DNA of 64,000 nucleotides from NCBI GenBank assembly GCA_040218145.1, contig JAVJQK010000071.1, positions 1-64,000 on the forward strand, in the 5' to 3' direction. The DNA is from Sandaracinaceae bacterium (GTDB lineage Bacteria > Myxococcota_A > Polyangia > Polyangiales > Sandaracinaceae). A program made the position numbers and the translations under genes. Below are positions 1 through 64,000 of this stretch, in pieces (within the stretch, counting starts at the first letter, position 1; each line of letters opens with the position of its first letter). The notes under the pieces are model-generated. The model saw nothing but the letters and a program-made list of their open reading frames with translations. It was not told the origin of the DNA and ran no database searches.

Positions 1-311
1 TGACAAGACCCCTCGGCCCTCGACGCGCGACTCGGCGTCACTCCTCCTCGAAATACTCGAGGTATTCCTCGTCGTCGTTCCTTGATTCGCGCGCCGATGG
101 CTCGCGGGGTTTTGCCAATCACTGCTGATCCGGGTGACTAGGTGGATGGACCAACGACAGGGCCCGAGACCCGAACCAGGGCCAACGACAACGAAGACCG
201 GAGACCCTGGACCGAACCAGGCCCAACGACAACCATGCCCGGCTTGCCGGCCGAGAGGGTACGACGGCCGAGCTCGGCGAGCGAGGATCCCCCCTTTGAC
301 GATCGTGCCGA
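1..311. other. Gene-poor left edge with short repeats
   Basis: I see no intact gene here. Positions 38-118 read on the minus strand as the acidic C-terminal tail of a protein with no start, listed separately. Positions 175-194 and 214-233 hold an imperfect 20-bp direct repeat (one mismatch, core AACCAGG-CCAACGACAAC), 39 bp apart, which I cannot explain. The stretch looks like intergenic or decayed DNA. Confidence 0.5.
38..118 (-). pseudogene. Possible C-terminal remnant of an unidentified protein
   Basis: Reading the minus strand, an open frame of 27 codons ends at a TGA at 38-40. It begins right after an in-frame stop at 119-121 and has no convincing start. It codes a very acidic tail ending NDDEEYLEYFEEE, which looks like genuine protein sequence rather than random GC-rich translation. 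I do not recognise the family. It could be the tail of a gene cut off by rearrangement, or chance. Confidence 0.2.
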
Positions 312-713
312 TCAGCAGCAGCGCTGCTTCTGCTTGCCGTAGGTCTTCCAGCCGAAGACCTCGCGGTAGAACGCGGCTGAGTCGAGCGGCTCGTGCGCGA
401 ACGCGTCCCGGTAGCGTGCATCGAAGCCCCTACTGGACCCGGTTCCGAAGGCCTGACGCTCCACGGCCACGGCAGCGAACCCCGCGCCGTGGCGATCGCG
501 TGCGCACAGCGCGCCTTCGAAGGGGAGGGCGATGAGCTCGCCGCCTCGCTCGAGGATCGTTCGGCGACAAGCGGCGGTGCTCTCGACCTCGACGTACGTG
601 AGCCACCGCGACGTTCTTCTCGCCGCCCAACCCCAGCCGCGCCTCGCCGAGCGTCGCACTCGAAGCGCGAAGAGCTCCGCGTAGAACTGCCGCCGCCTCG
701 ACCCTCCTGAGGC
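312..713 (-). pseudogene. Frameshifted, truncated VOC (glyoxalase-fold) gene
   Basis: The minus strand keeps recognisable pieces of a glyoxalase/bleomycin-resistance (VOC) protein in two frames. One frame opens with QFYAELFAL right after the stop of the upstream gene. The next frame gives ATLGEARLGLGGEKNVAV. The first frame then resumes with WLTYVEVESTAACRRTILERGG and ends at a second domain start, SAAFYREVFGWKT, just before a stop near 312. This pattern implies two compensating frameshifts plus loss of the second VOC domain. Intact two-domain VOC proteins are roughly 250 residues; about 130 remain here. No function is expected. Confidence 0.7.
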
Positions 714-1649
714 TCACCGCGCGCGCGGCGCCGCCGGAGGCAACGTCAACGTCGAGACGGTCACGCGACCCGCCCGGCTGACGTGGGCCACGAGGACGGT
801 CTCGTCATCGACGACGGCGGGGGCAGAATATGCGGGGTACGTCACGTCTCCAGCGATCCGGGCGGCCGACCATCCGCCTTCACCGACTCGCAGCCCGTCT
901 TCGTGCACGGCGACGTACAGGGCCATGTCGTCGCATCGGTCGCCGGGGTCGCAGTACCTCGGACGTGCGAGGAAGGCTGCCGCAACGAGGTGCTCTCCCA
1001 GGGCTGCTCGAAGCCTCCCCTCGATCTGACCGCCGGGTGTAGGCGGGAACAAGGGGAACACCTCATCGAGGTGGTCGATCCGGGCAGGGAGCACATGCCG
1101 CCTCACTCGACCCTCGCTGGCGTCGAGACGTCGAACCGTCGCGGTGGGGATGAGCCGCGGCGCATCCCGCTCCTCTTCGAGAGCGAGGAGCACTTCGAGC
1201 GGGGAGAGCTGGCGAGCGACGACCTGCCCCGGACCGATGTCCACCACCAGCCGTCGCGTCGCGCTGGCGCGGAGGTGGATGGTCCAGACGTCGTCGTAGC
1301 TCCTCGCGCGGACGGGCTGCAGGGCGTCCAAGCGCAGCTCCGGATCCCTGTCGGCGACCTCGCTCAGAAGCACCTCGTGGGATTCCTGGGTCCATGCGCC
1401 AGAGGCATCTCGTCGGCACACGCCCAGCCGCAGCTGCTCATCGCCGAGGCGGGCGCCGTAGGCACCGAGAAACACGAGGCCTCGAGGGACGCCTTGCCCA
1501 TCGAGGACGAACACGGGTCGCTCCCGTTGCCCCTCCCCGACGGATTCGTGCGACACGCTCGCTTCCGGCAGGGCACGTGGGACCGGCGGCGGCCAGGGCG
1601 TGCCTGCGCACGCCGTCAACGTGGACATGAAGAAGATCCCCCATCGCAT
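714..1649 (-). CDS. Putative lipoprotein of unknown function
   Basis: Encodes about 311 residues. I chose the ATG at 1649 because it starts a short basic and hydrophobic signal ending in the lipobox LTAC, and a GGGAGAG-like ribosome site lies about 11 bases upstream. The frame is open further upstream to 1745 but that part does not look like protein. After the signal comes a Pro-rich linker, then a mixed alpha/beta region rich in short beta-like stretches (ARSYDDVWTIHLRAS, RRLVVDIGPG) and a Cys pair near the C-terminal third (YCDPGDRCDD). I do not recognise a family. It is probably an outer-membrane-anchored protein. Its stop directly abuts the decayed VOC gene downstream. Confidence 0.7.
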   Translation of the reverse strand: MRWGIFFMSTLTACAGTPWPPPVPRALPEASVSHESVGEGQRERPVFVLDGQGVPRGLVFLGAYGARLGDEQLRLGVCRRDASGAWTQESHEVLLSEVADRDPELRLDALQPVRARSYDDVWTIHLRASATRRLVVDIGPGQVVARQLSPLEVLLALEEERDAPRLIPTATVRRLDASEGRVRRHVLPARIDHLDEVFPLFPPTPGGQIEGRLRAALGEHLVAAAFLARPRYCDPGDRCDDMALYVAVHEDGLRVGEGGWSAARIAGDVTYPAYSAPAVVDDETVLVAHVSRAGRVTVSTLTLPPAAPRAR

Positions 1650-1781
1650 CGCGTCGGCTCTCCCTACGGCGCGGCCGACCATCCCCTCCCCCCGCCACGC
1701 GCATCTCGTCGAATCTGATGACCTGTCTCGCGCAATCGTGATCACTCGTTTCGCTCGTTCATGATCGCCGCAGTGCTGGGA

Positions 1782-1866
1782 GGGACGCTCTTCGTCATAT
1801 CGTCATAGCTGGAAGCAGCTGGATTGATTGAGCTTTCCCGAATGACGATAAGACGAAGAGCGTCCC
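1782..1866. repeat. 85-bp inverted-repeat element, copy A
   Basis: Two 25-bp arms (1782-1806 and 1842-1866) beginning GGGACGCTCTTCGTC are inverted copies of one another with a single mismatch, around a 35-bp centre. Copy B at 3729-3813 differs from this copy at only one position I can find. Outer flanking bases (GCTGGGAG on the left, CGAGGCGTAGCC on the right) are also shared, so the full repeat is about 104 bp. There is no coding capacity. It resembles a REP/MITE-type hairpin element and sits just upstream of the GTG/ATG region of the lipoprotein gene. Confidence 0.8.
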
Positions 1867-2353
1867 CGAGGCGTAGCCTCCCTGAGGCGGGGAGCGCGCT
1901 CGGCTTCGCGGGCTTCTTCATTGGCTCGGCTGCCTACTTCGACCTGGTGCTCGGGGAGGCGGTGACGTGGCGCCTCGACTCCACGCAGGTGCGCTCGCGA
2001 TCGCGATGTCCCAGATCGGACTGACCATCTGGGCGATGGAACGCGCTCGAAGGTGGCTCGGCGGGTCATGTGCCCGCCGCGCAATCAGCCCCCCCCGCCC
2101 GCCGCGCAGCCCTATGTGCTCCTCGGCCGCCGCGAGGGAGTTGCTCCAGCGGGTGCAGGCGGTCATCGACGCGCTGTAGCGCCATCGGAGGCCGCCAAAC
2201 CACACGGGTCGGGAAGGCTTGACCGGCGCGTTCGTACGCTCCGGCGGTGTCCGTCCATCTCCTCCCGTCTGCGGTCCCCGACCCGCCCGCTCACTTGCCA
2301 TCGAGGCCTCATGTGGCCCCTCGCTGCTCGCGTCGCCGCGCTTGGAGCGTCCG
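1867..2353. other. Non-coding or decayed stretch, possible membrane-protein remnant
   Basis: No intact gene. On the plus strand one frame around 1900-1970 reads GFAGFFIGSAAYFDLVLGEA. A second frame around 1985-2060 reads ALAIAMSQIGLTIWAMERAR. Both look like membrane helices and could be the frameshifted remains of one small membrane protein, but this is weak. Positions 2073-2092 hold a 20-bp sequence (CCCGCCGCGCAATCAGCCCC) repeated exactly at 5342-5361. Confidence 0.3.
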
Positions 2354-3508
2354 ATGAGGGTCGTCGAGGCGCGCGAACGCCATAGAGCGGCCTCCGGCGG
2401 GCCCGAGTCGCCACCCGAGGTCCACGGCGAGCTGAGGAGCCTCATCGCCGAGCTCAGGGAGCACCCACAGATCAAGGTGTCGAAGCGCAAGGCGCCGCGC
2501 CGAAAGCCAGAGAAGAGCCGGGAAGTCCTCGAGTTCGCGCGCACCGTGAGCGGCCTGTCGATCCCGGACGCGTGGCTCCCACTCTGCGCCGAGACGCCGC
2601 TCAAGCTCGAATGGAAGGTCGACGGGAAGGTCGAGGGTGGCTGCCGGCTCTGGCCGCTCGACGACTCCCCGGACATCTATGCCCCGCCCCTCGTGCAAGA
2701 CCAGGACGGCAACCGCATCGACTTCAACCAGATGCCCCCGCGCGGCGAGGGCTGTACGCCCTACGACGAGGTCGAGCACGCCGCGTCGGGCGTGGTGATG
2801 CGGGCCGAGCAGGGCGCCGAGGGGCCTCAGCTGTGGTACTACGATTACTCGCGCGCAGCATGGCAGCTGGACCTGAGCCTGCCCGACTACCTCCGCTGCA
2901 TGCGCCGCGCCCGGGCGGTGCACGGCTGGCAGCGCCTGTACTGCCCGTTCGGTCGCAACGACGACGGGCTCGGTCTCTTGAGCCAAACGCTGGACCGCAT
3001 CACCGAGCTCTTCGGGCCCGAGGCGGTGGAGCAGATGGACATCACCGCCAACAGCTCCGCGAACCTCGCGCGGCTGCGTGAGCTGCGTGAGATGGAGGGC
3101 TGGCCCGAGCAGGCGCACCATCTGATCCGCCAGCCCGTGCTGGTCGTCTCGCTCTCGTGGCCGCTGGTGCAGAACGAGCCCCGCTTCAGAGAGCTCGCCT
3201 ACCCACGCGACGGAGCCTTTTACGTGATCTCTCCTCTCGTCGAGCCGCTGACGCGCTTCGAGGAGCTCGAGGAGAGGGGCTCGACCGACGCGCGCGAGCA
3301 GGACGCGATCGTGACAGCGGTCCTGGACTGGTTGCCCGACGAGATCTTCAGGACGTACGAGGCCAGGACGGTGTTCCTGACGCCCGTCGACGGTCAGCTG
3401 CCCTTCTCGGTTGGCTTTCACGACCTCCCGGCCGCCCAGCTCCACGAGGCGTTCGCGGACTGGGGCTTCTCGGTCTACACCGAGGCCGATCTGCCCTCGA
3501 CCGGCTGA
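2354..3508 (+). CDS. SUKH (SMI1/KNR4)-like protein
   Basis: Encodes about 384 residues. The ATG at 2354 is preceded by GGAG seven bases upstream and is preferred over the open but Pro/Arg-rich extension to 2219. Residues about 45-120 (GLSIPDAWLPLCAETPLKLEW, then a LWPLDD strand) match the pattern of SMI1/KNR4 domains, where a Pro-led helix is followed by a Trp/Leu-rich strand pair. SUKH proteins are often immunity proteins against contact-dependent or polymorphic toxins, but no toxin gene is adjacent. The C-terminal 200 residues are unrelated to anything I know. The gene is bracketed by direct copies of the 85-bp element. The family call is moderate and any immunity role is inference. Confidence 0.6.
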   Translation: MRVVEARERHRAASGGPESPPEVHGELRSLIAELREHPQIKVSKRKAPRRKPEKSREVLEFARTVSGLSIPDAWLPLCAETPLKLEWKVDGKVEGGCRLWPLDDSPDIYAPPLVQDQDGNRIDFNQMPPRGEGCTPYDEVEHAASGVVMRAEQGAEGPQLWYYDYSRAAWQLDLSLPDYLRCMRRARAVHGWQRLYCPFGRNDDGLGLLSQTLDRITELFGPEAVEQMDITANSSANLARLRELREMEGWPEQAHHLIRQPVLVVSLSWPLVQNEPRFRELAYPRDGAFYVISPLVEPLTRFEELEERGSTDAREQDAIVTAVLDWLPDEIFRTYEARTVFLTPVDGQLPFSVGFHDLPAAQLHEAFADWGFSVYTEADLPSTG

Positions 3509-3537
3509 CTCCCCGGCCTAGAGGCGCTGCGCTTCTC

Positions 3538-3672
3538 TCAGCATACGGCCGCCGACACCCCCAGCCGCTCGAGGCCCGGGATCACCGCGCCCTCGATCGT
3601 GCCGTAGAACACCTCCCGCGCGAGCGTCGGGTCATCGGCGCCGAGCGCGATCTCGGGCTCACTGAGCCCTGC
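3538..3672 (-). pseudogene. C-terminal fragment of a TetR-like regulator
   Basis: The minus strand reads an open frame ending with TGA at 3538-3540 and coding GADDPTLAREVFYGTIEG and AVIPGLERLGVSAAVC. This is the style of the last helices of a TetR/AcrR regulator, where pairs such as DPxLAxxVFxGxIEG are common. The frame runs straight into the left-half copy of the 85-bp element at about 3671 with no start or helix-turn-helix. The regulator therefore seems to have been cut by the repeat or by a rearrangement next to it. Confidence 0.45.
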
Positions 3673-3680
3673 TGGGAGGG

Positions 3681-3707
3681 GGGACGCTCTTCGTCATAGC
3701 TCGAAGC
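3681..3707. repeat. Partial left arm of the 85-bp element
   Basis: GGGACGCTCTTCGTCAT followed by AGCTCGAAGC repeats the left arm and the first bases of the centre of copies A and B. The last eight bases of the arm are missing. It lies 48 bp before copy B. Confidence 0.7.
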
Positions 3708-3728
3708 CGCTGAGCCCTGCTGGGAGGA

Positions 3729-3813
3729 GGGACGCTCTTCGTCATATCGTCATAGCTCGAAGCAGCTGGATTGATTGAGCTTTCCCGAATGACGATAAGA
3801 CGAAGAGCGTCCC
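3729..3813. repeat. 85-bp inverted-repeat element, copy B
   Basis: Same structure as copy A: 25-bp arms at 3729-3753 and 3789-3813 with one mismatch between them, and a 35-bp centre that differs from copy A by one base. With copy A it forms a direct repeat 1.95 kb apart that encloses the SUKH-like gene. Half copies lie on either side (3681-3707 and 3841-3865), suggesting repeated insertion or recombination at this spot. Confidence 0.8.
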
Positions 3814-3840
3814 CGAGGCGTAGCCCGTCGAGTGATCGGA

Positions 3841-3865
3841 ATGACGATAAGACGAAGAGCGTCCC
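3841..3865. repeat. Right-arm-only copy of the 85-bp element
   Basis: These 25 bases are identical to the right arm of copies A and B (ATGACGATAAGACGAAGAGC onward) and are followed by the same CGAGGCGT flank. There is no left arm or centre. Confidence 0.7.
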
Positions 3866-3960
3866 CGAGGCGTTGCCTCGACTGATCGCGACGCGCCCGA
3901 CTTGATCACGCCGGAGCTCGAGGCGACGGAGATCGACGCGCCCCGCGCCACACGGCGACG

Positions 3961-4956
3961 TCAGGCGCCGGGGAAGCGCACGTAGGCCTCGACGAGCAGG
4001 CGCGCGAGCGCGTCGTCGTCAGGGCGCTCGTCGATGCGCCCGCGGGCGCGGAGGTCATCGACGAGGCGGTCGATCACGGCCTCCTGCGTCAGCGCGTCCG
4101 CCCCCGACGCGACCAGCGCGACCTCGTCTTCGTCGCGGTAGCAGTTGGCCTTCCACTGCACGGAGAGCCGAACCTCGGGCCAGCCGTAGCTCGCGAGCTC
4201 CTCGCCGTCTTTCGCGAGGTGCCAGCGCTCGTCGGCGTCGGAGAAGGTCAGGGTGCCCCCCGGCTCGACGGGCGGCGGAGGCGCGTCGTCTCCGCCCACG
4301 CGGTCGACGCCGTGGAACGTCCCGTCGACGTCGAGGTGGATTGCGGTGTTGAAGCGCGGCGAGACGGTCGCCGGCGCGGCGTCGGGGCCGTCCGGGTAGA
4401 ACACGAAGTCGCCGCCCTCGCAGTCGTTGAAGAAGGCGACGCCGGCCGTGACGTGTTTGCGGTGCGACTCGAAGAGCCCCGAGTGGTGCATCACGACGAG
4501 GAACCACTCGGGCACCTTCCACTTGTCGAGCCCGCGGTACTCCGGCGTGTCGGTGTGCAGCGGCAGCTCCTGCCCCGGCAGCAGGATGTTCGCGTAGAGC
4601 ATCGTCGGCCGCACGAGCGGGCGCCCGGTCAGCTCGGCGGCCGCGCTCGCGAGCTCGCTCGACTCGAGCACCGGCTCGATGCCGGGCAGCTGCACCTCGG
4701 AGTGCTCGAAGAAGACGCTGCGAAAGAGGTTGATGCGGCTCATCACCTTCGACGGGTCCTCGTGCCGACCGAAGCGCCCGCCCGTCATCAGGTGGTTCAT
4801 CGCCGCGTCGTGCCGGCGCACCATGCCCGCGCCGAAGCCGTGCTCCACGGGGCCCTCGACATAGACACCGTAGGCGCCTCGCTGCGCGCAGAGCTGACGC
4901 ACGCGCTCGGCCACGGGCGCCTCGAGGAAGGGGTCGAAGGTCTGATGAGTTCCCAT
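3961..4956 (-). CDS. 2OG-Fe(II) oxygenase-like protein
   Basis: Encodes about 331 residues. The ATG at 4956 has a strong AGGAGG site nine bases upstream; the open frame continues to 5394 but that extension is not protein-like. The jelly-roll oxygenase pattern is visible: H134-x-D136 in LPLHTDTPEY, a third metal ligand candidate at H215 (TFHGVDRV), and R263 in RLSVQWK as the likely 2-oxoglutarate salt bridge. The stretch FFNDCEGGDFVFYPDG is the hairpin typical of prolyl-hydroxylase-type folds. It is probably a cytosolic Fe(II)/2-oxoglutarate dioxygenase with unknown substrate. It has no operon partner. Confidence 0.7.
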   Translation of the reverse strand: MGTHQTFDPFLEAPVAERVRQLCAQRGAYGVYVEGPVEHGFGAGMVRRHDAAMNHLMTGGRFGRHEDPSKVMSRINLFRSVFFEHSEVQLPGIEPVLESSELASAAAELTGRPLVRPTMLYANILLPGQELPLHTDTPEYRGLDKWKVPEWFLVVMHHSGLFESHRKHVTAGVAFFNDCEGGDFVFYPDGPDAAPATVSPRFNTAIHLDVDGTFHGVDRVGGDDAPPPPVEPGGTLTFSDADERWHLAKDGEELASYGWPEVRLSVQWKANCYRDEDEVALVASGADALTQEAVIDRLVDDLRARGRIDERPDDDALARLLVEAYVRFPGA

Positions 4957-5411
4957 GGCGTCGATCCTCCTGCCGCGTTGTACCCCCTCGCGCGCCCGCT
5001 TGTCCCGCGGGCCGAGGTGTCTCGCTGCCTCGTGGTCGACCTCACCACGCGCCCACGCGACGACCGAGGCGCTCTGCGCGCGCGCCTCGGAGACAACCAG
5101 CGGGCGGCTCGCGAGGTCGTCTCGCCCGTGCTCACGACCCGTGCTCACGAGAGGGGCGTCGGCGGGGAGCGCTTCGCCGCGGGGCGCCTCACCCGCGAGC
5201 GCGCCGTTGATGCTGAGCCACCGGCCGAGGAGCGCGGCGCGCTCGTCTCCGCGAACGCACGAGAGGCAGGGGCCGCGGACGAAGGGGCTCGATGTCGAGA
5301 AGCGGAGCCGCGTGCCGAGCTTCCTGGTGCGCGACGAGCGTCCCGCCGCGCAATCAGCCCCTCGGGAGAGCCACGTCCACGACGTGATGGTCACCGAAGA
5401 GGACGGGTCAC
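4957..5411. other. Gene-free stretch
   Basis: Open frames cross this region on both strands but none reads as convincing protein, and the strong ribosome site at about 4965-4970 marks the true start of the oxygenase. Positions 5342-5361 are an exact 20-bp copy of 2073-2092. I see no terminator hairpin. Confidence 0.4.
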
Positions 5412-5819
5412 CTATCCGGCCTTCACCTCCGGAAAGGCCTCACCCAGCAAGATCTCTCGGCCCTGGTCCACGTTCGCGGAGGTCAGCTTCCAGCGCTTCG
5501 GGTCCTCGAACTCGAAGAACATCTTCAAGGCCTTGTCGCGCCTCCGGATGGCGAGCAGGCACTTGATCCACGGCTCACCATCTTCCCCCGTGCTCAGCGC
5601 TCGGAAGCGCAGGAAGGCCCGGGCGGCGGTGCGCTGATCCGTGCCGAGACTGATGAGCCGGCGCTCCCTTCCGTAGTAGCGGAAGATCTCGCCACCGTAG
5701 CTCTGCCCGTCGGTGGGTTCGAACACCCATCCGGCGTAGTCCCACTCGTCGCCCTCTGCATTCGCCCGGCGCAAGAGGATACCGCCGACCTCGTGCACGA
5801 GATCCGTCTTCTCGCTCAT
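5412..5819 (-). CDS. Small conserved-looking protein of unknown function
   Basis: Encodes 135 residues from an ATG at 5819, with GAGGG about seven bases upstream. It has no signal peptide or membrane segment, so it is probably cytosolic. The alternating pattern EIFRYYGRERRLISLGTD, then EPWIKCLLAIRRRDKALKMF and FEFEDPKRWKL, loosely resembles DUF600/YezG-type immunity proteins, where a Trp-Lys strand is followed by an acidic FxFEDxxxW strand. That match is by eye only. The promoter region upstream is the 41-bp-phased palindrome array, so this gene is the natural candidate for control by it. Confidence 0.65.
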   Translation of the reverse strand: MSEKTDLVHEVGGILLRRANAEGDEWDYAGWVFEPTDGQSYGGEIFRYYGRERRLISLGTDQRTAARAFLRFRALSTGEDGEPWIKCLLAIRRRDKALKMFFEFEDPKRWKLTSANVDQGREILLGEAFPEVKAG

Positions 5820-5859
5820 GCCATTCCCTCACTCATCGAGCCGGACCATACTCCCACAA

Positions 5860-6241
5860 CCGAGAAAACTCAGCTGAAACTGAGAACGGAAGCCTCGCAA
5901 CTGGGTACGCCCAGTCAGATTGATATGCGATCTCGACTGGACTGGGAGATCTCAGTCAGTTTGATTGTCGTTCTCGGCTGGGTTGGGAAATCCCAGTTCA
6001 TCTGAGAATGGAAATCGACTGAACTGGGAAATTCCAGTAGGTTTGATTTGCGTTCTCATCTGCCCTGGGAATTCCCAGTCAGTTCGAGAGACACTATCAA
6101 CTGAACTGGGTGGGCCCAGTCCAGTTGATTCACTCTCTCAATCTCGCTGAGCGCTCCCAGTTGGAGGCCTGCGATCTGGCTTCGAGCTCGGTGCGGCCAG
6201 TCCGAGGCGCCGACGAGGCAGTTCGAGCTCGGTAGCCCCAC
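5860..6241. repeat. 41-bp-period array of 14-bp palindromes
   Basis: Seven clear 14-bp palindromes of form CTGGG-N4-CCCAG start at 5901, 5942, 5983, 6024, 6065, 6106 and 6147, exactly 41 bp apart each time. The one at 6065 (CTGGGAATTCCCAG) is perfect. Degenerate units continue the phase at 5860 and near 6187 and 6228. The 27-bp intervals are also related (consensus near TCAGTTTGATTTGCGTTCTC) and are themselves weakly palindromic. The interval at 5997 looks like the reverse complement of its neighbours. The array is visibly richer in AT than the coding DNA around it and fills the space between two minus-strand genes. Confidence 0.9.
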
Positions 6242-6280
6242 CGAGACGGTCGGCGCGTGTCTCCGGACGTGGGCGAGGCA

Positions 6281-6961
6281 TCAGCCCGCCTGGGGCCCGA
6301 AGTGCGGGTTGGTCTGGCGGACCACCGCCAGCGACGCGTGCTCGCCGCCGTACGCGTGTCCCGGGTACAGCTCCATGTCGTCGGGCAGCTTGGCTAGCCG
6401 CTGCGTGAGCGTGCGTCGCATCTCGTCGGGGTCACCGCCCGGGAGATCGACGCGACCGCAGCCCTGCAGGAACAGCGTGTCGCCTGCGACGAGCGCGTCA
6501 CGGACCCGGAAGCACGACGACCCCGGCGTGTGCCCGGGCGTGTGCAGCAGCTCGATCTCCACCGCGCCGACCTCGATCTTGTCGTTGGCGGCGTGCCGGA
6601 CGAAGTCGCTCTCGCTCAGGCCGGTGACCTTCCGGATGCCGTCGACCTCGAGCTCGTGCGCGTGCACCTTGCAAGGGTTGAGCGCCATCAGCTCAGCGAG
6701 GCCCTCGATGTCGATGCCGAAGATGTGCCCGCCGACGTGGTCCGGGTGGTAGTGCGTCGCGAGCGCGCCGGTGATCGTCATGCCGTCCTCGGCCGCGCGC
6801 TCCACGATGTCGCCGATGGCCCACGCCGGATCGACCACCACGCACTCTCCCGCGTCGCGGTCGCCGACGAGGTAGACGAAGTTCTGCATCTGCGCGCCGG
6901 CGGGGTTGCCCCGGCCGACGTCGCGGCCGACGAGGAGCTGGCGGATGTAGAGCGTGCGCAT
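6281..6961 (-). CDS. MBL-fold hydrolase, glyoxalase II-like
   Basis: Encodes 226 residues. The metallo-beta-lactamase motif THYHPDHVGGH (H70, H72, D74, H75) is intact. Later ligands follow in LLHTPGHTPGS, LVAGDTLF and LYPGHAYGG, so a dinuclear metal site is expected. Size and motif order match glyoxalase II-type and persulfide-dioxygenase-type thiol-ester hydrolases. The N-terminus reads LVGDRDAGECVVVDPAW, the usual first strands of the fold. It is likely cytosolic. The ATG at 6961 has only a weak ribosome site. The exact substrate cannot be told from sequence. Confidence 0.85.
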   Translation of the reverse strand: MRTLYIRQLLVGRDVGRGNPAGAQMQNFVYLVGDRDAGECVVVDPAWAIGDIVERAAEDGMTITGALATHYHPDHVGGHIFGIDIEGLAELMALNPCKVHAHELEVDGIRKVTGLSESDFVRHAANDKIEVGAVEIELLHTPGHTPGSSCFRVRDALVAGDTLFLQGCGRVDLPGGDPDEMRRTLTQRLAKLPDDMELYPGHAYGGEHASLAVVRQTNPHFGPQAG

Positions 6962-7123
6962 GGCGCCGATCTAATCTGCGCCCGGCGACCCGTCGAGGTT
7001 GCGCGGGGCGGCGGTCGAGCAGCCGACTCCCGTGACCCACTCCTCGCCCATCGTCACCGAGCGGATCATCGACGCTGCCCCCTGATCGGCTGGCGCGCCA
7101 TCAGCGACGGAGAGGGGCCCGTC

Positions 7124-7438
7124 CTATCTTCCGGCCTCGTCTCCGCGGATCTCTTTCGGAGAGCGCCGGAACCTGCCCAGGCAGAAGCCGCGCAGCTCGG
7201 CCATCCTGGCGCGGGTCACGTAGGCCACCAGCGCCGCGACCACCAACGTCGCGCGCGAGGTGTGCAGCGCGAGCGTCGCCAGCTCGCCATCGCCCCAGGC
7301 CCGCGGCTCATGGAGCACGACGCCCACGACGAGGGCGAGCGCGACGGCGATCAGCGCCCACAGGTTCCAGGTCTGGTAGCGCCCACGAAGGGCGGCTTGC
7401 TGCGCCGGGTCGTCGGCGGTCTCCTCGAGCATTGGCAT
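7124..7438 (-). CDS. Small two-helix membrane protein
   Basis: Encodes 104 residues from an ATG at 7438, with GAGAGG seven bases upstream. There are two predicted membrane helices, LWALIAVALALVVGVVL and TLALHTSRATLVVAALVAYV, joined by a short loop. The cytosolic tail is basic and then acidic. The frame is open upstream to 7798 but that part overlaps the divergent protease gene and is not protein-like. I do not recognise the family. It diverges from the protease gene at 7596. Confidence 0.65.
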   Translation of the reverse strand: MPMLEETADDPAQQAALRGRYQTWNLWALIAVALALVVGVVLHEPRAWGDGELATLALHTSRATLVVAALVAYVTRARMAELRGFCLGRFRRSPKEIRGDEAGR

Positions 7439-7595
7439 GGTTGACCTCTCGCTTTGGGTCGCGAGCCTCCGCTGCGCAGGGACGCGCGGAGTCTCGTGAC
7501 CCCAGCTGGAGCCCCGTGGGCGCCAGCGCAGGCTCCACGGCCCCCGTCCTGCCCCCGGCGGGACGAGGAGCACGAACCTTGCACAAGTGGTCGGC

Positions 7596-8864
7596 ATGCG
7601 CCTCCCGCTGCCTCTCGCGCTCTCCGCCCTCGCGCTCGTCGCCTGCGCCGCGCCCACCGACGGGGGGGACGTCCGCTCCCGCGGCGCCGCGCTCGACATG
7701 ACCTTCGAGGAGTTCCTCGAGGGCTCGTACCGCGAGCCCTTCGAAGGCGGCCAGTGGATCGTGAACGGAGACACCCCCGTCGCCACGGTCGAGGGCATGC
7801 GCGAGGTCTACGAGCGCATCGGGACGCGACAGCGGAGCTACGGGAGCGGCGACGCGCCGGCCGACGGCGCGCTCACCCTCAACACCGTCGGCGGCGCCGA
7901 CGACCGCTGGTCGGACACGGACCAGCGCGCGCTCACCTACTGCGTCAGCGCCGGCCTGTTCGGGGGCCGCTACGACGAGGTGGTGCGGGTGATGGCGGAC
8001 GCGGCCCGCGCGTGGGAGGCGGTGGCGGACGTCGGCTTCGTGCACGTCTCGGACGAGGACGCCGCGTGCGACGCGTCCAACCCGCGCGTGGTCTTCGACG
8101 TGCGCCCGGTCGACGTGGACGGGGAGTACCTGGCGCGCGCCTTCTTCCCCAGCTCGTCCCGCGCCCAGCGGAACGTGCTCATCGACGTGAGCGCCTTCTC
8201 CCTGGGCGGCGGCGGCGTCGACCTGCTCGGCGTCATGCGCCACGAGCTGGGTCACGTGCTCGGCTTTCGCCACGAGCACACCCGCCCGGAGGCCGGGACC
8301 TGCTTCGAGGACAGCGCGCACCGTCCGTTGACGCCGTACGACCGCGACTCCGTGATGCACTACCCACAGTGCAACGGGAACATGAGCTCGCGCCTCGAGA
8401 TCACCGCGCTCGACGCGCAGGGCGCGGCCCTCGTCTACGGCGAGCCCGGCGCCGCGCCCGGCCCCGGGACGCCGGGGGCCACTCCCTCGATCCCGTCGCC
8501 GGCGAGGCCGGCGCCGCGGATCGACCCCTTCGGCGCGGAGACGCCGCCCGAAGAGCGCCCGCCCGCGCCGCCTCCCGAGGAGCCCTCGACCGGCGCGTGC
8601 CGCACGGGCTCGGGCGCGCTCATCCCGGGAGAAGTGCACCGCTACCCCACGCTGGACGTGCCGGCGGGGCGGACCATCACCATCACCACCCGCGGCGCGG
8701 GGGACGCGGACCTCTACACCTGGATGCAGGGCGCGAGCGGTGGCTGCGCGAGCGAAGGCCCGACGAGCGAGGAGGGGTGCGTGCTGACGTCCGACGGGAG
8801 CGGTCTGCGGGTGGACGTGGTCGGCTTCGACTTCGCGACCTACGAGCTCCGCGTCTGCTTCTGA
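7596..8864 (+). CDS. Secreted zinc metalloprotease (metzincin-like) lipoprotein
   Basis: Encodes about 422 residues, starting at the second ATG (7596), which begins the signal RLPLPLALSALALVAC with a lipobox. The catalytic motif HELGHVLGFRHEHTR (H216, E217, H220, H226) fits the metzincin HExxHxxGxxH pattern. SVMHY about 45 residues later is the Met-turn. The catalytic domain spans about residues 100-290. A Pro-rich linker follows, then a C-terminal domain (residues about 335-422) with the layout of a bacterial pre-peptidase C-terminal domain, ending in a Cys. It is probably anchored in the outer membrane and degrades extracellular protein. The family call is firm; the substrate is unknown. 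Confidence 0.85.
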   Translation: MRLPLPLALSALALVACAAPTDGGDVRSRGAALDMTFEEFLEGSYREPFEGGQWIVNGDTPVATVEGMREVYERIGTRQRSYGSGDAPADGALTLNTVGGADDRWSDTDQRALTYCVSAGLFGGRYDEVVRVMADAARAWEAVADVGFVHVSDEDAACDASNPRVVFDVRPVDVDGEYLARAFFPSSSRAQRNVLIDVSAFSLGGGGVDLLGVMRHELGHVLGFRHEHTRPEAGTCFEDSAHRPLTPYDRDSVMHYPQCNGNMSSRLEITALDAQGAALVYGEPGAAPGPGTPGATPSIPSPARPAPRIDPFGAETPPEERPPAPPPEEPSTGACRTGSGALIPGEVHRYPTLDVPAGRTITITTRGAGDADLYTWMQGASGGCASEGPTSEEGCVLTSDGSGLRVDVVGFDFATYELRVCF

Positions 8865-8903
8865 GCCCCGCGCTCGCTCGGGGGCGTGGGGTACTCTCTA
8901 CCC

Positions 8904-10574
8904 ATGAACCGAAGCTGGCTCGCGCTGGGGTTGCTCTTCTGTGCGTGCGGCGAGGCGCCCACCGACGCCTGCACCGCCGACGGCGACTGCGCGAGCGGCG
9001 AGCTGTGTCGCGACGGGGTCTGCGAGGCGGCGCCCGACGCCGGCCCGCCCGAGACCGACGCGGGATCGCCCGACGTCGACTCCGGTCCGGGCGCCGACGC
9101 GGGGCCGTGCGCCGCGTGCGGTCCAGGCGAGGCGTGCGAGGTGGACGCGTGCGTGGCCGACTGCCGTCGGGCCGACGCGGCGCCTTGCGAGGTAGACAGG
9201 GTGTGTAGCGACGCGAGCGGGGCCTGCGTGGAGCCCGGCGAGGAGTGCACCCCTGGAGGCGACTTCGTGGCGTGCGGGGGCGCCGAGTTCCCGCCCGTCT
9301 GCGGTCCCGGCACCATGTGCGAGGGGAGCGCGTGCGTCGCGGTCGCGCCTTGCGCTTCGGTCACGTGCGACGCGGTGGGCGTGTGCCGCGGCGTCGACTG
9401 CGGCGCGACGGGCGGCAGCGTCAGCGGGGTGACCCTCGACCCGATCACCGATGCGCCGCGCGGCGCCGCTGGCGGGCTCGCGGTCGGCGCGACGGTGGCG
9501 GGCGAAGATCTGTGCGGGCAGACGGTCACGTTCGAGGTGCGCGTCGAGACGGCGCTCTACACGAGCGCGGGGAACGACGGCGCGGTGTTCGAGGTCGACC
9601 TCGTGACCGGCGCGCGCTCGGCCTACATCATGGGCCTCCCGCTCGTGTTCGGGCTCGTGACCGACCCCGTCGGCGCGCTCTACGTGCTGCGCTCCGACAC
9701 GTGCGAGGTGGGCCGGGTCGTGGGGCCGCCGGGCGCGCGCACGTTCGATCCGCTCGGCCCGGGACCCGCGGGCTGCTCTCGCCTCGCGGTGGGCTCCGAC
9801 GGTGGGCTCTACGTGAGCGGTGGTCTCGTCGTCGACCGCATCGATCTCTTCACCGGCGCGGTGAGCCGCTACGGCGACATCCCCGACGGGGTGGCGCGCT
9901 GGGGCTCGACCTTCCTCACCGGCCTGGCGTTCGCGTCGGACGGCTCGCTGATCGTGGGCGAGCACTGGGACTCGCTCTTCTCGATCGCGCCGGGCGGCGG
10001 GACCGGCACGCCGTACGCGACCGCGCCGCCGCTCGCGCTCACCAGCGGGGACAACCCGTGGAACGAAGGCATGGCGTTCGATCGCGCGGGGCGGCTCCAC
10101 GTGGGCGTGTTCCCGAGCAACCCCGCCGCCGGGTTCGTCTACCGGGTGAACGCGGACCTGACCACCGAGGTGGTGGAGGATCTCGCCAGCATCCGCGCCG
10201 ACGTGCCGACCACCGACCACACCGGCATCCACGGCGTCGCGTTCGGGCTCGACGGGGCGATGTACTTCACCAACCAGAACACGCGCGGCAACACGCGCGA
10301 GCCGTTCGGGCAGCTGCTCGTGCGTCGGACCGACGGCACCGTCGAGGTGGTCGCGGACGGCTTCAACTTCGACTGGCCGCGCGGCTACGACGGTGACCTG
10401 TTCGTGGGCACGCGCGTCGCCGACTCCGCCACCGCGGTGGTCGGCCTCGACGGTCGCGCCACCGCGACGCTCGACGTGCCCGACATCGCCGGCGCGTACG
10501 AGGTGCGCGTGTTCGTGACCGACCCGGAGAGCGGGCGGGTGTACAGCGACGCCGACGCCGCGCGCACGCTCTGA
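8904..10574 (+). CDS. Cys-rich lipoprotein with NHL/SMP-30-like beta-propeller
   Basis: Encodes about 556 residues. The ATG at 8904 starts a signal ending LLFCAC. Residues about 20-150 form a Cys-rich, Asp/Ala-rich region with repeated short units such as CTADGDCASGELCRDGVC, common in surface proteins of this group. Residues about 165-520 contain propeller-blade motifs (DPVGALYVLRSD, GSDGGLYVSGGL, FDRAGRLHVGVF, GLDGAMYFTNQN) of the NHL or gluconolactonase/SMP-30 type. I see no clear catalytic residue set, so a binding role is as likely as an enzymatic one. It lies 39 bp after the protease on the same strand and may share its message. Confidence 0.75.
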   Translation: MNRSWLALGLLFCACGEAPTDACTADGDCASGELCRDGVCEAAPDAGPPETDAGSPDVDSGPGADAGPCAACGPGEACEVDACVADCRRADAAPCEVDRVCSDASGACVEPGEECTPGGDFVACGGAEFPPVCGPGTMCEGSACVAVAPCASVTCDAVGVCRGVDCGATGGSVSGVTLDPITDAPRGAAGGLAVGATVAGEDLCGQTVTFEVRVETALYTSAGNDGAVFEVDLVTGARSAYIMGLPLVFGLVTDPVGALYVLRSDTCEVGRVVGPPGARTFDPLGPGPAGCSRLAVGSDGGLYVSGGLVVDRIDLFTGAVSRYGDIPDGVARWGSTFLTGLAFASDGSLIVGEHWDSLFSIAPGGGTGTPYATAPPLALTSGDNPWNEGMAFDRAGRLHVGVFPSNPAAGFVYRVNADLTTEVVEDLASIRADVPTTDHTGIHGVAFGLDGAMYFTNQNTRGNTREPFGQLLVRRTDGTVEVVADGFNFDWPRGYDGDLFVGTRVADSATAVVGLDGRATATLDVPDIAGAYEVRVFVTDPESGRVYSDADAARTL

Positions 10575-10594
10575 GGCGACGCTCCGTCGTCGCC
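10575..10594 (+). terminator. Weak hairpin after the propeller gene
   Basis: GGCGAC (10575-10580) and GTCGCC (10589-10594) form a 6-bp perfect stem immediately after the stop. No T-tract follows, so its role as a terminator is uncertain. Confidence 0.25.
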
Positions 10595-10633
10595 ATCGAA
10601 CGCACGCAGGCTGCGCGCGGACCGTCGAGCGGC

Positions 10634-10978
10634 TCAGAGCTCGAACATCATCGCGCCGAGCGCCACCAGGACGACGAAGGCGAGCAGCGCGACGAAGAGC
10701 AGGGCGCGTCGAGGGACACCGGACCCCTGCTCGGCGTACGCCCGGACGAGCTTCGCGGCGCGCTCACCGTTGCCCGCCAGCACGAGCTTGCGGACCTGAT
10801 CGAAGGCCGTCTGCCCGTGCGCCTCCACCAGGAGCTCCTGCGCCCGTCTCAGCACGATCCCTCGCTCGTACTCACCAGCGGGAAGACGCTCGAGCTCCTC
10901 CGCGAGCGTCTCGAGCGGGTCGGGTGTCTCTTTGGCCACGTCCTCCGAATAGCACGCCGCGCCCGAGCCCGAGGGCAC
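10634..10978 (-). CDS. Small single-helix membrane protein
   Basis: Encodes up to 114 residues from a GTG at 10978. A GTG at 10939 is an alternative start, with GGAGG almost touching it. The soluble part is helical and charged (ETLAEELERLPAGEYERGIV). One C-terminal membrane helix follows, ALLFVALLAFVVLVALGAMM, ending at the last residues. This makes it a tail-anchored-like protein with its bulk in the cytosol. I do not know the family. It is 36 bp upstream of nothing obvious and follows the TPR lipoprotein gene's stop region on the same strand order. Confidence 0.6.
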   Translation of the reverse strand: MPSGSGAACYSEDVAKETPDPLETLAEELERLPAGEYERGIVLRRAQELLVEAHGQTAFDQVRKLVLAGNGERAAKLVRAYAEQGSGVPRRALLFVALLAFVVLVALGAMMFEL

Positions 10979-11014
10979 GAGCGAGCCGCGGACTCGGGCG
11001 GTCCAGCCAACGAG

Positions 11015-12469
11015 CTAGCAGTACGGGTTGAAGTCCCAGGGCTGAGAGGAGAGGCCGAGCCCATCGGGGAGCGTCTCGGAGGCCTCCTCGCGCGGATCTG
11101 CGTACCGTCGAAATGCATCCCGCGTCTGGACGTAGAGGGCCCCGTCCGGTCCGAGCTCCACGTGCACCTGACCCGCGCCTTCGACGTGTCGCACGGTCGC
11201 CGCGCGGGCCAGATCCACGACGTCGATCACGTAGCGATCGGCGACGCCGCAGTCGCCCCAGCGCGCGGAGACGACGACGGCCAGCTGGCGTTCGGCGTCC
11301 ACCCGGATCTGCCTGTGGGACATCGCCCGGTGCCCCGCGCCGAGCTCGATGCGCGCGTCGGGCGTCTGGAGGTGGCCCGCCTCCACGGAGTAACCCTCGT
11401 GGGTCGTGCTGACCCTCCACGCGAGCGGGCCGGCGCTGATGGCTCTCGCGGAGAGAGCGCCGCGGCCTCGACGCATGCCCTCCGGTCCGACCGTGTAGGC
11501 GATCGGGATCCGCTCGTGGCCGCGGAGGTCTTCGGTGCGCAGCAGGGCGCCGGTCGCGGTCGCGCCGAGGTCGAGCGCGGCGAGGTCGGGCGGACCGGCG
11601 CGCGACCACAGGCGCTCGCCCGTCGGGATCCGATACGCCTCGATGCGCACGCGGCGGAGCACCGGGTCTTCGGCGTCGGTCCCCGGATAGCGGAGCGCGA
11701 GCACCCGATCGTGGGCGGCGTCGACGAGGGTGGCCAGGATCGCCCGGCCCGGCTCACGGCGACGCAGGCGCGGTGCGAGCGGCACGAAGCGACGCTCCGG
11801 AGTCAGCACCCCGGCCTGCGACCACAGCGGGCCTTCGTCCGGGCTCCCGACGTCGTCGACCGTGCTCGCAGGAGGGGGGCGAGAGGCCACGACCTCGACT
11901 CCCGTGGGTATCGCCGCGCGATAGCGCTCGGTGAGTCGCCGCACGAGCGCTCGGAGCTCCGGATCGATCCGCAACGCTTGCAGGTCCGGGTCGGTCGCCA
12001 GCTTGCTCGCGTAGGTGGGGAGGTCGCGTCTCAGGAGCGCGCCCATCGTCGCTCGCGCTTCGTCCAGCTGGCCCAGCCGCGCCTGCGCGCACGCCGCGTT
12101 GAAGCGCGCCGCGTCGTAGCCCGGCGCCTCCTCGAGGGCGCGCCGAAACCCCGCGAGCGAGGCCTCGTGGTCGCCGCTCCGATGCAGGCGCAGGGCCGAA
12201 CGGTTTGCGTGCTGCGCTTGGGCGGAGGGCGCCTCGGGGATCCTGGCGAAGCCGATCGGCATTCCCGCTGCCTCCGCTTCGGGCCGCGGCTCTGTGTGGT
12301 CGTCGGTGTCGTCGACGGTTTCGTCCGGCGCTCGTTCCGGCGGAGCTTCCCGCGGCCGGGGCGGCGCGCTGCCTCGATCGGAGCACGCCGCGAGGAGGAG
12401 CGAGACCGCGAGGAGGCGAAGCGCCGCGCGCCCGACGCCGCCCGCCCGGTGCTTCGCGTGCCGCCTCAT
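11015..12469 (-). CDS. TPR-containing lipoprotein with beta-rich C-terminus
   Basis: Encodes about 484 residues. The ATG at 12469 begins a basic signal ending LLAVSLLLAAC. The open frame runs upstream to 12682 without protein character. An acidic/Pro-rich linker leads to a TPR-like pair of helices at about residues 85-150 (GDHEASLAGFRRALEEAPGY). The remaining 300 residues alternate short strands and turns (RVLALRYPGTDAED, GALYVQTRDAFRRY), consistent with a beta-propeller. I cannot name a family. It is probably anchored to the outer membrane. Confidence 0.7.
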   Translation of the reverse strand: MRRHAKHRAGGVGRAALRLLAVSLLLAACSDRGSAPPRPREAPPERAPDETVDDTDDHTEPRPEAEAAGMPIGFARIPEAPSAQAQHANRSALRLHRSGDHEASLAGFRRALEEAPGYDAARFNAACAQARLGQLDEARATMGALLRRDLPTYASKLATDPDLQALRIDPELRALVRRLTERYRAAIPTGVEVVASRPPPASTVDDVGSPDEGPLWSQAGVLTPERRFVPLAPRLRRREPGRAILATLVDAAHDRVLALRYPGTDAEDPVLRRVRIEAYRIPTGERLWSRAGPPDLAALDLGATATGALLRTEDLRGHERIPIAYTVGPEGMRRGRGALSARAISAGPLAWRVSTTHEGYSVEAGHLQTPDARIELGAGHRAMSHRQIRVDAERQLAVVVSARWGDCGVADRYVIDVVDLARAATVRHVEGAGQVHVELGPDGALYVQTRDAFRRYADPREEASETLPDGLGLSSQPWDFNPYC

Positions 12470-12829
12470 GACGCGGCCATCCTCACGACGCTCACGCGCC
12501 TCGTCAACGCCGTCATCGGGATCGTCGAGGCGCGCCAGGTCTTCGTGGTGGTCCCCACCTGGGGGGGCCTCCGGTTGAGTGAGGTCGCGAGGCCCGCTCG
12601 ACGCGCTCGAGCACGCGCGATCGGATCGACTCGGCGCTCGGCTTGGCCTCCGGCACCCGTCGTGGCGAGACTGAAGCCTCATTTATTTCAGGGCCTTGCT
12701 CGTCGTCTCCCTCTTCTCGGGCCGAGCCCGGCGCCAGGACACTTGGCCCTATCGCAATCGGGGGTACTACAGTATACGTAAACCCTTCCGTAGTGGGCGG
12801 AACTACCCAGTAGTGGGGAAAGGGTGAAA
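12470..12829. other. Divergent intergenic region
   Basis: This 360-bp gap separates the TPR lipoprotein (minus) from the EGF lipoprotein (plus). No open frame here looks coding. The right end (12762-12829) carries palindromic motifs listed separately, and 12678-12690 is an AT-rich island (CTCATTTATTTCA) that could hold a promoter element. Confidence 0.5.
12762..12829 (+). promoter_or_regulatory. Repeated GTAGTGGG motifs before the EGF lipoprotein gene
   Basis: GTAGTGGG occurs at 12790-12797 and again at 12810-12817, 20 bp apart (about two helical turns), with the inverted form ACTACCC between them at 12802-12808. A related inverted site, GTACTACAGTATAC, sits just upstream. This layout suggests a dimeric regulator's operator near the promoter. 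The ribosome site AAAGG lies at about 12820. Confidence 0.4.
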
Positions 12830-14749
12830 ATGCTGCGAAGGCTGGTCTCTGTATCTCTCATATTGGTGTTCTCCGGATGTGACTCCGGGAGCACTGGCCA
12901 CGATGCGTCACTGGACGGGAGGCTCCCGACGGATGGCGCCCAGCCAACCTGCGAGCTCGAGCCCTGTCTCAACGGCGGGACGTGCGACGACTCGTCAGGC
13001 ACGATCTCGTGCATCTGCGCCCCCGGCTACGAGGGCGACCTCTGTGAAGTCGACATCGACGACTGCGCAGACGCGCCCTGCCAGAACGACGGCACCTGCA
13101 TCGACGAGGTCGACGGCTTCACGTGTGACTGCCCGGACGGTTGGGCTGGCGACACGTGTGAAGAAGAGATCGAGGACTGCGACCCCAACCCGTGCATGAA
13201 CGGCGGGACCTGTGACGACTCCTCGGGCGTTCCGGTCTGTACCTGCCCGGCGGGATTCGATGGGAGCATCTGCAACGTCGACATCGACGAGTGCGACCCC
13301 GACCCGTGCCTGAACGGCGGCGCCTGCTCCGACGGCATCGACTCGTTCACCTGCGCTTGCCCGCCCGGCTATGTCGGCGCCACCTGCGAGACCGACGTCG
13401 ATGACTGCGCCTCGGCCCCCTGCCTGAACGGCGGCACGTGCACCGACGGCGTCGACTCGTTCACCTGCGCCTGCGCGGGTGGCTACACCGGGCCGACCTG
13501 CTCCACCGCGCCTTCGCGTCGGAGCTGCCTCGAGATCCTGAACGCCGGTGAGTCGACCGGGAGCGGCACCTACATGATCGATGTCGACGCGGGCGGTCCG
13601 CTGGCGCCGATCAGCGTGTACTGCGACATGGTGACCGACGGCGGCGGATACACCTACCACGCGCTCACGGGCACCGGCGTCAGCACGACCCGGCGCACCG
13701 AGGCGAACAGCTGCCAGGCCCTGGGGATGGACATGGTCGTCCTCCGCAGCGAGGCGCAGTACAACGCGCTCATCGCGGAGTACCCGGTCCAGACGTACTT
13801 CAGGACCGTGCCCGGCCTCTACGGGACCGTCCGCGCCAACTACACGAGCTGCGCGATGAACTCGGAGTCGAACTCCGCCTGCTCCACCGACTGGCGAGCG
13901 ATCGACGGCGGCTTCTGGTGGCTTCGGAACGGGCGGTACTCGGAGCCCAACGGCGACTACACGGTGGACTGCTGGCTCGGGACGGACGGCCAGTTCCCTC
14001 ACCAGCGCTTCAACGACGGCAACTGCGGCTACGCGACGGGCACCTCGTACATCTGCTCGACGAACGACAAGGGTCGTGGCCTCCCCGTGACCTCGGGGCT
14101 CGCCGCCCACTACTCGGCGCGGCGCACGCTCTCGGTCGTCCGTGACGGCTCGGACGTGGTGAGCGCCTGGAACGACCTGAGCGGCAACGGGCGTCACCTG
14201 AGCGTATCGGGCTCGGCGCCTGTCTACGCCTCCGGTCTCATCAACGGACGCCCGGCGCTGAACTTCGATGGCGCCGCCCGTCGAATGGTGAGCCCGGCCT
14301 TCCCCATCGCGAGCGAGGTCACCGTCTTCGCCGTCGTCCAGTGGCGCACGCCGGAGACATGGGGGGCCATCGCCCACCATGGAAGCCGGGACAACGACTG
14401 GTCGATGGAGCAGTCGGGCTTCGACCCGTCCACGGTCACCCACTTCCAGTCACAGAACGACAACACCGGCAACGAGCTCACGCTCACCAGCGGGGGCAAC
14501 TACGTGCTCGCCGGTCGCATCGCCGGCACGGCGCGGACCTTCTCCGCCAGCGACCTGTCGGGAACGACCTCGGCGACTGGCAGCGGCGTGAGCATCACAC
14601 CCGGAAGCAAGGTCCTCTACGTGGGTAGCTCGGAGATCTCCGAGGATTCTCGCGCTTACATCGGGGAGCTCGTGTACTTCACCCGCGCCCTCTCGGACGC
14701 CGAGCGAGATCAGGTGATCGCGTACCTCCAAAGCCAGTGGGGGCTCTGA
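12830..14749 (+). CDS. EGF-repeat lipoprotein with fibrinogen-like and LamG-like domains
   Basis: Encodes about 639 residues. I prefer the ATG at 12830 over the GTG two codons upstream because AAAGG is well spaced from it. A lipobox signal (LILVFSGC) is followed by five EGF-like modules (residues about 45-225), each with six Cys and the CLNGGTC/CxCPxGYxGxxC pattern. Several are introduced by calcium-binding-style D-I-D-E/D-C. Residues about 230-420 match a fibrinogen-related or C-type-lectin-like start (SGTYMIDVDAGGPLAPISVY, then CDMVTDGGGYT). The last 220 residues resemble a LamG/concanavalin-like jelly roll (NGRPALNFDGAARRMVS). It is a surface adhesin-like protein. A hairpin terminator follows. 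Confidence 0.85.
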   Translation: MLRRLVSVSLILVFSGCDSGSTGHDASLDGRLPTDGAQPTCELEPCLNGGTCDDSSGTISCICAPGYEGDLCEVDIDDCADAPCQNDGTCIDEVDGFTCDCPDGWAGDTCEEEIEDCDPNPCMNGGTCDDSSGVPVCTCPAGFDGSICNVDIDECDPDPCLNGGACSDGIDSFTCACPPGYVGATCETDVDDCASAPCLNGGTCTDGVDSFTCACAGGYTGPTCSTAPSRRSCLEILNAGESTGSGTYMIDVDAGGPLAPISVYCDMVTDGGGYTYHALTGTGVSTTRRTEANSCQALGMDMVVLRSEAQYNALIAEYPVQTYFRTVPGLYGTVRANYTSCAMNSESNSACSTDWRAIDGGFWWLRNGRYSEPNGDYTVDCWLGTDGQFPHQRFNDGNCGYATGTSYICSTNDKGRGLPVTSGLAAHYSARRTLSVVRDGSDVVSAWNDLSGNGRHLSVSGSAPVYASGLINGRPALNFDGAARRMVSPAFPIASEVTVFAVVQWRTPETWGAIAHHGSRDNDWSMEQSGFDPSTVTHFQSQNDNTGNELTLTSGGNYVLAGRIAGTARTFSASDLSGTTSATGSGVSITPGSKVLYVGSSEISEDSRAYIGELVYFTRALSDAERDQVIAYLQSQWGL

Positions 14750-14790
14750 GCCGGAACCGCGCATAGCGCGGGCCTGACCGGACAGACACG

Positions 14791-14822
14791 AAAGGCACTC
14801 GGCCACCCGGCCGGGTGCCTTT
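14791..14822 (+). terminator. Hairpin terminator
   Basis: AAAGGCACTCGGCC pairs with GGCCGGGTGCCTTT (one mismatch, 3-4-base loop). The stem is 14 bp, begins with AAA and ends in TTTC, 41 bp after the EGF gene stop. It is a good intrinsic-terminator candidate. Confidence 0.75.
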
Positions 14823-15079
14823 CTCACGTCTGGCAAGCGACGCGGCGTGAGCGTCGAAGCTGATGCTACTCGACGATCCAGCAGCCGAGGTCGATGCCCG
14901 CCGGCGGGAGCGGCCCGAGGGCGTTCGACTGCCCGGCAAGACCCAGCGCCGTCGTGGACGACGCCGGGGGGGAGGCCAGCCGTCCAGCAGGTCCTCCAGG
15001 CCGTGATGGCGGACGGTCCACGGGCGTCCGCGAAGTCGACCAGCCGACGAACGTCGAGGTCGCCACCGAGCTTTTCGGA
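14823..15079. other. Gene-free stretch after the terminator
   Basis: I find no intact gene between the terminator and the stop of the beta-helix gene. A 66-codon minus frame ending near 14866 closes with GIDLGCWIVE and could be a decayed C-terminus, but the rest of that frame is low-complexity, so I leave it uncalled. Confidence 0.4.
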
Positions 15080-17065
15080 TCAGCCGTCGTAGTCGAAGGT
15101 TCGGGTCGCCGCGCCGCCGCCGGGCGGGTCGCGCAGGAGCCAGGTCACGCCGCGCACGACGCCCACGGTGTCGACGCCGTCGCCGTCCCAGTCGCCGAAG
15201 ACGTGTACGTCGCCGGAGGATCCGAAGGCGTAGCTCACGTCGGCCGGACCGGCGCTGTTCGTGTTGCGAAGGTGCACGAGGTTGCCGCGCACCACGCCGA
15301 CGGTGTCGACGCCGTCGCCGTCCCAGTCGCCGGCGACGTAGCGATCGCCCGCGCTCCCGTAGCGGAAGCTCGTCACTCGACCGCGGTCGTCGCGCAGGTG
15401 CACCGTCCGGTCGCGCACGTAGCCGGCGGTGTCGACGCCGTCGCCGTCCCAGTCTCCGAGCACGAACCGGTCCCCGGCCGCGCCGAAGTCGAAGCTGCCC
15501 CCGCCCCGGACGAACCAGGTCCCGTCGCGCACCGCGACCGCCTCGTCGTCCCCGTCCCCGTCGAGGTCGCCGGCGAGGTGAGCGTCGCTGGCGCGGGCCC
15601 ACTCGAAGACGCGGTCGTGCCCGCCCGCGCTCGCGTCGTCGCGGAGGTACCAGGAGTTGCCCATCATCGCGCCGGGGCCGTCGGCGCCGTCGCCGTCCCA
15701 GTCGCCGACCACCGCGTCGTCCAGCGACGCCCAGCGCCCGTAGGCCTCGGCCGCGCCGCTCGGGCGGAAGCCGTCACAGGCGTCGGTGCGGTCGAAGCCG
15801 GGGCTCACCGGGAAGCGCACGTCTCGGCGCGTCGGGCGGGTGAAGCTCCTGCCCGCCGGCACCCGGCAGCTCGGTGAGGCGCCGGGCTCGTAGTAGGAGT
15901 CGAACGCGTCGGCCCCGCCGCCGAGGTTCTCGAGCAGGGCGTTGCCCGTCCCGTAGAGACAGTAACCTTGCACGTTCTGGGTCACGCTCGGCCACGCCTG
16001 GGTCGCGCGCGAGAACAGGTTGCGCCGCAGCACGATCGACGCGCTCCCGTCCACGAGCCGCACGTTGTAGCGGGCGTCGTGGAAGGTGTTGAAGCGCATC
16101 ACGACGCCCCTCGGGTCCGGGTGGGTCGGGTCTCCCGCGCCGACCTTCACGTTGGTCCCGTTCGGGGCGCCCCAGATCACGTTGCGCTCGAAGAAGCCGT
16201 CGCGCCCCCGGTCGCCGAAGTTCATGTAGACGTCGTGATCCTGGTCGGGTCCGTGCACCGCGCCGTTGTCGTGCACGCAGTTGCCGAGGAAGCGCCAGCC
16301 CGAGGGCTCCGCGGCGTACGCCCGCCCGCCGCCGATCGTCGCGGCCGCGTAGCCGCGCGCGTTCCAGATCTCCGCGTCGCGGAACACCCACCCGCGGCCA
16401 TCGCGGAGGTGCAAGAGATCGCCGTCCCCGCTCGTCGCCGGATCCCGGGTCACGTTCACGCCGGAGAAGGTCCAGTGGTACGGGCGCCGCAGGACCAGCC
16501 GGCCGCGCACCACCGGCCGCTCGCCGTCGTACGCCGCGACCACGATCCGCGCGGCCTCGGTCCCGCGCGCGAGCGGCACGTCGACCACCTCTCGATACTC
16601 GCCGCCGCGCAGCCAGAGCCGGTCCCCCGCGACGAGGACCGAGAGCGCGTGCGCCAGCGTGCCGAACGGCCGGTCGCGCGTCCCGGGATCCGCGTCGTCT
16701 CCGCCGGGCGCGACGAAGTACACGCCGTCCGGCGCGCAGCCCCCGGCGTCGCAGCGCTCGTTGGCCCGACACGCGCCGCAGGAGCCGCCGCAGCCGTCGT
16801 CGCCGCACGTCCGCGCCGCGCAGCGAGGCTCACATCGTCCCCCATCGAGCGCCGCGTCCAGCTGGCGCCCCGCGTCCGGTTCGGGGGCCGCGTCATGACG
16901 GCCCCCGTCGCGCACGGCCGCGTCGATGTGTACGGCCGCGTCGAGGTGAGCGGCCGCGTCGAGGTGAGCGGCCGCGTCATCGCCGCGCCGGCCTCCGTCT
17001 GCGTCGGGAGCCTCCCCGTCGCACGCGCACATCAACAGGACGCAGAGGACCGAGCGAGCGAGCAC
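15080..17065 (-). CDS. Lipoprotein with right-handed beta-helix and FG-GAP-like repeats
   Basis: Encodes 661 residues from a GTG at 17065; the first residues form a signal with lipobox LLMCAC. Next come an Ala/His/Asp repeat (AAHLDAAAHLDAAVHIDAAV, coded by near-identical 18-base units at about 16919-16980), a Cys-rich knot (CGDDGCGGSCGAC), and a parallel beta-helix (residues about 120-430). The beta-helix starts YFVAPGGDDADPGTRDRPFG, as in pectate-lyase-like surface proteins. The C-terminus carries about five FG-GAP-like repeats of the form GDWDGDGVDTVGVVRG, which probably bind calcium. Active-site residues cannot be assigned. It is likely secreted or surface-bound and may act on polysaccharide. 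Confidence 0.8.
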   Translation of the reverse strand: MLARSVLCVLLMCACDGEAPDADGGRRGDDAAAHLDAAAHLDAAVHIDAAVRDGGRHDAAPEPDAGRQLDAALDGGRCEPRCAARTCGDDGCGGSCGACRANERCDAGGCAPDGVYFVAPGGDDADPGTRDRPFGTLAHALSVLVAGDRLWLRGGEYREVVDVPLARGTEAARIVVAAYDGERPVVRGRLVLRRPYHWTFSGVNVTRDPATSGDGDLLHLRDGRGWVFRDAEIWNARGYAAATIGGGRAYAAEPSGWRFLGNCVHDNGAVHGPDQDHDVYMNFGDRGRDGFFERNVIWGAPNGTNVKVGAGDPTHPDPRGVVMRFNTFHDARYNVRLVDGSASIVLRRNLFSRATQAWPSVTQNVQGYCLYGTGNALLENLGGGADAFDSYYEPGASPSCRVPAGRSFTRPTRRDVRFPVSPGFDRTDACDGFRPSGAAEAYGRWASLDDAVVGDWDGDGADGPGAMMGNSWYLRDDASAGGHDRVFEWARASDAHLAGDLDGDGDDEAVAVRDGTWFVRGGGSFDFGAAGDRFVLGDWDGDGVDTAGYVRDRTVHLRDDRGRVTSFRYGSAGDRYVAGDWDGDGVDTVGVVRGNLVHLRNTNSAGPADVSYAFGSSGDVHVFGDWDGDGVDTVGVVRGVTWLLRDPPGGGAATRTFDYDG

Positions 17066-17169
17066 GCCCCATGATGCCAGAGCTCCATCGCCCTCGCGAG
17101 ACCGCCGTCACGGCGCTCGAGGCGTTGCGGATTGAACTTCGGCCGCGAGAGGTTAGCCTCCGCGCCGCA

Positions 17170-18789
17170 GTGATACGCCTCGATTCCGTCAGCAAGCAGC
17201 ACGGGCAGCAGATCCTCTTCCTCGACTCCTCGATGAGCGTGTTCAAGGGAGAGAAGGTCGGGCTCGTCGGGCCGAACGGCTCTGGGAAGTCGACCATCTT
17301 CCGCCTCATCGTCGGCCAGGAGATGCCCGACGGAGGCAACGTGGTCGTCGACCGCGGGGTGACGGTCGGCTACTTCGACCAGAACGTCGGCGAGATGTCC
17401 GGCCGGAGCGTGGTCGAGGAGACCATCGCCGGCGCCGGCGAGGTGGCCGAGGTCGGCCGGGAGCTGAAGCAGCTCGAGCGCGACATGGCCGACCCCGACA
17501 AGGGCGACGAGCTCGAGCGCATCCTCGAGCGCTTCGGCGAGGTGCAGGCGCGCTTCGACGAGCTGGGCGGCTACTCGCTCGACGCGCGGGCGCGCGAGAT
17601 CCTCGCCGGGCTCGGCTTCGAGGACGGGCGCATGGACGGCGACGTGGGCGAGCTGTCGGGAGGCTGGAAGATGCGGGTGGCGCTCGCGCGCATCCTGCTG
17701 ATGCGGCCCGACGCGCTGCTCCTCGACGAGCCGACGAACCACCTGGACATCGAGTCCATCCTCTGGCTCGAGCAGTTCTTGAAGGACTTCGACGGAGCGC
17801 TGGTCCTCACGAGCCACGACCGCGAGCTGATGAACCGGATCGTGACGAAGATCGTCGACATCGACGGCGGCGAGCTGACGACGTTCTCCGGCGACTACGA
17901 CTTCTACGTGCAGCAGCGCGAGATCAACCAGCGTCAGCTCGAAGCCCAGTTCGCGCGGCAGGAGGCGATGCTGGCCAAGGAGCGGGCGTTCATCGACCGC
18001 TTCAAGGCGCGCGCGAGTCACGCGGCGCAGGTGCAGTCGCGCGTGAAGAAGCTCGAGAAGATCGACACCATCGAGCCGCCGAAGCGCCGCAAGGTGGTGG
18101 ACTTCGAGTTCATCAAGCCCCCGCGCTCGGGCGACGACGTGGCCAAGCTCGACCGCGTCTCGAAGGCCTACGGCGACAAGGTCGTCTACGACGACTTCGA
18201 GATGCTCGTCCGCCGCCAGGAGCGCTGGTGCGTGATGGGCGTCAACGGCGCGGGCAAGTCCACCCTGCTCAAGCTCGTCGCGGGGCAGAGCCAGCCCGAC
18301 GAGGGCGAGGTCACGATCGGGGCGAGCGTGACGATGGGCTACTTCGCGCAGCACGCGATGGAGCTGCTCGACCCGGCGCTGACGGTGCTCGGTCAGCTCG
18401 AGCGGGACCACCCCAAGGCGTCCGGCGGCTCGCTGCGCACGCTGCTCGGGGCCTTCGGGTTCAGCGGAGACGACGTCGACAAGCCCTGCCGTATCCTCAG
18501 CGGCGGCGAGAAGGCGCGCGTGGTCCTCGCCTCGATGCTCTACGTGCCGCCGAACTTCCTCGTGCTCGACGAGCCGACCAACCACCTGGACATCGAGACG
18601 AAGGAGATGCTCGTCAAGGCGCTCGCCGGCTACGAGGGCACGATGCTCTTCGTCTCCCACGACCGGCAGTTCTTGCGGCAGGTCTCCAACCGGGTCCTCG
18701 AGCTCACCGAAGACGGAGCGCACCTCTACGGCGGCGGCTACGCCGAGTACGTCTCGAAGTCCGGCCACGAGGCGCCAGGCGTGCGCTGA
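17170..18789 (+). CDS. ABC-F family ATPase
   Basis: Encodes about 539 residues. I start it at GTG 17170 because family members begin with a strand like VIRLDSVSK; the frame is open to 17071, but that extension overlaps the head of the neighbouring gene. Two nucleotide-binding domains are complete: Walker A GPNGSGKST (residue about 36) and GVNGAGKST (about 357), signatures LSGGWKMRVALAR and LSGGEKARVVLAS, and LDEPTNHLDIE twice. There is no membrane domain. The linker between domains is helical and charged, as in ABC-F proteins that act on the ribosome in translation or antibiotic protection. The subfamily is not clear. Its TGA abuts the stop of the convergent gene, forming TGATCA. Confidence 0.9.
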   Translation: MIRLDSVSKQHGQQILFLDSSMSVFKGEKVGLVGPNGSGKSTIFRLIVGQEMPDGGNVVVDRGVTVGYFDQNVGEMSGRSVVEETIAGAGEVAEVGRELKQLERDMADPDKGDELERILERFGEVQARFDELGGYSLDARAREILAGLGFEDGRMDGDVGELSGGWKMRVALARILLMRPDALLLDEPTNHLDIESILWLEQFLKDFDGALVLTSHDRELMNRIVTKIVDIDGGELTTFSGDYDFYVQQREINQRQLEAQFARQEAMLAKERAFIDRFKARASHAAQVQSRVKKLEKIDTIEPPKRRKVVDFEFIKPPRSGDDVAKLDRVSKAYGDKVVYDDFEMLVRRQERWCVMGVNGAGKSTLLKLVAGQSQPDEGEVTIGASVTMGYFAQHAMELLDPALTVLGQLERDHPKASGGSLRTLLGAFGFSGDDVDKPCRILSGGEKARVVLASMLYVPPNFLVLDEPTNHLDIETKEMLVKALAGYEGTMLFVSHDRQFLRQVSNRVLELTEDGAHLYGGGYAEYVSKSGHEAPGVR

Positions 18790-19953
18790 TCAGGCGACGG
18801 CGCGGGTCTTGACGCGGAGGCACGCCATCGCCTCGCGGAGCGCGCGCGCGCTCGAGGCGTGGTCGTCGGTCACGGCGAGGACACGGCCCTTGTGCTGGCC
18901 GGTGCCGTCGCGGCGGCTGATGCGCTGACCGACCTCGAGCGCGCAGTCGACGGCGATCACGCCGGGCACGTTGCGGGCCTCGTCGAGACCCTCGACGCCG
19001 AGCACCTCTCCCTCGCCCGGGTGCAGGAACCACACGCCGGCGGAGCGCGCCGCGGTCTCCGGGAAGCTCACCGGGCGCCCGAGCGCGATACAGAGGAGCG
19101 CGAGCCAGGGGTCGAAGCCCCACGCGCGCGCGATCAGCTCCATCAGGTAGCCGCCCGGCGGGCGCTGGGCGAGCTCCCCGAAGACCACCTGGACGGTCTC
19201 GCCGTCGTCGATGACGAAGGCCTCGAGGTGGGTGATGCCGTCCTCGACGCCGAGCGCCGCGATGGCCTCTTCGTTGAGGGCGCGGACCGCGTTCTCGATG
19301 CGCGAGCCGTGGGCGGCGGGGACGACGTTGGCCCAGCCGGGGAGCAGGTAGTCGGTGACGTTGACCCAGCGCGGCTGCCCCTCGACGACGAAGGACTCCA
19401 CGCTCAGCTCCATGCCGCGCACGAAGCTCTCCGCCATCCAGCCGTCCTGGAGCGCGGCGCTCACCTGCGCGAGATCGCGCGCGACGACCGTGCCCCGGCT
19501 GCCGGAGGACGCGCGCGGCTTGAGCACCATCGGGAGCCCCAGCGCCGAGACGAGCGCGGCCGGATCGGTGCCCGCCTCGACGGGGACCGAGCGCGCGCAC
19601 GGGATGCCCGCGTCTTCGATCGCGTGCTTCATCGCCATCTTGTCCCGCCAGGGGAGCGCGTCCTCGACGGACGGGCCGACGACGCCCAGCGCCTCGCGGA
19701 TCGCGGCCGCGGGCAAGACGGCGCGCTCGACCACCGCCACCACCGCGTCGACCGGCTGGGTCCGCGTGAGGCGTTCCGCCGCGGCGACGCAGCCCTCGAG
19801 GTCCGCGAAGTCGACCTTCGCGCCGGCGTGGGCGCCGGCGGCGCGCTCGGGGCGGCCGGCATCATCGAGCAACATCACCTCGACGTCGAGACGGGCTGCG
19901 GCGAGCAGCGCGCCACGACGGCGGCCGACGAACAACACGCGAGGTCGGGACAC
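18790..19953 (-). CDS. ATP-grasp ligase
   Basis: Encodes about 387 residues. The GTG at 19953 has GGGAGGAC five bases upstream and begins a Rossmann-like strand (RPRVLFVGRRRGA); the extension to 20139 lacks protein character. The ATP-grasp core is seen in DKMAMKHAIEDAGIPCA, then VLKPRASSGSRGTVVA (phosphate-binding loop), ESFVRGMELSVESFV and ELAQRPPGGYLMELIARAWG. The layout resembles carbamoyl-phosphate-synthase-like and L-amino-acid-ligase-type enzymes that join a carboxylate to an amine. The substrate is unknown. It is divergent from the RimK pair, so this corner carries two ATP-grasp ligases. Confidence 0.85.
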   Translation of the reverse strand: MSRPRVLFVGRRRGALLAAARLDVEVMLLDDAGRPERAAGAHAGAKVDFADLEGCVAAAERLTRTQPVDAVVAVVERAVLPAAAIREALGVVGPSVEDALPWRDKMAMKHAIEDAGIPCARSVPVEAGTDPAALVSALGLPMVLKPRASSGSRGTVVARDLAQVSAALQDGWMAESFVRGMELSVESFVVEGQPRWVNVTDYLLPGWANVVPAAHGSRIENAVRALNEEAIAALGVEDGITHLEAFVIDDGETVQVVFGELAQRPPGGYLMELIARAWGFDPWLALLCIALGRPVSFPETAARSAGVWFLHPGEGEVLGVEGLDEARNVPGVIAVDCALEVGQRISRRDGTGQHKGRVLAVTDDHASSARALREAMACLRVKTRAVA

Positions 19954-20201
19954 GGCGTCCTCCCAGTTGGGGGGATGAAAAGAGACGTCCTCGGTGGGGC
20001 TGGATTCGTTTTCGGATTTGCAGCCCGCGTGCCACGTCGGCCATGAGCGGAATGGGACACCTCGGGATCCGAGGCGACCGTCCATCGCTCTGGCTGCGCA
20101 GGCTTTGCGCGAGTTCGGTGCGCGAAAATCTCGCGCCACGCGGGACGAGCGCGCGGGCTCGGCTCGTGTAAGCTCGGGCCCCCCAAACCTGGAGGCCCCC
20201 C

Positions 20202-20828
20202 TTGTCAGACCACGCGCACGACCCGCTGCGCGGACGCACCCTCATCGGCGTGGCCGAGCGCATCGACCTGCCCGACTGGGGCGTGGAGCAGCTCAGGGTG
20301 AAGATCGACACCGGCGCGCGGACGAGCGCCCTTCACGTGGACGACGTGGAGCGGCTGCCCGGGAATCGCGTCCGGTTCACCGTCGTGCTCGACCGCAAGC
20401 GCGCGCACCGGCGCGTCCTGGTCGAGGCGAAGATCGCCCGCATCGCGCGGGTCCGCTCGAGCAGCGGGCGCGCCCAGGAGCGCATCTTCGTGGCCACGAC
20501 GATGAAGCTCGGGGGCGTGGAGAAGGAGATCGAGATCAGCCTCGCGAGTCGAGAGCCGATGATCTTCCGCATGCTCCTCGGCCGGAGCGCGCTGCACCAC
20601 GACTTCCTGGTCGATCCGTCCCACCGCTACCTGCAGAGCGTGGCGAAGAAGAAGAAGAAGAAGGCCGCATCCAAGAAGGCGGGCGCGAAGAAGAGCGCGA
20701 CGAAGAAGACCGGCGCGAAGAAGAGCACGACGAAGAAGCGCTCCGTCACCGCCAGCGCCACGGGGCAGCGGAAGAAGGCGACGCGGAAGAAGACGAAGAA
20801 GACCGCGGCGAAGGGAGTGCCCCGATGA
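20202..20828 (+). CDS. RimK-associated retropepsin-like protease with Lys-rich tail
   Basis: Encodes 208 residues from a TTG start (20202) with GGAGG seven bases upstream. Residues 1-145 match the family often annotated as ATP-dependent zinc protease (RimK-linked, DUF785). The key motif VKIDTGARTSALHV shows a retropepsin-like Asp-Thr-Gly, followed by REPMIFRMLLGRSAL and DFLVDPSHRYL. Family members normally end about here. In this protein residues about 147-208 add a tail made of Lys, Ala, Thr and Ser with KKAGAKKSATKKTGAKK-type repeats, like histone H1 or AlgP tails. The tail may bind nucleic acid or be a modification target. It overlaps rimK by 4 bp, so the two are translationally coupled. 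Confidence 0.85.
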   Translation: MSDHAHDPLRGRTLIGVAERIDLPDWGVEQLRVKIDTGARTSALHVDDVERLPGNRVRFTVVLDRKRAHRRVLVEAKIARIARVRSSSGRAQERIFVATTMKLGGVEKEIEISLASREPMIFRMLLGRSALHHDFLVDPSHRYLQSVAKKKKKKAASKKAGAKKSATKKTGAKKSTTKKRSVTASATGQRKKATRKKTKKTAAKGVPR

Positions 20829-22036
20829 AGCTCGTCATCCTCTCCCGCGCCCGGCACTCGTACAGCACCCGGCGTCTGCGCGAGGCCGCGCTCAGCCGTG
20901 GCCATCAGGTGCGCGTGCTGGACACCCTCCGCTTCTCGATGGCGGTCGAGGAGGGGCACCCGCAGCTCTTCTACCGAGACCGCCCGCTCAGCCGCTACGA
21001 CGCGGTGATCCCCCGCGTCGGCGCCTCGGTCACCTTCTACGGGACCGCGGTGGTGCGGCAGTTCGAGCAGATGGGCGTCTTCACCCTGTCGAGCTCCCAC
21101 GCGATCAGCGTCTCGCGCGACAAGCTCCGCTCCCTCCAGGTCCTGAGTCGCCACAACATCGGCATCCCGCCGACCGTCTTCGTGCGCGACCGGCAATCGG
21201 TGATCCCCGCCATCGAGCGGCTCGGCGGCGCGCCGGTGATCGTCAAGGTGCTCGAGGGGACCCAGGGCGTGGGCGTGATCCTCGCCGACACGATGAAGGT
21301 GGCCCAGGCGATCATCGAGACCCTCCACGGCGCCAAGCAGAACGTGCTCATCCAGAAGTTCGTCCGGGAGAGCCGCGGTCGCGACATCCGGGCCTTCGTG
21401 GTGGGCGGTCACGTCATCGCCGCGATGCGGCGCGTGGCGCAGGGCGACGAGTTCCGGAGCAACGTGCACCGCGGCGGGCGCACCGAGGCGGTCCAGCTCG
21501 ATCCCGAGTACGAGCGCACGGCCATTCACGCGGCGCAGATCATGGGGCTGCGCGTGGCGGGCGTGGACATGCTCGAGTCGGACGAGGGCCCGCAGGTGAT
21601 GGAGGTCAACTCGTCGCCGGGGCTCGAGGGCATCGAGAAGGCCACCCAGGTCGACGTGGCCGGACGCATCGTCGAGCACATCGAGGACCAGTTCCTCCTG
21701 CCCGAGATCGACATCAAGCAGCGCCTCACCCTCGACAAGGGCTACGGCGTGGCGGAGTTCGATCTGCACGCCTCGAGCGAGCTGGCCGGCAAGAGCCTGC
21801 GCGAGCTCGCGCTCGGGGATCGGGACGTCACCGTGCTCAGCGTGCAGCGCGGGAGCGTGGTGATCCCCAACCCCCGCGGCGACCAGAAGCTCCTGCGCGG
21901 CGACCACGTCGTCTGCTACGGCAAGCTGCTCGCGCTCAAGCAGCTGATCCCGCGCGACGCCAAGGGGCGCCGGGCGGGGAAGAAGAAGGGCGCCCGCAAG
22001 AACACGGCGCCCGACGAGCCCACGGGCCCGGTCTGA
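20825..22036 (+). CDS. rimK: RimK-type ATP-grasp glutamate ligase with TrkA-C domain
   Basis: Encodes 403 residues from ATG 20825, inside the ATGA overlap with the protease gene. Residues 1-295 are a RimK-type ATP-grasp ligase: KLVILSRARHSYSTRRLREAA start, VIVKVLEGTQGVGVILA loop, IQKFVRESRGRDIRAFVVGG and QVMEVNSSPGLEGIE for metal binding. RimK adds glutamates to the C-terminus of ribosomal protein S6 in E. coli. Residues about 310-385 are an added TrkA-C-like domain (GKSLRELALGDRDVTVLSVQR), which in other proteins senses small ligands. A basic tail follows. The partner protease lies directly upstream. The natural substrate here is unknown. Confidence 0.85.
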   Translation: MKLVILSRARHSYSTRRLREAALSRGHQVRVLDTLRFSMAVEEGHPQLFYRDRPLSRYDAVIPRVGASVTFYGTAVVRQFEQMGVFTLSSSHAISVSRDKLRSLQVLSRHNIGIPPTVFVRDRQSVIPAIERLGGAPVIVKVLEGTQGVGVILADTMKVAQAIIETLHGAKQNVLIQKFVRESRGRDIRAFVVGGHVIAAMRRVAQGDEFRSNVHRGGRTEAVQLDPEYERTAIHAAQIMGLRVAGVDMLESDEGPQVMEVNSSPGLEGIEKATQVDVAGRIVEHIEDQFLLPEIDIKQRLTLDKGYGVAEFDLHASSELAGKSLRELALGDRDVTVLSVQRGSVVIPNPRGDQKLLRGDHVVCYGKLLALKQLIPRDAKGRRAGKKKGARKNTAPDEPTGPV

Positions 22037-22040
22037 CGCG

Positions 22041-22066
22041 CCCCTCGGTCAGGCGTGACCGAGGGG
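22041..22066 (+). terminator. Hairpin terminator after rimK
   Basis: CCCCTCGGTCA and TGACCGAGGGG form a perfect 11-bp stem with loop GGCG, four bases after the rimK stop. No T-tract follows, so it may act with Rho or as an mRNA end stabiliser. Confidence 0.55.
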
Positions 22067-22199
22067 GGGCAGCGTCCCGCGTTTCGTCGCGTGCAGCGCG
22101 TGGAGCGCCTCGGCCGCGTCGGCCTGGACGCGGAGGCTGCCGTGAGCACGGGGCCGCGCGCCAGGGTCCGGTTCCGACACCGTCGCTTCTCGCCCTCCT

Positions 22200-24209
22200 T
22201 CATGCGGGGTCGAGCCAGGCCAGCAGGATCTGGTCGGCCTCGTGGTGCGTGGTCCACATCAGCAGGCGCTCTCCGTGCCGCTGCATGCGGAGGTGCTTCA
22301 CGTCGAACGGGAGCGCCTCGAGCAGCACGGACCACGCGCCGGTGGCGGGGTCGAAGACCTCCACCGAGCGCTCGGTCTGCATGCCGTCGTCGGTGCGCAC
22401 GCTCCCGCCCGCGAGGTAGAGCCGCCCGTCGAGCGCGACCAGCTCCCCCCCGAGCCGTGCGCGGCGCGGGCACGCGACGGGGTCGAAGGACTGCGTCTCG
22501 AAGTCGAAGCGGAAGCAGTCCTCGACCAGCTCGAAGCCGTCGCGCATGCCGCCGAAGAGGTAGAGCTGGCCGTCGTGCACCGCGGCGGCGAAGTGACGGC
22601 GCGGGCCGGGCATGCGCGCGTCGATGGGGGCGAAGGGCGCCTCCGGGTCGTCGACGGGCGCGGCGAGGATGTCGGTGACGTGGTCGAACGCCGCCATGCC
22701 GCCGCGGGTCGGGTCGTAGCTCAGCCCGCCGAAGACGAAGAGCTGTCCGTCGTGCTCGACGAGCCCGAACTGGGTCCGGTCGCGGGGCAGGCCCGCGCGC
22801 TCCGTCCATCGCCCGTCGCGGAACGTGTACGCGTCGGCGAAGCTCACGGGGGCGTCCCCGTCGTGCCCGAAGCCGCCGACGCTCAGCCCGCCGGAGTCGG
22901 TCGAGATCGTCTGCATCGTCTGTCGCCGCGCCGGGTACGCGGGGCCCTCTCGCCACGAGAGGCTCGGGAGGTGGAGCTGCCAGCCCTCGGCCACGAAGTT
23001 CTCGGGCTCGAAGTCGTGCTGGCCGAGGCTGTCGTTGCCCCCGAAGAGGTAGAGCGTGTCGTCGAGGAGCAAGAATCCCTGACGGTTCTTGGCCTCCGCG
23101 GGAGAGGGGATGACGAGCGTCGAGAGGCGAGGGCCGGTGGGCGCGGTCGGGACGACCTCGACCACGCGAGTGCGACCCTCGGTGTGCATGCCGCCGATGC
23201 CGCCGAGCGCGACGAGCTCGGGCGCCGCGTCCTCGGTCTCGCGCGCCACGAGCTGGTGGAAGAAGCGCCCGAACGCCAGCCGCGCGACCGGGGTCCAGCC
23301 CGGCTCGCCGACGCGCCATCGATGGACGGTGCCTTCACGGCCGGAGGCGTAGACCGCGTCGCCGACGCCCGTCGCCGCGAGCCCGAACGCGGCGCCGTCG
23401 ATCTCGCCCGGGAAGTCCGGGCCGCGAGACCAGGTCTCCGTCGCGGGATCGAGCACGTCCACGCGGGGCGAGACCTCGCCCGCTTCGGTGAGCCCGCCGA
23501 GGACGACGAGGCGCCGCCCCGCCGCCGCGACCGCGAGCGCGCGCCGCGCGAAGGGCGCCTCGATGCGCCGCCAAGCGGTCGGAGCCGTCAGATCGAGCGC
23601 GAGCACGTCGTGGGCGAAGGCGCCGCTCGCGGCGTCGCCGTCCAGGCGCCAGCCGCCCGCCAGGAAGACGGTGTCGCCGATGCGCGCCGCCTCGTGCGAC
23701 GAGCGACCCTCGGGGAGCGAGGGCAGCGCGGTCCAGCGGCCCGACGAGAGCTCGAAGCAGGCGGCCTCGTCGACCGAGCGCATCACGGCGGGCTCTCCGA
23801 TCGCGTTCTCGATGCGGTTTCCGCCGAAGCGGCACACCGCGCCTTCGCCTCGCACGAGCGCGACGCCCTGGAGCCCCGCCTCGAGCGTGTCGAGGCGCTC
23901 CCACTCGCCCGTCCCGTCCAGGGCGAGGCGCGACAGCAGGCCCGACTGGTGCTCGCGGTCGTAGCGATGCGGCTCGCCGTGATAGCCGCCGAGCACGTAG
24001 AGGTGTGTCGCGTCGCGGGTCGCGCCGAAGCTGGTGACCGCCACCGGCATGGGCGGGAGGAAGTCGCCGCCCGCGAGCACGTCCGAGGCGGGGGCGGTGG
24101 CGGTCGCCTCGGGCCTGTCCGCGACGGGCGCCGAGGTGGTCGTCGGCGCCTCGGGGGTGGCGCCGCAGCCGAGCAGGGGAAGGAAGAGCGTGCAGATGAG
24201 TTTGTGCAT
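22200..24209 (-). CDS. Kelch-repeat lipoprotein (third gene of the heme locus)
   Basis: Encodes about 669 residues. The second ATG (24209) is best spaced from GAGGAG upstream and gives the signal HKLICTLFLPLLGC with a lipobox. Around ten kelch-type blades are visible by their GG pairs (VLGGYHG, LAGGWRLDG, VLGGLTEAGE, LFGGNDSLG, VFGGLSYDP, LFGGMRDG, LAGGSVRTD), enough for one large or two small beta-propellers. Kelch propellers bind proteins or ligands and have no catalytic motif here. It follows the HmuY-type gene by 10 bp on the same strand, so it belongs to the receptor operon. It may be a surface partner in heme or iron capture. That role is inference. Confidence 0.8.
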   Translation of the reverse strand: MHKLICTLFLPLLGCGATPEAPTTTSAPVADRPEATATAPASDVLAGGDFLPPMPVAVTSFGATRDATHLYVLGGYHGEPHRYDREHQSGLLSRLALDGTGEWERLDTLEAGLQGVALVRGEGAVCRFGGNRIENAIGEPAVMRSVDEAACFELSSGRWTALPSLPEGRSSHEAARIGDTVFLAGGWRLDGDAASGAFAHDVLALDLTAPTAWRRIEAPFARRALAVAAAGRRLVVLGGLTEAGEVSPRVDVLDPATETWSRGPDFPGEIDGAAFGLAATGVGDAVYASGREGTVHRWRVGEPGWTPVARLAFGRFFHQLVARETEDAAPELVALGGIGGMHTEGRTRVVEVVPTAPTGPRLSTLVIPSPAEAKNRQGFLLLDDTLYLFGGNDSLGQHDFEPENFVAEGWQLHLPSLSWREGPAYPARRQTMQTISTDSGGLSVGGFGHDGDAPVSFADAYTFRDGRWTERAGLPRDRTQFGLVEHDGQLFVFGGLSYDPTRGGMAAFDHVTDILAAPVDDPEAPFAPIDARMPGPRRHFAAAVHDGQLYLFGGMRDGFELVEDCFRFDFETQSFDPVACPRRARLGGELVALDGRLYLAGGSVRTDDGMQTERSVEVFDPATGAWSVLLEALPFDVKHLRMQRHGERLLMWTTHHEADQILLAWLDPA

Positions 24210-24219
24210 GGTCATCTCC

Positions 24220-25836
24220 TCAGAAGCCCGTGGCGCCGGGGCCGGCGAACGCGTACTGGAGCAGGAACACCCCATCGGCCCAGCTCGTGATCTGCACCTT
24301 GGCGAGGTGTCCGTCGGCGCTGCGCAGGGCGAAGACCACCGCGCGCGGGCTCACGGCGTGGGTGGCCGGGTCGTAGTCGTACCAGCCGGCGAGGGCGGGG
24401 TTGCCGCTGTAGGTCGGGCTCCCCGGCGGGCCCTCGGCGAGGGAGTCCACGTCGGTCTCCCAGCCGGACTCGGGCGCGCTCGTGAGCTCCGCGATCGCGG
24501 TGGCGGCGCTCTCGGCCGCGGCGCCGAGGCCCTCGCCGCTCGTGCCGCCGTTGGTGCGGAGCCGGGTGCGGGAGAGGCCGAGATCCCACGCGGCGTCCGT
24601 CGCGGCCTCGGTCACCTCGACGACCCCGTCCCCGCGCAGGCTCACGTACCGCCAGGCGTCGCTCGCGGACGCGTCCACCTCGAGCGTGGCGGTCTCGATG
24701 CGGCGCGCGATGGGCGCGAGCGAGAGATGGAACACCCCGTCCTCCCAGCGCCAGATGCGGAGCTTGGCGTGGTCTCCGTTCGCCATGCGCAACAGGTAGA
24801 CCCGGTCGCCGGCCGTGACGCGGTGGGTGCTCGGGTCGTAGTCGTACCAGGCCGGGGACCCGCCCTCTCCGTCGAAGGCGGGGTTGACGCTCGTCTCGAT
24901 GCGGCCGGGAGAGGCGCCGTCGCGCACCGCGTCGGTCACGAAGCCGAGCGTGGACGCGTCCTCGATCGCGTCGAACGCGAGCCCGCGCGCGTCGCGTCGC
25001 GCGCCCCCGAAGCCGGGGCCGCTCGAGCCGGAGTTGGTCCGGATGTCGGTGCGCTGGAGCGCGAGGTCCCAGTCGGTGCTCGTCGCCGGGTCGGTCACGG
25101 CCACCACGCCGGCGGCGACGCTCACGTAGACCCACCCGGACCCGGAGGCGTCCACCTCGATCGCGTCGGCGGGGACGGGCGTGACGCCCGCGTCTCCGAT
25201 CCCGGCGTCCGGGGTCATGCCCGGGCCCGCGTCGGGGAGCGTGGACATCGGCGCGGCGATCTCGGCCCACCGGAAGCGCAGCCGCGCCGGGCTGCCGGCG
25301 TCGTCGTAGTAGCCGAGGATCTGCAGCTTGAAGAAGCGGCCCTCGCTCGACGAGACCACGTACACGCGGTCCTTCGGCGTGAGCGTGTGGGTCTCCGGAT
25401 CGTAGTCGTACCAGTCGTCCTCGCCGTCGTTGAAGGCGGTGTCCGGCTCCTCGTCGTCGTCCGCCTCGCCGTCCGGACGCGCCGCGCTCCAGCCGCTCTC
25501 CGGCGCGCGGGTGACGTCCTCGAAGGCGCCCTCCGCGACGGCGACCTGCACGCCCGCGGTGCCGCTCACGCCCCCGTTGGTCCGCACGAAGAAGCGACGG
25601 AAGGCGAGATCCCAGCCCGCGTCGACCGAGCGTCCGCTGTCCAGGTCGAGCCGCTGCCACGCCTCCGCGTCCGTCGCGTCGACGGTGGTCGTGATGGTGC
25701 CGTCGGCGCCCGTCTCGTGCGTGAACGCCCCGCTCGTCGGCGGGAGCGTGCCCGCGTCGGCGGGGGCGAGGTCTTCCGCGCACCCCGCGAGAGAGAGCAG
25801 AGCGAGGAGCGCGCCAGGGGTCAGTCTGTGCAACAT
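24220..25836 (-). CDS. Triple HmuY-domain lipoprotein
   Basis: Encodes 538 residues from ATG 25836 with a lipobox signal ending LLSLAGC. Three tandem domains of about 150 residues share the HmuY pattern. Each has DAxxW near the start, then WDLAFRRFFVRTNGGVSG (D1), WDLALQRTDIRTNSGSSG (D2) or WDLGLSRTRLRTNGGTSG (D3). Each also has WYDYDPxTHxxxPxDRVY, then KLQI or KLRI strands near its end. HmuY of Porphyromonas is a surface heme-binding lipoprotein; many relatives sit next to TonB receptors. D1 carries an insert rich in Asp/Glu before WYDYD. Family members usually have one domain, so three in one chain is unusual. It lies 12 bp after the receptor gene. Confidence 0.85.
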   Translation of the reverse strand: MLHRLTPGALLALLSLAGCAEDLAPADAGTLPPTSGAFTHETGADGTITTTVDATDAEAWQRLDLDSGRSVDAGWDLAFRRFFVRTNGGVSGTAGVQVAVAEGAFEDVTRAPESGWSAARPDGEADDDEEPDTAFNDGEDDWYDYDPETHTLTPKDRVYVVSSSEGRFFKLQILGYYDDAGSPARLRFRWAEIAAPMSTLPDAGPGMTPDAGIGDAGVTPVPADAIEVDASGSGWVYVSVAAGVVAVTDPATSTDWDLALQRTDIRTNSGSSGPGFGGARRDARGLAFDAIEDASTLGFVTDAVRDGASPGRIETSVNPAFDGEGGSPAWYDYDPSTHRVTAGDRVYLLRMANGDHAKLRIWRWEDGVFHLSLAPIARRIETATLEVDASASDAWRYVSLRGDGVVEVTEAATDAAWDLGLSRTRLRTNGGTSGEGLGAAAESAATAIAELTSAPESGWETDVDSLAEGPPGSPTYSGNPALAGWYDYDPATHAVSPRAVVFALRSADGHLAKVQITSWADGVFLLQYAFAGPGATGF

Positions 25837-25848
25837 GGCAATCCTTCT

Positions 25849-27828
25849 TCAGTATCGGCCGCGCGCCCCGCCGTAGACGGTGAAGGGGCGCAGGGCGGTG
25901 AACGTGTCGCCGGCGTCGAGCAGGTTGTCGACGCCCACGAAGAGCTCGAGGTGGCGGGTGAAGCGCTTGGCGAGCCGGAGGTCGACCTGCGCGACCGGCT
26001 CGCCGAAGATCTCCTCCTCGAGGCCGTCGCCGTCCTCGTCCACGTAGAAGACGCGGTCGAGCATGAGCGCGCCGCGGGCGACGAAGCTGATCTCCCAGGG
26101 CGCGTAGGCGAGCCGGGCGGCCAAAGTGACGCGGTGCCGAGCGCGCCCCTCGAGGCGTCGCTCCTGCTCGCCGTCCCAGGTCTCCGTCAGGGTGTAGCCC
26201 GCGATCAGGCCGAGGGTGTCGTCGACCCGCAAGGTCGCCAGCGACTCGAGGCCCATCGTCCAGGCGGTGGCCAGGTTCGCGTAGCTGAAGACGGACCCCG
26301 TGGCGGACGGGTCGTCCACCGTGACGATGGCGATCATGTCCTCGAGGTCGTTGCGGAAGAAGCCCGCGCTCAGCTTCAGCGCCTCGATGGGCTCCCACTC
26401 GAGGCCCACGTCGACGCCGTGTGAGGTCTCGGCGCCCAGCTCGGGGTTGCCCTGGACCACGTAGCCGACGGTCGGGTTCTCGAATCGCAACAGGAGCTGC
26501 TGAAACGAGGGCGCGCGGAAGCCGCGCCCGTAGCTCGCCCGCAGCACGAGCTGCGCGACCGGGTCGAAGCGCAGGCTCAGCTTGGGCGAGAGCTGATCGC
26601 CGAACTGCGTGTCGAGATCGAAGCGCACGCCGGGGACGACCGTGAGCGACGCGTCGCCGTCCTCCCACGGGATCCACTCGTCCTGGGCGAAGAGGGCGAA
26701 GCGCGAGCGGTCGCCGACCTCGACGAGCCGGTCGGAGTCGAGCGCGCGGTGCAGCGTCTCGTAGCCGACGGTGAAGGTGTGGCTCCCGAGCGCCTCCGCC
26801 GTGAAGCGGAGCAGGGCGGTGATCTGGCCCAGGTGCTCGCGGTTGTCCTCGTAGCTGTCGAGGGCCTGGCTGCCGCGCTGGTCGCTCAGGTACTGCTCGC
26901 GGAACTGCGAGTACGTGAAGCGGGTCACCAGGGTGAGCCCATCGCGTCCCCGGATCGTGTGCTCGACGGAGGCCCGCAGCTGCTCCTGGAGCTGGGTGCG
27001 GTCGAAGAGGGCGGCCCCCGCCCCCTCGTCGACGCCGCGCAGGGTGAGCTGCAGGTAGTCCGCGGTCAGCCGCAGCCGGTGCCGCTCGCTCGGTCGCCAG
27101 TCCGCGCGGCCCCCGACGGTCCAGAGCAGGCGCTCGCTGCCGGTCGTGGCCTCGTCGTCGCCGCGCCGGAACGGCGCCGCGTAGTGGAGCCCGCCGTCCA
27201 GGCGGAGCCGGAGGTGCGGGTCCGGGCGGCCGGCCACGCGGGCGGTGGCGTCGACGACGTGGTTCAGCCCGTAGGCGGCCATCGCCTCCGCCTCGAAGTC
27301 GCGCTCCGAGTCGCGGGTGATCAGGTTGACCACGCCGCCGATCGCGTCCGAGCCGTACAGCGCGGAGCTCGGGCCGCGCACGATCTCGACGCGCTCGATG
27401 TTCTCCACGCCATAGCGAGAGAGATCGATGGCGCCGCCCACGCGACCGGGCACGCGGTCGCCGTCGACGAGCACGAGGGTGTACTGCGGGTCCATCCCGC
27501 GCAGCCAGAGCTCGGTCCCGCGGAACGAGCGCGAGAGCTGGAGCCCGCCCCGCTCCTCGAGGAGCTCAGCCGCGTCCCGGGCCCCGCTCTGCTCGATCTC
27601 CTCGCGGCGGATCGTCTCGGTGGCGACGGCCGCGCGCCCGGCGGGCGTCTCGACCCGGCTCCCGGTCACGACCACGTCGAGGTCGTCTGCCTCCTCCTCG
27701 AGCAGCGCGTCGAGCTCGGCCTCGAGCGCGGGATCGGAGCCCGTTGACTCGACCTCCTGTGCGGAGGCGGAGTTGACGGCGCCGCAGCAGCACAAGGCCA
27801 GCGCCAGCCGGTCGAAGGGAACACGCAT
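25849..27828 (-). CDS. TonB-dependent outer-membrane receptor
   Basis: Encodes 659 residues from ATG 27828, with a signal peptide ending in SASAQ. The plug domain (about residues 45-165) begins with the TonB-box-like DDLDVVVTGSRVETPAGRAA and contains RRGLQLSRSFRGTELWLRG and VEIVRGPSSALYGSDAIGG, typical of ligand-gated receptors. The barrel follows and ends with VYGGARGRY. Length is normal for the siderophore/heme receptor class. Energy comes from TonB-ExbBD, whose genes are not in this window. A Fur-box-like palindrome is 17-35 bp upstream of the start, so iron control is likely. Gene order with the HmuY-domain gene suggests heme or another iron chelate as ligand. Confidence 0.9.
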   Translation of the reverse strand: MRVPFDRLALALCCCGAVNSASAQEVESTGSDPALEAELDALLEEEADDLDVVVTGSRVETPAGRAAVATETIRREEIEQSGARDAAELLEERGGLQLSRSFRGTELWLRGMDPQYTLVLVDGDRVPGRVGGAIDLSRYGVENIERVEIVRGPSSALYGSDAIGGVVNLITRDSERDFEAEAMAAYGLNHVVDATARVAGRPDPHLRLRLDGGLHYAAPFRRGDDEATTGSERLLWTVGGRADWRPSERHRLRLTADYLQLTLRGVDEGAGAALFDRTQLQEQLRASVEHTIRGRDGLTLVTRFTYSQFREQYLSDQRGSQALDSYEDNREHLGQITALLRFTAEALGSHTFTVGYETLHRALDSDRLVEVGDRSRFALFAQDEWIPWEDGDASLTVVPGVRFDLDTQFGDQLSPKLSLRFDPVAQLVLRASYGRGFRAPSFQQLLLRFENPTVGYVVQGNPELGAETSHGVDVGLEWEPIEALKLSAGFFRNDLEDMIAIVTVDDPSATGSVFSYANLATAWTMGLESLATLRVDDTLGLIAGYTLTETWDGEQERRLEGRARHRVTLAARLAYAPWEISFVARGALMLDRVFYVDEDGDGLEEEIFGEPVAQVDLRLAKRFTRHLELFVGVDNLLDAGDTFTALRPFTVYGGARGRY

Positions 27829-27844
27829 CGCCCGGCTTGAGTAC

Positions 27845-27887
27845 GAGAATGAGAGTGATTCTCAAAATTGGTGGCTGAGAATACTCA
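27845..27887 (-). promoter_or_regulatory. Two Fur-box-like palindromes
   Basis: GAGAATGAGAGTGATTCTC (27845-27863) is a near-palindrome that matches the Fur consensus theme of GATAATGATAATCATTATC-type arrays. A second site, TGAGAATACTCA (27876-27887), follows 12 bp away. Both lie just upstream of the receptor start on the minus strand, where Fur with iron would block transcription. Confidence 0.7.
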
Positions 27888-27914
27888 CACGGGGCGCGCC
27901 TCGGCGCGGCCGGA

Positions 27915-28724
27915 TCAGCCGAAGAGGGCGACGACCTGTCGCGCGGACGCGAGCGGCAAACCCTGGTGATCCCAGAGCGTCGAGCGTTCGTCGGCGTAGC
28001 CGTCACCCACCACGCGGCTCCGGGCCTCGAAGGCGTAGAAGGCGTCGTGCGGGACGGAGAGATCGGGGAGCGCGCGATGAAAGGACACGCCGAGCTCGAT
28101 CGAGGCGGCGCCGGTCCAGCTCTCCGCGAGGCCGAGCGCGGCGGGGGCCCACGCGTCGAGCAAGGCGACGACGAGCCTTGCGTCACACGGATGCGGTTCG
28201 CGCGGTCGACACCAGCCGCCGAGGCGAGGCTCGCCGGCGCCGCCGAAGGGCGCCGCGCCGAGCGCCTGACGGAACTCGAAGTGCTGGCAGAACTCCGGCA
28301 CGTAGAGCGCGGCGGGGCCGTCTTCGACCTCGGCCGGCGGCGGGATCGGCGGGGACGCGGGGTCGGTGTACTCCAGCGCGCTCCGGCGCGGTCGCGCGAA
28401 GGTGGCCCGCCCGGTGGCGATGAGCAGCCCCTCGCGCGTCAGGCGCGCGCCGAGCTGCGCGACGTTCCGGCCCGCGCGGAGGATCTCCACGTCGATCGTC
28501 GCGGGCCCCGCCGTGGCGGGCGCGCAGAACGCGACGTCGAGGCCACGGATGGGGCGGTCGTCGGCGCAGGCCCCCATGGCGTCCACGAGCAGCGCCGCGA
28601 CGACCCCGCCGTACACGCCGCGCCCCTGGTACCACGCCTCTCGCAGCTGGCCGGCGAAGCGGCGCTCGCCCTCCGGCGCGAATCGGGTGACCTCGTCGAA
28701 CACGTCCATGCGGCTATCCGACAT
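27915..28724 (-). CDS. Thioesterase-superfamily (acyl-CoA thioesterase-like) protein
   Basis: Encodes 269 residues from ATG 28724. Two hot-dog halves are visible: the first with LREAWYQGRGVYGGVVAALLVDAM and RPIRGLDVAFCAPATAGPA, the second with WTGAASIELGVSFHRALPD. The Gly-Gly turn (GVYGGV) and the pattern of alternating strands are typical of TesB/4HBT_3-type acyl-CoA thioesterases, about 260-290 residues. It is cytosolic. It is the last gene of the chemosensory operon, 4 bp after the glycosidase-like gene, and 86 bp before the receptor's Fur region. Substrate unknown. Confidence 0.75.
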   Translation of the reverse strand: MSDSRMDVFDEVTRFAPEGERRFAGQLREAWYQGRGVYGGVVAALLVDAMGACADDRPIRGLDVAFCAPATAGPATIDVEILRAGRNVAQLGARLTREGLLIATGRATFARPRRSALEYTDPASPPIPPPAEVEDGPAALYVPEFCQHFEFRQALGAAPFGGAGEPRLGGWCRPREPHPCDARLVVALLDAWAPAALGLAESWTGAASIELGVSFHRALPDLSVPHDAFYAFEARSRVVGDGYADERSTLWDHQGLPLASARQVVALFG

Positions 28725-28728
28725 GCGG

Positions 28729-29829
28729 TTATCCGACTTCGATCGCGTCCGCCACCCGGCGGACCTGCGCGCGGATGTCGGCGTCCCATCGGACGTGCGG
28801 ATCGGTGGCGCGGTGCGCCCAGAGCAGCGCCCCGTCGTAGCCTCGCGCGCGCACGTGCTCGAGCCGCTGCGCCACGTGGTCGTCGCCTTCGTCGAGATCG
28901 GGCCAGGGCCCGTGGCGGGAGGTCGCCAGCTCGCCGAGCCAGATGGGACGGATCGGGCTCGTGTCGGCGGGCGGGAGCGCGGCGACGCCCGTGACCCCGG
29001 GGTAGTGGTGGCGCTGGTGCACGTATCGGCCCGACGCCGCGAGGCGCGCGAGCGTGGTCCGCGCGGAGGGCGCCAGCCAGGGAGGCGCGGCGTCCAGAAA
29101 GCCGACCGTGGCCACGATCCCGCGTCGCGCGATCCGGCGCGCCCCCTCCTCGAGGAAGCGCGACAGGGCGAGCGCGTCCACCCACGGAGGGTGCGCGCCG
29201 TAGCGATCCTTCTCCCAGCCGGGCACGAGCGCCCAGCCCGGCTCGTTGGCCACCTCGAACGCCGCGAGGCCGTCGGGCCGTCCTTCGGCCACGTCGAGTA
29301 TCGGCTCGAGGAGCGCGTCGAAGAACGGGTGCATCGCGACGCCGAGCGCGAAGGTGTCCCGGCCCCGGCTGGTCACGCCGCTCGCCTGGTCCTCGAGCGG
29401 CAGGAAGAGCTCGAAGCTCACGAGTGACGGAATGAGCCGCACGCCCGTGCGCGCGCAGGCGGCGAGCAGCGCGTCGAAGTCCTCGAGGAAGGTGCGCGGC
29501 GCTCGCGGCAGGGGGCGCTCGAGGATCCAGTGCTCGGGGTCCTCGGGCGTCTTCCGGAGGCGCCGCTTCCACAGCTGTGCGCGTGGCCAGCGCTCGAGGA
29601 AGGGCGCGCGCCGGGCCACTTCGAGTGGTGAAGCGCCGATGGGAAGGTTGACGCCTCCCGCGAGGATCCACCAGCGCGCGGCGCGCAGGCCTGCGGCGGC
29701 GAGCCCGCGCAGCTCGTCCTCCACCGCGGCCCAGTCCGTACCGGGCGCGCCGGCCCAAGGCGGTGGTCGCGGCCCGAAGTCGTGGCCGCAGGTGACCCAC
29801 GGGAAGTTGACGCCGAGCGTGAAGCTCAT
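28729..29829 (-). CDS. Glycoside hydrolase clan A-like TIM-barrel protein
   Basis: Encodes 366 residues. FEVANEPGW (N195, E196, P197) matches the clan GH-A acid/base motif. IWLGELA (E300), after a strand near residue 298, is the likely nucleophile. TVGFLDAAPP and the early LRAARWWILAGGVNLPIG strands complete a TIM-barrel pattern. There is no signal peptide, so it seems cytosolic, or the start is further upstream; it overlaps the kinase gene by 4 bp. The closest families are GH5-like. A role in trimming a cell-surface or storage glycan is possible. Its place in a che operon is odd. Confidence 0.7.
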   Translation of the reverse strand: MSFTLGVNFPWVTCGHDFGPRPPPWAGAPGTDWAAVEDELRGLAAAGLRAARWWILAGGVNLPIGASPLEVARRAPFLERWPRAQLWKRRLRKTPEDPEHWILERPLPRAPRTFLEDFDALLAACARTGVRLIPSLVSFELFLPLEDQASGVTSRGRDTFALGVAMHPFFDALLEPILDVAEGRPDGLAAFEVANEPGWALVPGWEKDRYGAHPPWVDALALSRFLEEGARRIARRGIVATVGFLDAAPPWLAPSARTTLARLAASGRYVHQRHHYPGVTGVAALPPADTSPIRPIWLGELATSRHGPWPDLDEGDDHVAQRLEHVRARGYDGALLWAHRATDPHVRWDADIRAQVRRVADAIEVG

Positions 29830-30926
29830 GCCACCGCGAGGGGGAGCGTGACGGTGAACGCGGTGCCTCGCCCGACCTCGCTCTCCACCCAGATCCGCCC
29901 GGCGTGCGCCTCGACGATGTTGCGCACGATCGCCAGCCCCAGCCCGGTGCTCCGCTCGCCCGCGGTGGGTCGGGCGCCCGTGCGCTCGAAGGGCCGGAAG
30001 ACCTTGGGCAGATCCGTGGCGGGGATGCCCACGCCCTCGTCCCGGACGGTCAGCTTCGCCGTCTGCCTCTCCTGGTCGAGCTCGACGCGCACGGTGGAGC
30101 CCGGGTGGGAGAACTTCACGGCGTTGCTCAGGAGGTTGTCGAGCACCTGACGGATCTTGTGGCGGTCGAGCGACATCGGCGGGAGCGCGTCGTCGACGTC
30201 GATCTCGAAGTGGATGCGCTTGTCCTGCGCCACGACCGCGTTCAGGCGGATCCCCTCGCGGACGAGCGCGGGGAGGTCGATCTCGTCGCGCTCGAGCTCC
30301 ATCGCGCCCGCCTGGATGCGCCCGAGGTCGAGGAGATCCTCGACGAGGCTGACCATGTAGCTGGCGGTCCTACGCATCGTCGTGACGATCTCCTCCTGCT
30401 CCGCGTCGAGCTCGCCCGCCACGCCGCTCAGGAGGAAGTCCGCGTACCCGCGCATGACGCCGAGCGGGTTCCGCAGATCGTGCGCGACGACCGCCATCAG
30501 GTGGTCCTTCTGGTGGTTGAGCCGATCGAGCTCGTTGCGCGTGCGGTGGCGCTCGATCGCGTAGTGGATGGCGCGGCGCAAGCTCGAGAGGGTCAGCTCG
30601 CTCTTGGGCAGGTAGTCCTCGGCGCCGCGGGCCAGGGCGCGCAGCGCGAGCTCTTCGCCGTGCTCGCTCGTCAAGACGACGACCGGGATGGCGCGGTGCG
30701 AGGCCACGAGGTCGTCGAGCCCGGTGAGGCCGCTCGCGTCCGGCAGCTCGAGGTCGAGGAGGATGGCGTCCGCCGGCGCCGCGTCGAGGAGCGCCCGCGC
30801 TCTCTTCAGGGTCTCGGCGTGACGCACGCGGAAGCCGGCCTCCTCGAGCTGGATCGAGACGGCCGCGGCTTGTGTCGCGCTGTCCTCCACGAGGACGATC
30901 TCTCCCGCTGCCCCCCCTGTCGTCAT
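29826..30926 (-). CDS. Receiver-histidine kinase hybrid
   Basis: Encodes 366 residues. Residues 1-125 are a receiver domain: IVLVEDSATQAAAVSIQLEEA, then AILLDLELPDASG with the phospho-acceptor Asp near residue 58, VVVLTSEHG and the Lys in YLPKSE. Residues about 135-200 are a HisKA dimerisation domain with VVAHDLRNPLGVM, whose His is intact. The HATPase domain follows (DNLLSNAVKFSHPG, DEGVGIPATDLPKVF, GLGLAIVRNIVEAHAG). There is no membrane segment. The N-terminal receiver may take phosphate from CheA and gate the kinase. It overlaps cheB and the glycosidase-like gene by 4 bp on each side. Confidence 0.9.
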   Translation of the reverse strand: MTTGGAAGEIVLVEDSATQAAAVSIQLEEAGFRVRHAETLKRARALLDAAPADAILLDLELPDASGLTGLDDLVASHRAIPVVVLTSEHGEELALRALARGAEDYLPKSELTLSSLRRAIHYAIERHRTRNELDRLNHQKDHLMAVVAHDLRNPLGVMRGYADFLLSGVAGELDAEQEEIVTTMRRTASYMVSLVEDLLDLGRIQAGAMELERDEIDLPALVREGIRLNAVVAQDKRIHFEIDVDDALPPMSLDRHKIRQVLDNLLSNAVKFSHPGSTVRVELDQERQTAKLTVRDEGVGIPATDLPKVFRPFERTGARPTAGERSTGLGLAIVRNIVEAHAGRIWVESEVGRGTAFTVTLPLAVA

Positions 30927-31936
30927 GCCACGCAGCTACGAAGATACGCGCTGATGTCCGGCAATGGCAGTACCTCGTGAACGATCCCGGCGCGACGGGC
31001 CGAGGCGGGCATGGAGTCGACGACGCTCGTGGACGCGTCCTGGGCCACGACGAGGCCTCCCCGACGGTGCAGCTCGCGGAGGCCCTCGACCCCGTCACGT
31101 CCCATCCCGGTGAGGATGAGGCCGAGCGCGCGCTCGCCGTAGGCGCGGGCCACGCTGGCGTAGGTCGCGGAGGCGGAGGGGCGAAAGCCGTGGATCGGTG
31201 CGCGGTCGCAGACCCGGATGGCGCCCTTCTGGACCGTGAGGTGCCCGCGCGGAGGGGCGAGGTAGACGGCGCCCGCGCGCAGCGGGTCTCCCTCGCGAGC
31301 GAGGCGCACGTCCATGGGCACGGTCGCGTCGAGCCATCGGGCGAAGCCCTCGGCGAAGTCCTCGCCGATGTGCTGAACCAGGAGGATGGGCGCCGGGAAG
31401 TCTTCTCCGAGCGACTCCAGGATGGTGCGCACCGCGCGGGGGCCGCCCGTCGAGGCGGCCATCGCGATCACCGACGTCTCGCGCCTGGGCGGCTGCGATG
31501 GCCGCTCGCGGTCGGCGCCGTTCGGGCGTCGCACCACCCGCACCTCGGCCATCGCGCGCACCGTTCGGGCGAACCGCCGCCACGCCCGGTCGGACCCTGG
31601 CTCGGCCGGACCGGGCGGCTTGGTCAGCGCCGTCAGCGCGCCCGCCTCGAGGGCGGCCACGCTCATGCGCACCGCCCTCTCGCTGCTCCCGCTCACCACG
31701 ACCACGGGCGTGGGCCGCTCGGCCATGATGCGACGCGTGGCCTCGTAGCCGTCGAGCTCCGGCATCTCGACGTCCATCACCACCACGTCGGGCGAGACCG
31801 ACTCCACCAGGCTCACCGCCTCGGTCCCGTTGCGGGCCTCCGCCACCACCGACAGCTCCGGGTCGCGCTCCAACCCTTCGCGGAGCAGCGCGCGGAAGGT
31901 CGGCGAATCGTCGACGACGAGGACTCGGAGTGGCAT
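30923..31936 (-). CDS. cheB: CheB methylesterase/glutamine deamidase
   Basis: Encodes 337 residues from ATG 31936. Residues 1-120 are a receiver (LRVLVVDDSPTFRALLREGL, VVVMDVEMPELDGYEA with the phospho-Asp, PVVVVSGSS). A linker leads to the esterase domain with the catalytic Ser in MAASTGGPRAV, His in LLVQHIGEDFAEGF, and Asp in LILTGMGRDGVEGL. CheB removes methyl groups from chemoreceptors and resets adaptation when phosphorylated. The gene sits between cheA and the hybrid kinase, overlapping the latter by 4 bp. Confidence 0.95.
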   Translation of the reverse strand: MPLRVLVVDDSPTFRALLREGLERDPELSVVAEARNGTEAVSLVESVSPDVVVMDVEMPELDGYEATRRIMAERPTPVVVVSGSSERAVRMSVAALEAGALTALTKPPGPAEPGSDRAWRRFARTVRAMAEVRVVRRPNGADRERPSQPPRRETSVIAMAASTGGPRAVRTILESLGEDFPAPILLVQHIGEDFAEGFARWLDATVPMDVRLAREGDPLRAGAVYLAPPRGHLTVQKGAIRVCDRAPIHGFRPSASATYASVARAYGERALGLILTGMGRDGVEGLRELHRRGGLVVAQDASTSVVDSMPASARRAGIVHEVLPLPDISAYLRSCVA

Positions 31937-31941
31937 GGGTT

Positions 31942-34002
31942 TCAATCGAGAGGATCGGACAGCAGAGACGCGACGACTTCGAGCAGCTCGGTCTGATCGA
32001 AGGCGTTCTTCACCAGATAGGCGTCCGCGCCTGCGTCCAGACCTCTCCGCCGATCTTCCTCCCGAGACAGGGCTGTCAAGAGCACGACGGGCAGGCCGCG
32101 CGTTTTGGCCCGTCCTCGCAGCGCGCGCGTGAGCTCCAGGCCGCTCATGCGCGGCATCTCCACGTCGCTGACCACGAGGTCGACCCGCGCCTGGTCGAGG
32201 AGCCGGAGCGCCCGCTCCGCGTCCGAAGCGGCCAGCACCCGGTAGCCCGCCGACTCCAGGATGGTCTTCTCGAGCGCGAGGGTGGTCAGCGAGTCGTCCA
32301 CCACGAGCAGCGTCGGCGGCTCGGCGCTCAGGTCCGCCGCCTCCGGCAGCGACACCTCGCCGCCCTCCGCCTGCCGCAAGGCCGCCCGCACCACGTCGCC
32401 GCCGTGCAGGATGAGCGCGATCTCGCCGTTCGGGAGGATCGTCGCGCCGCCGAAGCCCCGCACCCGCGGCAGGCGCTCGCCGAGGCTCTCGACCACCACG
32501 TCGTCCACCGAGCGCAGCTCGTCCACCGACAGCGCGACGCGATCCCGCCCGGCCTGCACGATGGCGGTGGGGATCAGCTGGTCGTCCGGCACGGCGGTCG
32601 GCATGCCCAGCGTGCGCGCCAGCGGCGTGAAGGGGAGCGGCTCCCCCTCGTGGAGCACGACCGGGCGCCCCTCGATGCGGTGCACGGCGCGCGGATCGAC
32701 GCGACGGAGCGTCAGCACGTGCGGGGTGGGGAGCGCGTACAGCTGCTCGGCCGCGCGCACCAGCAGCACGCGCACGAGCGTCCGCGTGAGCGGGGAGGAG
32801 ATGCTGAAGGTCGTCCCGCCGCCCCGCTGGGTCTCGACGTCGATGGTGCCGTGCAACGCCTCGACCTCGGTCTTCACGACGTCCAGGCCCACGCCCCGCC
32901 CGGCGAGCGCGTCCACGCGGTCGGAGGTGGTCAGCCCCGCGACGAAGACCAGGCGCGCCAGGCCGACCTCGGTCTCCGGCGGATCGATGCCGTGCTCCCG
33001 CGCGCGCTCCGCGAGGGCCTCCAGATCCAGCCCGCGTCCGTCGTCGGACACCGAGACCTCGACCTCGGAGCCGCGCAGGTGCGCGCCGATGCGGACGCGG
33101 CCAGCGCGTGGCTTGCCCGCCTCGGCGCGAACGGCGGGCGGCTCGATGCCGTGCGCGACCGCGTTCCGCGCCAGGTGCAGGAGCGGCGCGCGCAGCGCGG
33201 TCAGCACCGAGCGATCCACCTCGACGTCGGCGCCCTCGATGATCAGCTCGACCTCGCGCCCCGCCGCGAGGGCGGCGTCGCGCAGGGTGCGCTCCAGACC
33301 CACGCAGACGTCGCCGAAGGGCGTGAGGCGGAGCTGCCGCACGTCCGCGTCGGTGTCGCGCGCCACCCGGGTCAGCTCGGTGGCGTCGTCGAGGAGCGCT
33401 CCATGCAGGGCGTCGATCTCCGCGAGGCAGAGATCGAAGGGGCGCCGCTCGGCGGGCGCGTGCTGGGCACGGAGGCGACGCAGGCGCGCCGCGAGCGACG
33501 CCGTCTCGCGCTCGCGCTCCTCCACCCGGAGGGCGGCCCGCGACAGCTCCCCCGCGCGGACGAGGAGCGCGTCGAGCCGCGCGGCCGGCACGCGCAGCCC
33601 GCCCGTGTGCTCGCGTGAGGCGGGCGCGTGAGACATGGCCCGCGGCGCCCGGGGCGCGAAGAGCGCGTCCTCCACGGGCTCGTCGGCGCGGAGCCGACGC
33701 GCGACCTCCGCCCACACGTCCGCGGCCGCGAAGAGGCGCCCGAGCAACTCGCCCTCGGGGGCGCCCTCGAGCGCGTCGAGCTCCTCCTCGAGGCCGTGAC
33801 AGTAGGTCTCGAGCGTCGGGAGGCTCACGGCCCGCGCGGCGCCCTTCAGGCTGTGCGCGATCCGGAACAGGGTCCGCTGGAGATCGGCCGGAGGCGCCCC
33901 TTGCTCGAGGCGGAGGAGGGCGTCGTTCCAGGTCGAGACGTGGTCCTCGAGCTCCTCGACGAAGACGGCGCGGAGCCGTTTGGTGAGGGCCGCCTTGTCC
34001 AC
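31942..34002 (-). CDS. cheA: Hybrid CheA histidine kinase with C-terminal receiver
   Basis: Encodes 686 residues. Residues 1-105 are a histidine phosphotransfer domain (LFRIAHSLKGAARAVSL, H50). The dimer and HATPase regions follow (LLHLARNAVAHGIEPP, SVSDDGRGLDLEAL, GRGVGLDVVKTEVEALHG), then a CheW-like coupling domain (ILLVRAAEQLYALPTPHVL to about residue 540). A C-terminal receiver closes the protein (TLLVVDDSLTTLALEKTI, LVVSDVEMPRMSGLE, VVLLTALS). This hybrid form is common in chemosensory systems that control motility or development in myxobacteria. The receiver may act as a phosphate sink. It is 3 bp from mcp and 5 bp from cheB. Confidence 0.95.
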   Translation of the reverse strand: MDKAALTKRLRAVFVEELEDHVSTWNDALLRLEQGAPPADLQRTLFRIAHSLKGAARAVSLPTLETYCHGLEEELDALEGAPEGELLGRLFAAADVWAEVARRLRADEPVEDALFAPRAPRAMSHAPASREHTGGLRVPAARLDALLVRAGELSRAALRVEERERETASLAARLRRLRAQHAPAERRPFDLCLAEIDALHGALLDDATELTRVARDTDADVRQLRLTPFGDVCVGLERTLRDAALAAGREVELIIEGADVEVDRSVLTALRAPLLHLARNAVAHGIEPPAVRAEAGKPRAGRVRIGAHLRGSEVEVSVSDDGRGLDLEALAERAREHGIDPPETEVGLARLVFVAGLTTSDRVDALAGRGVGLDVVKTEVEALHGTIDVETQRGGGTTFSISSPLTRTLVRVLLVRAAEQLYALPTPHVLTLRRVDPRAVHRIEGRPVVLHEGEPLPFTPLARTLGMPTAVPDDQLIPTAIVQAGRDRVALSVDELRSVDDVVVESLGERLPRVRGFGGATILPNGEIALILHGGDVVRAALRQAEGGEVSLPEAADLSAEPPTLLVVDDSLTTLALEKTILESAGYRVLAASDAERALRLLDQARVDLVVSDVEMPRMSGLELTRALRGRAKTRGLPVVLLTALSREEDRRRGLDAGADAYLVKNAFDQTELLEVVASLLSDPLD

Positions 34003-34005
34003 CGA

Positions 34006-35487
34006 TCAGTCCTTCTCGATCCCCACGTCGACGAGCAGCTGGGAGAGGCGCGCGCTCAGCTGCTCGAGTCGTCCCGCTGCGGTCTCCACGTGGTGGATGG
34101 AGGACAAGTTGTCGCGCAGCGCCGAGTCGATGTCCTTCATCGCCTGGCTGATCTGGGCCATGCCCGTCGCCTGCTGGTGCGCGGACGCGGCGATCTGAGA
34201 CGCCGCCTCGGCGGCGCGGGCGATGGTCTCGGTCAGGCCGTCGATGGTGCGCCCCGCCTCGCTCGCCTCGCGCACCGCGGCCCGCATGGTCTTGTCGCCC
34301 TGCTCCCCGGCGAGGACCGCGTTGTTGGTCGCGCGCTGGATCTCGCCGAGGATCTCGCGGACCTGGACGGTGGCCTCCTTGCTCCGGCGGGCGAGCGCCT
34401 TGACCTCGGCCGCGACGACCCCGAAGCCGCGGCCGTGCTCGCCCGCGCGCGACGCCTCGATCGCCGCGTTGAGCGCGAGCAGGTTCGTCTGCTCCGCGAT
34501 CTCGTCCACCGTGCCGATGATCTGGCCGATCGTCTGCGCGCGCTCGGCGAGCTCGAGCACGTTCTTCGCGACCGACTCGCCGCGCTGCTGCGCGTCCTCG
34601 ATGGCCTCGACCGCGTCGTGCACTGCGTCGCGCCCGGCCTGCCCGACCTCGTCGACCTCGCGCGAGCTGTCCGCCACGTCGCGCGCCCGCCCCGCGGCCT
34701 GGCGCGCGGTCTGGTCGACCTGCTCCACCGTGACGACCGTCTCGGTGACCGACGCCGACTGCTGCTGCGCGGCCGACGCCTGCTGGCTCGTGGCCGCGAG
34801 CAGCTCGTTCGCCGCGCCCACCGTCTCCTCGACCACGTCGCGCATCGTCTCGAGCAGCTGCTCGCGCTGCACCGAGCTGGTCCGGTCCTGGATGATGCCG
34901 ATGAAGAAGCGCGTGCCCTCCACGTGCATCTCGGAGACGCGCAAGCTCACGGGGAGGGTGCTGCCGTCCTTGTGGTTGGCATGGACGCGGCGCTCCATGC
35001 CGATGATGCGCTTCTCCCCCGTCTCGCGGTAGCGCTTCAGGTAGGCGTCGTGCTGCTCGCCGTGCTCGCCGCCCGCGAGCATCGCGACGTTGCGGCCGAC
35101 CAGCTCGTCCACCCGCCAGCCGAAGAGGACCTCCGCGGTCTGGTTCGCCTCGAGCATGGTGCCGGTCTCGTCGATGGTGATGATCGCGTCCGACGTCGTG
35201 TCGAGGATGGCGCGCAGGCGCTGCGCGCGGCCCGCGCGTCGCTCCTTGCCGACGAGCGCGCGCACCCAGTAGAGGGAGAGGCCGCCGAGGCTGACCGCGC
35301 CGCCCGCGAAGAGCCACTGGAGCCGCTCCAGCTCTCCGACCCGCGCCGGAGCGAGTGGCGCGAGCTCTTCGAGCGCGCCGAGGTTGTAGACGAAGAGGGC
35401 CAGCGCGGTCAGCACCAGCAGCAGGACCAGCGCCGCGGCGCGGCCGGCGTTCGTCTCGTACCAGGGGAGGGGGACGTCAGGGGTCAT
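34006..35487 (-). CDS. Methyl-accepting chemotaxis protein with PAS domain
   Basis: Encodes 493 residues. Two membrane helices lie near the N-terminus ([20 protein letters not shown] and [20 protein letters not shown]), with only a short periplasmic loop between them. A PAS domain follows in the cytosol (residues about 85-200: [37 protein letters not shown]). The long coiled coil carries the signalling hairpin [20 protein letters not shown] and [19 protein letters not shown], which contacts CheA and CheW. Sensing is therefore probably through the PAS domain. Its start overlaps the stop of cheW by 11 bp. Confidence 0.92.
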
Positions 35488-36052
35488 GTCGATGGTCTAC
35501 GCGCAAGCGAGGATCCGCCGCGAGGGCGGTCACGTTCAAGCAGAGCTCTCCGTTCGGGCCCAGGCCCTCGAGCCACGGCGGGCTCCCCACGGGCGGAGGC
35601 GCGGGTGCGATGCCCTCGAGCGGATCGAGGTCCAGCACGCGCTCGACCACGATCACCAGCTCCGGCTCGTCGCTGTCGAGCGTGACGATGCGCGCGTCGG
35701 CGTCGAGGGTCGAGGTGGCGCGGCCCGCGATCAGCGGACCGATGTCCCACAGGGGCGCCAGTCGCCCGCGCAGCCGGGTCAGGCCCAGCAGGTGCACGGG
35801 GGTGCCCGGCAGGCGGACCGCGTCGACGTAGGGTTGCACGCCGCCGACCGTGGCCGCGGGGACCAGGAGCGTCGCGTCCCCCACGCGGGCGCTGATGCGC
35901 GCCTCGGCGACCGACTCGGGCCGCGTCTCGATCGACTGGGCGATCGCGATCGTCCGCGCACGCAGGATCTCGTCGTCGGGCGGACGGCGCGGGACCGTCC
36001 AGTCGTCGGCGAGGCGCGCGCGTGCGCGATCCCAGGGAGACTCCTCGCTCAC
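35477..36052 (-). CDS. cheW: CheW-like coupling protein
   Basis: Encodes about 191 residues from GTG 36052 in a GTGA overlap with cheR. The CheW fold is seen in [40 protein letters not shown] and [20 protein letters not shown]. It has a longer N-terminal arm than typical CheW (about 60 residues, rich in Arg). It links the receptor to CheA. The frame is open much further upstream, but only as an antisense-like shadow of cheR. Confidence 0.85.
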
Positions 36053-37335
36053 GCGATCTCCAGCCGCGACAAGGTCTCGAGGTGTCGCGCCGCGGCCTCG
36101 GCCAGGCGCCCCGCCGGCTCGCCGTCGGTGTGGGGGAGAGGGGAGTCGGGGGAGAGGCGCTCCGCCTCGACCCGCGCGCGCTCGTAGCCCAGGCGCGCGC
36201 CCTCGAGGTCTCCCGCGCGGAGGCGCAGAGACGCCCGCATGAAGTGCGCGATCGCGGCGCGGGGCGAGCTGGCGAGCGTGCGGTCCAGCACCGCCTCCGC
36301 CTCCTCGTGGCGGTCGAGGGCGATGAGCAAGGTCGCGTGCATGATGCGATGGTCTTCGTCGGCGTCCCCGCGCGCCTCGATGCGCTCGATCTCGGTCAAC
36401 GCGCCGAGGGGGTCCAGGTCGGCCAGGCGTCGGACGCCCGTGATCTCCGGCTCGGGCTCGGGCGGCAACGCCTTGCGGGGGCCGGGCGCGTCGCTGCGAC
36501 GCGAGCGAGGGCGCGGCGGCGGCGCGGGGGTGGATCGGCGCTGATAGACGACGCCCTGCTGCGTGACGATCGCCTCGAGCCCGCCGACGGCGTGCAGGGG
36601 GGGATCGGACGGTCCCGTCAGCAGCCACCCTCCATCCACCAGCGCCCCCGCGAGCCGCTCGACGACCTCGGGGACCGCGTCCTGCGCGAAGTAGATGAGC
36701 ACGTTCCGGCACAAGATCACGTCGAGCTCCGCGGCCGGAGGCGGATCGCTCGCGAGGTTGAGGCGGGAGAAGCGCACCGCGTCCTTGATGCGGGCGTCGA
36801 GGTCGTACACGCCGCCCACGTCCCGCATGTGTCGCCGCGCGCGCTTCGCCTCTTCGGCCCGCAGGGACCACTCCCGGTAGCGCCCTCGCCCCGAGAGGGC
36901 CAACGCCTGCGCCGAGAGGTCGGTCGCCCAGAGCTGCGCCGTCGGGAGCATCCCCTCGTCCGCCAGGAGGATCGCCAGCGAGTAGATCTCCTCGCCGCTC
37001 GCGCACCCCGCGCTCCACGCGCGGAGCCCGGGGCCGCCCGCCGCTTGCCGCGCGGCCACCTTGGGCAGCACCTGCTCGGCGATCAGCGCGTAGTGCCAGG
37101 CGTCGCGGAAGAAGTAGGTCTCGCCGACCGTGAGGCGGTTGGCGAGATCGTCGAAGAGCGACGGCTCGCGCTGCAGGCGCGCCACGAACGCGGCCTCGTC
37201 GTGGCAGCCGGCGTCGCGCATCGCGCCCTCGATCGCCTGGCGCACGTGGTCCGGGCCCATGCGCTCGAGCTCCAAGCCCGTGCGCGCCCCGAACCATCGC
37301 TTCACCTCCCCCATCGACCCGCTCACGAGAGGCAC
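36049..37335 (-). CDS. cheR: CheR methyltransferase with C-terminal TPR-like region
   Basis: Encodes up to 428 residues; an ATG at 37314 (MGEVKRWF) is an alternative to the GTG at 37335. The N-terminal helical domain precedes the methyltransferase core: RLTVGETYFFRD, AWSAGCASGEEIYSLAILL (SAM-binding loop), LWATDLSAQALA and DVILCRNVLIYF. The C-terminal 130 residues contain a Pro/Arg linker and TPR-like helices (EEAEAVLDRTLASSPRAAIA), as in CheR proteins of alternative chemosensory classes. CheR methylates receptor glutamates. It is the first gene of the operon on the minus strand. Confidence 0.92.
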   Translation of the reverse strand: MPLVSGSMGEVKRWFGARTGLELERMGPDHVRQAIEGAMRDAGCHDEAAFVARLQREPSLFDDLANRLTVGETYFFRDAWHYALIAEQVLPKVAARQAAGGPGLRAWSAGCASGEEIYSLAILLADEGMLPTAQLWATDLSAQALALSGRGRYREWSLRAEEAKRARRHMRDVGGVYDLDARIKDAVRFSRLNLASDPPPAAELDVILCRNVLIYFAQDAVPEVVERLAGALVDGGWLLTGPSDPPLHAVGGLEAIVTQQGVVYQRRSTPAPPPRPRSRRSDAPGPRKALPPEPEPEITGVRRLADLDPLGALTEIERIEARGDADEDHRIMHATLLIALDRHEEAEAVLDRTLASSPRAAIAHFMRASLRLRAGDLEGARLGYERARVEAERLSPDSPLPHTDGEPAGRLAEAAARHLETLSRLEIA

Positions 37336-37391
37336 GATACCGCAGCTACGCCCCGACGGAGGAAGTGCTCGTGGGGTATCCTGAGGGAGCC

Positions 37392-37817
37392 ATGCCCGAG
37401 GCGTTGATCGACGTGCTCCTGCTCGAGGTCGACGGACGTCGGATCGGGCTGCCCGCTTCGCTCGTGGTGGAGGTCCTGCCCAGCGCCGCGGTGGAGCCGC
37501 TGCCGGACGCGCCCCCGGCGGTCGAGGGCGTGCTCAATGTCCGAGGGGAGGTCCTCCCCGTGATCTCGATGCGTCATCGGCTGGGCATGCCGCCGCGCCC
37601 GCCGACGGTGGACGACCACCTCGTGCGGGTCGAGAGCGGGGGGCGCCATCTGCTCCTCCGGGTCGATCGCGCGCTCGACCTGATCGGCGTCGACCCCTGG
37701 CGGCTCCGCGAGCTCGACGCGGCGCGTGGGGCCGTCGCGACCCCCGAGGGGACGCTGGTCGTCCAGGACGCCGAGCGCTTCCTGACCGTCGAGGAGCTCG
37801 AGACGCTGGATCTCTGA
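37392..37817 (+). CDS. cheW: Second CheW-like protein
   Basis: Encodes 141 residues. The ATG at 37392 has GAGGGAG six bases upstream and is preferred over the open extension to 37365. CheW motifs: DVLLLEVDGRRIGLPASLVVE, VEGVLNVRGEVLPVISMRHR and HLVRVESGGRHLLLRVDRAL. It diverges from cheR with 56 bp between starts, a spacing that fits a shared regulatory region. Two different CheW proteins next to one CheA suggest more than one receptor array or a competing adaptor. Confidence 0.88.
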   Translation: MPEALIDVLLLEVDGRRIGLPASLVVEVLPSAAVEPLPDAPPAVEGVLNVRGEVLPVISMRHRLGMPPRPPTVDDHLVRVESGGRHLLLRVDRALDLIGVDPWRLRELDAARGAVATPEGTLVVQDAERFLTVEELETLDL

Positions 37818-38010
37818 GGCACGGCCTCTCGGCGCACGGCCTCTCTGAGCATGTGCGCGCGATCGGGGTGCGAGCGGCGCGGCCTCCGCGGGGCTGCGGA
37901 CGTGAAGTCAATCGTTTCGCGGAGTTGCGGTCGGACCCTGGGTCTCGAGGCGCGCTGGCCGGGCGTCTCTGCTTGCGCGCGCGTACGGCACATCCGTACA
38001 GTGCGTCTCC
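37818..38010. other. Intergenic region with a short tandem repeat
   Basis: Directly after cheW the sequence GCACGGCCTCTC is repeated after four bases (37820-37847). No terminator-like stem or gene is evident in the remaining 160 bp before the helicase. Confidence 0.4.
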
Positions 38011-40488
38011 ATGGGAGAGCTGCCGTTTTCCGGGGAAGGGTTCGCGGGGCGCCCTCCGGCTCCGTGGGCCGCGTCGCGGGGCCTCGGCACCGTGCTGGAC
38101 ACCTGGCGCGCGGACGCGGGGTTGAAGCGCAGCATCGTGCTCGACGAGGAGGTGCCGGCGCGCGATCCCGTCTACGCGCCCGTGCCCGACGCGCTCGCGC
38201 CCCAGGTCGCCGAGGCGCTGCTGAACCGCGGCGTCGACCAGCTCTACGCGCACCAGGCCCGCAGCTTCGAGCTGGCGAAGGCCGGCAAGCACGTCGTGGT
38301 CGCGACGCCGACCGCGTCCGGAAAGAGCCTCTGCTACAACCTGCCGGTCCTCGATCGGCTCGCCGGGGAGCCCGAGGCGCGCGCGCTCTATCTCTTCCCG
38401 ACCAAGGCGCTGAGCCGCGATCAGGAGGAGGCGCTGCGCGGGCTGATGAAGCAGGCCGGGCTCGATCACGGCGCGGTCACCTACGACGGCGACACGCCGG
38501 GCGACGCGCGGCGGGCGGCGCGGGAGCGGAGCGGCATCCTGCTCAGCAACCCGGACATGCTCCACGCGGGCATCCTTCCGCACCACGCCGCGTGGGCGCG
38601 CTTCTTCGCCAACCTCCGCTTCGTCGTGCTCGACGAGCTGCACACCTACCGCGGCGTGTTCGGCAGCCACCTCGCGAACGTGCTGCGCAGGCTCCAGCGC
38701 ATCGCGCGCTTTCACGGCAGCGACCCCGTCTTCCTCTTCGCCTCGGCCACGATCGGCAACCCGGGCGAGCACGCCAGCCGCATCCTCGGCCAGCCCGTGG
38801 AGGTCATCGACGAGAGCGGCGCGCCGACGGGGCCGCGGCACGTGATGCTCTACAACCCGCCGGTCGTGAACCCGGAGCTCGGCATCCGGGCGAGCTACAT
38901 CAAGCAGGCGGTCCGGCTCGCGGCGGACCTGGTGCGCGCGGAGGTGCCGACCCTCGTGTTCGGGCAGTCGCGCAACAGCGTCGAGACCATGCTCAAGTAC
39001 CTCCGCGACCGCCTGACGGCCGACAAGATCGATCCCGATCTCATCGTGGCCTACCGAGGCGGCTACCTCGCCGACACGCGGCGGCGCATCGAGAAGGGGC
39101 TCCGGAGCGGCAGCATCCGCTGCGTGGTGGCCACGAACGCGCTGGAGCTCGGCATCGACATCGGCAGCCTCGACGCGGTCGTGTGCGCCGGCTACCCGGG
39201 GAACGTCGCGGGGCTCTGGCAGCGCTTCGGCCGGAGCGGGCGGCGCCAGGAGGCCGCGCTCTCGCTGCTCGTGACCTCGAGCCACCCCATCGACCAGTAC
39301 GTCGCCACCGATCCGCGCTTCCTCCTCGGGGCGCCCATCGAGCACGCGCGGATCGATCCCGACAACGTCGAGATCCTCGTCCAGCACCTGAAGTGCGCCG
39401 CCTTCGAGCTGCCCTTCGAGGAGGGGGAGCCCTTCGGAGACGTGCCGGAGGACGCGGTGAAGGACGCGCTGGGGTTCCTGGAGACCCACCGGGTGGTGCA
39501 CGCCGCGCCGAACGGGGAGGGCAAGACCGTCTGGCACTGGGCGACGGACGCCTACCCCGCCAACCACGTCTCGCTCCGCAGCCTCAGCTGGGACAATTTC
39601 GTCATCATCGATCTCGACACGAACAAGAACTTCGCGGAGATGGACTGGCGCTCGACGCACACGATGCTGCACGAGCAGGCCATCTACCAGCACGACGGCG
39701 AGCAGTACCAGGTCGAGCGGCTCGACTTCGAGAACCACAAGGCGTACGTGCGCCACGTCGAGCCCGACTACTACACCGACGCGATGACCTACACGAAGGT
39801 CACGGTGACGAGCGAGGACGACGCCGCTGTGATCAAGGGCGCGGTGATCGAGGGCGCCGTGATCGAGGGAGGCGGGGGCAGCGGCGTGGCGCTCGCGGCC
39901 GGCGTCGGCGAGGTCAGCGTCGTCGAGAAGGTCGTCGGCTACAAGAAGATCAAGTTCCACACCCACGAGAACGTCGGGTACGGCGACGTGCGGCTCCCCG
40001 AGATGCAGATGCACACGACGAGCTTCTGGCTGACCGTGCCGGAAGACCTCGTGCGCGCGCAGGCGGTGAGCCGGGCGCTGGTGCTCGACGCGCTGCGCGG
40101 CATCGGCAACGCGATGCACCTGGTCGCGAGCGTGGGCCTCATGTGCGACCCGCGCGACATCGGCCACACCCTCGGCGATCGCGGGGACGAGAACGGGCCG
40201 CCCGGCTCGAGCGAAGGCGCGCCGGGCTTCGACCCGACGCTCTTCCTCTACGACCAGATGCCGGGCGGGGTCGGGCTCGCGCCGCGCCTCTTCACCGAGC
40301 GCGAGGTGCTGCTGCGGCGCACCCGCGCGATGGTCGAGGGCTGCCCCTGCGCCGAAGGGTGCCCGGCGTGCATCGGGCCGGACATCGGCGCGACCGATCC
40401 CAAGGTGGCCCTCGTCCGAAAGACGCTGAGCCGCAAGACGATGGCCCTGGATCTCCTTCGCGCCTTCGGTGTGGCGCCGGTTCACTGA
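38011..40488 (+). CDS. mrfA: MrfA-like DEAD/DEAH-box repair helicase
   Basis: Encodes 825 residues from ATG 38011. Helicase motifs: Walker A VVATPTASGKSLCYNLPV, motif II VVLDELHTYRG (DELH rather than DEAH), FASATIGNP, ATNALELGIDIG and WQRFGRSGRR. The C-terminal DUF1998-like part ends with four clustered Cys (CPCAEGCPAC), which bind zinc in Bacillus MrfA. Unusual is an insert at residues about 605-640 with repeated IKGAVIEGAVIEG and a Gly-rich turn. MrfA with MrfB repairs mitomycin-type DNA damage by excision without UvrABC, and the mrfB-like gene follows after 2 bp. It is cytosolic and DNA-bound. Confidence 0.88.
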   Translation: MGELPFSGEGFAGRPPAPWAASRGLGTVLDTWRADAGLKRSIVLDEEVPARDPVYAPVPDALAPQVAEALLNRGVDQLYAHQARSFELAKAGKHVVVATPTASGKSLCYNLPVLDRLAGEPEARALYLFPTKALSRDQEEALRGLMKQAGLDHGAVTYDGDTPGDARRAARERSGILLSNPDMLHAGILPHHAAWARFFANLRFVVLDELHTYRGVFGSHLANVLRRLQRIARFHGSDPVFLFASATIGNPGEHASRILGQPVEVIDESGAPTGPRHVMLYNPPVVNPELGIRASYIKQAVRLAADLVRAEVPTLVFGQSRNSVETMLKYLRDRLTADKIDPDLIVAYRGGYLADTRRRIEKGLRSGSIRCVVATNALELGIDIGSLDAVVCAGYPGNVAGLWQRFGRSGRRQEAALSLLVTSSHPIDQYVATDPRFLLGAPIEHARIDPDNVEILVQHLKCAAFELPFEEGEPFGDVPEDAVKDALGFLETHRVVHAAPNGEGKTVWHWATDAYPANHVSLRSLSWDNFVIIDLDTNKNFAEMDWRSTHTMLHEQAIYQHDGEQYQVERLDFENHKAYVRHVEPDYYTDAMTYTKVTVTSEDDAAVIKGAVIEGAVIEGGGGSGVALAAGVGEVSVVEKVVGYKKIKFHTHENVGYGDVRLPEMQMHTTSFWLTVPEDLVRAQAVSRALVLDALRGIGNAMHLVASVGLMCDPRDIGHTLGDRGDENGPPGSSEGAPGFDPTLFLYDQMPGGVGLAPRLFTEREVLLRRTRAMVEGCPCAEGCPACIGPDIGATDPKVALVRKTLSRKTMALDLLRAFGVAPVH

Positions 40489-40490
40489 TC

Positions 40491-41918
40491 ATGCGGAGTC
40501 TCAAGGCCAAGCTGGCGCGCCTGAGGAGCGCCGGGCCCGGCAGCGCCCCGGCCCCGCAGCACGCCCCGCCCGAGCCGGTGGGCTCCGTCGGTCCGGGCCC
40601 TCTCTCGGAGGACGCCGATCTGGAAGGCGCCGATCTGGAGGGCGCCGTCGAGGACGTCGAGGCGCGCGAGCGCAAGGCCCGCATCGCGAAGCTCCGCGGC
40701 ATGCTCGGCCAGATGATCGCGGACGAGAAGCGCCGCCTCCGCGACCGCCCCGTCGAGGTGCCCGAGGAGCCCTTGCCGCTCCCGGGCGAGACCCTGATGA
40801 CGGCGCACGGGGAGGTGCACCGGGTCGCCAGCTACCTCGAGCCCTCGCATCAGCACGGCCGCGTCCCCATCGCGCGCGCCCTCGACATCACGCCGCAGAC
40901 CGTCGCGAAGCTGGCGCTCGACGAGGGCCTCGGCGCCATCGACCCGCGCAAGCTCGTGTTCCTCGACACGGAGACGACGGGGCTCGCGGGCGGCACCGGG
41001 ACCATCCCGTTCTTGATCGGCGTCGCCTGGTTCGAGGATCAGAGCTTCCGCATCGAGCAGCTGTTGCTGCGCGCGCCGGGAGAGGAGACGCCCATGCTGC
41101 GGCGCCTCGCCGAGCACCTCGAGGGGGCGAGCGCGATCGTCAGCTACAACGGCAAGAGCTACGACTGGCCGCTCCTGCGCACACGCTTCGTGCTCAACCG
41201 GGTGCCGGTGGTGCAGCCCGCCGCCCACCTCGATCTCCTCCACTGCGCGCGACGGGTCTTCAAGCGACGGCTCGGGCAGGTGCGGCTCGTGCACATGGAG
41301 GAGCACGTGCTCGGGATGCGGCGCGAAGGCGACATCGACGGCGCGGAGATCCCGGAGCGCTTCTGGAGCTTCGTCCGGGACGCGGACGGCTCGCGGCTCG
41401 CGCCCGTGATCGAGCACAACGCCAACGACGTGGTCGCGCTGGCCGCGATCCTCGTCAACCTGGTGGAGCGCTACGAGGAGCTGCGCCCCGAGCACGACCC
41501 GGAGGACCGCCTCGGCGTGGCCCAGGTCGCCGTGCGCGCGGCAGATCCGGAGCGGGCCATGCGGTGGGCGGAGAGCGCGGCGGAGGCGGGCGGCCCGGAC
41601 GACGTCACCGCGGACGCGCTGTGGCTGGCGAGCGAGCTCTGTCGCAAGCGTGGCGACGACGAGGGGCGACGCGCGCTGCTTCACCGGGCGCTCGAGGCGG
41701 GCGGCGTGGACCCTCGCCGCTCGGCGCGCGCGCACCTCGCGCTCTCGAAGCTCTACGAGCACCGGCTGAAGGACTTCGAGCGCGCGCTCGTCCACGCGCG
41801 GGCGACGGAGCGGGAGGAAGGCGACGAGTCGCGTGATCGGCGCGTGGCGCGCGTGCTGCGCAAGCTCGAGCGCGCGCGGCGTCAGCTCGCCATGGCGGCG
41901 CCCGCCGAGCTGGAGTGA
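40491..41918 (+). CDS. mrfB: MrfB-like DEDD exonuclease with TPR tail
   Basis: Encodes about 475 residues from ATG 40491. An Ala/Pro-rich, then helical head (about 120 residues) precedes the RNase H-like exonuclease: FLDTETTGLAGGTGTIPFLI (first Asp and Glu), SYNGKSYDWPLLRTRF (Asp), and the final acid in IEHNANDVVALAAIL. The C-terminal 130 residues look like TPR helices (ADALWLASELCRKRGDDEG, ARAHLALSKLYEHRLKD). This matches YprB/MrfB, the exonuclease partner of MrfA. The pair is almost certainly one transcript. The metal-binding acids are all present. Confidence 0.85.
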   Translation: MRSLKAKLARLRSAGPGSAPAPQHAPPEPVGSVGPGPLSEDADLEGADLEGAVEDVEARERKARIAKLRGMLGQMIADEKRRLRDRPVEVPEEPLPLPGETLMTAHGEVHRVASYLEPSHQHGRVPIARALDITPQTVAKLALDEGLGAIDPRKLVFLDTETTGLAGGTGTIPFLIGVAWFEDQSFRIEQLLLRAPGEETPMLRRLAEHLEGASAIVSYNGKSYDWPLLRTRFVLNRVPVVQPAAHLDLLHCARRVFKRRLGQVRLVHMEEHVLGMRREGDIDGAEIPERFWSFVRDADGSRLAPVIEHNANDVVALAAILVNLVERYEELRPEHDPEDRLGVAQVAVRAADPERAMRWAESAAEAGGPDDVTADALWLASELCRKRGDDEGRRALLHRALEAGGVDPRRSARAHLALSKLYEHRLKDFERALVHARATEREEGDESRDRRVARVLRKLERARRQLAMAAPAELE

Positions 41919-41922
41919 GCCC

Positions 41923-43035
41923 GTGTCCCGGCGCTCTCCTGCCGCTTGGCCGTGGATCGTCGCGCTCTCGCTCTCGGCGTGCGGCGCTCGCAGCGGGCTC
42001 GACGTGGAGCCCCCCGACGCCGCGCCCCCCGACGCCGCGGACTCTGGCTTCTTTCGCACCTTCCCCTGCCTCTGGACGTTCGGCGAGCCGCTCACCGTCG
42101 CGACGGCCGCGTCCTTCTCGCAGCTGACCGGCGCGGTGCACCCCACGGCCGACGTGGCGGTGATCGGCGCGACCGCGCCCGAGCTGGGCCCACGGCTCTG
42201 GTCGATCTCGCTGGGCCGCTCGCCCGCGATCCGTGAGGAGCGCTCGGGCCCGATGGCGTCCGGGCCCTGGTTCGCGGGCGTCGACGGCTTTCTGCAGCAG
42301 ATCGGACGGCAGTGTGTCGTGCGATCCTACGACGTCATGCTCGCCGAGGGCGAGCTCTTCGAGTGGGTCGAGGAGATGGCGCGCTGCGAGCTGACACAGA
42401 CCGAGCCGGGGCGGATCGAGAGCGCGAGCGTGATGGACTTCGCCAACGGCTCGCTGGCCAGCGTCGGTCCGCTCCCCTCGGAGGCGCCCGAGGTGCGCCG
42501 GCTCGGCGACGTCGGCCCACAGCCGGAGCGCGCGCACGTCCACCTCGCGGCCGACGGAGAGGGCGCGCTCACGGTGTGGCAGCGAGGCGACGAGGTCTTC
42601 GTCCAGCGCCGCGGGGGCGAGCCGCGGGCGCTGGCGTCGGGACCGGGGGCCAGGTTCGAGAGCGCGCCGGAGCGCCTCCGCGGGGCCGTGCTCGTGCTCT
42701 CGCGCGACGCGTCGCGACCCTGGACCCTCGAGCGCCATGAATTCGCGGGCGGGCCGTCCACGCCGGTCGTCGACGTGGGCGCGCTGCCAGCGGAGCCGGT
42801 CGGCGCGATGCGCTCGAACGAGACCGAGGCGCTGATCCCGCTCGGCGACGGGTCGATGGCTCACGTGCCGCTCGCCGGGGCGGAGCTGCGCTCCCTCGGC
42901 CCCGTGCCCGAGGGGCCGGTCGAGGCCATGGAGATCATCCTCCGCCCCGGCGGGAGCGCGGGCGGTCTCCTCTACGTGCACGGGTCGGCGGCCGGGCGGG
43001 CGCTGACGTTCCGAGCGCTCATCTGCAACCGCTGA
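41923..43035 (+). CDS. Putative lipoprotein of unknown function
   Basis: Encodes about 370 residues from a GTG at 41923 with GGAG eight bases upstream, overlapping nothing but following mrfB by 4 bp. The signal ends SLSAC, then an Asp/Ala/Pro linker (EPPDAAPPDAADSG). The body has repeated strand-turn units (VFVQRRGGEPRALASGPGA, DGSMAHVPLAGAELRSLG), suggesting a beta-propeller. No family is recognised. Cys residues occur in three places (PCLW, RQCVV, ARCEL). It may ride on the mrfAB message, but its function is likely separate. Confidence 0.65.
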   Translation: MSRRSPAAWPWIVALSLSACGARSGLDVEPPDAAPPDAADSGFFRTFPCLWTFGEPLTVATAASFSQLTGAVHPTADVAVIGATAPELGPRLWSISLGRSPAIREERSGPMASGPWFAGVDGFLQQIGRQCVVRSYDVMLAEGELFEWVEEMARCELTQTEPGRIESASVMDFANGSLASVGPLPSEAPEVRRLGDVGPQPERAHVHLAADGEGALTVWQRGDEVFVQRRGGEPRALASGPGARFESAPERLRGAVLVLSRDASRPWTLERHEFAGGPSTPVVDVGALPAEPVGAMRSNETEALIPLGDGSMAHVPLAGAELRSLGPVPEGPVEAMEIILRPGGSAGGLLYVHGSAAGRALTFRALICNR

Positions 43036-43050
43036 GTCAGAGCGCTCGCG

Positions 43051-43575
43051 TCATCGCGAATCGCAGAGGGAGCGCAGCAGACGGAGCTGCGCCGCGGTCT
43101 CGGGAGACGGGCGGCTGCCGTGAGGCTGGCCCACGCGGCGCTGGCGGAGGGCGTCGATGGCCGCTTCCACGGAGCGGACGACGCCGTGACGGATCCACCA
43201 GGCGGCGACGACGGTGCCGGTGCGTCCGCGCCCGCCCTGACAGTGCACGTAGACGGTGTGGCCGCGCGCGAGCGCGCCGTCGATCGCGTCGAGGATGGCC
43301 TCGAGGGTAGCGCGTGACGGGGCCGCGCCGTCGAGGATGGGGAAGCCGATCCACACCGCCCGCTCCGAGAGCTTGTCGAGCATGGCGCGGATGGACGGCG
43401 GCTCGGCCGGGGTGCGCAGGTCGATCACCGTCGAGACGCCCGCGCCGAGCAGCGCGCGGACGGCGGCGCGCAGGGCAGGTCGATCCGGCCCCTGGGGCAG
43501 CGGCCCCGCGAGGAGCCGCTCGCCCGCCCAGTAGCTGTCGGGGAGCGGCCCGGCCGCGCTCGGGGAGTCGGTCAC
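43051..43575 (-). CDS. Dual-specificity/tyrosine phosphatase-like protein
   Basis: Encodes about 174 residues from GTG 43575 in a GTGA overlap with the tetR-like gene. The signature HCQGGRGRT gives the catalytic Cys (C112) and Arg (R118); the general acid is likely D82 in FPILDG. The fold matches small Cys-based phosphatases in the protein-tyrosine/dual-specificity superfamily. It is cytosolic. It ends a three-gene cassette (DUF4336, TetR, phosphatase). The substrate cannot be inferred; a phosphoprotein or a small phosphoinositide-like compound is possible. Confidence 0.8.
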   Translation of the reverse strand: MTDSPSAAGPLPDSYWAGERLLAGPLPQGPDRPALRAAVRALLGAGVSTVIDLRTPAEPPSIRAMLDKLSERAVWIGFPILDGAAPSRATLEAILDAIDGALARGHTVYVHCQGGRGRTGTVVAAWWIRHGVVRSVEAAIDALRQRRVGQPHGSRPSPETAAQLRLLRSLCDSR

Positions 43576-44207
43576 GCCTTCGCTCCGCGGACGAGGTTCG
43601 CGCACGCCTCGTCGAGGAGCCCGTCCAGCTCGTAGCGGAGGCCGGCCCCCATCGCGTCCATCCCGGCGTGCACGTTGACGATGCCGTGCACGGTCATCAA
43701 CGCGACGTTCGCGAGCCGGCGGGGCTCCACGTCGGCGCTCAGCGCGCCGTCGGCGCGGTCGCGCTCCAGCTTCGCCTCGAGCTCGCCCATGAGCTTCCAG
43801 CTCAGCGGGTAGACCTCCCGGGCCATCAGGTCGGGGGGCGCGTCGCCCGAGAGCGCCCAGATCTGGAGCGCTCGGAAGCCGGCGTAGTCGTCGCGGTGAT
43901 GGGCCACGAACGCGCGCATCATGGCCTCGAGCGCGCCGAGGCCGCTCTCCGCGCGCTCCACCGCGTCGAGCAGGGCGTGGGTCTCCCGCGCGAAGTGGTC
44001 GACGAGCAGGGCCGAGAGAAGCGCCTCTCTCGATTCGAAATAATAGTAGACGGACGGCTTGCTGAGATCGGCGCGCTCCGCCACCGCGGCGACGGTGAAG
44101 CCTGGCAGGCCGAACTCGACGAGGACCTCCTCGGCGACCTCGAGGATGCGGGCGCGCTTGCGGGCCTGACGGCGCGTCTTGCGCGCGATGCGATCCTCTT
44201 CGCTCAT
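43572..44207 (-). CDS. TetR-family regulator
   Basis: Encodes about 211 residues from ATG 44207 in an ATGA overlap with the DUF4336 gene. The DNA-binding head is clear: ILEVAEEVLVEFGLPGFTVA, then ERADLSKPSVYYYFESREAL. The C-terminal ligand-binding part has several Ala/Leu-rich helices. It probably represses its own cassette and responds to a small hydrophobic ligand. No operator could be picked out by eye. Confidence 0.9.
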   Translation of the reverse strand: MSEEDRIARKTRRQARKRARILEVAEEVLVEFGLPGFTVAAVAERADLSKPSVYYYFESREALLSALLVDHFARETHALLDAVERAESGLGALEAMMRAFVAHHRDDYAGFRALQIWALSGDAPPDLMAREVYPLSWKLMGELEAKLERDRADGALSADVEPRRLANVALMTVHGIVNVHAGMDAMGAGLRYELDGLLDEACANLVRGAKA

Positions 44208-44875
44208 CCCAGCCAGGCGGTCGACTTCGCCACGACGTCCTTGGCGTCGCCCTCGATCACGTCCCCGTGGCAGACGGTGGCGCGCGCGAAGTCCCAGCCG
44301 AGCATCTCGTCTCGGCATTGCTTCACCGCCTCCTTGTCCTTCATCACGAAGCGCAGGAGCCGGGACTGCTTCGCGCCGCCGCGCGCGCCCGCCATCGAGA
44401 GCACGGTGCGCGTCCACCACCCGCCCTCATCGCCGAAGTTGAAGAGGAAGTCGGTGAGCACGAGGGTCTTGCTCGGCCGGTGGAAGAAGACGACCTCGTT
44501 GAGCGCCGGCATGCCCCCGACGAAGAGCGTCTCGAGCGCGCCACGCCAGGCCTCGGGTGCGGCGTCGGGGAGCGCGCCGTCGATCGGGAGCGCCTTCTGC
44601 TTCTTCTCCACGCCGGGCGCCGCGAGCACCTCGGCCTCCGGCCAGCGCTCCTTGGCGCGGCCGGCGAAGAGGTGGTGGAACGTGTTCGGAGCCGCGATCC
44701 AGCGCACCCGCCCGAGCCCGCTCAGCCGCTCGGCGAGCGCGTCGTCGATGCGCACCGGCGAGTGCAGGAGCAGCTCCTCCCCGAGCCGCACCACCGTCAT
44801 GCGCGTCCCGAAGTCCGCGCCCCCGAGCTTCAGCGGCTGCGTCACCGTCCAGATCTCGTCCCCGAGCTTCTCCAT
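44204..44875 (-). CDS. DUF4336 protein (MBL-related fold)
   Basis: Encodes about 223 residues; the ATG at 44875 has GAGGAGG seven bases upstream. The pattern PLKLGGADFGTRMTVVRLGE, FLFNFGDEGGWW, IAAPNTFHHLFAGRAKERWP and VCHGDVIEG is typical of DUF4336, a metallo-beta-lactamase-like family of unknown activity, often next to regulators. Metal-binding His residues are reduced compared with true MBL enzymes. It precedes tetR with a 4-bp overlap and lies 60 bp after the PhoD gene on the same strand. Confidence 0.8.
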   Translation of the reverse strand: MEKLGDEIWTVTQPLKLGGADFGTRMTVVRLGEELLLHSPVRIDDALAERLSGLGRVRWIAAPNTFHHLFAGRAKERWPEAEVLAAPGVEKKQKALPIDGALPDAAPEAWRGALETLFVGGMPALNEVVFFHRPSKTLVLTDFLFNFGDEGGWWTRTVLSMAGARGGAKQSRLLRFVMKDKEAVKQCRDEMLGWDFARATVCHGDVIEGDAKDVVAKSTAWLG

Positions 44876-44935
44876 GTCGCACCTCCTCGCCCGGTTTCTG
44901 ACTCCGGTTCGAAAAACCGTCAAGGGGTCGAATGC

Positions 44936-46438
44936 TCAGTAGCCGATCTCTTGCACCTGGATCGTGGAGCCGCTCGCGTTGATCCACGAGACGCGGATGC
45001 GCATGGCCGCCGGATCGAGCTCGAGCGTCGTGTAGTTGTTGGTCGTGCTCGACCACTCGAACTGCGGGCGTCGCAGCAGGAACGAGGCGGGGTTGCCCGT
45101 CTGGGCGCCGGGGCCGGCGAGCACCTCCCACTGATCCTCGCCCATCTGTCCGCTCCGCCCGACCTTGCCCACCGACGCGAAGTGGAAGTCTCCGCTCAGC
45201 CACAGGACGCCCTCGATGGGCTGGGTGTCGATGAAGGAGAGGATCTCCTCGCGGGCGCGCGGGTAGCCCTCCCAGCGATCCGCCTCGGCCGGGAACGGCA
45301 TGTCGCCGATCGGCACCGAGTTCGCGATGATCTTGAACGCGCACGGGCTCGTCCGCAGGCCGTCCTTCAGCCAGTCCATCTGCGCGCGGGAGAGATACTG
45401 CTCGCCGGTCGAGGGCAGCCGCTCGCTGCGGCAGTCGAGCACGAAGACCTCCGCCGTCAGGCCCCACCGCGTCGACTTCCAGATGCGGTCCGGCGCGCCC
45501 GCGTCCCTCCGGAGCGGCAGGCTCTCGAAGAAGGTCTGGTACGGCACCGTCAGATCGTGGGTCTCGGGGTCGAAGTTGTTGTCGACCTCGTGGTCGTCCC
45601 AGGTGGCCATCACGCTGGTCGAGGCGCGCATCGCCCGGTAGCCGTCCGAGCCGAGGCTGTCCGCCCAGCGCGCGCGAAACTCGGCCAGCGTGCTCGCGCC
45701 GTCGTTGTAGGTGGTGTCCCCGAGCATCAAGAACAGGTCGAGGTCGTCGCGCCCGCCCGCGTGCTCGAGCGTCGCCTTGCTGCGCGAGTTCGTGGTGCAG
45801 CTGCACGCCCCGAACAGGAGCGGCTCCATCGCGTCCGCGGCGACGGCGGCGCGGAAGCGCCCGACGGGGCTGCGCGCGGTCCGCGTGTCGCCGTCCATCT
45901 CGAAGAACGCGTAGCGGTGGCGCGCGCCCGCGCGCAGGCCCGTGACCTCGTGGTGCACGAAGCCGCCGTCGGCGGGTGTCATCGATGCTTGCGAAACGCG
46001 ACGCAGGTACACGTCGCCGTCCATCTCCCAGACGACGAGCGAGAGCGGCGCGGCGCCGTCGTAGCGGGTCCAGAGGATGGCGGCCTCCGGGGTGACGTCC
46101 CCGCTCGCGACCCCGAGCCCGAACGCGCCCGACTCCGGCGTGTCCTCGGGCGGGGCGACCGGCTCGGGCGGGCCTGCGTCCTCGGGCGTGCCCGCGTCCT
46201 CGGCGCCTGCGTCCTCGCCTCCGCCGTCCTGCACACCCGCGTCGAGCCCGCCGCCATCCGAGGCGCCCCCGTCCGAGAGGTCGCCCCCGTCGCCGGCGGG
46301 GCCGCCGTCCGGGCCCGCGCCGCCGCCGCAGCCGAGGGCGAGGCCCGCCGCCGCGGCGGCCGTGGTCTGAAGGAACGCACGTCGTCCGTGCGCTGGCTTG
46401 GGCGTGGAGCCCTCGCCGTCGTCTCGTTCGTCCGCCAC
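44936..46438 (-). CDS. PhoD-like alkaline phosphatase/phosphodiesterase, Tat-exported lipoprotein
   Basis: Encodes 500 residues. The N-terminus has the twin-arginine motif GRRAFLQTTAAAAAGLALGC with a lipobox, so it is folded before export and anchored. An Asp/Gly-rich linker (residues about 38-100) follows. The PhoD core has a fibronectin-like N-domain, then metal ligands in FLMLGDTTYND, MATWDDHEVDNN, CAFKIIANSVP and LWLSGDFHFASVG. PhoD enzymes release phosphate from phosphate esters and need Ca/Fe; this suggests phosphate scavenging at the surface. It diverges from the MopE-like gene at 46499. Confidence 0.88.
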   Translation of the reverse strand: MADERDDGEGSTPKPAHGRRAFLQTTAAAAAGLALGCGGGAGPDGGPAGDGGDLSDGGASDGGGLDAGVQDGGGEDAGAEDAGTPEDAGPPEPVAPPEDTPESGAFGLGVASGDVTPEAAILWTRYDGAAPLSLVVWEMDGDVYLRRVSQASMTPADGGFVHHEVTGLRAGARHRYAFFEMDGDTRTARSPVGRFRAAVAADAMEPLLFGACSCTTNSRSKATLEHAGGRDDLDLFLMLGDTTYNDGASTLAEFRARWADSLGSDGYRAMRASTSVMATWDDHEVDNNFDPETHDLTVPYQTFFESLPLRRDAGAPDRIWKSTRWGLTAEVFVLDCRSERLPSTGEQYLSRAQMDWLKDGLRTSPCAFKIIANSVPIGDMPFPAEADRWEGYPRAREEILSFIDTQPIEGVLWLSGDFHFASVGKVGRSGQMGEDQWEVLAGPGAQTGNPASFLLRRPQFEWSSTTNNYTTLELDPAAMRIRVSWINASGSTIQVQEIGY

Positions 46439-46498
46439 CCGACCATTTCACCGGCTCCACGTTTCGCGTCAACCCCGGGGCACCGTTATGATCGCCGC

Positions 46499-47782
46499 GT
46501 GACGCGCGTCCTCGCCTTCCTCCTGCTCTTCGCCGTCGGCTGCAACTGCACCCCCGGGCGCGTCGGCCGGCTCCTGCCCGACGGCGCGCTCCAGCGCCCG
46601 CCCGACTCCGGCGTGGTCGCTCGGCGTGACGGCGGGGAGGGCGGCGTCGTCGACATGGACGGCGCGGTGACCGGCGACGGCGCGGTCGACATGGACGCCA
46701 CCGTCCCCTTCGACGCCGGCCCGCCCCGGTTCGAGCTCGACTGCGACGACGGCGTCGATCAGGACGGTGACGGCCGCACCGACTGCGAAGACGAGGACTG
46801 CGAGGGCGCGGCGTGCGACGCGAGCGGCGCGCTCCTGTGCGAAGAGCGCATGTGCGGCGGCTGCACCGAGACGGTCGAGGCTTCGTGCGGAGATGGCTTC
46901 GACGAGGACTGCGACGGGATGCGCGACTGCGCCGATCCCGACTGCGACGGCGTGGTCTGCGGCCCGGGTGACGTGACCTGCGGCGGCGGCGCGTGCCCCT
47001 GCGCGAGCGGATTCGAGGAGGCGCTCTGCGGCGACGGCACCGACGACGACTGCGATGGGCTCGTCGACTGCGCCGACTCCGACTGCCTCGGCCGTTCGTG
47101 CGGCGCGATGGGCGTGGTGTGTCTGCCCGGCGGCGAGTGCGGGTGCGGCGGGTCGATGGAGCTCTGCCAGGGCTTCGACGACGACTGCAGCGGCACCGCC
47201 GACGAGGGCTGCCCGGTGGGCGTGGGGCAGTGCTGCGGCGCGACGGCCGGCTCGTTCGGCGGGAGCATGGGCACCGCGTGGTTCGACGCGTGCCCGATGG
47301 GCGCGGCGCTGATCGGCCTCGCCGGCCGCGAGGGCCCTCGCCTCGAGCAGCTGCAGCCGATCTGCGCGGCGCTCGTGTTCGAGGAGGACACCAGCACGCG
47401 GCCCGAGCACACCTTCCGCGTCCGCCGCGGGGCGCCCATCTTCGGCGCGCAGCACGGCGCGGCGGGGGCCACCACCTTCGACGAGCGCTGTCCGGGCGAC
47501 GAGATCGCGATCGGCCTGAGCGGCAGCGCCGACGACCAGTTCGTCGACCGCGTCTCGCTCCGGTGCGGCCGGGTCTCCATCGCGCGGAGCCGGAGCTTCA
47601 ACTGGCAGCTCACCGTGACGCCGACCGGCTCGACCACGCCGCGCGGCGCGGCGGGCATCGGAGAGACCTTCACCGCCACCTGCGCGACCGGCTCGGTGAT
47701 CATGGCCCTCGACGGACGCGAGAGCACGCGGGTCAACCGCCTCGGCGCGTCCTGCCAGCGGCTACAGCTCTCGCTCCGGTGA
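46499..47782 (+). CDS. MopE-like Cys-rich lipoprotein
   Basis: Encodes about 427 residues from a GTG at 46499. The signal ends LLLFAVGC. The linker (ARRDGGEGGVVDMDGAVTGD) is repetitive. Residues about 80-240 hold repeats of the form CDDGVDQDGDGRTDCEDEDC and GDGTDDDCDGLVDCADSDC, which match the MopE-like metal-binding motif (copper in Methylococcus MopE). The last 180 residues form a distinct domain with CCGATAGSFGGSMGTAWFDA and MALDGRESTRVNRLG, which looks beta-rich and ends in a Cys. It is a surface protein, perhaps metal-binding. Confidence 0.8.
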   Translation: MTRVLAFLLLFAVGCNCTPGRVGRLLPDGALQRPPDSGVVARRDGGEGGVVDMDGAVTGDGAVDMDATVPFDAGPPRFELDCDDGVDQDGDGRTDCEDEDCEGAACDASGALLCEERMCGGCTETVEASCGDGFDEDCDGMRDCADPDCDGVVCGPGDVTCGGGACPCASGFEEALCGDGTDDDCDGLVDCADSDCLGRSCGAMGVVCLPGGECGCGGSMELCQGFDDDCSGTADEGCPVGVGQCCGATAGSFGGSMGTAWFDACPMGAALIGLAGREGPRLEQLQPICAALVFEEDTSTRPEHTFRVRRGAPIFGAQHGAAGATTFDERCPGDEIAIGLSGSADDQFVDRVSLRCGRVSIARSRSFNWQLTVTPTGSTTPRGAAGIGETFTATCATGSVIMALDGRESTRVNRLGASCQRLQLSLR

Positions 47783-47825
47783 AGCGCTGAGGCTCGCCCG
47801 CGATGCCTCCTGCGCTGGCGGGGGG

Positions 47826-47921
47826 TCAGCTGCCGGCGAGCCCGGCCGCGAACATGAACGCGATGCCCCAGGCGGCGGCGAGGGTCAGGAGCCACTGGGT
47901 GTGAACGGGTTGGAACTGCAT
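47826..47921 (-). CDS. Possible 31-residue membrane peptide
   Basis: From an ATG at 47921 the minus strand codes 31 residues with one hydrophobic helix, WLLTLAAAWGIAFMFAAGL, ending in AGS. Upstream codons in the frame look unlike protein. Ribosome site is weak. Short membrane peptides like this are common, so it is plausible but unproven. Confidence 0.3.
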   Translation of the reverse strand: MQFQPVHTQWLLTLAAAWGIAFMFAAGLAGS

Positions 47922-48016
47922 GTCCCGGTTCACAGCGAGCGCCGTGCCAGCCCAGCGGACGCGCCGCGCGCGCGTCGGCGCGTGCGGCATCGCGCCTCGC
48001 CGGGGCGCGCTGGGTG

Positions 48017-48457
48017 TCACTGGTTCATCAGGATGGCGGCCCCGAAGAGGCCGCCGTAGAGGATCATCAGGCCGGCCATCACGATCCCCATCAGCACGCT
48101 CATCACCGTCGAGACGATCGCGACGACCAGGCCCACGACCGTCGCGTCCCGTCCGTGCGCGGGGAGCTGCCCGGCTTGGATGGCGCGCAGATCGCGCCGC
48201 GCCATCACGATGGCGGGCATGCTCAAGAAGAGCGAGATGAGCCCGACCGGGCCACAGAACGAGCAGCCGATGAAGAGCGCCATCAGGCTGCTGAAGCCGA
48301 GGACCAGGATCACGACGCTGCGGTCGACGCCCTGCCCCGGAGGCGGCGGCCCCGGAGGCGAGCCGGGCGCCTGACCGGGTGGCTGACCGAACGGGGCCGG
48401 GGGCCCGGCGGGCGGGGCGCCCCAGCCACCCCCCTGCTGTTGCGGATGCCAGCTCAC
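48017..48457 (-). CDS. DUF4190-like membrane protein
   Basis: Encodes about 146 residues from GTG 48457. A 45-residue Pro/Gly/Gln-rich cytosolic head (PPAGPPAPFGQPPGQAPGSP) precedes two or three membrane helices: VVILVLGFSSLMALFIGCSF, MPAIVMARRDLRAIQAGQ is the loop, and VVGLVVAIVSTVMSVLMGIV. The DLRAIxAGQL loop and Gly/Pro-rich head fit the DUF4190 family seen in actinobacteria and myxobacteria. Function unknown. It diverges from the gene at 48482 with 24 bp between starts. Confidence 0.75.
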   Translation of the reverse strand: MSWHPQQQGGGWGAPPAGPPAPFGQPPGQAPGSPPGPPPPGQGVDRSVVILVLGFSSLMALFIGCSFCGPVGLISLFLSMPAIVMARRDLRAIQAGQLPAHGRDATVVGLVVAIVSTVMSVLMGIVMAGLMILYGGLFGAAILMNQ

Positions 48458-48481
48458 GGCGATCAGTCTACGCTCTTTGCC

Positions 48482-48934
48482 ATGGCGACGCAGCCTCCGC
48501 TCACGCTCCGGCTCCGCGAGCCGGCGCTCCGGCGCGCCGACGGGCTCTTCTACCTGCTGAAGGCGCGGCTGGGGAAGGTGCGCCCGGAGGTCTTCGCGGC
48601 GTTCGCGTTCAAGAACGACGAGCGCAGCTTCGCGCGTCGGCTCCTCGAGCGTCACCCGCGCTACTGGCTCTTCCGCACGAACCAGCAGCGCTTCTGCGGC
48701 GACTTCCTCGCGGTCGACATGGCCAGCCCCGACGTCGCGTCCCGGCGCGTGCTCGCGATCGATCTGAAGCTGGGCAAGGACGTGGTCGAGGGCGGCGGCG
48801 GGGCGGGCAACTCGTTCACGCAGCTCGACGCGGCCGTGGCCGACGTCGCGCGCCGCCTCGGCGTCATCCAGCCGGACGCGGCGCCGTTGCGCTTGACCGG
48901 CGACGCGTCGTCACTGCTCGCGCACCTCGGCTGA
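48482..48934 (+). CDS. Conserved-looking cytosolic protein, possibly nuclease-like
   Basis: Encodes 150 residues from ATG 48482. It is rich in Arg and Leu, with strands FCGDFLAVDMASPD and RRVLAIDLKLGKDV. The DxK in AIDLKLG after an Asp-led strand recalls the PD-(D/E)xK nuclease core, but no full motif is present and I would not call it a nuclease. No signal peptide. The C-terminus overlaps the convergent lipoprotein gene by 24 bp. Confidence 0.6.
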   Translation: MATQPPLTLRLREPALRRADGLFYLLKARLGKVRPEVFAAFAFKNDERSFARRLLERHPRYWLFRTNQQRFCGDFLAVDMASPDVASRRVLAIDLKLGKDVVEGGGGAGNSFTQLDAAVADVARRLGVIQPDAAPLRLTGDASSLLAHLG

Positions 48935-49291
48935 GGACGCGCACCCGCACGACGCAGCGGCGATGCGCTCCCGGGCCGCGCCGCAGCGGGCCGCGGAGTC
49001 GGTGCAGCGCCCCGCGAAGTCGCGGCTCCGAGGGTGTCGGTCGGCGATGGCGCAGATGCGCTCGCTCAGATCGCAGATGGAGCCGCCGAGGTCGCACGCG
49101 GCCTCGCAGTCGGGCTCGGGGCGCGCGAGCACGGTCTCGAGGTCGTCGGTGAGCGAGATCTGCTCGCCCTCGAGCTCCGCCGGGCTCTCACGCTCCGGGG
49201 CGACCGTCGTCGGCTCCCCGACCATGCTCGCGCCTCCGCAGCCGGCGTAGCCGAAGAGGAGCAGGGCGAGCGCGGCGCGTGCGCGGCTCAT
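48911..49291 (-). CDS. Small Cys-rich lipoprotein at the end of the ECF cassette
   Basis: Encodes about 126 residues from ATG 49291, in an ATGA overlap with the TPR lipoprotein. The signal ends LLLFGYAGC. Eight Cys residues cluster in the second half (CEAACDLGGSICDLSERIC and CTDSAARC), in a pattern of two-turn disulfide knots. I do not recognise a family. It is the last gene of the sigma-factor cassette and is probably exported to the outer membrane. Its 3-prime end overlaps the convergent gene at 48482-48934. Confidence 0.7.
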   Translation of the reverse strand: MSRARAALALLLFGYAGCGGASMVGEPTTVAPERESPAELEGEQISLTDDLETVLARPEPDCEAACDLGGSICDLSERICAIADRHPRSRDFAGRCTDSAARCGAARERIAAASCGCASSAEVREQ

Positions 49292-49773
49292 CGCTCGCTC
49301 CCGAGCGCCGCCTCGAGGAGCGCCTCCTGGATGGCGATGGCGCGGGCGTAGTCGTTGGCCGCCTCGTGGTCTCGGCCGGCCGCCTCGTGGATGCGGCCGC
49401 GGGTGATGATGAGGTTCGCGGTGAACACGTCGTCTGCCTCTCCGAGCTCGAGCCCTGCCTGTCCGAGCTCGAGCCCTTGCGTCGCGAAGCGCATCGCGCG
49501 CTCCGTGTCGCCGCGCGCGAGGTGGATCCGCGCGACGCGGTCGCACGCGTCCTGACGTACCACCCGGGCGTCTCGTTCAGCCACTCCGTCCGGGACCGGG
49601 CGCGCGAGCAGGGCGCCCAGCCGCCGCAGGGCGGCCTCGTCGTCGCCCTGGGTGAGCGCCTCCGCGGCCGCGGCGCTGTCGGCGCGCGACGCGCTCACCC
49701 ACGCGCGCGGCGCGCCGTCGTCGCAGCCGGACGCGAGCAGCAGGAGCAGCAACAGCGGCGAGAGCGTCTTCAT
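49288..49773 (-). CDS. TPR-like lipoprotein of the ECF cassette
   Basis: Encodes about 161 residues from ATG 49773. The signal (KTLSPLLLLLLLASGC) is followed by a helical array: AALRRLGALLARPVPDGVAE, DRVARIHLARGDTERAMRFA, IITRGRIHEAAGRDHEAAND and RAIAIQEALLEAAL. These form TPR-like helical pairs. It overlaps both neighbours by 4 bp. A surface TPR lipoprotein beside a sigma factor could report envelope state; that is inference. Confidence 0.75.
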   Translation of the reverse strand: MKTLSPLLLLLLLASGCDDGAPRAWVSASRADSAAAAEALTQGDDEAALRRLGALLARPVPDGVAERDARVVRQDACDRVARIHLARGDTERAMRFATQGLELGQAGLELGEADDVFTANLIITRGRIHEAAGRDHEAANDYARAIAIQEALLEAALGSER

Positions 49774-50255
49774 CGCGCGCCGTATCGCTCCTCGAGCGAC
49801 GCGTACACGGCGCCGCGGTAGTCGTCCATCTCCGCCTCGAACGCGTCGTCGGCGTCCTCGCCGCCGCTCGCCCGGGCCATCTGCGCCCGGAGCAGGGCCA
49901 GGTCCGGGCTGGGCAACGCGGTGGGGGCGGCCTCTCCGCCCGGACGCAGCCAGACGAAGAGCAGGAGCGCGGCCGCGAGCCCGACGGCGCCGAGGAGCCA
50001 TCGCCAGTCTCGCCTCGGCTCGGGTCGCGCCGCCGCCCGGTCGGCGATCCGGTCGGCCACGCTCAGCACGTCGCCCAGGATCGCCTCGGAGCGATCGGGG
50101 GAGAGCGCGCCGCCGTCGCGCTGGTAGCGGAGCAAGGCCGCCGTCTGGAGCGCGTCCTCCGGCAGGCCCGCTTCGGCGCTCCCGCGATCGAGCGCGCGGG
50201 CCAAGGCCTCGGCCTCCTGCTGTTCGTCCGCGCCGATCTCTTCTTCGTCGCTCAT
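49770..50255 (-). CDS. Anti-sigma-like membrane protein without Cys
   Basis: Encodes about 161 residues from ATG 50255, overlapping the sigma gene by 4 bp. A cytosolic helical head (about 85 residues, EALARALDRGSAEAGLPEDA) precedes one membrane helix (WLLGAVGLAAALLLFVWL) and a short exported tail with MARASGGEDADDAFEAEMDD. Gene order, topology and coupling fit an anti-sigma factor. The usual zinc anti-sigma motif with paired Cys is absent; the protein has no Cys at all. It would then hold the sigma factor by another contact. Confidence 0.65.
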   Translation of the reverse strand: MSDEEEIGADEQQEAEALARALDRGSAEAGLPEDALQTAALLRYQRDGGALSPDRSEAILGDVLSVADRIADRAAARPEPRRDWRWLLGAVGLAAALLLFVWLRPGGEAAPTALPSPDLALLRAQMARASGGEDADDAFEAEMDDYRGAVYASLEERYGAR

Positions 50256-50893
50256 GCGTGCTCCCTGGTGCTCGTCGGAGGAGGCGTGGGCGCGGCGTCC
50301 ACGAACGCCTCCCACTCCTTGCGAAACGCGCGCAGCGCGCGCAGCAGCACCACGTCGAAGGTGCCGATCTTCACGTCCAGCCCCGCCGCGCACTCCTCGC
50401 GGCTCCGGTCCTCGAAGAAGCGAAGCGAGATGGCGCGGGCGTACCGCGGGTTGATACGCTCGAGCACCGCGCTGACCGTCTCTCTCAGCATCGCGAGCTG
50501 CTCGGCCTCCGCCAGCTCCTTCTCGGGGCGCGGCGCGCTGGGGCGCAGCGGGGCCAGCAGCTCCTCGAAGCTCGTCAGCGCGCGCCGGGTGCGGGCTTTG
50601 ACGCGGTGCATGTCGGTCGCCTCGTTGGTCGCGATCCGGCTCAGCCAGAAGTAGAAGGACGTGCCTCGATCGTCGTAGCGGTCGAGCTTCTCGAGGGCCT
50701 TGCGGAAGGTCTCGCTCAGCGCGTCCTCCGCCGCCTGTCGGTTGCCGAGCTTGGGCATCAACACACGCGCGAAGAGGCGCGGCGCGAAGGCACGGTAGAG
50801 CTCCGCCACCGCCTCGCGTTCTCCGCGTCGCGTGCGCGCGAGCAGGTCGCGCTCTCGCGCGAGCCACTCCTTCGATGTGAAGTCGAGCTCCAA
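50252..50893 (-). CDS. ECF-family RNA polymerase sigma factor
   Basis: Encodes 213 residues from ATG 50893. Region 2: AELYRAFAPRLFARVLMPKL, then QAAEDALSETFRKALEKLDR and TSFYFWLSRIATNEATDMHR. Region 4: VLERINPRYARAISLRFFED, then REECAAGLDVKIGTFDVVLL. There is no region 3 domain, as expected for ECF sigmas. It likely turns on its own operon and a set of envelope genes. The vWA lipoprotein gene lies 54 bp upstream on the same strand, so it may belong to the same unit. Confidence 0.9.
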   Translation of the reverse strand: MELDFTSKEWLARERDLLARTRRGEREAVAELYRAFAPRLFARVLMPKLGNRQAAEDALSETFRKALEKLDRYDDRGTSFYFWLSRIATNEATDMHRVKARTRRALTSFEELLAPLRPSAPRPEKELAEAEQLAMLRETVSAVLERINPRYARAISLRFFEDRSREECAAGLDVKIGTFDVVLLRALRAFRKEWEAFVDAAPTPPPTSTREHA

Positions 50894-50947
50894 TCCAGCG
50901 TCCGAATGAAGGCCCGGGCTACCGCATGCGCGGCGGCGAAGGAAGCC

Positions 50948-52348
50948 TCATCCCTCGACGTCCACGCGGATGCGGGCCCGGAGCCGACGCACGGGCTGGC
51001 CGGTGTGCCGTGCGAGCGCCTCGGCGAAGTCCTCGAGCATGCCGAGATCACGGGCCAGCTCCCGGTCCGCGGGCCGCGCCGCGCTCACCGCGCCGACCAC
51101 CGCGCGGACCCGGTCCAACCGCTCCTGCGCTTCGCCGTGCTGCCCCGCCCGGGCCAGCTCCGAGACGCGGCGCAGATCGCGCGCCATCCACGCCACCGCG
51201 GAGTTCCGCGCCACCGTGCCCTCGGCCACGTCGGAGACCACGAAGACGGGCGCGTCGTTCTCGAGGCGCGTCGGCTCGTGGGAGCGCATGTCGGTGAAGT
51301 CGAGGGTGAAGCGGCCCACCGTCGGCGTGCGGTCGAGCGGGTCGACCCCGCGGAGCGTCCAGAGCACGGTGCGGTGCTGGGTGGCGCCGAGCCGCCCCAC
51401 GTCGGCCTGCCAGTGCGCGCCACGCGGCTCGGACGCGGCGCCCTCCACCCGGACGACCTCGACCCCCGGGGCCGGGGTGAAGGTCAGGTGCACGCCGTCC
51501 GCGACGTCCTCGAGCATGCCGTGCACCTCGCGCTCGAAGACGCGGGTGATCTCCTGTGGCGAGTCGAGGAAGTAGTGGTTGCCGCGCCCCTGCTCGCTCA
51601 TCTCGACGAGCACGTCGTCGCGGTGATCGAGCCCGACGCCGATCGCGCTCAGGCGGATGCCCTCCGCGTCGCCGCGCGCGGCCCAGCCCGCGATGCGCTG
51701 CATGTCGGTGTCGCCGACGTTCGCCACCGCGTCGGTCAGGAGCACCACCCGGCGCAGGTGCGACGCCGGCTGCTGCGCGAGCGCCGCGTAGCCCACCTGG
51801 AGCCCGTGCGAGAGGTTGGTGGCGCCGCGGGGCTGGAGCCGATCGATCGCCGCGTGCAGCCGCGCGCCCTCCTGCACGCTCGTCACGGGCAGGATCACCT
51901 CGGCGTAGTCGTCGAACGCGGTGACCCCGACGCGGTCCCGCGGGTCGAGCTGGTCGACGAGCCGGTGCAGCGCCTGTCGCACGTAGGTCATCTTGTCGCT
52001 CTCTCGCATGGAGCCCGAGCGGTCGACGACGAACATCATCGCCATGGGCGGCCGCACGTCGGGGTTGCGGCCCCGCACCACGGTCTGGACGACGAAGAGC
52101 GGTTCGCTCGACTCGGCCGCCCAGGCGGCCCGCGCGCCCTCGACGCTGATGCCCGCGGCGTGGGGGGCGGGGTCGGCGACCGCCTCCGGGTAGTCGGCGA
52201 GGAAGTCGTCGACGCGGATCTCGGCCGGCCGGGGCAGCAGACCGTGGGACGCGACGTACCGGGTTCGAGCGCGGCTGGCGTAGGCTCCGCCGCAGGCGAC
52301 GAGGCTGCACGCGAGGAGAGCGAGGGACAGGTGGCGGTGAGAGAGCAT
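50948..52348 (-). CDS. von Willebrand A-domain lipoprotein
   Basis: Encodes about 466 residues from ATG 52348, with GGAGG five bases upstream. The signal ends SLVAC. Residues about 45-95 show a preceding beta-rich part (AEIRVDDFLADYPEAV). The vWA domain (about 100-290) has the metal-ion site DRSGSMRES (D109, S111, S113), followed by ATNLSHGL and a third acid in LTDAVANVGDTDMQ. A C-terminal beta-rich and helical region follows. MIDAS-containing vWA domains bind protein ligands through a divalent ion. It may act as a surface interaction module linked to the neighbouring sigma system. Confidence 0.85.
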   Translation of the reverse strand: MLSHRHLSLALLACSLVACGGAYASRARTRYVASHGLLPRPAEIRVDDFLADYPEAVADPAPHAAGISVEGARAAWAAESSEPLFVVQTVVRGRNPDVRPPMAMMFVVDRSGSMRESDKMTYVRQALHRLVDQLDPRDRVGVTAFDDYAEVILPVTSVQEGARLHAAIDRLQPRGATNLSHGLQVGYAALAQQPASHLRRVVLLTDAVANVGDTDMQRIAGWAARGDAEGIRLSAIGVGLDHRDDVLVEMSEQGRGNHYFLDSPQEITRVFEREVHGMLEDVADGVHLTFTPAPGVEVVRVEGAASEPRGAHWQADVGRLGATQHRTVLWTLRGVDPLDRTPTVGRFTLDFTDMRSHEPTRLENDAPVFVVSDVAEGTVARNSAVAWMARDLRRVSELARAGQHGEAQERLDRVRAVVGAVSAARPADRELARDLGMLEDFAEALARHTGQPVRRLRARIRVDVEG

Positions 52349-52363
52349 CAGAACCTCCGGGCT

Positions 52364-54019
52364 GTGTTCGGGGCTCCAACGCGGCTTCGCGGCGTGGCTT
52401 ACACCTGCCTGGCGATCTTTCTCTGCGTCGCCTGCGATGGGGCCGAGCCGGGGGCGCAGAGGGAGACGGCGGTGCTGCGCGCGCGTCACCCGAGCGGGGT
52501 GCCGCTGCATCCGCGTGACGGGGCCCGGGAGGTCAGCGGGAGGCTGCCCGACGGGGCCAGGGTGGAGATCCTGGGGCGGGGGAGCGCGGGCTGGCTGGAG
52601 GTGAGGGGAGAAGGAGAGAGAGGCTGGATCAGCCCGCGGTACGTGGTCGAGACGGGGGCGGGTGAGGCCCGGTCCGCTTCCGAGTCCGCTTCCGCTTCCG
52701 CTCCCGCTCCCGCTCCCGCTCCCGCTTCCGCTTCCGCTCCCGCTCCCGCTCCCGCTCCCGCTCCCGCTCCCGCTCCCGCTCCCGCTCCCGCTCCCGCTCC
52801 CGCTCCCGCTCCCGCTCCCGCTCCCGCTCCCGCTGCCGCTCCCGCTCCCGCTTCCGAGTCCGCCTCCGCGACCGCCTCCGCGACCGAGTCCGCTTCCGCG
52901 ACCGAGTCCGCCTCCGCGACCGAGTCCGAGTCCGCCTCCGCTTCCGAGTCCGCCTCCGCTCCCGAGTCCGCCTCCGCTCCCGAGTCCGCCTCCGCTCCCG
53001 AGTCCGCCTCCGCGACCGAGTCCGGTTCCGCTTCCGCTCCGGAGTCCGCTTCCGAGCTGGCTGGGGCAGGTGCGCTGCGGCCTGTCTCGGCGGCCGTCTG
53101 GCGCTCTGCCGCCGACTGTCGGGAGCTGCTGCGGGGGGCGGGGGAGGAGCGAGAGGAGCGGCGGGCGGGGATCGCGACCTGGAACTTGCGCTGGTTTCCG
53201 GACGGATCGGGCGACGGAGATACGTCGCGGGCGACCGACGTGGCGTGGATGGCCTGCGCGATGGCGAGCCTGGGCGTGGACGCGATCGCGGTGCAGGAGG
53301 TGTTGCAGCACGCGAGCGGGCGCGCGGCGATGGCGGAGCTGAGGCGGCAGCTCGACGCGCTCACGGGCGGGCGATGGGTGGCGCACCTCGATCGGTGCCC
53401 GAGCGACGGCCGACAGCACGTCGGATGGCTCGTGAACGAAGCCCGGGTGCGGGTCTCGCGCGTCACGCAGCTCGACGCGCTCAACCCGCTCGGCGGCTGC
53501 ACGGGGCACCTCCGCCCGGGGCTCGCGCTCTACCTCGAGTGGCCGGGGGGACCCGACCTCCACGCCGTCAGCGTGCACCTCGACTCCGGCACGGGCGCGC
53601 GCGATCACCGGCACCGCGCGGCGAGCCTCGCCGCGATCGAGCGAGCCACGCGCGCGCTGCGGCCGCGTGACGCGGACGTGGTGGTGCTCGGGGACCTCAA
53701 CACGATGGGACGGGAGGCGCCGCGGCTGCGCGCCGGGGACGAGCTCGCCGACGTCGACGCGCTCCTGGCTGGGCTGCAGCCCGCGTGGCGGCGCGTCCCG
53801 AGCGAGGTGCCGTGCACGGAGCTCTGGAGGGCCGGCGCGAGCCACCTCGACCACGTCCTGGTCAGCGCCTCGACGCGGGAAGTGATCGGCTCGGCGCGCG
53901 TGCACGGGATCTGCGGGCTGGGGCGGTGTGAGCGACCGCGCGGGAGAGCGGCGGCGCTGGAGCGGCTGAGCGATCACTGCCCGCTCGTGGTGGCGCTGAC
54001 GGCCGAGGATCGAGACTGA
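52364..54019 (+). CDS. Exported endonuclease/exonuclease/phosphatase-fold protein with SH3-like head
   Basis: Encodes about 551 residues if GTG 52364 is the start; GTGs at 52337 and 52394 are alternatives and no start has a good ribosome site. The signal ends LAIFLCVAC, a lipobox-like site. Residues about 30-85 resemble a bacterial SH3 domain (VLRARHPSGVPLHPRDGARE). Residues about 105-230 are low complexity: Ala-Pro repeats, then Ser-Glu-Ala/Thr repeats. The EEP domain (about 268-551) is complete: GIATWNLRWFP, AIAVQEVLQHAS (Glu), VVVLGDLNTMG (Asp, Asn) and LSDHCPLVVAL (catalytic His). It is a secreted nuclease or phosphatase. Confidence 0.75.
   Translation: MFGAPTRLRGVAYTCLAIFLCVACDGAEPGAQRETAVLRARHPSGVPLHPRDGAREVSGRLPDGARVEILGRGSAGWLEVRGEGERGWISPRYVVETGAGEARSASESASASAPAPAPAPASASAPAPAPAPAPAPAPAPAPAPAPAPAPAPAPAPAAAPAPASESASATASATESASATESASATESESASASESASAPESASAPESASAPESASATESGSASAPESASELAGAGALRPVSAAVWRSAADCRELLRGAGEEREERRAGIATWNLRWFPDGSGDGDTSRATDVAWMACAMASLGVDAIAVQEVLQHASGRAAMAELRRQLDALTGGRWVAHLDRCPSDGRQHVGWLVNEARVRVSRVTQLDALNPLGGCTGHLRPGLALYLEWPGGPDLHAVSVHLDSGTGARDHRHRAASLAAIERATRALRPRDADVVVLGDLNTMGREAPRLRAGDELADVDALLAGLQPAWRRVPSEVPCTELWRAGASHLDHVLVSASTREVIGSARVHGICGLGRCERPRGRAAALERLSDHCPLVVALTAEDRD
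52736..52831 (+). repeat. Sixteen-copy GCTCCC hexanucleotide tract
   Basis: GCTCCC is repeated 16 times without a break (96 bp) in the linker of the endonuclease/phosphatase-fold gene, coding 16 Ala-Pro pairs. Hexamer variants (GCTTCC, GCTGCC) extend it on each side, and GAGTCC/TCCGCN units follow to about 53050. Copy number is a multiple of 3, so slippage would change linker length without breaking the frame. Confidence 0.95.
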
Positions 54020-54026
54020 CGCTCTC

Positions 54027-54479
54027 TCAGCTCGAGACGGGGATGCCGCCGAGGGAGGCGCGCAGCCGCGCCGCGAAGGCGTCCAGGCGATCCTGGTACA
54101 TCGTCGGGGTCATGCCGTCGGGGACTCGTGCGCAGGAGCTGCCGTCGACGCGGCCGCTCAGGGGCGCGCGCTCGCAGGTGCGGAGGTCCATCGCGACCGT
54201 GACGTCGCTCGCGCCTTCGCGCACGCTCAGCGTGATGAGGTAGCGGGTCACCCACGTGGTGCCGTCGCTGTTGCGCCCGGTGTCCTCCCAGGGCGTCTCG
54301 ACGATGCCCGCGCGCGCGTCGACCCGGTCGGGGGTCATACCCTGCGTGGCCAGCGCGCGCTCCAGGTCCGCGACCTCGATCTGCTGGTCGGGCACGAAGA
54401 AGCTCGACGGCGTCAGCTGGGAGACGCAACCGAAGAGGAAGCAGGCGAGCAGGGCGGGCGAGCGGCGAATGCAGCGCAT
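54027..54479 (-). CDS. Small lipoprotein of unknown function
   Basis: Encodes 150 residues from ATG 54479. The signal ends LLACFLFGC. The rest is a single mixed domain with helices (EVADLERALATQGMTPDRVD) and strands (TTWVTRYLITLSVREGASDV, TVAMDLRTCER), with two Cys after the signal that may form a disulfide. No family is recognised. Convergent with the endonuclease-fold gene, leaving 7 bp between stops. Confidence 0.65.
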   Translation of the reverse strand: MRCIRRSPALLACFLFGCVSQLTPSSFFVPDQQIEVADLERALATQGMTPDRVDARAGIVETPWEDTGRNSDGTTWVTRYLITLSVREGASDVTVAMDLRTCERAPLSGRVDGSSCARVPDGMTPTMYQDRLDAFAARLRASLGGIPVSS

Positions 54480-54554
54480 GGGAGTCCCCGAGGTTCGTGA
54501 AGGCGAGCCGAGGCACGCTTCCTACGCGCTGGGCCGACGCGGCGCCACGCGACG

Positions 54555-55235
54555 TCACTCGCTCTCGTCTCCCAGCGCGTCCTCCAGGCTCTCGACGTTC
54601 CACCCACCAGGGGGGGAGAAGCTGACCTCGCCCATCCACGCGCGCTCGGGCTCGACGTCGCTGGGATCGGACGGAGCCGAGGGCGCCCTCCACGGCAATG
54701 CGGCGCGTTCTTGCATGGCGCGCTCGAGCGAATTGGCGTTGGGCGCGGGTGGCGCAGGAGATGCGAAACCGCCGGTCACCGCGACGGCCCCCGTGACCGC
54801 GGCCGCGGCGGCGCCGAGCACGGTCAGCCGTCGGCGGTGACGGCGGCGGCCGGGGCCGCAGTCGGCGGTGAGCAGCCTGCCGTCCTTTCGCCGGAAGAGG
54901 CGCGCGCAGAGGGCTCCCTCGTTCTCGAGGACCAGACGCGTCGCCTCGAGCGCGGTGAGCCCGGCGAAGTCGTAGACCTTGCGATCGCACAGGCCGCACT
55001 CGCGGACCGCGCCGTCGCCGACCATGCCGGCCCAGGGGGCGGGGCAGGAATGGGCGCCGCGGGCCCCGTGCACGACGAAGCGCGCGAGCGCGTGTCGCTC
55101 TTCGTCGAGGCGCGCCGCGACGTGGGCTAGCTCCGCCTCGAGGGCCTCGCGCCGGGGAGTGGTGGCGCTCGCGATGTCGCGGCGCAAGGCGTCGCGTCGC
55201 ATGCGCAGCGCGTCGATCTCGTGTCGGAATGTCAT
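54555..55235 (-). CDS. Cys-knot cytosolic domain with membrane helix and exported tail
   Basis: Encodes about 226 residues from ATG 55235; the open frame to 55601 is not protein-like. A coiled-coil head (RMRRDALRRDIASATTPRRE to about residue 50) leads to a Cys module with ECGLCDRKVYDFAGLTALEA, LENEGALCARLFRRKDGRLL and TADCGPG. Similar CxLC...GxCxRxxRRxDGxxLTxDC modules occur in Bacteroidetes and myxobacterial membrane proteins. One membrane helix (LTVLGAAAAAVTGAVAVTGG) follows, then an exported Pro-rich tail. I cannot name a function; metal binding by the Cys module is likely. Confidence 0.7.
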   Translation of the reverse strand: MTFRHEIDALRMRRDALRRDIASATTPRREALEAELAHVAARLDEERHALARFVVHGARGAHSCPAPWAGMVGDGAVRECGLCDRKVYDFAGLTALEATRLVLENEGALCARLFRRKDGRLLTADCGPGRRRHRRRLTVLGAAAAAVTGAVAVTGGFASPAPPAPNANSLERAMQERAALPWRAPSAPSDPSDVEPERAWMGEVSFSPPGGWNVESLEDALGDESE

Positions 55236-55368
55236 CGGCCCTGGGACACGCGAGCTGGGGCGAGGTTCCGTGCGACACGATCGGCGTCGGTCGTGGCGTC
55301 TCGTCACGCATCCATCCGCGAGATCGACGCGGGAGAGGCCTGGAACGGACCCTGCGCTGACGTCTCGC

Positions 55369-55713
55369 ATGACCCGCCATCTCCTCTCCGCGTCGCTGAT
55401 CGCCGCCCTCTTCGCGGGGCCCGCGCTCGCGCAGACGCCGCCACCTCCGGGCCAGCTGCGCGTCGACCTCGAGGCCACTGTCGAGTCGGACGACGACGCG
55501 GTCTTTCGGTGGACGCTCGACCCGGCGGAGGAGGCGACGTGCACGCTCGACGCCGACGGTGACGGCATCTTCGAGCACAGCGTCGAGGACTGCGACGCCA
55601 ATCGATCGCTGCGGCACAGCTACGACGAGGAGGGCACGTACCACGCGATCCTCGTGGCCCGGACCCACGACGGCCGCTCGGGCCAGGCCACGGTAACCGT
55701 CACGATCGACTGA
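55369..55713 (+). CDS. Small PKD-like exported protein
   Basis: Encodes 114 residues from ATG 55369. A cleavable signal (HLLSASLIAALFAGPALAQ) precedes one domain. FRWTLDPAEEATCTLDADGD, SYDEEGTYHAILVARTHDG and GQATVTVTID match a PKD/Ig-like fold, often used as a spacer in surface proteins. Two Cys may pair. It is a single domain without a partner. The 133-bp gap with the Cys-knot gene holds no other gene. Confidence 0.75.
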   Translation: MTRHLLSASLIAALFAGPALAQTPPPPGQLRVDLEATVESDDDAVFRWTLDPAEEATCTLDADGDGIFEHSVEDCDANRSLRHSYDEEGTYHAILVARTHDGRSGQATVTVTID

Positions 55714-55728
55714 CGCGCCGCGCGCAAG

Positions 55729-56640
55729 TCAGGGGGTGACGCAGCCGCACCCGCACGCCTCGTCGATCGGCGTCGCCCCGTCGGGGCAGCGGTAGGTCAG
55801 CGCCGCGCACTCCCGCACGTCGAACGAGATGTAGTCGACGCCCGGCGCGCTCGGGTCGGGGCATACGCCCGGGTCGGCGAGGCAGCCGCAGCCGCAGTCG
55901 TCCTCGAAGGGGCTCCACCCGGCCTCGCAGTGGGGCACGCCCGCGAGCGCGCACTGCTCGGGGTCGCGCAGCTGGTAGTCCGCGCCCGGGCGCGCGTCGC
56001 CCGTGCAGGCCGGCTCCGCGGGGCGGCAACCGCAGCCGCACGCGTCGCTGAACTGGACGGTGCCTTCGTCGCAGAGGAAGTCGCCGATGAGCGCGCACAT
56101 GTCGGGGTCGTGGCTCTCGTAGCGGACGCCCGGTTCCGACGGATCGGGGCACGCGGGCGCGTCGCCGATGCAGCCGCATCCGCACGCGTCGTCGAAGGTC
56201 GTCTCGCCTTCCTCGCACATGAAGAGCGCCGCGGCGCACGTCCCCGGATCGGCGGAGACGTAGCGCACGGCGGGGTCGGTCGGGTCGGGGCACGCGCTCG
56301 CTTCCGCGATGCAGCCGCAGCCGCATTCGTCGGAGAAGAGCGTCTCGCCGGGCTCACACGCGAAGAGCGCCGCGGCGCAGGCGGAGACGTCGGTGAACAC
56401 GTAGCGCACCGCGGGATCGCTCGCGTCCGGGCACGCGCCGCAGTCCTCGTCGGGCGAAGGGCAGAAGCTGTCGCAGACGCCGTCGCCGTAGAAGCCCTCG
56501 GAGGCGCAGAGATCGGTTCCGTCGGCGCCGCGGCCGCCCATCAAGCGTGCTTGCTCGCGGGTGACGCCCGACCCACCGACACATCCGGCGAGCATGACGA
56601 GGGTGAGGAGGGACTGGAGGAGAAGAGAAGGCTGAGTCAT
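55729..56640 (-). CDS. Lipoprotein with five CGCGC-type Cys modules
   Basis: Encodes 303 residues from ATG 56640 with a lipobox signal ending LVMLAGC. A GDGxCDSFC region near the start is followed by five modules of about 43 residues. Each has CPDPSDPxVRY at its start, a middle like DPxxCAAALFxC, and ends FxDxCGCGC. Within a module there are six Cys. I know no characterised family for it. A metal- or protein-binding array is a fair guess. A similar, shorter Cys motif pattern was not found elsewhere in the window. Confidence 0.75.
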   Translation of the reverse strand: MTQPSLLLQSLLTLVMLAGCVGGSGVTREQARLMGGRGADGTDLCASEGFYGDGVCDSFCPSPDEDCGACPDASDPAVRYVFTDVSACAAALFACEPGETLFSDECGCGCIAEASACPDPTDPAVRYVSADPGTCAAALFMCEEGETTFDDACGCGCIGDAPACPDPSEPGVRYESHDPDMCALIGDFLCDEGTVQFSDACGCGCRPAEPACTGDARPGADYQLRDPEQCALAGVPHCEAGWSPFEDDCGCGCLADPGVCPDPSAPGVDYISFDVRECAALTYRCPDGATPIDEACGCGCVTP

Positions 56641-56738
56641 CGAACGGTCCTTTCGTGCATCGAACGCACCTCGCCGTCCGCTCCGTCGTGGAGCGCCTGG
56701 TGACCGACGAGGTGCAGAGAGTTTTGTGTTGGCGCGAG

Positions 56739-57437
56739 CTACTCGCGGCCGGTCGCGAAGAGCGTCAGGGGGCGCCGGTCGGGGGTGGGGCTCGAGCTCT
56801 CGAGGAAGACCACGGCCTCGACCGGGCCCGCCTCTGTGGGCGTCGCGGCGAGCACGAGCTCCGCCGCCTCCCCGTCGGGGATCTCGGTGGGCGCGTCGAG
56901 GACCTCGAACGCGGGGCTCGCGATCCGGAGGCGCGGCGTCATCAGGGTGAGCGGCGCGCCGCAGTCGTTGGTGATGCTCACGCGCCGCTCCGCGCGGCCG
57001 CCGACCGGCACGTCCCCGAAGTCCACCTCGAAGGCGGGGCTCACCAAGAAGCAGTCGGCGAGCGGGCGCGGGGCCGGGGAGAGGGTGGCGGGCTCTCCTT
57101 CCCCGACGAGGTCGACCGGGACGGAGCGGGCGGCGCCAGCTCGCGCCTGGATCCGGTGCTCGTTCCCGATCGGCCCGATGGCCGTCACGCTGAAGGTGCC
57201 GTCGTCTCGCACGGGCTCCGCCACCGGGGGCTCGGTCCCGTCGAGGTGGGTGACGACCACCACGCCCTCCGGCGGATCGACGAGCCCGGTGAAGGCCGGA
57301 AGGCCCACGCCGCCGGTGGGCGGCTCCGCCACCGCGTCCACGTCGAGGTTGGGCGGGCTGGGCTGCGGGCTGACGCCGCAGGCGGGGAGCGCCACCAGCA
57401 GGAGCGCGAGCCGAAGTCTGGAAAGCAAGCGGGTCAC
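56739..57437 (-). CDS. Lipoprotein with Ig-like repeat domain
   Basis: Encodes about 232 residues from GTG 57437, with GAGGAG six bases upstream; it lies divergent from the kinase gene. The signal ends LVALPAC. The body is beta-rich: PAFTGLVDPPEGVVVVTHLD and HRIQARAGAARSVPVDLVGE, then a choice-of-anchor-like repeat (VDFGDVPVGGRAERRVSITN, CGAPLTLMTPRLRIASPA), which resembles ASPM/SPD-2/Hydin-type Ig domains. Such domains are structural spacers or adhesins. Confidence 0.7.
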   Translation of the reverse strand: MTRLLSRLRLALLLVALPACGVSPQPSPPNLDVDAVAEPPTGGVGLPAFTGLVDPPEGVVVVTHLDGTEPPVAEPVRDDGTFSVTAIGPIGNEHRIQARAGAARSVPVDLVGEGEPATLSPAPRPLADCFLVSPAFEVDFGDVPVGGRAERRVSITNDCGAPLTLMTPRLRIASPAFEVLDAPTEIPDGEAAELVLAATPTEAGPVEAVVFLESSSPTPDRRPLTLFATGRE

Positions 57438-57495
57438 GGTCGCTCCTCTGAGCAGCGACCATGCCAGCTCGAAGACGCGCGGAGCTCGAGAATCA

Positions 57496-57525
57496 CTTGT
57501 CTCGAGTTGTCTCATATTGTATCGG
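57496..57525 (+). promoter_or_regulatory. Direct repeat in the divergent promoter region
   Basis: TTGTCTC occurs at about 57498 and again ten bases later, followed by ATATTGTATC just upstream of the kinase start. A 10-bp spacing puts both half-sites on one helix face. It may be a regulator site or chance. Confidence 0.3.
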
Positions 57526-57532
57526 TGTCTCG

Positions 57533-62158
<4,626 letters not shown>

Positions 62159-62176
62159 GATCCTGCTGCAGAAACG

Positions 62177-62213
62177 CGAAGCGCCGCGCGAGACGAGCCC
62201 GCGCGGCGCTTCG
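62177..62213. terminator. Bidirectional hairpin terminator
   Basis: CGAAGCGCCGCGCG (62177-62190) and CGCGCGGCGCTTCG (62200-62213) are perfect inverted 14-bp arms with a 9-base loop. They lie between the convergent kinase gene and the EGF-repeat gene, so the hairpin could end both messages. Confidence 0.7.
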
Positions 62214-62230
62214 AGGGTTCTGAACGAGGC

Positions 62231-64000
62231 TCAGCGGATCATGACGCGGACGTCATCGATGCCCCAGGACTCGTCGGTCGGCCCCTGGTCGAGGGTCGAG
62301 CCAGCCTGCACGGTGAGGCTGTTCGTCGAGTGGCCGGGCTGTCCGGCGACGGGGTTCGGCCCGCGATCGAGCCAGCCGCCGCCGCAGATGCCCGCACCGG
62401 TGGACTGGGTGTAGGAGGTGCGGAAGATGTCGGCGCCGTCCACGCGGACATACGCCTGCTCCCCGTCCCAGCTGTCGATGCTCCAGTAGCTCAGCGTGAC
62501 TCTCGCCTCGCTGTGCGGAACGCCCAGGAGACCGAAGGTCTTCTGCACGCTGCTGGTCGCACCGTTCGAGAAGGTGTTGTAGCCGCCGAGGATGCTGGCC
62601 GTGCCGCACGTGGTCGTGCGGTTGTCCGACCAGCCGCTGGCGGAGCCGCTGAAGTCCTCGAACGAGATCACCGTCCAGCCGCCGCCGGCGGTGGTCATGT
62701 CGCAGGTGACCGAGATCGGGGCGCTCCCACCCGCTCCGTCGGGGTCGATGATGTAGGTGCCGTCGGCCGCGCTCGGGTCGGCGGTGTGGATCTCGTCGCA
62801 GCTCCGGTAGCCCACGCAAGTCGCGGTGCCGCTCGCGTCGTCACACGACTCGCCCGAACCGCAGGTCAGCGGAGGCGCGCCGCAGTACGAGGTGCAACGG
62901 TAGCCGTTGATCGAGCCGTCGAAGCCGCAGTTGTCGCCCGCGCTCATCGAGAGGCTACAGCCCTCGCTGCAGCCGCTGGCCACGCAGGCGCTCCGGGCGT
63001 TGTTCCGCGCGGTGTTCCACGACGCCGCCGAGGTGCCGCAGCCGGAGCAGGTCCCCTCGTAGCCGTCGCCGGCCGCCGCGGTGGCGCAGGTGGCCTCGCA
63101 GGTGCCGTTCATGTCGTTGTCCTGGTAGCCGGTGGCGCAGCTGCAGGTGGGCGGCCCGCCCACGACGTTGGTGCACGCGTACATCGTCGCGTCGCCGCAG
63201 CCGCCGTTGGCGGTCGCGCACTCGTCGACGTCGTCGCAGCTCGCGCCGTCGCCGTTGAGCGTGTAGCCGGGATCGCAGGAGCAGCTGAAGCTGCCCGCGC
63301 TGTTCGTGCAGGTCTGGGCGCAGCCGCCGTTGCCGATGGCGCACTCGTTCACGTCGTCGCAGCCCGCGCCGTCAGCGCTGAGCGTGTAGCCGGGTCCACA
63401 GGAGCAGCTGAAGCTGCCCGCGGAGTTCGTGCAGGTCTGGGCGCAGCCGCCGTTGGCGGTGGCGCACTCGTTGACGTCATCGCAGCTCGCGCCGTCGGCG
63501 TTGAGCGTGTAGCCCGGGTCGCAGGAGCAGCTGAAGCTGCCGGGCGCGTCGGTGCAGGTCTGTGCGCAGCCGCCGTTGGCGGTGGCGCACTCGTCGACGT
63601 TGACGCAGCCGACCTCGCCGTCGCCCGTGTAGCCGCCCGGGCACGCGCCGCAGGTGCGGCTCCCCGGGGTGTTGGTGCAGCTCGTCAGCGCGTCGCAGCC
63701 GCCGTTGCTGGTGGCGCACTCGTCGATGTCCACGCAGCCCCCGGCGCCGTCGTCCAGGTAGCCCATCGGGCAGTCGCCGCAGGTGAAGCCGCCCTCGGCG
63801 TTGGTGCACACGACCAGGTCGCTGCACCCGCCGTTGTCCACCGCGCACTCGTCGATGTCGACGCAGGACGTGCCGTCGCCCAGCTCGTCCTCGTAGCCCA
63901 TCGGGCAGAGCCCACACTCGCGCGCGCCCGGCGTGTTGGTGCAGAGCACCATCTCGTCGCAGCCGCCGTTGTCGGTCTCACACTCGTCGACGTCGTCGCA
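62231..64000 (-). CDS. EGF-repeat protein with fibrinogen-like and carbohydrate-binding C-terminus (partial)
   Basis: At least 590 codons; the gene enters from the right edge with its N-terminus missing. At least seven EGF-like modules are seen (DVDECETDNGGC, DIDECAVDNGGC and DVNECATANGGC types), several with calcium-binding D-x-D/N-E-C starts and a CxCxPGYTLNxDGxSC end. The bases of modules at 63200-63560 are near-identical copies. A Cys-rich stretch (about 63000-62900) follows, then a fibrinogen-related start (SCDEIHTADPSAADGTYIID, CDMTTAGGGWTV) and a beta-sandwich tail (AYVRVDGADIFRTSYTQS, GPTDESWGIDDVRVMIR). It resembles the EGF lipoprotein at 12830 in plan. Probably a surface adhesin. 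Confidence 0.8.
   Translation of the reverse strand, partial: CDDVDECETDNGGCDEMVLCTNTPGARECGLCPMGYEDELGDGTSCVDIDECAVDNGGCSDLVVCTNAEGGFTCGDCPMGYLDDGAGGCVDIDECATSNGGCDALTSCTNTPGSRTCGACPGGYTGDGEVGCVNVDECATANGGCAQTCTDAPGSFSCSCDPGYTLNADGASCDDVNECATANGGCAQTCTNSAGSFSCSCGPGYTLSADGAGCDDVNECAIGNGGCAQTCTNSAGSFSCSCDPGYTLNGDGASCDDVDECATANGGCGDATMYACTNVVGGPPTCSCATGYQDNDMNGTCEATCATAAAGDGYEGTCSGCGTSAASWNTARNNARSACVASGCSEGCSLSMSAGDNCGFDGSINGYRCTSYCGAPPLTCGSGESCDDASGTATCVGYRSCDEIHTADPSAADGTYIIDPDGAGGSAPISVTCDMTTAGGGWTVISFEDFSGSASGWSDNRTTTCGTASILGGYNTFSNGATSSVQKTFGLLGVPHSEARVTLSYWSIDSWDGEQAYVRVDGADIFRTSYTQSTGAGICGGGWLDRGPNPVAGQPGHSTNSLTVQAGSTLDQGPTDESWGIDDVRVMIR

What the first reader, a model, noticed from the sequence alone, without database searches (positions are those of the whole stretch)
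1775..3878. Two near-identical 85-bp hairpin elements bracket a SUKH-like gene
Copies at 1782-1866 and 3729-3813 have 25-bp inverted arms and differ by one base in the whole 85 bp. They are direct repeats 1.95 kb apart, and half copies surround the second. The enclosed gene is SUKH-like, a class often involved in immunity to toxins. A tetR tail is cut off right at the cluster. Element-mediated movement or recombination of the segment is a simple explanation.
Basis: partly seen in the sequence, partly recalled or inferred. Interest (0 to 1): 0.6.

Follow-up and report, generated by a model that had tools for sequence, protein, structure and literature searches.

The report
Hairpin repeats bracketing swapped genes
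In a marine myxobacterium, short hairpin repeats of the kind spread by a single-strand transposase sit in one-way arrays, and comparison with a second genome of the same species shows that the genes between them are swapped or gained and lost at the repeat borders.

Summary
Two 85-bp elements (one mismatch between them) with 25-bp inverted arms lie at 1782-1866 and 3729-3813. They belong to a family of about 46 copies; 45 are exactly 85 bp, in about 20 clusters, all in one orientation within each cluster. The element is a head-to-head dimer of the terminal inverted repeat that flanks an HUH tyrosine transposase of the RAYT/TIRYT type. One such gene lies inside one of the clusters. In relatives, such dimers are abundant only in genomes that carry a cognate transposase; arm sequences match in every case where the dimers were listed.

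The cargo idea holds at this locus. A second genome of the same species (G056) has the same flanks and both elements. Between them it has a 1.33-kb GAF/adenylate-cyclase gene instead of the 1.84-kb SUKH-like gene; breakpoints are 15 and 11 bp from the elements. Of 15 gene-sized differences in 263 kb of alignment, 10 have an edge within 30 bp of a repeat tip (3.6% expected; 22% counting only intergenic sites).

The element kind is known (TIR/REPIN dimers). The polar arrays and their role as gene-swap borders are new to me. What does the swapping is not shown. The tetR tail was not confirmed.

The parts
1782..1866 (-). 85-bp element copy 1 (head-to-head TIR dimer; strand = family consensus orientation)
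3729..3813 (-). 85-bp element copy 2, same orientation as copy 1
3681..3712 (-). partial copy (one arm plus part of the centre)
   Evidence: absent from the conspecific genome
3841..3865 (-). partial copy (single arm, within a 52-bp tandem duplication)
1882..3717 (.). variable segment between the two elements; replaced by an unrelated 1.33-kb segment in genome G056
2354..3508 (+). enclosed ORF, 384 aa, distant SUKH-like protein, no homologue in 55 relatives
714..1745 (-). left flanking ORF, part of the block conserved in G056 (window 408-1881, 99%)
3961..5394 (-). right flanking ORF, part of the block conserved in G056 (window 3718-10839, 98%)

Best explanation
The 85-bp elements are non-autonomous dimers of the terminal inverted repeat (tip CGGGGACGCTCTTCGTC) of a TIRYT-type HUH tyrosine transposase, a REPIN-like arrangement. 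The transposase spread them, largely locally, so that each cluster holds its own subfamily in one orientation. Because the near-identical, same-way-round copies with shared short flanks lie between single genes, they now act as repeated borders: gene-sized segments between repeat tips are replaced, gained or lost between strains. Shown: the element family, its match to the transposase ends, the polarity, the clean swap in the window, and the excess of breakpoints at repeat tips. Inferred: that the transposase made the copies, and that most swaps are homologous recombination between dimers (within the chromosome or with incoming DNA) rather than transposase-catalysed cassette movement.
For: Family of about 46 copies, 45 of exactly 85 bp; 32 of 32 of 85 bp in the conspecific genome. 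A transposase gene (L003:7402-8295) lies between elements in cluster C122; all five members of alignment A1 carry HUH and the catalytic Tyr of class 2 and match NCBIfam REP_Tyr_transpos below its cut-off, and the relative modelled has a DnaA-DBD-like C-terminal domain. Inverted repeats of 18 bp or more, mostly beginning GGGGACG, flank the homologues. TIR dimers number 20-40 in five genomes and 0-4 in 51 others; all five have a cognate TIRYT (Fisher p 5e-6), and G024 and G052 each have two TIRYTs and two matching dimer families. Same orientation in every cluster. Window swap. 10 of 15 variable segments have an edge within 30 bp of a repeat tip, null 3.6%, p 7e-12; strictest null (intergenic sites, array contigs only) 10 of 13, p 2e-3.
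Against: Four of the 15 variable segments have no edge near a tip. Some insertions touch a tip on one side only. No excision product, transposition event or recombination intermediate was seen. Only two genomes of the species were compared, one of them a fragmented MAG (84% complete). The polarity is not tied to a measured replication direction (GC skew too weak).
Confidence: 0.72

Rival explanations
1. The transposase itself moves the cassettes: two dimers or two tips are cut on single-stranded DNA and the gene between them is excised and inserted, as in IS200/IS605 peel-and-paste.
For: Breakpoints lie at the outer tips (3-20 bp in several cases); elements keep one orientation in each cluster, as lagging-strand-specific insertion would give; one pure insertion in C138 abuts an element.
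Against: No constant cleavage position: edges vary from 3 to about 60 bp from the tip; no target-site signature at empty sites; many segments touch a dimer on one side only.
Confidence: 0.15
2. Integron-like cassette array: the 85-bp hairpins are attC-type sites used by a tyrosine recombinase.
For: One-way arrays of equal-length hairpins about one or two genes apart; strain-specific, often orphan genes in the segments.
Against: No integron integrase above the cut-off (best 85 of 265 bits; the control genomes also ring below the cut-off); no attC R'/R'' core at the ends; genes lie on both strands; the repeats match TIRYT ends instead.
Confidence: 0.04
3. Passive marker: accessory genes turn over at intergenic hot spots for other reasons and the elements merely tolerate the same places.
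For: Elements are almost all intergenic and favour convergent gene pairs; the excess shrinks when only intergenic sites are allowed.
Against: The excess remains (edges p 1e-5, segments p 2e-3 in array contigs) and several edges fall within 20 bp of a tip.
Confidence: 0.15
4. Assembly artefact: misjoins at repeats imitate swaps.
For: Both genomes are fragmented and many contigs end in repeats.
Against: Each counted difference returns to collinearity on both sides; 85 bp is shorter than the 141-bp overlap seen between contigs here; the SUKH segment is not found elsewhere in G056.
Confidence: 0.06

Closest known systems
TIRtrons / TIRYT and their TIR repeat families (Di Nocera 2013, PMC3733652; TnpAY1 subclass 2.1 of Quentin 2018, PMC6006769)
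   Same: HUH tyrosine transposase with a C-terminal HTH/DnaA-like domain, flanked by long inverted repeats with a GGGG-rich tip; TIR copies elsewhere as dimers and clusters.
   Different: The tip here is GGGGACG[ACG]TC, one base off the published GGGGWSAS. Dimer length is fixed at 85 bp with a polar centre, copies form one-way arrays, and variable genes lie between them. These points are not in the passages read.
REPINs (Bertels and Rainey 2011, PMC3116915)
   Same: Two inverted repeats forming one hairpin, non-autonomous, cognate transposase near a cluster, tandem copies that include flanks.
   Different: No GTAG-tagged REP; arms have 25 bp; the passages read do not describe REPINs as borders of exchanged genes. 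In Pseudomonas, strain-specific genes fall into REP deserts (PMC3390384), the opposite of what is seen here.
Minimal mobile elements and dRS3 repeat arrays of Neisseria (reviewed in PMC3898611)
   Same: Different whole-gene cassettes between conserved genes in different strains; repeat arrays proposed to promote gene exchange.
   Different: There the cassettes are taken in by homologous recombination alone, and dRS3 is a 20-bp repeat; here the borders are dimers of transposase ends, many of them in series.
Integron cassette arrays (general knowledge)
   Same: Equal hairpins in one orientation separated by single genes; strain-variable cargo.
   Different: No integrase, no attC core, genes on both strands.

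Membership tests
TIRtron/TIRYT-derived TIR repeats | HUH and catalytic-Tyr transposase of TnpAREP class 2 (Y---NP) | tested here: met
   H60xH62 and Y120 invariant in five homologues; YxHRNP in four of them, NV in the C87 copy; REP_Tyr_transpos matches all five, below the equivalog cut-off
TIRtron/TIRYT-derived TIR repeats | C-terminal helix-turn-helix / DnaA-type domain of subclass 2.1 | tested here: met
   HTH_23 in one member; model of the L067 homologue matches DnaA-DBD 3pvp, TMt 0.74, prob 1.0, but E 0.46
TIRtron/TIRYT-derived TIR repeats | Transposase gene flanked by inverted repeats with a GGGGWSAS-type tip | tested here: met
   TIRs flank the gene in all close homologues and most distant ones; some distant ones show GGGGACAG exactly, ours differ at one base
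TIRtron/TIRYT-derived TIR repeats | Same TIR present elsewhere as dimers or clusters | tested here: met
   40 pattern matches here; 20-28 in four relatives with a cognate TIRYT; 0-4 elsewhere
TIRtron/TIRYT-derived TIR repeats | Transposase binds, cuts or moves the repeat | not testable with these tools
   needs biochemistry or population sequencing
REPIN (GTAG-tagged REP doublet) | GTAG/GTGG tag at the foot of each REP | tested here: not met
   arms begin CGGGGACG
Integron attC | Cognate IntI integrase | tested here: not met
   no match over the cut-off
Integron attC | GTTRRRY/RYYYAAC core sites at the ends | tested here: not met
   the 46 copies lined up begin GGGACG and end CGTCCC
SUKH superfamily (enclosed gene) | Match to a SUKH profile | tested here: inconclusive
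   no direct Pfam match; pairwise E 5e-7 to a Pfam-positive SUKH-1 protein; single-sequence model too poor to use

The most novel reading that the evidence does not exclude
The polar 85-bp dimers are working recombination sites of the HUH transposase, which excises and inserts single-gene segments between them: an integron-like gene-capture system that runs on a REP-type single-strand transposase instead of an integrase.
Probability: 0.13. Interest if true: 0.9.

Novelty: new variant of a known kind. Interest (0 to 1): 0.6.

Why it matters
REP-like repeats are usually discussed as genomic parasites or as RNA and supercoiling signals. Here they coincide with the borders of genes exchanged within a species, and each transposase can be paired with its own repeat family. 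That makes it testable whether such repeats supply the homology, or the enzyme, that shuffles accessory genes in large genomes.

Tried and rejected
Rfam families: no credible match. Pfam Y1_Tnp missed the C122 transposase; it was found by reading the locus. Integron integrase: none over the cut-off. Replication-direction test of polarity by GC skew: too weak. Defence profiles for window ORFs: none. Solved structures by sequence for the transposase: none; only the C-terminal domain of the model was reliable. A possible 'empty site' at L002:7676-7885 turned out to be a 212-bp direct repeat, not an element-free copy. Cross-family empty-site search was not useful: the enclosed gene is an orphan and the elements are absent from relatives of other genera.

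Full report
WHAT IS THERE. The window is the start of contig C71 (140 kb) of an 11.06-Mb genome in 148 contigs. The two 85-bp copies, their arms and the half copies are as described. The element is GGGACGCTCTTCGTC-T-TATCGTCATT, a 33-nt centre, then AATGACGATA-T-GACGAAGAGCGTCCC. The arms pair except for a T:T mismatch at positions 16/70, kept in 41 of 45 full-length copies. Genome-wide there are about 46 copies, 45 of them exactly 85 bp, in about 20 places, often in series: ten in C80, seven in C141, five in one cluster of C122. C71 probably continues into C109, which adds three copies to the window cluster. The 141-bp contig overlap that suggests this is itself a repeat, but a contig of the conspecific genome also joins C109 to window position 408.

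CLUSTERS ARE ONE-WAY AND HAVE THEIR OWN SUBFAMILY. The centre differs between clusters and gives the element a direction. In every cluster with two or more comparable copies all point the same way; one divergent copy in C122 could not be oriented. Leaving out close tandem pairs I count 23 independent comparisons, chance 1e-7. The same holds in the conspecific genome, where all 32 copies found have 85 bp. Short flanks of about 12-20 bp are also shared within a subfamily and sometimes tandemly repeated, as reported for ordered REPIN clusters (PMC3116915). Of 45 scored copies 44 are intergenic in DNA that is 87% coding; 22 lie between convergent genes, against 16% of gaps in general (p 1.5e-6).

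THE TRANSPOSASE. Between elements in cluster C122 lies a 297-aa gene (L003:7402-8295) whose family has the HUH motif and the class-2 tyrosine motif. Each of five members matches REP_Tyr_transpos below its strict cut-off. The C-terminal domain of the modelled relative resembles the DnaA DNA-binding domain, as described for TnpAY1 subclass 2.1, which probably equals the TIRYTs (PMC6006769, PMC3733652). The decisive point is the ends. Most homologues in relatives are flanked by inverted repeats that begin GGGGACG or GGGGACA, each with its own continuation. A generic dimer pattern gives 40 matches here, 28 in G004, 20 in G024, 27 in G044 and 21 in G052, against 0-4 in 51 other genomes and 0-1 in controls. 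All five have a cognate transposase (p 5e-6). G024 and G052 each have two transposases and two dimer families, and the arms match the transposase ends one to one; for G004 only the count was seen, not the sequences. The 85-bp element is therefore a dimer of TIRYT ends. In G024 the arms covary: ten of 33 pairs changed on both sides and none on one side only, so hairpin pairing is maintained or templated there.

THE SEGMENT BETWEEN THE ELEMENTS IS SWAPPED. G056 is a second genome of the same species. By its 13,879-base contig it is the MAG Sandaracinaceae MED-G138 (inference). Its contig C277 matches window 408-1881 at 99% and 3718-10839 at 98%, both elements included. Between them it holds 1.33 kb unrelated to the window's 1.84 kb. 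Similarity ends 15 bp beyond element 1 and resumes 11 bp before element 2. The G056 segment encodes a GAF plus adenylate/guanylate-cyclase protein; the window segment encodes the SUKH-like orphan, which has no match elsewhere in G056.

IS THAT GENERAL? In 263 kb of alignment I found 15 differences of at least 300 bp that return to collinearity on both sides. Ten have an edge within 30 bp of a repeat tip GGGACG[ACG]TC, against 3.6% expected per segment; the tips belong to this family or to another one, GGGACGATCCTATTCATTCGTC. A third family, GGGACGCTASGTTGACTTGT, lies at one breakpoint too. Edges of gene-sized differences tend to be intergenic, and so are the repeats, so I repeated the test with intergenic sites only: p 2.5e-4 for segments over all contigs, and p 2e-3 when restricted to contigs with arrays (10 of 13). 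Contigs with arrays carry about eight times as many such differences per kb as the aligned part of 40 arbitrarily chosen G056 contigs. The array contigs were chosen for having elements, not for being variable. Differences of copy number in tandem pairs also occur (C80, C130, C49).

HOW IT WORKS. Shown: dimers of transposase ends, one-way arrays, exchange at their borders. Inferred: TIRYT-driven local spread on single-stranded DNA would account for fixed length and polarity. Direct repeats of 85-115 bp then allow deletion or replacement of the gene between them by homologous recombination. Because edges vary from 3 to about 60 bp from the tip and show no constant target signature, I favour recombination over direct transposase-catalysed cassette movement.

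STANDING. The element kind is known. New to me are the GGGGACG[ACG]TC type in Sandaracinaceae with one-to-one transposase pairing, the rigid polar 85-mer arrays, and their coincidence with gene exchange inside a species. The nearest parallel is the Neisseria repeat arrays and minimal mobile elements (PMC3898611). Pseudomonas shows the opposite, strain-specific genes in REP deserts (PMC3390384). Literature searches found no description of such arrays in Myxococcota, but the library is incomplete.

Noticed in passing
own genome, 31 places (e.g. L005:3795-4121, L008:5784-6068, L012:4173-4499, L013:5475-5801): A four-helix-bundle (23S_rRNA_IVP, PF05635) gene sits in a ~1-kb repeat, about 79-90% identical between copies, found at many contig ends; about eight of 31 copies lie within ~1.2 kb of an 85-bp element, far more than chance.
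   Followed up: partly
G024 dimers, alignment A3: 71-bp dimers of a related family differ at ten stem pairs, always on both sides at once and never on one side only, as if one arm were copied from the other.
   Followed up: partly
L001:9952-10036 with gene 10004-10609(-): An element overlaps the 3' end of a HIT-domain gene and supplies its last ten codons and stop codon (GTLIVISSLG*).
   Followed up: no
own genome and G056, e.g. C80:42995-43060, C23:4700-4740, C141:19280-19303: A second repeat family, GGGACGATCCTATTCATTCGTCAAACTC, has 18 exact-arm copies in 1.18 Mb; it also marks segment breakpoints, and its ends resemble the TIRs of the C87 transposase. A third family is GGGACGCTASGTTGACTTGT.
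   Followed up: partly
window 1-141: A ~140-bp repeat at the contig start is present at a dozen or more places in the conspecific genome.
   Followed up: no
window 5855-6279: A stretch of CTGGGA-type repeats that is imperfectly self-complementary over about 300 bp and has a second copy in G056 (C656).
   Followed up: no
L016:1260-2030 (C35): Tandem array of right-half elements embedded in a larger GC-rich repeat.
   Followed up: no
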